Shown here in pieces: positions 1-6,101 of a DNA stretch of 6,101 nucleotides. The position numbers and the translations under genes were made by a program. The DNA comes from an uncultured Bacteroidales bacterium. GTDB taxonomy: Bacteria > Bacteroidota > Bacteroidia > Bacteroidales > Paludibacteraceae. Each line of letters opens with the position of its first letter. Position 1 is the stretch's first letter. The DNA is taken from positions 1 to 6,101 of the forward strand of contig USNU01000097.1 in assembly GCA_900556095.1 (NCBI GenBank). The letters run 5' to 3'. A model generated the notes under the pieces. That model searched no databases. It had not been told where the DNA came from and was given only the letters and a program-made list of their open reading frames with translations.

Positions 1-1404
1 GCAGAGATGTTGCATCCAGTCTATGCTCCGGCCTTAGGATTGGACGTAGAGTATGCATTCAACCCGTTCTTGGCGTTGGGAGTGAACTATATGTTCGATA
101 TGTACCGTGTTACCGGTAATACAAAAAACGGAGATAACGCAGACATTCTGCTCCAAGGTATGATGCATAGAGCAGGTGCATATTTGGCAGTGGACCTAAT
201 GAATTGTTTTTACCCGCGTGCTGAACGCAAAATCTTCAGTTTCCAACTCCTCGGGGGTGGTGGCGCAGGGGAGTTCAAAAACAATACGTATTTTACAGAT
301 GACTCTCGCTGTCATACGGGGAGTACAGATCCACTTAAAATGGATGCTTATAAAAATCGTCCGTACTTGTTGGGAGGCGTGAATTTTGAATTCAATCTCA
401 GTCGTAGTATCGCCTTGGGTATCAAGGGTACATACTCTTATTTTACCAAGGACGATGTTGATGGACGAGGTTATCAAGGGTTGAGTTCAATTGCCAGCAA
501 AAATAACGATGGCATATTCGATGTTACACTCAATTTACGTTACAAGATTGATGCTGTACACAAGACCCACGTACGCAACATTGCATCCGACCGCATAGTT
601 GATAAGCAATTGGAAGCCAACGCGATGGCCAGACAGCCCAAGAATGCCAACACCAACGCACACATTGATACTGTTGTGATTGTGCACAAAGATACAGTTG
701 TCCTGCAATCGAAATCGCAGACAATGGTTGAGAAATCGGAGGATGTGTATTTCATCTATTTCGAAAACGGCAAATCGTCTCTCTCTTCTACCGGGCTGAT
801 TACCATTCAGCAGGTGGCCAACCATTTGGAACGTGAAACACAACGTTATGCTGTAATCTACGGTTATTGTGACAATACGGGATCCGAGAATATTAACAAC
901 ATATTGGGTGAGGCACGTGCCGAGTCAGTGTTGAATGAATTATTGGAAGAGTATGGCATTGATGCCAGTCGTCTCACAGCCTGCGGACGCGGGAAAATTA
1001 TTGGCAGACACAGCAAAGCCGCTTATAGTCCCAACCGCCGCGCAGAAGTACGTTTAGTTACTTATAACGAATTTGAGCAACTGAAAGCCGAATGCGCAGA
1101 AGGCTATAAACCGACGACAAACAATATTATTAATACTACGGCGCAGGATATATCGTCTGATACTGTTTTAGACGAGGTCACAGTTACGAGAAATATGACG
1201 CTCAGTCGATTGGCACGTAAGTATTACCAAAATACACATTGTTGGGTATATATTTACAAAGCTAACAAGACGGTTATTTCCAACCCGAATGCACTAACAG
1301 CCGGCACACATTTGGTAATTCCCGAGTTGACCGAGGCACAACGTGCAATTACTAAGGATAAGTGCCTTGATACATACAAGAAGTTTCGCGCCAATAATAA
1401 ATAA
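1..1404 (+). CDS. Outer-membrane beta-barrel protein with OmpA-like and LysM domains (5' partial)
   Basis: The reading frame is open from base 1, so the true start and signal peptide lie to the left. Residues are numbered from the Met at 7. Residues 1-185 alternate aromatic and small residues as in an outer-membrane beta-barrel (GLDVEYAF, FLALGVNYMF, FDVTLNLRYKI). A polar linker (186-245) follows. Residues 246-352 form an OmpA-like peptidoglycan-binding domain: YFENGKSSL, the DNTG motif with Asp289, Arg304 in GEARAES, and NRRAEVRL at 343-350. The Asp and Arg match the diaminopimelate-contacting pair of this family. Residues 389-440 resemble LysM (TLSRLARKYY, WVYIYKAN, NPNALTAGTHLVIPE). The inferred role is tethering the outer membrane to peptidoglycan through two wall-binding modules. 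A terminal LysM on an OmpA protein is uncommon but plausible in Bacteroidota. The stop is TAA at 1402, and a tRNA follows 40 bp later on the same strand. Confidence 0.85.
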   Translation, partial: AEMLHPVYAPALGLDVEYAFNPFLALGVNYMFDMYRVTGNTKNGDNADILLQGMMHRAGAYLAVDLMNCFYPRAERKIFSFQLLGGGGAGEFKNNTYFTDDSRCHTGSTDPLKMDAYKNRPYLLGGVNFEFNLSRSIALGIKGTYSYFTKDDVDGRGYQGLSSIASKNNDGIFDVTLNLRYKIDAVHKTHVRNIASDRIVDKQLEANAMARQPKNANTNAHIDTVVIVHKDTVVLQSKSQTMVEKSEDVYFIYFENGKSSLSSTGLITIQQVANHLERETQRYAVIYGYCDNTGSENINNILGEARAESVLNELLEEYGIDASRLTACGRGKIIGRHSKAAYSPNRRAEVRLVTYNEFEQLKAECAEGYKPTTNNIINTTAQDISSDTVLDEVTVTRNMTLSRLARKYYQNTHCWVYIYKANKTVISNPNALTAGTHLVIPELTEAQRAITKDKCLDTYKKFRANNK

Positions 1405-1422
1405 TTATAGACAAACATAGGT

Positions 1423-1443
1423 TCGTATCGCCTACAGATACGA
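1423..1443 (+). other. Small hairpin just before the tRNA
   Basis: TCGTATC (1423-1429) pairs perfectly with GATACGA (1437-1443), leaving a 7-base loop. It lies between the stop of the OmpA-like gene and the first base of the tRNA. No T-run follows, so it does not look like an intrinsic terminator. It could be an mRNA 3'-end stabiliser or a processing signal if the gene and tRNA are co-transcribed; this is inference. Confidence 0.35.
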
Positions 1444-1444
1444 T

Positions 1445-1519
1445 GGTCTCATAGCTCAGTTGGTTAGTAGCACCTGACTCATAATCAGGGGGTCGTAGGT
1501 TCAAGCCCTACTGAGACCA
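1445..1519 (+). tRNA. tRNA-Met (CAT), elongator type, with one extra D-arm base
   Basis: The acceptor stem 1445-1451 pairs fully with 1512-1518, and A1519 is the discriminator. The anticodon stem 1473-1477/1485-1489 encloses CTCATAA with anticodon CAT at 1480-1482. The T stem 1495-1499/1507-1511 encloses TTCAAGC. CCA is not encoded, as usual in Bacteroidota. The body resembles elongator tRNA-Met rather than initiator; a lysidine-modified tRNA-Ile(CAT) cannot be fully excluded. Oddity: the D arm reads GCTC-AGTTGGTTAG-TAGC, where a standard tRNA of this type would have GCTC-AGTTGGTTA-GAGC. One extra T at 1468 either leaves a C-T mismatch closing a 10-base loop or bulges out of the D stem. The gene is 75 rather than 74 bases long. 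Everything else is intact. Confidence 0.93.
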
Positions 1520-1520
1520 C

Positions 1521-1558
1521 AAAAAGGGGATAATCCGAAAGGGTGTCTCCTTTTTTTT
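1521..1558 (+). terminator. Intrinsic terminator after tRNA-Met
   Basis: AAAAAGGGGA (1521-1530) pairs with TCTCCTTTTT (1546-1555) with a single G-T wobble. An inner stem 1533-1536/1541-1544 is capped by a GAAA tetraloop (1537-1540). The T-run continues to 1558. Stem, stable GNRA cap and T-tract make this a strong terminator for the tRNA transcript, starting two bases after the discriminator. Confidence 0.88.
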
Positions 1559-1629
1559 GTGTATTTATCTCTTTACAGGTTTGGCGTAGTTTTTGCACTG
1601 ATAATCAGCATTTATAAATCTGACGAACT

Positions 1630-2617
1630 ATGTACTCTCTTTCTGTAATGATGCTGACTGCTGCACTGATAGTGGGGGTTTCGGTATGCCTTATTCCAAA
1701 TGTAATATGGTTTCTATGGTGGGCTATAGCCGAGATGTTCCATTTCTCAACGCCGCGTTATGCTCCTTGCGTGGACGGCTGCCGGTTTGGTAGCAGCCGT
1801 GTGGCTCATTATGGCATACGGTTTCTTTGTAGGGCGTTTCCGTTTGGAGGTCAAACCGACCACCTACACCAATGCCCAACTGCCCAAAGCCTTCGAAGGC
1901 TATAAGATTGTTCATATCAGCGACCTGCACCTCTCCACATACGACGACCGCCCTGCGGCATTGCAACGCATTGTGGACTCTATCAACGCGCAGCAGCCTG
2001 ACCTAATCTGCTTCACGGGCGATTTGGTAACAATCGGCGTCTCAGAGGCAAATCCTTATACCGATATCTTGCGCCAACTGCACGCTACCGATGGGGTGGT
2101 AAGCGTATTGGGCAACCATGATATGCTGATTTATACCCACCTAAGCGAACAACGACGTCTTGCAGAAGTGGAGCATTTGGCAGACTATGAGCGCACACAA
2201 TTAGGTTGGCATCTCTTGCGCAACGAGCACCTGACCATTGAACGCAACGGACAGCATATCAACATCATCGGTGTGGACAACTGCTCCTGCGAGGGGGAAG
2301 GTTTCCGTACTATCTATGCAGGTGATCTACAGAAAGCCAAAGCGGGGGCAGACGGGTTCTCCATTCTCCTTTCGCACGACCCGAGCCATTGGCGGGCAGA
2401 GGTGCTGAATACCGATATACCGCTCACCTTGAGCGGGCATACTCATTCGGGGCAAATGCGTATCTTCGGTTGGGCGGCATCGAGTGTCAGTTTTAAGGAG
2501 TCGGCTGGCTGGTACGAGCAGAACGGACATTCTCTGTATGTCAATTCGGGCATCGGTTGCACCCTCCCCGTCCGCCTCAACTGTCCATCGGAGATAACGG
2601 TTATCACACTGCAATAA
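1630..2617 (+). pseudogene. Full extent of the metallophosphoesterase gene, interrupted by a probable +1 frameshift
   Basis: An ORF from ATG 1630 begins with a strongly hydrophobic stretch (MYSLSVMMLTAALIVGVSV, then a Trp-rich helix WFLWWAIAEMF). After the TTC codon at 1744 it loses membrane-protein character. In the next frame, open from 1730, natural-looking sequence (SQRRVMLLAW) leads straight into the second membrane helix and the enzyme. Removing one base around 1740-1748 would join them as ...AEMFHSQRRVMLLAW..., giving about 328 residues. From memory, longer Bacteroidota members have several N-terminal membrane helices, so a multi-helix N-terminus is expected. Either the sequence carries an erroneous extra base, or the gene is genuinely shifted and only the 285-residue form is made. 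The terminator upstream ends at 1558, so this gene needs its own promoter in 1559-1629; I see no clear consensus there. Confidence 0.55.
1760..2617 (+). CDS. Membrane-anchored calcineurin-like metallophosphoesterase (YkuE/YaeI type)
   Basis: The family consists of dinuclear-metal phosphoesterases; relatives act on lipid or nucleotide phosphoesters, and the substrate here is unknown. Residues 1-25 form one hydrophobic helix, followed by basic residues, so the catalytic part is tethered to the inner membrane. All the signature metal and active-site motifs are visible: D55-x-H57 in ISDLHLS, GD at 87-88, GNHD at 118-121 (catalytic His120), H206 in LSHDP, and GHTH at 226-229 in LSGHTHSGQMR. The C-terminus (YVNSGIGCTLPVRLNCPSEITVITL) is typical and complete. 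Met1760 is the first ATG in this frame, and no in-frame stop occurs back to 1727. The N-terminal membrane helices expected for longer members appear frameshifted upstream (see the 1630-2617 entry). GC content is clearly higher than in the AT-rich DNA downstream. Confidence 0.87.
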   Translation: MLLAWTAAGLVAAVWLIMAYGFFVGRFRLEVKPTTYTNAQLPKAFEGYKIVHISDLHLSTYDDRPAALQRIVDSINAQQPDLICFTGDLVTIGVSEANPYTDILRQLHATDGVVSVLGNHDMLIYTHLSEQRRLAEVEHLADYERTQLGWHLLRNEHLTIERNGQHINIIGVDNCSCEGEGFRTIYAGDLQKAKAGADGFSILLSHDPSHWRAEVLNTDIPLTLSGHTHSGQMRIFGWAASSVSFKESAGWYEQNGHSLYVNSGIGCTLPVRLNCPSEITVITLQ

Positions 2618-3225
2618 AGCGCAAAGTGCAACTCGCTATACTCAAGCAAAAACCGCCTAATCAACGTGAATTTGATACAACGAAAACTATTAAAACAAAA
2701 CTTGCAAAACTTTGTCTTGCGGCGCAAATATCGCTCTACTGCGCGTTGCTTGCAGGGACCCCGTGTCCCACGCTTTGGAAACAAATACACGAAAAATTAT
2801 ACCCAATATATTCAAATAAACATTGTCATCTTACAAATGAACAATATATAGAAGACATTATATACCTCATTATCCACATAGCACAAACAACCTCAACTAT
2901 CCACTTGGGAACCGAGGTTGGAATATATAATGTGCAAACAATTTACTATGTTTTTAGGAACAGAATCTGTTGGCGGAATTAAAGTAGCATAACTGAATAG
3001 AACCCTTTATTGCGACAAAAAGAATCTATCAAATATGGGAATTACTGATATTCTCGTGATTGAAACTGCTTTATCCTATGTGTATGTACCATAGTTGGTT
3101 GCAGAATGGCGATTGTCTATATAAAAAGAAAAAACTTGGTTATCACTAATGGAAAATCGAAGTAAGTATAAAATAAGATATCAACATTATAAAAATAACT
3201 ATTCAGGCATTACTCGTATTTAAGT
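2618..3225. other. AT-rich gap between convergent genes, no supported gene
   Basis: These 608 bases separate the metallophosphoesterase (+) from the lipoprotein (-), which converge here. Small ORFs are present but rich in rare-looking combinations, without domain, signal peptide or good start context. Two weak hairpins are visible: GGGAC/GTCCC at 2755-2769, and CAACCTC/GAGGTTG at 2888-2920. I see no T-tract terminator for either gene, which is odd for a convergent pair. Nothing here resembles a tRNA, a CRISPR or a transposase remnant. Confidence 0.6.
2888..2920. repeat. 7-bp inverted repeat in the convergent gap
   Basis: CAACCTC (2888-2894) pairs perfectly with GAGGTTG (2914-2920) around a 19-base loop. 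On the minus strand the stem is followed by TTTGTG, a poor T-run, so it could be a weak terminator about 300 bases beyond the lipoprotein stop. On the plus strand no T-run follows. It may be fortuitous. Confidence 0.25.
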
Positions 3226-4998
3226 TTATAAATTTCGGACAAGTCGAACTGAAAAACCGAAATTTTTATCATAACTATGTTGTGGAGAGGTAGTTCCTAA
3301 AACACTAACAAGGCAATACGATTGTTCTTTACTCTGTGCATTTGCAGCCCAATAAGTAGCATCATTACCTATATTGTAAACTTTTTTTCCGTCACGATAA
3401 CCGTTGTAGGGTAAAAAGATTGCTCCAGATTTTTCTAATTTTTCCCACTCGGAAATAGAGTATATATTTTTGTTAAATCCCATTTCACTAACAAAACTTA
3501 CCCCATGAGGTATTACCCAATCATCTGGAAGTATAATTATTCCATATTCACCATTGATGGTGGCTGCTGCACATAAGTTCTCTGCGTTCTCACGCCCTTC
3601 AAACAAATATGTCCATTCCGAAGCAATGAGTGTACGCCACGTATTAGGCGCATAGCCACTTATATAATTCGTACCCCAGTCAACAAAAGTTTGATAGTTC
3701 TCTATATTTGTACTCGTATCCGTAGGATGATTTCCTGTTCCCCAACCAAATAAATCCACCCAACCATTATACATCGGAGATATATTTTCATTTGCAGTGC
3801 CAATGCAATCATATTGGTGTTCAGCAAATCGCCAAGTATCCGTACTTGCTTGGTATTGCAAATTGCCTCGAGAAAATTTTATTTTTCCACGATCAGTAGT
3901 AAACACTCCAGATAATTCTTTAGATTCCCATTGAGCATACAACGTTATATTTTTCTCTATCACCAAATTCACCCCATCTTTGTACGATATACCTGTTCCG
4001 TTCTCTTTGGTATTCCATTCGTAAAATAAATATTCTTCTTTTGTAAACCCACATAGAGTTAATGACTTAGCCACTCCATAATAGAATGTATCTTTAGGCA
4101 TTGTACCAACACCGCCATTTGCGTCGAAAGTAACCACAAACATAAATTCGGAGTTTGGTTGGTCACCTGTGCCACTTCCGCTGCTACCATTTTTTGCGAT
4201 TTTGATGATAGTGCCGTCGGAGAGGGTGAAATAGACGTAGTTGTCGTCTTGGGTTACGGAGCGGAATATGGTATCACCCGCGTCGCCTTTGTCGCCCTTA
4301 TCTCCTTTATCTCCCTTGTCGCCCTTGTCGCCTTTCGCACCATCGGAACCGTTGGTGCCAGTGGTGCCGTCCTTACCGTCTGCGCCAGTGGCTTTGCCGA
4401 GTTGTGTCCAGTTGGTGCCATCGTAGGAGATGTACCAGTAGTTGTTTTCTATTTTCAGTTGCGGGGTGTTGCCGTTGACGCCGTTGGTGCCATCTGTACC
4501 GTCGGTGCCGTCTTGTCCGTCCTGACCTTTGTCGCCGGTGTCGCCTTTGTCACCCTTGTCGCCTTTCTCGCCGGTAACGCGAATCTTGTTGCCATTGGCG
4601 TCGGTGAGCCAGTTGCCGTCCACCGTCCAATAATAGACGCCGTCGGTGTCCTGCTTGGCACCCACCGTGGGTTTGTAGCCGTCCACACCATCGCGACCGT
4701 CTTTGCCATTGGTACCATTGTAGATGGTGATGGGGTCATGGTGATTGAATGTGATAGTGTAGCCGACAATGGTGTTGCCATTGCGAATCTCGGTAACATT
4801 GGTGATATAGTCGCCGTTATTCTGTGCCTTGATAAGGGTTTCGAGGGCGGCGATGTTGGTGTTCATCTCCTGACAGAGTGTCTCCAAAGTGCTGACACGG
4901 CTATCCATATCGCCCATCACATTCCATATAGAATCTTTGTTGTTGCAACTTGCCAATACCAGCACAAGCACCAACAGGATATATTGTAACTTTTTCAT
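3226..4998 (-). CDS. Mosaic surface lipoprotein: DUF4988-like, collagen-like, Listeria-Bacteroides repeat and C-terminal module
   Basis: The ATG at 4998 is preferred because it gives a compact signal peptide (MKKLQYILLVLVLVLASC); an in-frame TTG lies at 5007. The lipobox LASC puts the lipidated Cys at 18, and Asn-Asn-Lys-Asp follows, compatible with surface export in Bacteroidota. Residues 28-60 form a coiled coil. GYTITF..ITIYNG (79-94) and the units near 105-142, 178-204 and 245-269 are typical of DUF4988 proteins. Gly-X-Y blocks occupy 143-178 (12 triplets) and 205-243 (13 triplets, including five consecutive GDK). A Gly/Ser linker (271-280) leads to one Listeria-Bacteroides repeat (288-357: TFDANGG, FYEWNT, ITLYAQW). 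Residues 364-590 form a domain with FSRGNLQYQASTDTWRFAEHQYD, LFGWGTG, LPDDW and FSVRLV motifs, common in Bacteroidales surface proteins. The likely role is cell-surface binding or adhesion; no catalytic site is recognised. It follows the 5047-5511 gene by 48 bp. Confidence 0.85.
   Translation of the reverse strand: MKKLQYILLVLVLVLASCNNKDSIWNVMGDMDSRVSTLETLCQEMNTNIAALETLIKAQNNGDYITNVTEIRNGNTIVGYTITFNHHDPITIYNGTNGKDGRDGVDGYKPTVGAKQDTDGVYYWTVDGNWLTDANGNKIRVTGEKGDKGDKGDTGDKGQDGQDGTDGTDGTNGVNGNTPQLKIENNYWYISYDGTNWTQLGKATGADGKDGTTGTNGSDGAKGDKGDKGDKGDKGDKGDAGDTIFRSVTQDDNYVYFTLSDGTIIKIAKNGSSGSGTGDQPNSEFMFVVTFDANGGVGTMPKDTFYYGVAKSLTLCGFTKEEYLFYEWNTKENGTGISYKDGVNLVIEKNITLYAQWESKELSGVFTTDRGKIKFSRGNLQYQASTDTWRFAEHQYDCIGTANENISPMYNGWVDLFGWGTGNHPTDTSTNIENYQTFVDWGTNYISGYAPNTWRTLIASEWTYLFEGRENAENLCAAATINGEYGIIILPDDWVIPHGVSFVSEMGFNKNIYSISEWEKLEKSGAIFLPYNGYRDGKKVYNIGNDATYWAANAQSKEQSYCLVSVLGTTSPQHSYDKNFGFSVRLVRNL
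4270..4386 (-). repeat. Collagen-like Gly-X-Y block 2 with 9-bp-type DNA repeats
   Basis: This stretch encodes 13 consecutive Gly-X-Y triplets, including GDK five times in succession. On the plus strand it shows as near-identical 9-base units of the type TTGTCGCCC/TTATCTCCT. Synonymous differences between units indicate partial decay of an array that can lengthen or shorten by slippage without breaking frame. Confidence 0.8.
4465..4572 (-). repeat. Collagen-like Gly-X-Y block 1
   Basis: Twelve Gly-X-Y triplets (GEK GDK GDK GDT GDK GQD GQD GTD GTD GTN GVN GNT) are encoded without interruption. Pro is absent from all triplets; charged Lys/Asp pairs and Thr replace it, as in many bacterial collagen-like proteins. 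It is separated from block 2 by one DUF4988-type beta unit (NYWYISYDGTNWTQLG). Confidence 0.75.
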
Positions 4999-5046
4999 AT
5001 TCTGCAAATTAATGGTTAATTACATGATAGTTTAATGTTCGTTAGA

Positions 5047-5511
5047 TTAGAAGTTGAAGGCGATGCCTGCTCCATTGCCGGTGTAGTTGACATTCAGTGT
5101 CATCCGATGTCCTTTCACGTAGAGCGGAATACCCACCACGGTGAGCGCACCGCCCATCGGCATCAAGATATAGCCTGCCACTTCGGCAGCGTGGGTGGAG
5201 GCAGTGAAGGCTTCTGCCTTGGAGCGATAGTCGTCCAGCGAGAGGTACTGCAGACGGGAGTCGGTATTGGCGGGATTGGTGGTGTAGCCCGCTAACGGAT
5301 TAGGTACAAAATTGGCATACATCAGGCACGCCATACCTGCTGCCAGACAAGGGACGCCTACCGAGAGGGATACCGTACCCGTTGTTTTCAGGGCTTCGCC
5401 CACTACTTGATTTGGATTGCTTGCGCGGTCGGCGTTGACAAGCGCAACAGATTGAGCACTAAGGCTTGCAGAAAGAGCCGCAAGCAGAAGCATAATGAGT
5501 GTTTTTCTCAT
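5047..5511 (-). CDS. Exported small hypothetical protein
   Basis: The 154-residue product starts with a clear type I signal peptide (MRKTLIMLLLAALSASLSAQ, cleavage predicted after SAQ or nearby). Two further hydrophobic stretches follow: GTVSLSVGVPCLAAGMACLMYANF (45-68), and AAEVAGYILMPMGGALTVVGIPLYV (108-132). The C-terminus MTLNVNYTGNGAGIAFNF ends in Phe and looks like an amphipathic beta strand. I do not recognise a named family; small proteins with a paired Gly-rich 'LTVVGIPL' helix are seen in Bacteroidales, but their function is unknown to me. The start at 5511 is preceded on the minus strand by an A-rich leader (ACAAACAAAAATTATTACACA) as usual where no Shine-Dalgarno is used. It lies 48 bp upstream of the lipoprotein gene and is probably co-transcribed with it, so an accessory envelope role is possible. 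Confidence 0.78.
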   Translation of the reverse strand: MRKTLIMLLLAALSASLSAQSVALVNADRASNPNQVVGEALKTTGTVSLSVGVPCLAAGMACLMYANFVPNPLAGYTTNPANTDSRLQYLSLDDYRSKAEAFTASTHAAEVAGYILMPMGGALTVVGIPLYVKGHRMTLNVNYTGNGAGIAFNF

Positions 5512-5530
5512 TGTGTAATAATTTTTGTTT

Positions 5531-5551
5531 GTCTGTCGGCTCCAAACAGAC
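5531..5551 (-). other. Hairpin in the leader of the 5511 gene
   Basis: GTCTGT (5531-5536) pairs perfectly with ACAGAC (5546-5551) around a 9-base loop, 20 bases upstream of the start codon at 5511. It could influence translation or mRNA stability. A weak promoter-like pair (TTTTG, then 18 bases, then TATCGTCTG on the minus strand) overlaps its upstream side but matches the Bacteroidota consensus poorly. Confidence 0.3.
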
Positions 5552-5573
5552 GATATACGTAAATTGGATTATA

Positions 5574-5665
5574 CAAAAAGAGCGTGGAACCCTTATTTTT
5601 ACTTATTCTCCTTTCTGAGGTTCCTGCAAGACCCACGTACAAGAATAAGCAACTAACGTCCACGC
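5574..5665 (-). ncRNA. Candidate structured RNA, left copy, with terminator-like 3' end
   Basis: Minus-strand helices: a closing helix GCGTGGA/TCCACGC (5659-5665 with 5582-5588, 7 bp), then an internal loop, then an upper helix CTTATTCT/AGAATAAG (5642-5649 with 5602-5609, 8 bp), then an apical part with the TTGCAGGA and CAGAAAG blocks. The 3' strand of the closing helix is followed directly by TCTTTTTG, like an intrinsic terminator. A second helix GGAACC/GGTTCC (5619-5624 with 5586-5591) uses the same 3' bases, so two exclusive folds exist. The family is not one I can name. A transcript could start in the central palindrome or at the promoter near 5900. It might also serve as a leader or attenuator for the 5511 operon. 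Pairing symmetry supports RNA but does not prove it. Confidence 0.5.
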
Positions 5666-5679
5666 CGAATATGTATATC

Positions 5680-5709
5680 CGTTTTGTGTACTCGGAAGTA
5701 CACAAAACG
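5680..5709. repeat. 13-bp perfect palindrome at the centre of the inverted repeat
   Basis: CGTTTTGTGTACT (5680-5692) is perfectly complementary to AGTACACAAAACG (5697-5709), with only CGGA between. It is the axis of the larger repeat. Its perfect pairing contrasts with the diverged outer arms, so it is either conserved by selection or homogenised. On each strand it is preceded by a similar GTAT(A/T)TC...CG sequence. It may be an operator, a shared promoter core or an RNA hairpin. Confidence 0.75.
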
Positions 5710-5728
5710 AGAAATACACGCCAATGGA

Positions 5729-5815
5729 CGTTTATTGCACTCTTGTTTCGGGTACTTGAAATTTTGCAGGATTCCAGAAAGCCAAAACAAGCGCTAATAA
5801 ACGCCTTTTTATTTA
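5729..5815 (+). ncRNA. Candidate structured RNA, right copy, homologous to the left copy
   Basis: Plus-strand helices: a closing helix CGTTTATT/AATAAACG (5729-5736 with 5796-5803), extended by GC/GC (5737-5738 with 5793-5794) past a bulged T5795, and an upper helix CTTGTTT/AAACAAG (5742-5748 with 5785-5791). The apex holds the shared TTGCAGGA and CCAGAAAG blocks. CCTTTTTATTT follows the closing helix, as in the left copy. Relative to the left copy both helices have changed sequence on both sides while keeping pairs. If transcription instead comes only from the minus-strand promoter at 5906-5936, this arm would be an antisense-oriented domain of one long RNA and its T-tract would have no terminator role. 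Confidence 0.45.
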
Positions 5816-5866
5816 TATGTCTGCCAACGGCTGCATTGCAACGGTTTGTAGGTCAGGCATATACAT
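5813..5866 (-). CDS. Possible 17-residue leader peptide ORF
   Basis: ATG at 5866 opens MYMPDLQTVAMQPLADI and stops with TAA at 5813, at the outer T-tract of the inverted repeat. It begins about 33 bases after the transcription start expected from the minus-strand promoter at 5906-5936. No run of a single regulatory amino acid is seen, and the start sits in a small GGCA/TGCC hairpin. It could be chance. Confidence 0.18.
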   Translation of the reverse strand: MYMPDLQTVAMQPLADI

Positions 5867-5905
5867 TGCCCGCCGCTCCCTTACCACGCAAGACGTTAGC
5901 AACCG

Positions 5906-5936
5906 CAAAAGTACAACAAATGTTTGAATTATGCAA
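5906..5936 (-). promoter_or_regulatory. Bacteroidota-type promoter directed leftward
   Basis: On the minus strand a TTG (plus CAA, 5934-5936) is followed after exactly 20 bases by TACTTTTG (plus CAAAAGTA, 5906-5913), a full match to the TAnnTTTG -7 element with a correct -33 spacing. Transcription would begin near 5899 and run left through the inverted repeat toward the 5511-3226 operon. It may drive a long RNA ending at the T-tract near 5574, or read through into the operon. Confidence 0.62.
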
Positions 5937-5981
5937 GTGAATATGAAAAATTATTATATTGACAATGCGATGTCTTCTATG

Positions 5982-6037
5982 CGGCATATAGTGGCGCGTG
6001 CTGCGCACAAAGCGGTGCTTTGCGCCACTATATGCCG
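5982..6037. repeat. T-shaped palindrome able to form a fully paired three-way junction
   Basis: CGGCATATAGTGGCGC (5982-5997) is perfectly complementary to 6022-6037. The 24 bases between form two adjoining mini-hairpins with no spare base: GTGC-TGC-GCAC (5998-6008), and AAAGC-GGT-GCTTT (6009-6021). An alternative outer pairing, ATGCGG (5979-5984) with CCGCAT (6040-6045), competes with the base of the stem. No T-run follows on either strand, so it is not an intrinsic terminator. The shape recalls REP-type elements, transposon-end hairpins and hairpin replication origins; which one applies cannot be told here. Confidence 0.8.
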
Positions 6038-6065
6038 AACCGCATGGCAAAAGGTGTGTTATCTG

Positions 6066-6098
6066 TCGTATATCTTTCGTATATCTTTCGTATATGTT
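6066..6098. repeat. Three 11-bp tandem repeats at the window edge
   Basis: TCGTATATCTT occurs at 6066-6076 and 6077-6087, then as TCGTATATGTT at 6088-6098. The 11-base period is close to one helical turn, so a protein bound to each copy would sit on one face of the DNA. Each copy also contains TATCTTTC, close to a TAnnTTTG box. The array may continue to the right. Confidence 0.75.
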
Positions 6099-6101
6099 CC
6101 T

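Follow-up and report, generated by a model that had tools for sequence, protein, structure and literature searches.

The window analysed here, a stretch of 6,101 nt at the start of contig USNU01000097.1 from an uncultured Paludibacteraceae bacterium (GCA_900556095.1), carries an intergenic inverted repeat around 5574..5816, and the question it raises is what its two arms are to each other and to the gene beside them. The original prediction took them for a pair of diverged homologous RNA-like folds in inverted orientation, each formed on its outward strand and each followed by a T-tract right after its closing helix. All words on which this was founded are in place: GCGTGGA and TCCACGC (the latter at 5588-5582), GCGTTTATT (5804-5796) and AATAAACG (5736-5729), CTTATTCT and AGAATAAG, CTTGTTTTGG and CCCGAAACAAG, the apex words TTGCAGGA and CAGAAAG (remaining coordinates in Table 1), and a T-tract.

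Read along the minus strand, however, the right arm presents CTTTCTG, TCCTGCAA and GTAC and the left arm GTAC, TTGCAGGA and CAGAAAG, which are reverse complements in pairing order (helices K1, K2 and K3). The two arms complement one another as halves of a single minus-strand element, and because they are complementary at K1-K3 on a single strand they look like similar folds on opposite outward strands. Folding on the outward strands was borne out in part. The left arm exceeds its shuffles with z = −4.4 on the minus (outward) strand and −2.5 on the plus strand; the right arm also does so on its outward plus strand (z = −1.9) but is stronger on the minus, inward strand (z = −3.9). Likewise, a T-tract does follow the closing helix of the left arm, whereas the plus-strand T-tract of the right arm is an A-tract in the minus-strand reading.

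In minus-strand order the locus consists of a promoter-like motif, a GACATA box, hairpin B (the right arm), a middle hairpin, hairpin A (the left arm), a U-tract, the last hairpin P6 and a start codon (Table 1). With the promoter-like motif, the last hairpin and the start codon it is longer than originally described. From the predicted promoter, an RNA start is expected near 5900. The middle hairpin is variable; in the window copy its arms form a perfect palindrome at 5709-5680.

Table 1. Predicted and observed features of the element and its surroundings in the window
Feature	Position	Strand	Remarks
Predicted Bacteroides-type promoter	5906..5936	-	TTG near −33 (5936-5934), TACTTTTG at −7 (5913-5906)
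GACATA box, conserved, immediately 5′ of the element	5816..5821	-	[GA]ACATA at most 30 nt upstream in 84/123 copies
Core element	5573..5806	-	Covariance model R1, 204.1 bits; the window is among the 35 source sequences of R1
Hairpin B	5742..5791	-	Stem P2, CTTGTTTTGG (5791-5782) / CCCGAAACAAG (5752-5742)
Hairpin B, apical stem	5775-5758	-	GGAAT..ATTTC
Hairpin A	5602..5649	-	Stem P4, CTTATTCT (5649-5642) / AGAATAAG (5609-5602)
Hairpin A, apical stem	5634-5618	-	Within GGGTCTTGCAGGAACCT
K1, 5′ half CTTTCTG	5775..5781	-	Partner CAGAAAG, 5617-5611
K1, 3′ half CAGAAAG	5611..5617	-	Covariation in A2 and A3
K2, 5′ half TCCTGCAA	5764..5771	-	Predicted loop-loop (kissing) contact with TTGCAGGA, 5629-5622
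K2, 3′ half TTGCAGGA	5622..5629	-	Covariation in A2 and A3
K3, 5′ half TTCA.GTAC	5752..5760	-	Partner GTAC.TGGG, 5640-5632; duplex of the window's own arms
K3, 3′ half GTAC.TGGG	5632..5640	-	Window arm duplex and A3 covariation
P3	5655..5732	-	AACGTCC (5732-5726) / GGACGTT (5661-5655), around the variable middle hairpin
3′ strand TCCACGC and U-tract	5574..5588	-	Partner GCGTGGA, 5665-5659 (closing helix), or 5′ AAAGGCG
K4, 5′ half GGTTCC	5586..5591	-	Can pair with GGAGCC in the P6 loop
P6, last hairpin GTCTGTTTGGAGCCGACAGAC	5531..5551	-	K4 partner in the loop; start codon 19 nt further on
Downstream gene, 154 aa	5047..5511	-	Start codon 5511; signal-peptide-like start by eye; no Pfam family

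Several other features of the window deserve mention in their own right. A perfect 16-nt inverted repeat, CGGCATATAGTGGCGC (5982-5997 / 6022-6037, 24-nt spacer), adjoins the predicted promoter on its upstream side, and short direct repeats of TATATCTTTCG were seen by eye at about 6069-6100, near the end of the window. The second gene after the element encodes a 593-aa protein (3226-5007, minus strand) with DUF4988, collagen-like triplets and a List_Bact repeat; 2/115 proteins directly downstream of other copies match DUF4988 too (by eye those of loci L200 and L201). Rfam places a tRNA gene at 1445-1519, with an OmpA-family gene on one side and a metallophosphoesterase gene on the other.

That the sequence recurs between genes of Bacteroidales had been put forward as an impression, and the genome searches support it. 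BLAST with the element returned relatives in Paludibacteraceae and Bacteroidales MAGs, although most matches of one search covered the promoter region only. With the copy of genome G002 as query, at least 36/150 family genomes (G002 included) gave a match. The covariance model R1, built from 35 copies, matched at least 91/295 genomes of the order sample at E ≤ 0.01, so that the element is not unique to this genome, and at least 16/296 genomes of the phylum sample at E ≤ 1e-4. At most five candidates per genome were scored in the family search and at most seven in the order and phylum searches, so copies and genomes are undercounted. The 16 phylum genomes include G002 and G211, the latter matched in the order sample as well; 13 of the 15 besides G002 gave one match, with seven candidates scored per genome. 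The 15 phylum loci, one per genome, appear by eye to be compact versions (153-180 nt) made up of the same parts. The K2 word CTGG(T/C)A is common to nine of these compact copies (L322-L324, L326-L331), and a TAnnTTTG core lies 22-29 nt upstream of eight of them; in this they differ from the multicopy forms, which vary more.

Scoring 150 candidates in each of 12 genomes, with part of the matches inspected, gave matches in 4-19 places in 11 of them; the 20 matches in G147 correspond to 19 places, since one match reads the opposite strand of another. On one short contig, locus L310, two copies (1253-1419 and 2378-2544) lie about 960 nt apart. As a viral control, 80 viral-contig loci (739,215 bases) gave a best R1 score of 12.4 bits (E = 0.31). 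These loci were the 80 listed out of at least 120 stretches with short-word matches in viral contigs, and since none scores above 12.4 bits we treated the matches as chance. Among plasmids only short matches at E 0.8 were obtained, and among phages no match.

Covariation was assessed with a G-test and average-product correction, against a null in which inferred substitutions were placed randomly on a FastTree tree (60 replicates). Alignment A2 holds 35 copies aligned by sequence only; from the 40 loci it was drawn from, L193, L210, L212, L220, L225 and L226 were excluded as near-duplicate, duplicate or incomplete by end pattern. Alignment A3 holds 101 copies aligned with R1, leaving out four antisense or partial matches, after a scan given 100 sources (the window, 10 of the 40 A2 loci, 29 of the 30 order-search loci and all 60 further loci). 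A set of 123 copies, from which L221 (the G002:C27 copy) and the second copy in L310 were also excluded, served for counts over the whole family. A3 favours pairs of K1-K3, P3 and the outer helix described below, because the model that aligned it contains them; A2 and the arm-swap comparison are free of that bias.

Significant covariation was found in both alignments. In A2, nine column pairs reached E = 0.000, all within K1-K3, and a tenth (columns 250 and 254, E = 0.033) belongs to none of the helices proposed here. In A3, 12 pairs had E = 0.000, exceeding all 60 null alignments, and one had E = 0.017, distributed as seven in K1, four in K2 and two in K3. Among ungapped copies, ten of those 12 are paired in at least 99%, one in 98% and one in 92%. 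All seven K1 pairs lie above every null alignment and are paired in 99-101 of 101 copies; so do the four K2 pairs, which are paired in 101/101 copies (99/99 at a position with two gaps) and use up to five pair types. K3 contributes one pair above every null (86/93 paired) and the one at E = 0.017 (77/92 paired). P2, P3, P4 and K4 had no significant pair in A3 against the tree-based null: the best P3 pair stands at E = 0.28, the outer helix of a single long hairpin at 1.07 and P4 at 11.6 (next 16.5), and P2 is absent from the 70 best-covarying pairs.

An alignment-free comparison agrees on the main point. Duplexes between the two arms of the same copy average −36.9 kcal/mol against −19.6 kcal/mol with the arms of other copies, and own arms beat all 60 swaps in 104/123 copies. 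Together with the tree-based covariation this supports the proposal that selection acts on nucleic-acid structure here, and a conserved element with selected complementarity between its arms is close to certain. Copy counts throughout are not independent, because the copies share ancestry.

The same data speak against two homologous units, since the strongest covariation runs between the arms and the apex words are same-strand pairing partners. The fold made of K1-K3, P3 and the outer helix pairs in 96.4% of A2 cells with 208 changes on both sides against 57.7 in shuffles. A model of two independent arms pairs well (98.5% of cells) but shows only 20 such changes, against 6.0 in shuffles, and was rejected. 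By cells, pairing in A2 amounts to 99.4% for P2, 97.7% for P4, 96.7% for P3 (with both-side changes at 4/7 pairs) and 99.6% for GCGTGGA/TCCACGC. Conservation of structure is thus supported by covariation at K1-K3 and by pairing frequency at the other helices. Wobble cells number 279 G-U against 11 A-C over nine A2 helices, 176 against 36 in K1-K3 and P3 of A3, and 3 against 1 in K1 and K2 alone; the excess fits RNA or single-stranded DNA of the minus strand and is partly built in, because helices were chosen with G-U counted as a pair.

How the complementary segments are arranged in space is a matter of two competing folds. P2 averages −9.95 kcal/mol with its own partner and −7.52 with swapped ones, and P4 −12.04 and −8.70, whereas the outer helix of a single long hairpin has the smallest gain (−7.10 own, −5.92 swapped). 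We prefer two hairpins docked by K1, K2 and K3 because P2 and P4 gain more from their own partners than the outer helix does. One simple long hairpin is the less preferred alternative, backed by pseudoknot-free folding of the window, which returns exactly that, and by the outer helix outscoring P4 in A3, whose aligning model contains the outer helix. The comparison across copies also speaks for it, as in 122/123 folding as a whole is favoured over the best split into two domains. The docking of P2 and P4 is therefore an interpretation, given that the outer helix outscores P4 in A3 and that P2 and P4 yield no significant pair, and it is in this sense that we infer a docked two-hairpin geometry. 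A further closing helix between GACATA and a downstream UAUGUC is not claimed, because the downstream word is weak (25/123 copies against 9.2 expected).

Promoter cores and genes keep to fixed sides of the element. The upstream GACATA box is far more frequent than the 3.5 copies expected by shuffling. Among copies with enough flank (119 for promoters, 117 for downstream and 112 for upstream ORFs), the TAnnTTTG core, in keeping with the Bacteroides promoter consensus as it is set out in PMC7366714, occurs within 250 nt upstream in 104/119, against 33 on the antisense strand and 21 in shuffles, and the longer −33/−7 promoter pattern in 68, against 13 and 3.3. An ORF of at least 100 aa on the same strand starts at most 350 nt downstream in 102/117 copies; a divergent ORF starts within 350 nt upstream in 26/112 and a convergent one ends at most 350 nt downstream in 32/117. 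Starts fall 35-75 nt from the element in 57/102 cases downstream and in 1/26 on the other side. With an ORF downstream and a promoter core upstream, the element occupies the place of a predicted 5′ leader.

The genes that follow are without a shared function. Of the 115 downstream proteins scanned (cut to their first 400 residues), matches were obtained to 44 Pfam and 54 NCBIfam families; among the 25 listed of each are BspA-type LRR proteins (8), Cys-rich radical-SAM target peptides (6), the Lcl C-terminal domain (4), CsgG (3), DUF4988 (2), BACON (2), a SusD-like protein, RmuC, UbiA and a DNA methylase. From the families and the N-termini, many of these products look secreted or surface-bound. 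Two relatives of the 154-aa protein itself carry the names of Paludibacteraceae and Paludibacter MAGs. In 5/6 related loci, identified with this protein, an element lies upstream of its orthologue on the same strand (E 1.3e-6 or better); in L121 another gene stands between the two, and L123 has no element. This positional evidence strongly favours a minus-strand leader that acts in cis.

The 3′ end varies between copies. Many have, past the U-tract, a hairpin with a loop that could pair with the element's 3′ strand, the putative contact K4. K4 runs of at least 6 bp occur in 76/119 copies (64%), against 27% with swapped partners and 17% when shuffled, a count in which some runs differ from the proposed contact (AAGGTT/AACTTT in five copies). 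By energy, K4 is not copy-specific: own partners average −11.35 kcal/mol and swapped ones −9.13, and only 21/123 copies beat at least 57 of 60 swaps. A hairpin and U-tract of intrinsic-terminator form are present, and in many copies the complementary hairpin lies beyond that U-tract. A terminator-like end was flagged in 11/123 copies; nine of them were flagged in the arm-swap comparison as well and have K4 runs of at most 4 or 5 bp, compared with 6 bp in the other two. P3 overlaps in bases with the GCGTGGA/TCCACGC and GCGTTTA/TAAACGT pairings, all of them paired in over 96% of A2 cells. Because they share bases, P3 and GCGTGGA/TCCACGC compete.

These observations leave several functional readings to be weighed. 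We think it unlikely that the element, as a passive structural leader, shields the mRNA at its 5′ end or fixes translation at a constant rate while sensing no signal. The diversity of the downstream genes is compatible with such a role, and so is the strongest constraint falling on complementarity rather than on letters, as expected if only shape matters; yet mutually exclusive conserved pairings and a 3′ platform that varies between a terminator-like end and K4/P6 look like switching. Switching of one kind is what a transcription attenuator would do, in which transcripts would stop at the U-tract behind P1, or at a local terminator, except when an alternative pairing is adopted, with a signal shifting the balance between P3 and P1. 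Two conserved pairings, GCGTGGA/TCCACGC before the U-tract and P3, do exclude each other through their shared bases, and the copies with a terminator-like end are suited to it. However, a terminated RNA would not contain the K4 hairpin that many copies have beyond the U-tract, and the U-tract can alternatively pair with the A-tract before the element. Attenuation seems to us unlikely.

Readings that detach the element from the gene fare worse. A promoter-like motif of its own and a U-tract would suit a stand-alone small RNA lying upstream of genes by happenstance, which is improbable in view of the clustering of start codons 35-75 nt downstream, the presence of the element upstream of orthologues in most related loci, and K4, which connects many copies to a hairpin beside the start codon. 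A DNA-level repeat spread by mobility (a MITE, a REP or a recombination hairpin such as an integron attC site) would likewise be multicopy, palindromic and found before varied genes; attC sites have conserved R core sites and occur in integrase-linked arrays. The fixed sides of promoter and gene, the excess of G-U over A-C in the helices (partly built in) and, again, the orthologous loci, one of them with an intervening gene, make this very improbable. Finally, the region contains a 118-aa ORF on the plus strand (5584-5940) and a 65-aa ORF on the minus strand (5508-5705), and the former is matched by 14 database proteins. The suspicion that the repeat is sometimes called as spurious hypothetical proteins is supported in that unnamed predicted proteins run across it: all 14 match the 118-aa ORF across the element at E 6.9e-4 or better. 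By eye, every one of them crosses the right arm and three (P0082, P0087 and P0090) cross both arms, with the right-arm part in different frames. Neither ORF matches Pfam and the covariation pattern is typical of paired nucleic acid, which makes a protein gene here next to inconceivable.

Probably, then, we are dealing with a multicopy family with covarying complementary segments that acts as a minus-strand 5′ leader RNA controlling the 154-aa gene in cis. Our best reading makes this a new family of 5′ leader RNAs that act in cis and adopt an unusual fold of two docked hairpins; for it we infer transcription, docking, switching, a signal and the mode of control. Transcription of the minus strand would proceed from the promoter-like motif through the element into the 154-aa gene. 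Hairpins B and A would then lie alongside each other in a docked form: P2, P4, K1 and K3 would come together in a four-way junction, and K2 would join the hairpin tips through a kissing contact. The 3′ strand could pair either in P1 or in K4 and so would couple the docked fold to P6 beside the start codon. Formation of the docked fold would govern translation of the gene or, in the minority that have a local terminator, may govern transcriptional read-through.

More tentatively, we can speculate that this is a new class of leader RNA, large and signal-sensing, a natural double-crossover of two docked hairpins that controls much of the variable surface and accessory genes of Bacteroidales, at up to 19 sites per genome, and that reaches further into Bacteroidota. 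About a third of the sampled genomes of the order carry the element before varied genes. Should it prove to be a regulator, its regulon would be legible directly from genome sequence, and a signal search would have a concrete RNA to start from.

As to known families, the original prediction did not recognise one, and Rfam 15 gave no match overlapping the element in 44 sources (the window at E ≤ 5, 28 loci at E ≤ 1 and 15 loci at E ≤ 10); nor was a description of it found in the open-licence papers searched. The table of Weinberg et al. 2010 (PMC2864571) includes Bacteroidetes motifs such as Bacteroidales-1, Bacteroides-1, Flavo-1, 6S-flavo and Bacteroid-trp, which are candidate structured RNAs of the same phylum, as the element is; no Rfam model of these motifs matched over it. 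That comparison covers the motifs with an accession, and in the table of PMC2864571 Bacteroides-2 and GUCCY-hairpin appear without one. The cis-regulatory DUF805b RNA (RF02914), a 35-nt motif, separates element and gene in L192, where it scores 44.8 bits, and in L221 it follows the element with a match below the gathering score (29.7 of 35.6 bits); it has no overlap with the element and is a separate module. In both loci (L192:3289-3323 and L221:2915-2948) it comes right after terminator-type copies, placing two cis-regulatory modules in series.

With orphan riboswitch candidates and loop-loop riboswitches, of which the cobalamin riboswitch is an example, the element has in common a predicted structured 5′ leader, conserved pairing with compensatory change, a predicted loop-loop contact and a place beside a terminator or start codon. 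It differs from them in lacking a known ligand and a shared function of the downstream genes, in its three separate inter-hairpin segments with variable letters and in occupying up to 19 places in a genome. A fold in which three separate variable helices connect two hairpins would be an unusual one among natural RNAs. There is a likeness to the double-crossover and paranemic motifs of RNA nanotechnology, in which side-by-side helices exchange strands at paired internal loops, and with which the element would share that layout and a kissing contact. Those motifs are designed, whereas the element is natural and its docked form a predicted counterpart.
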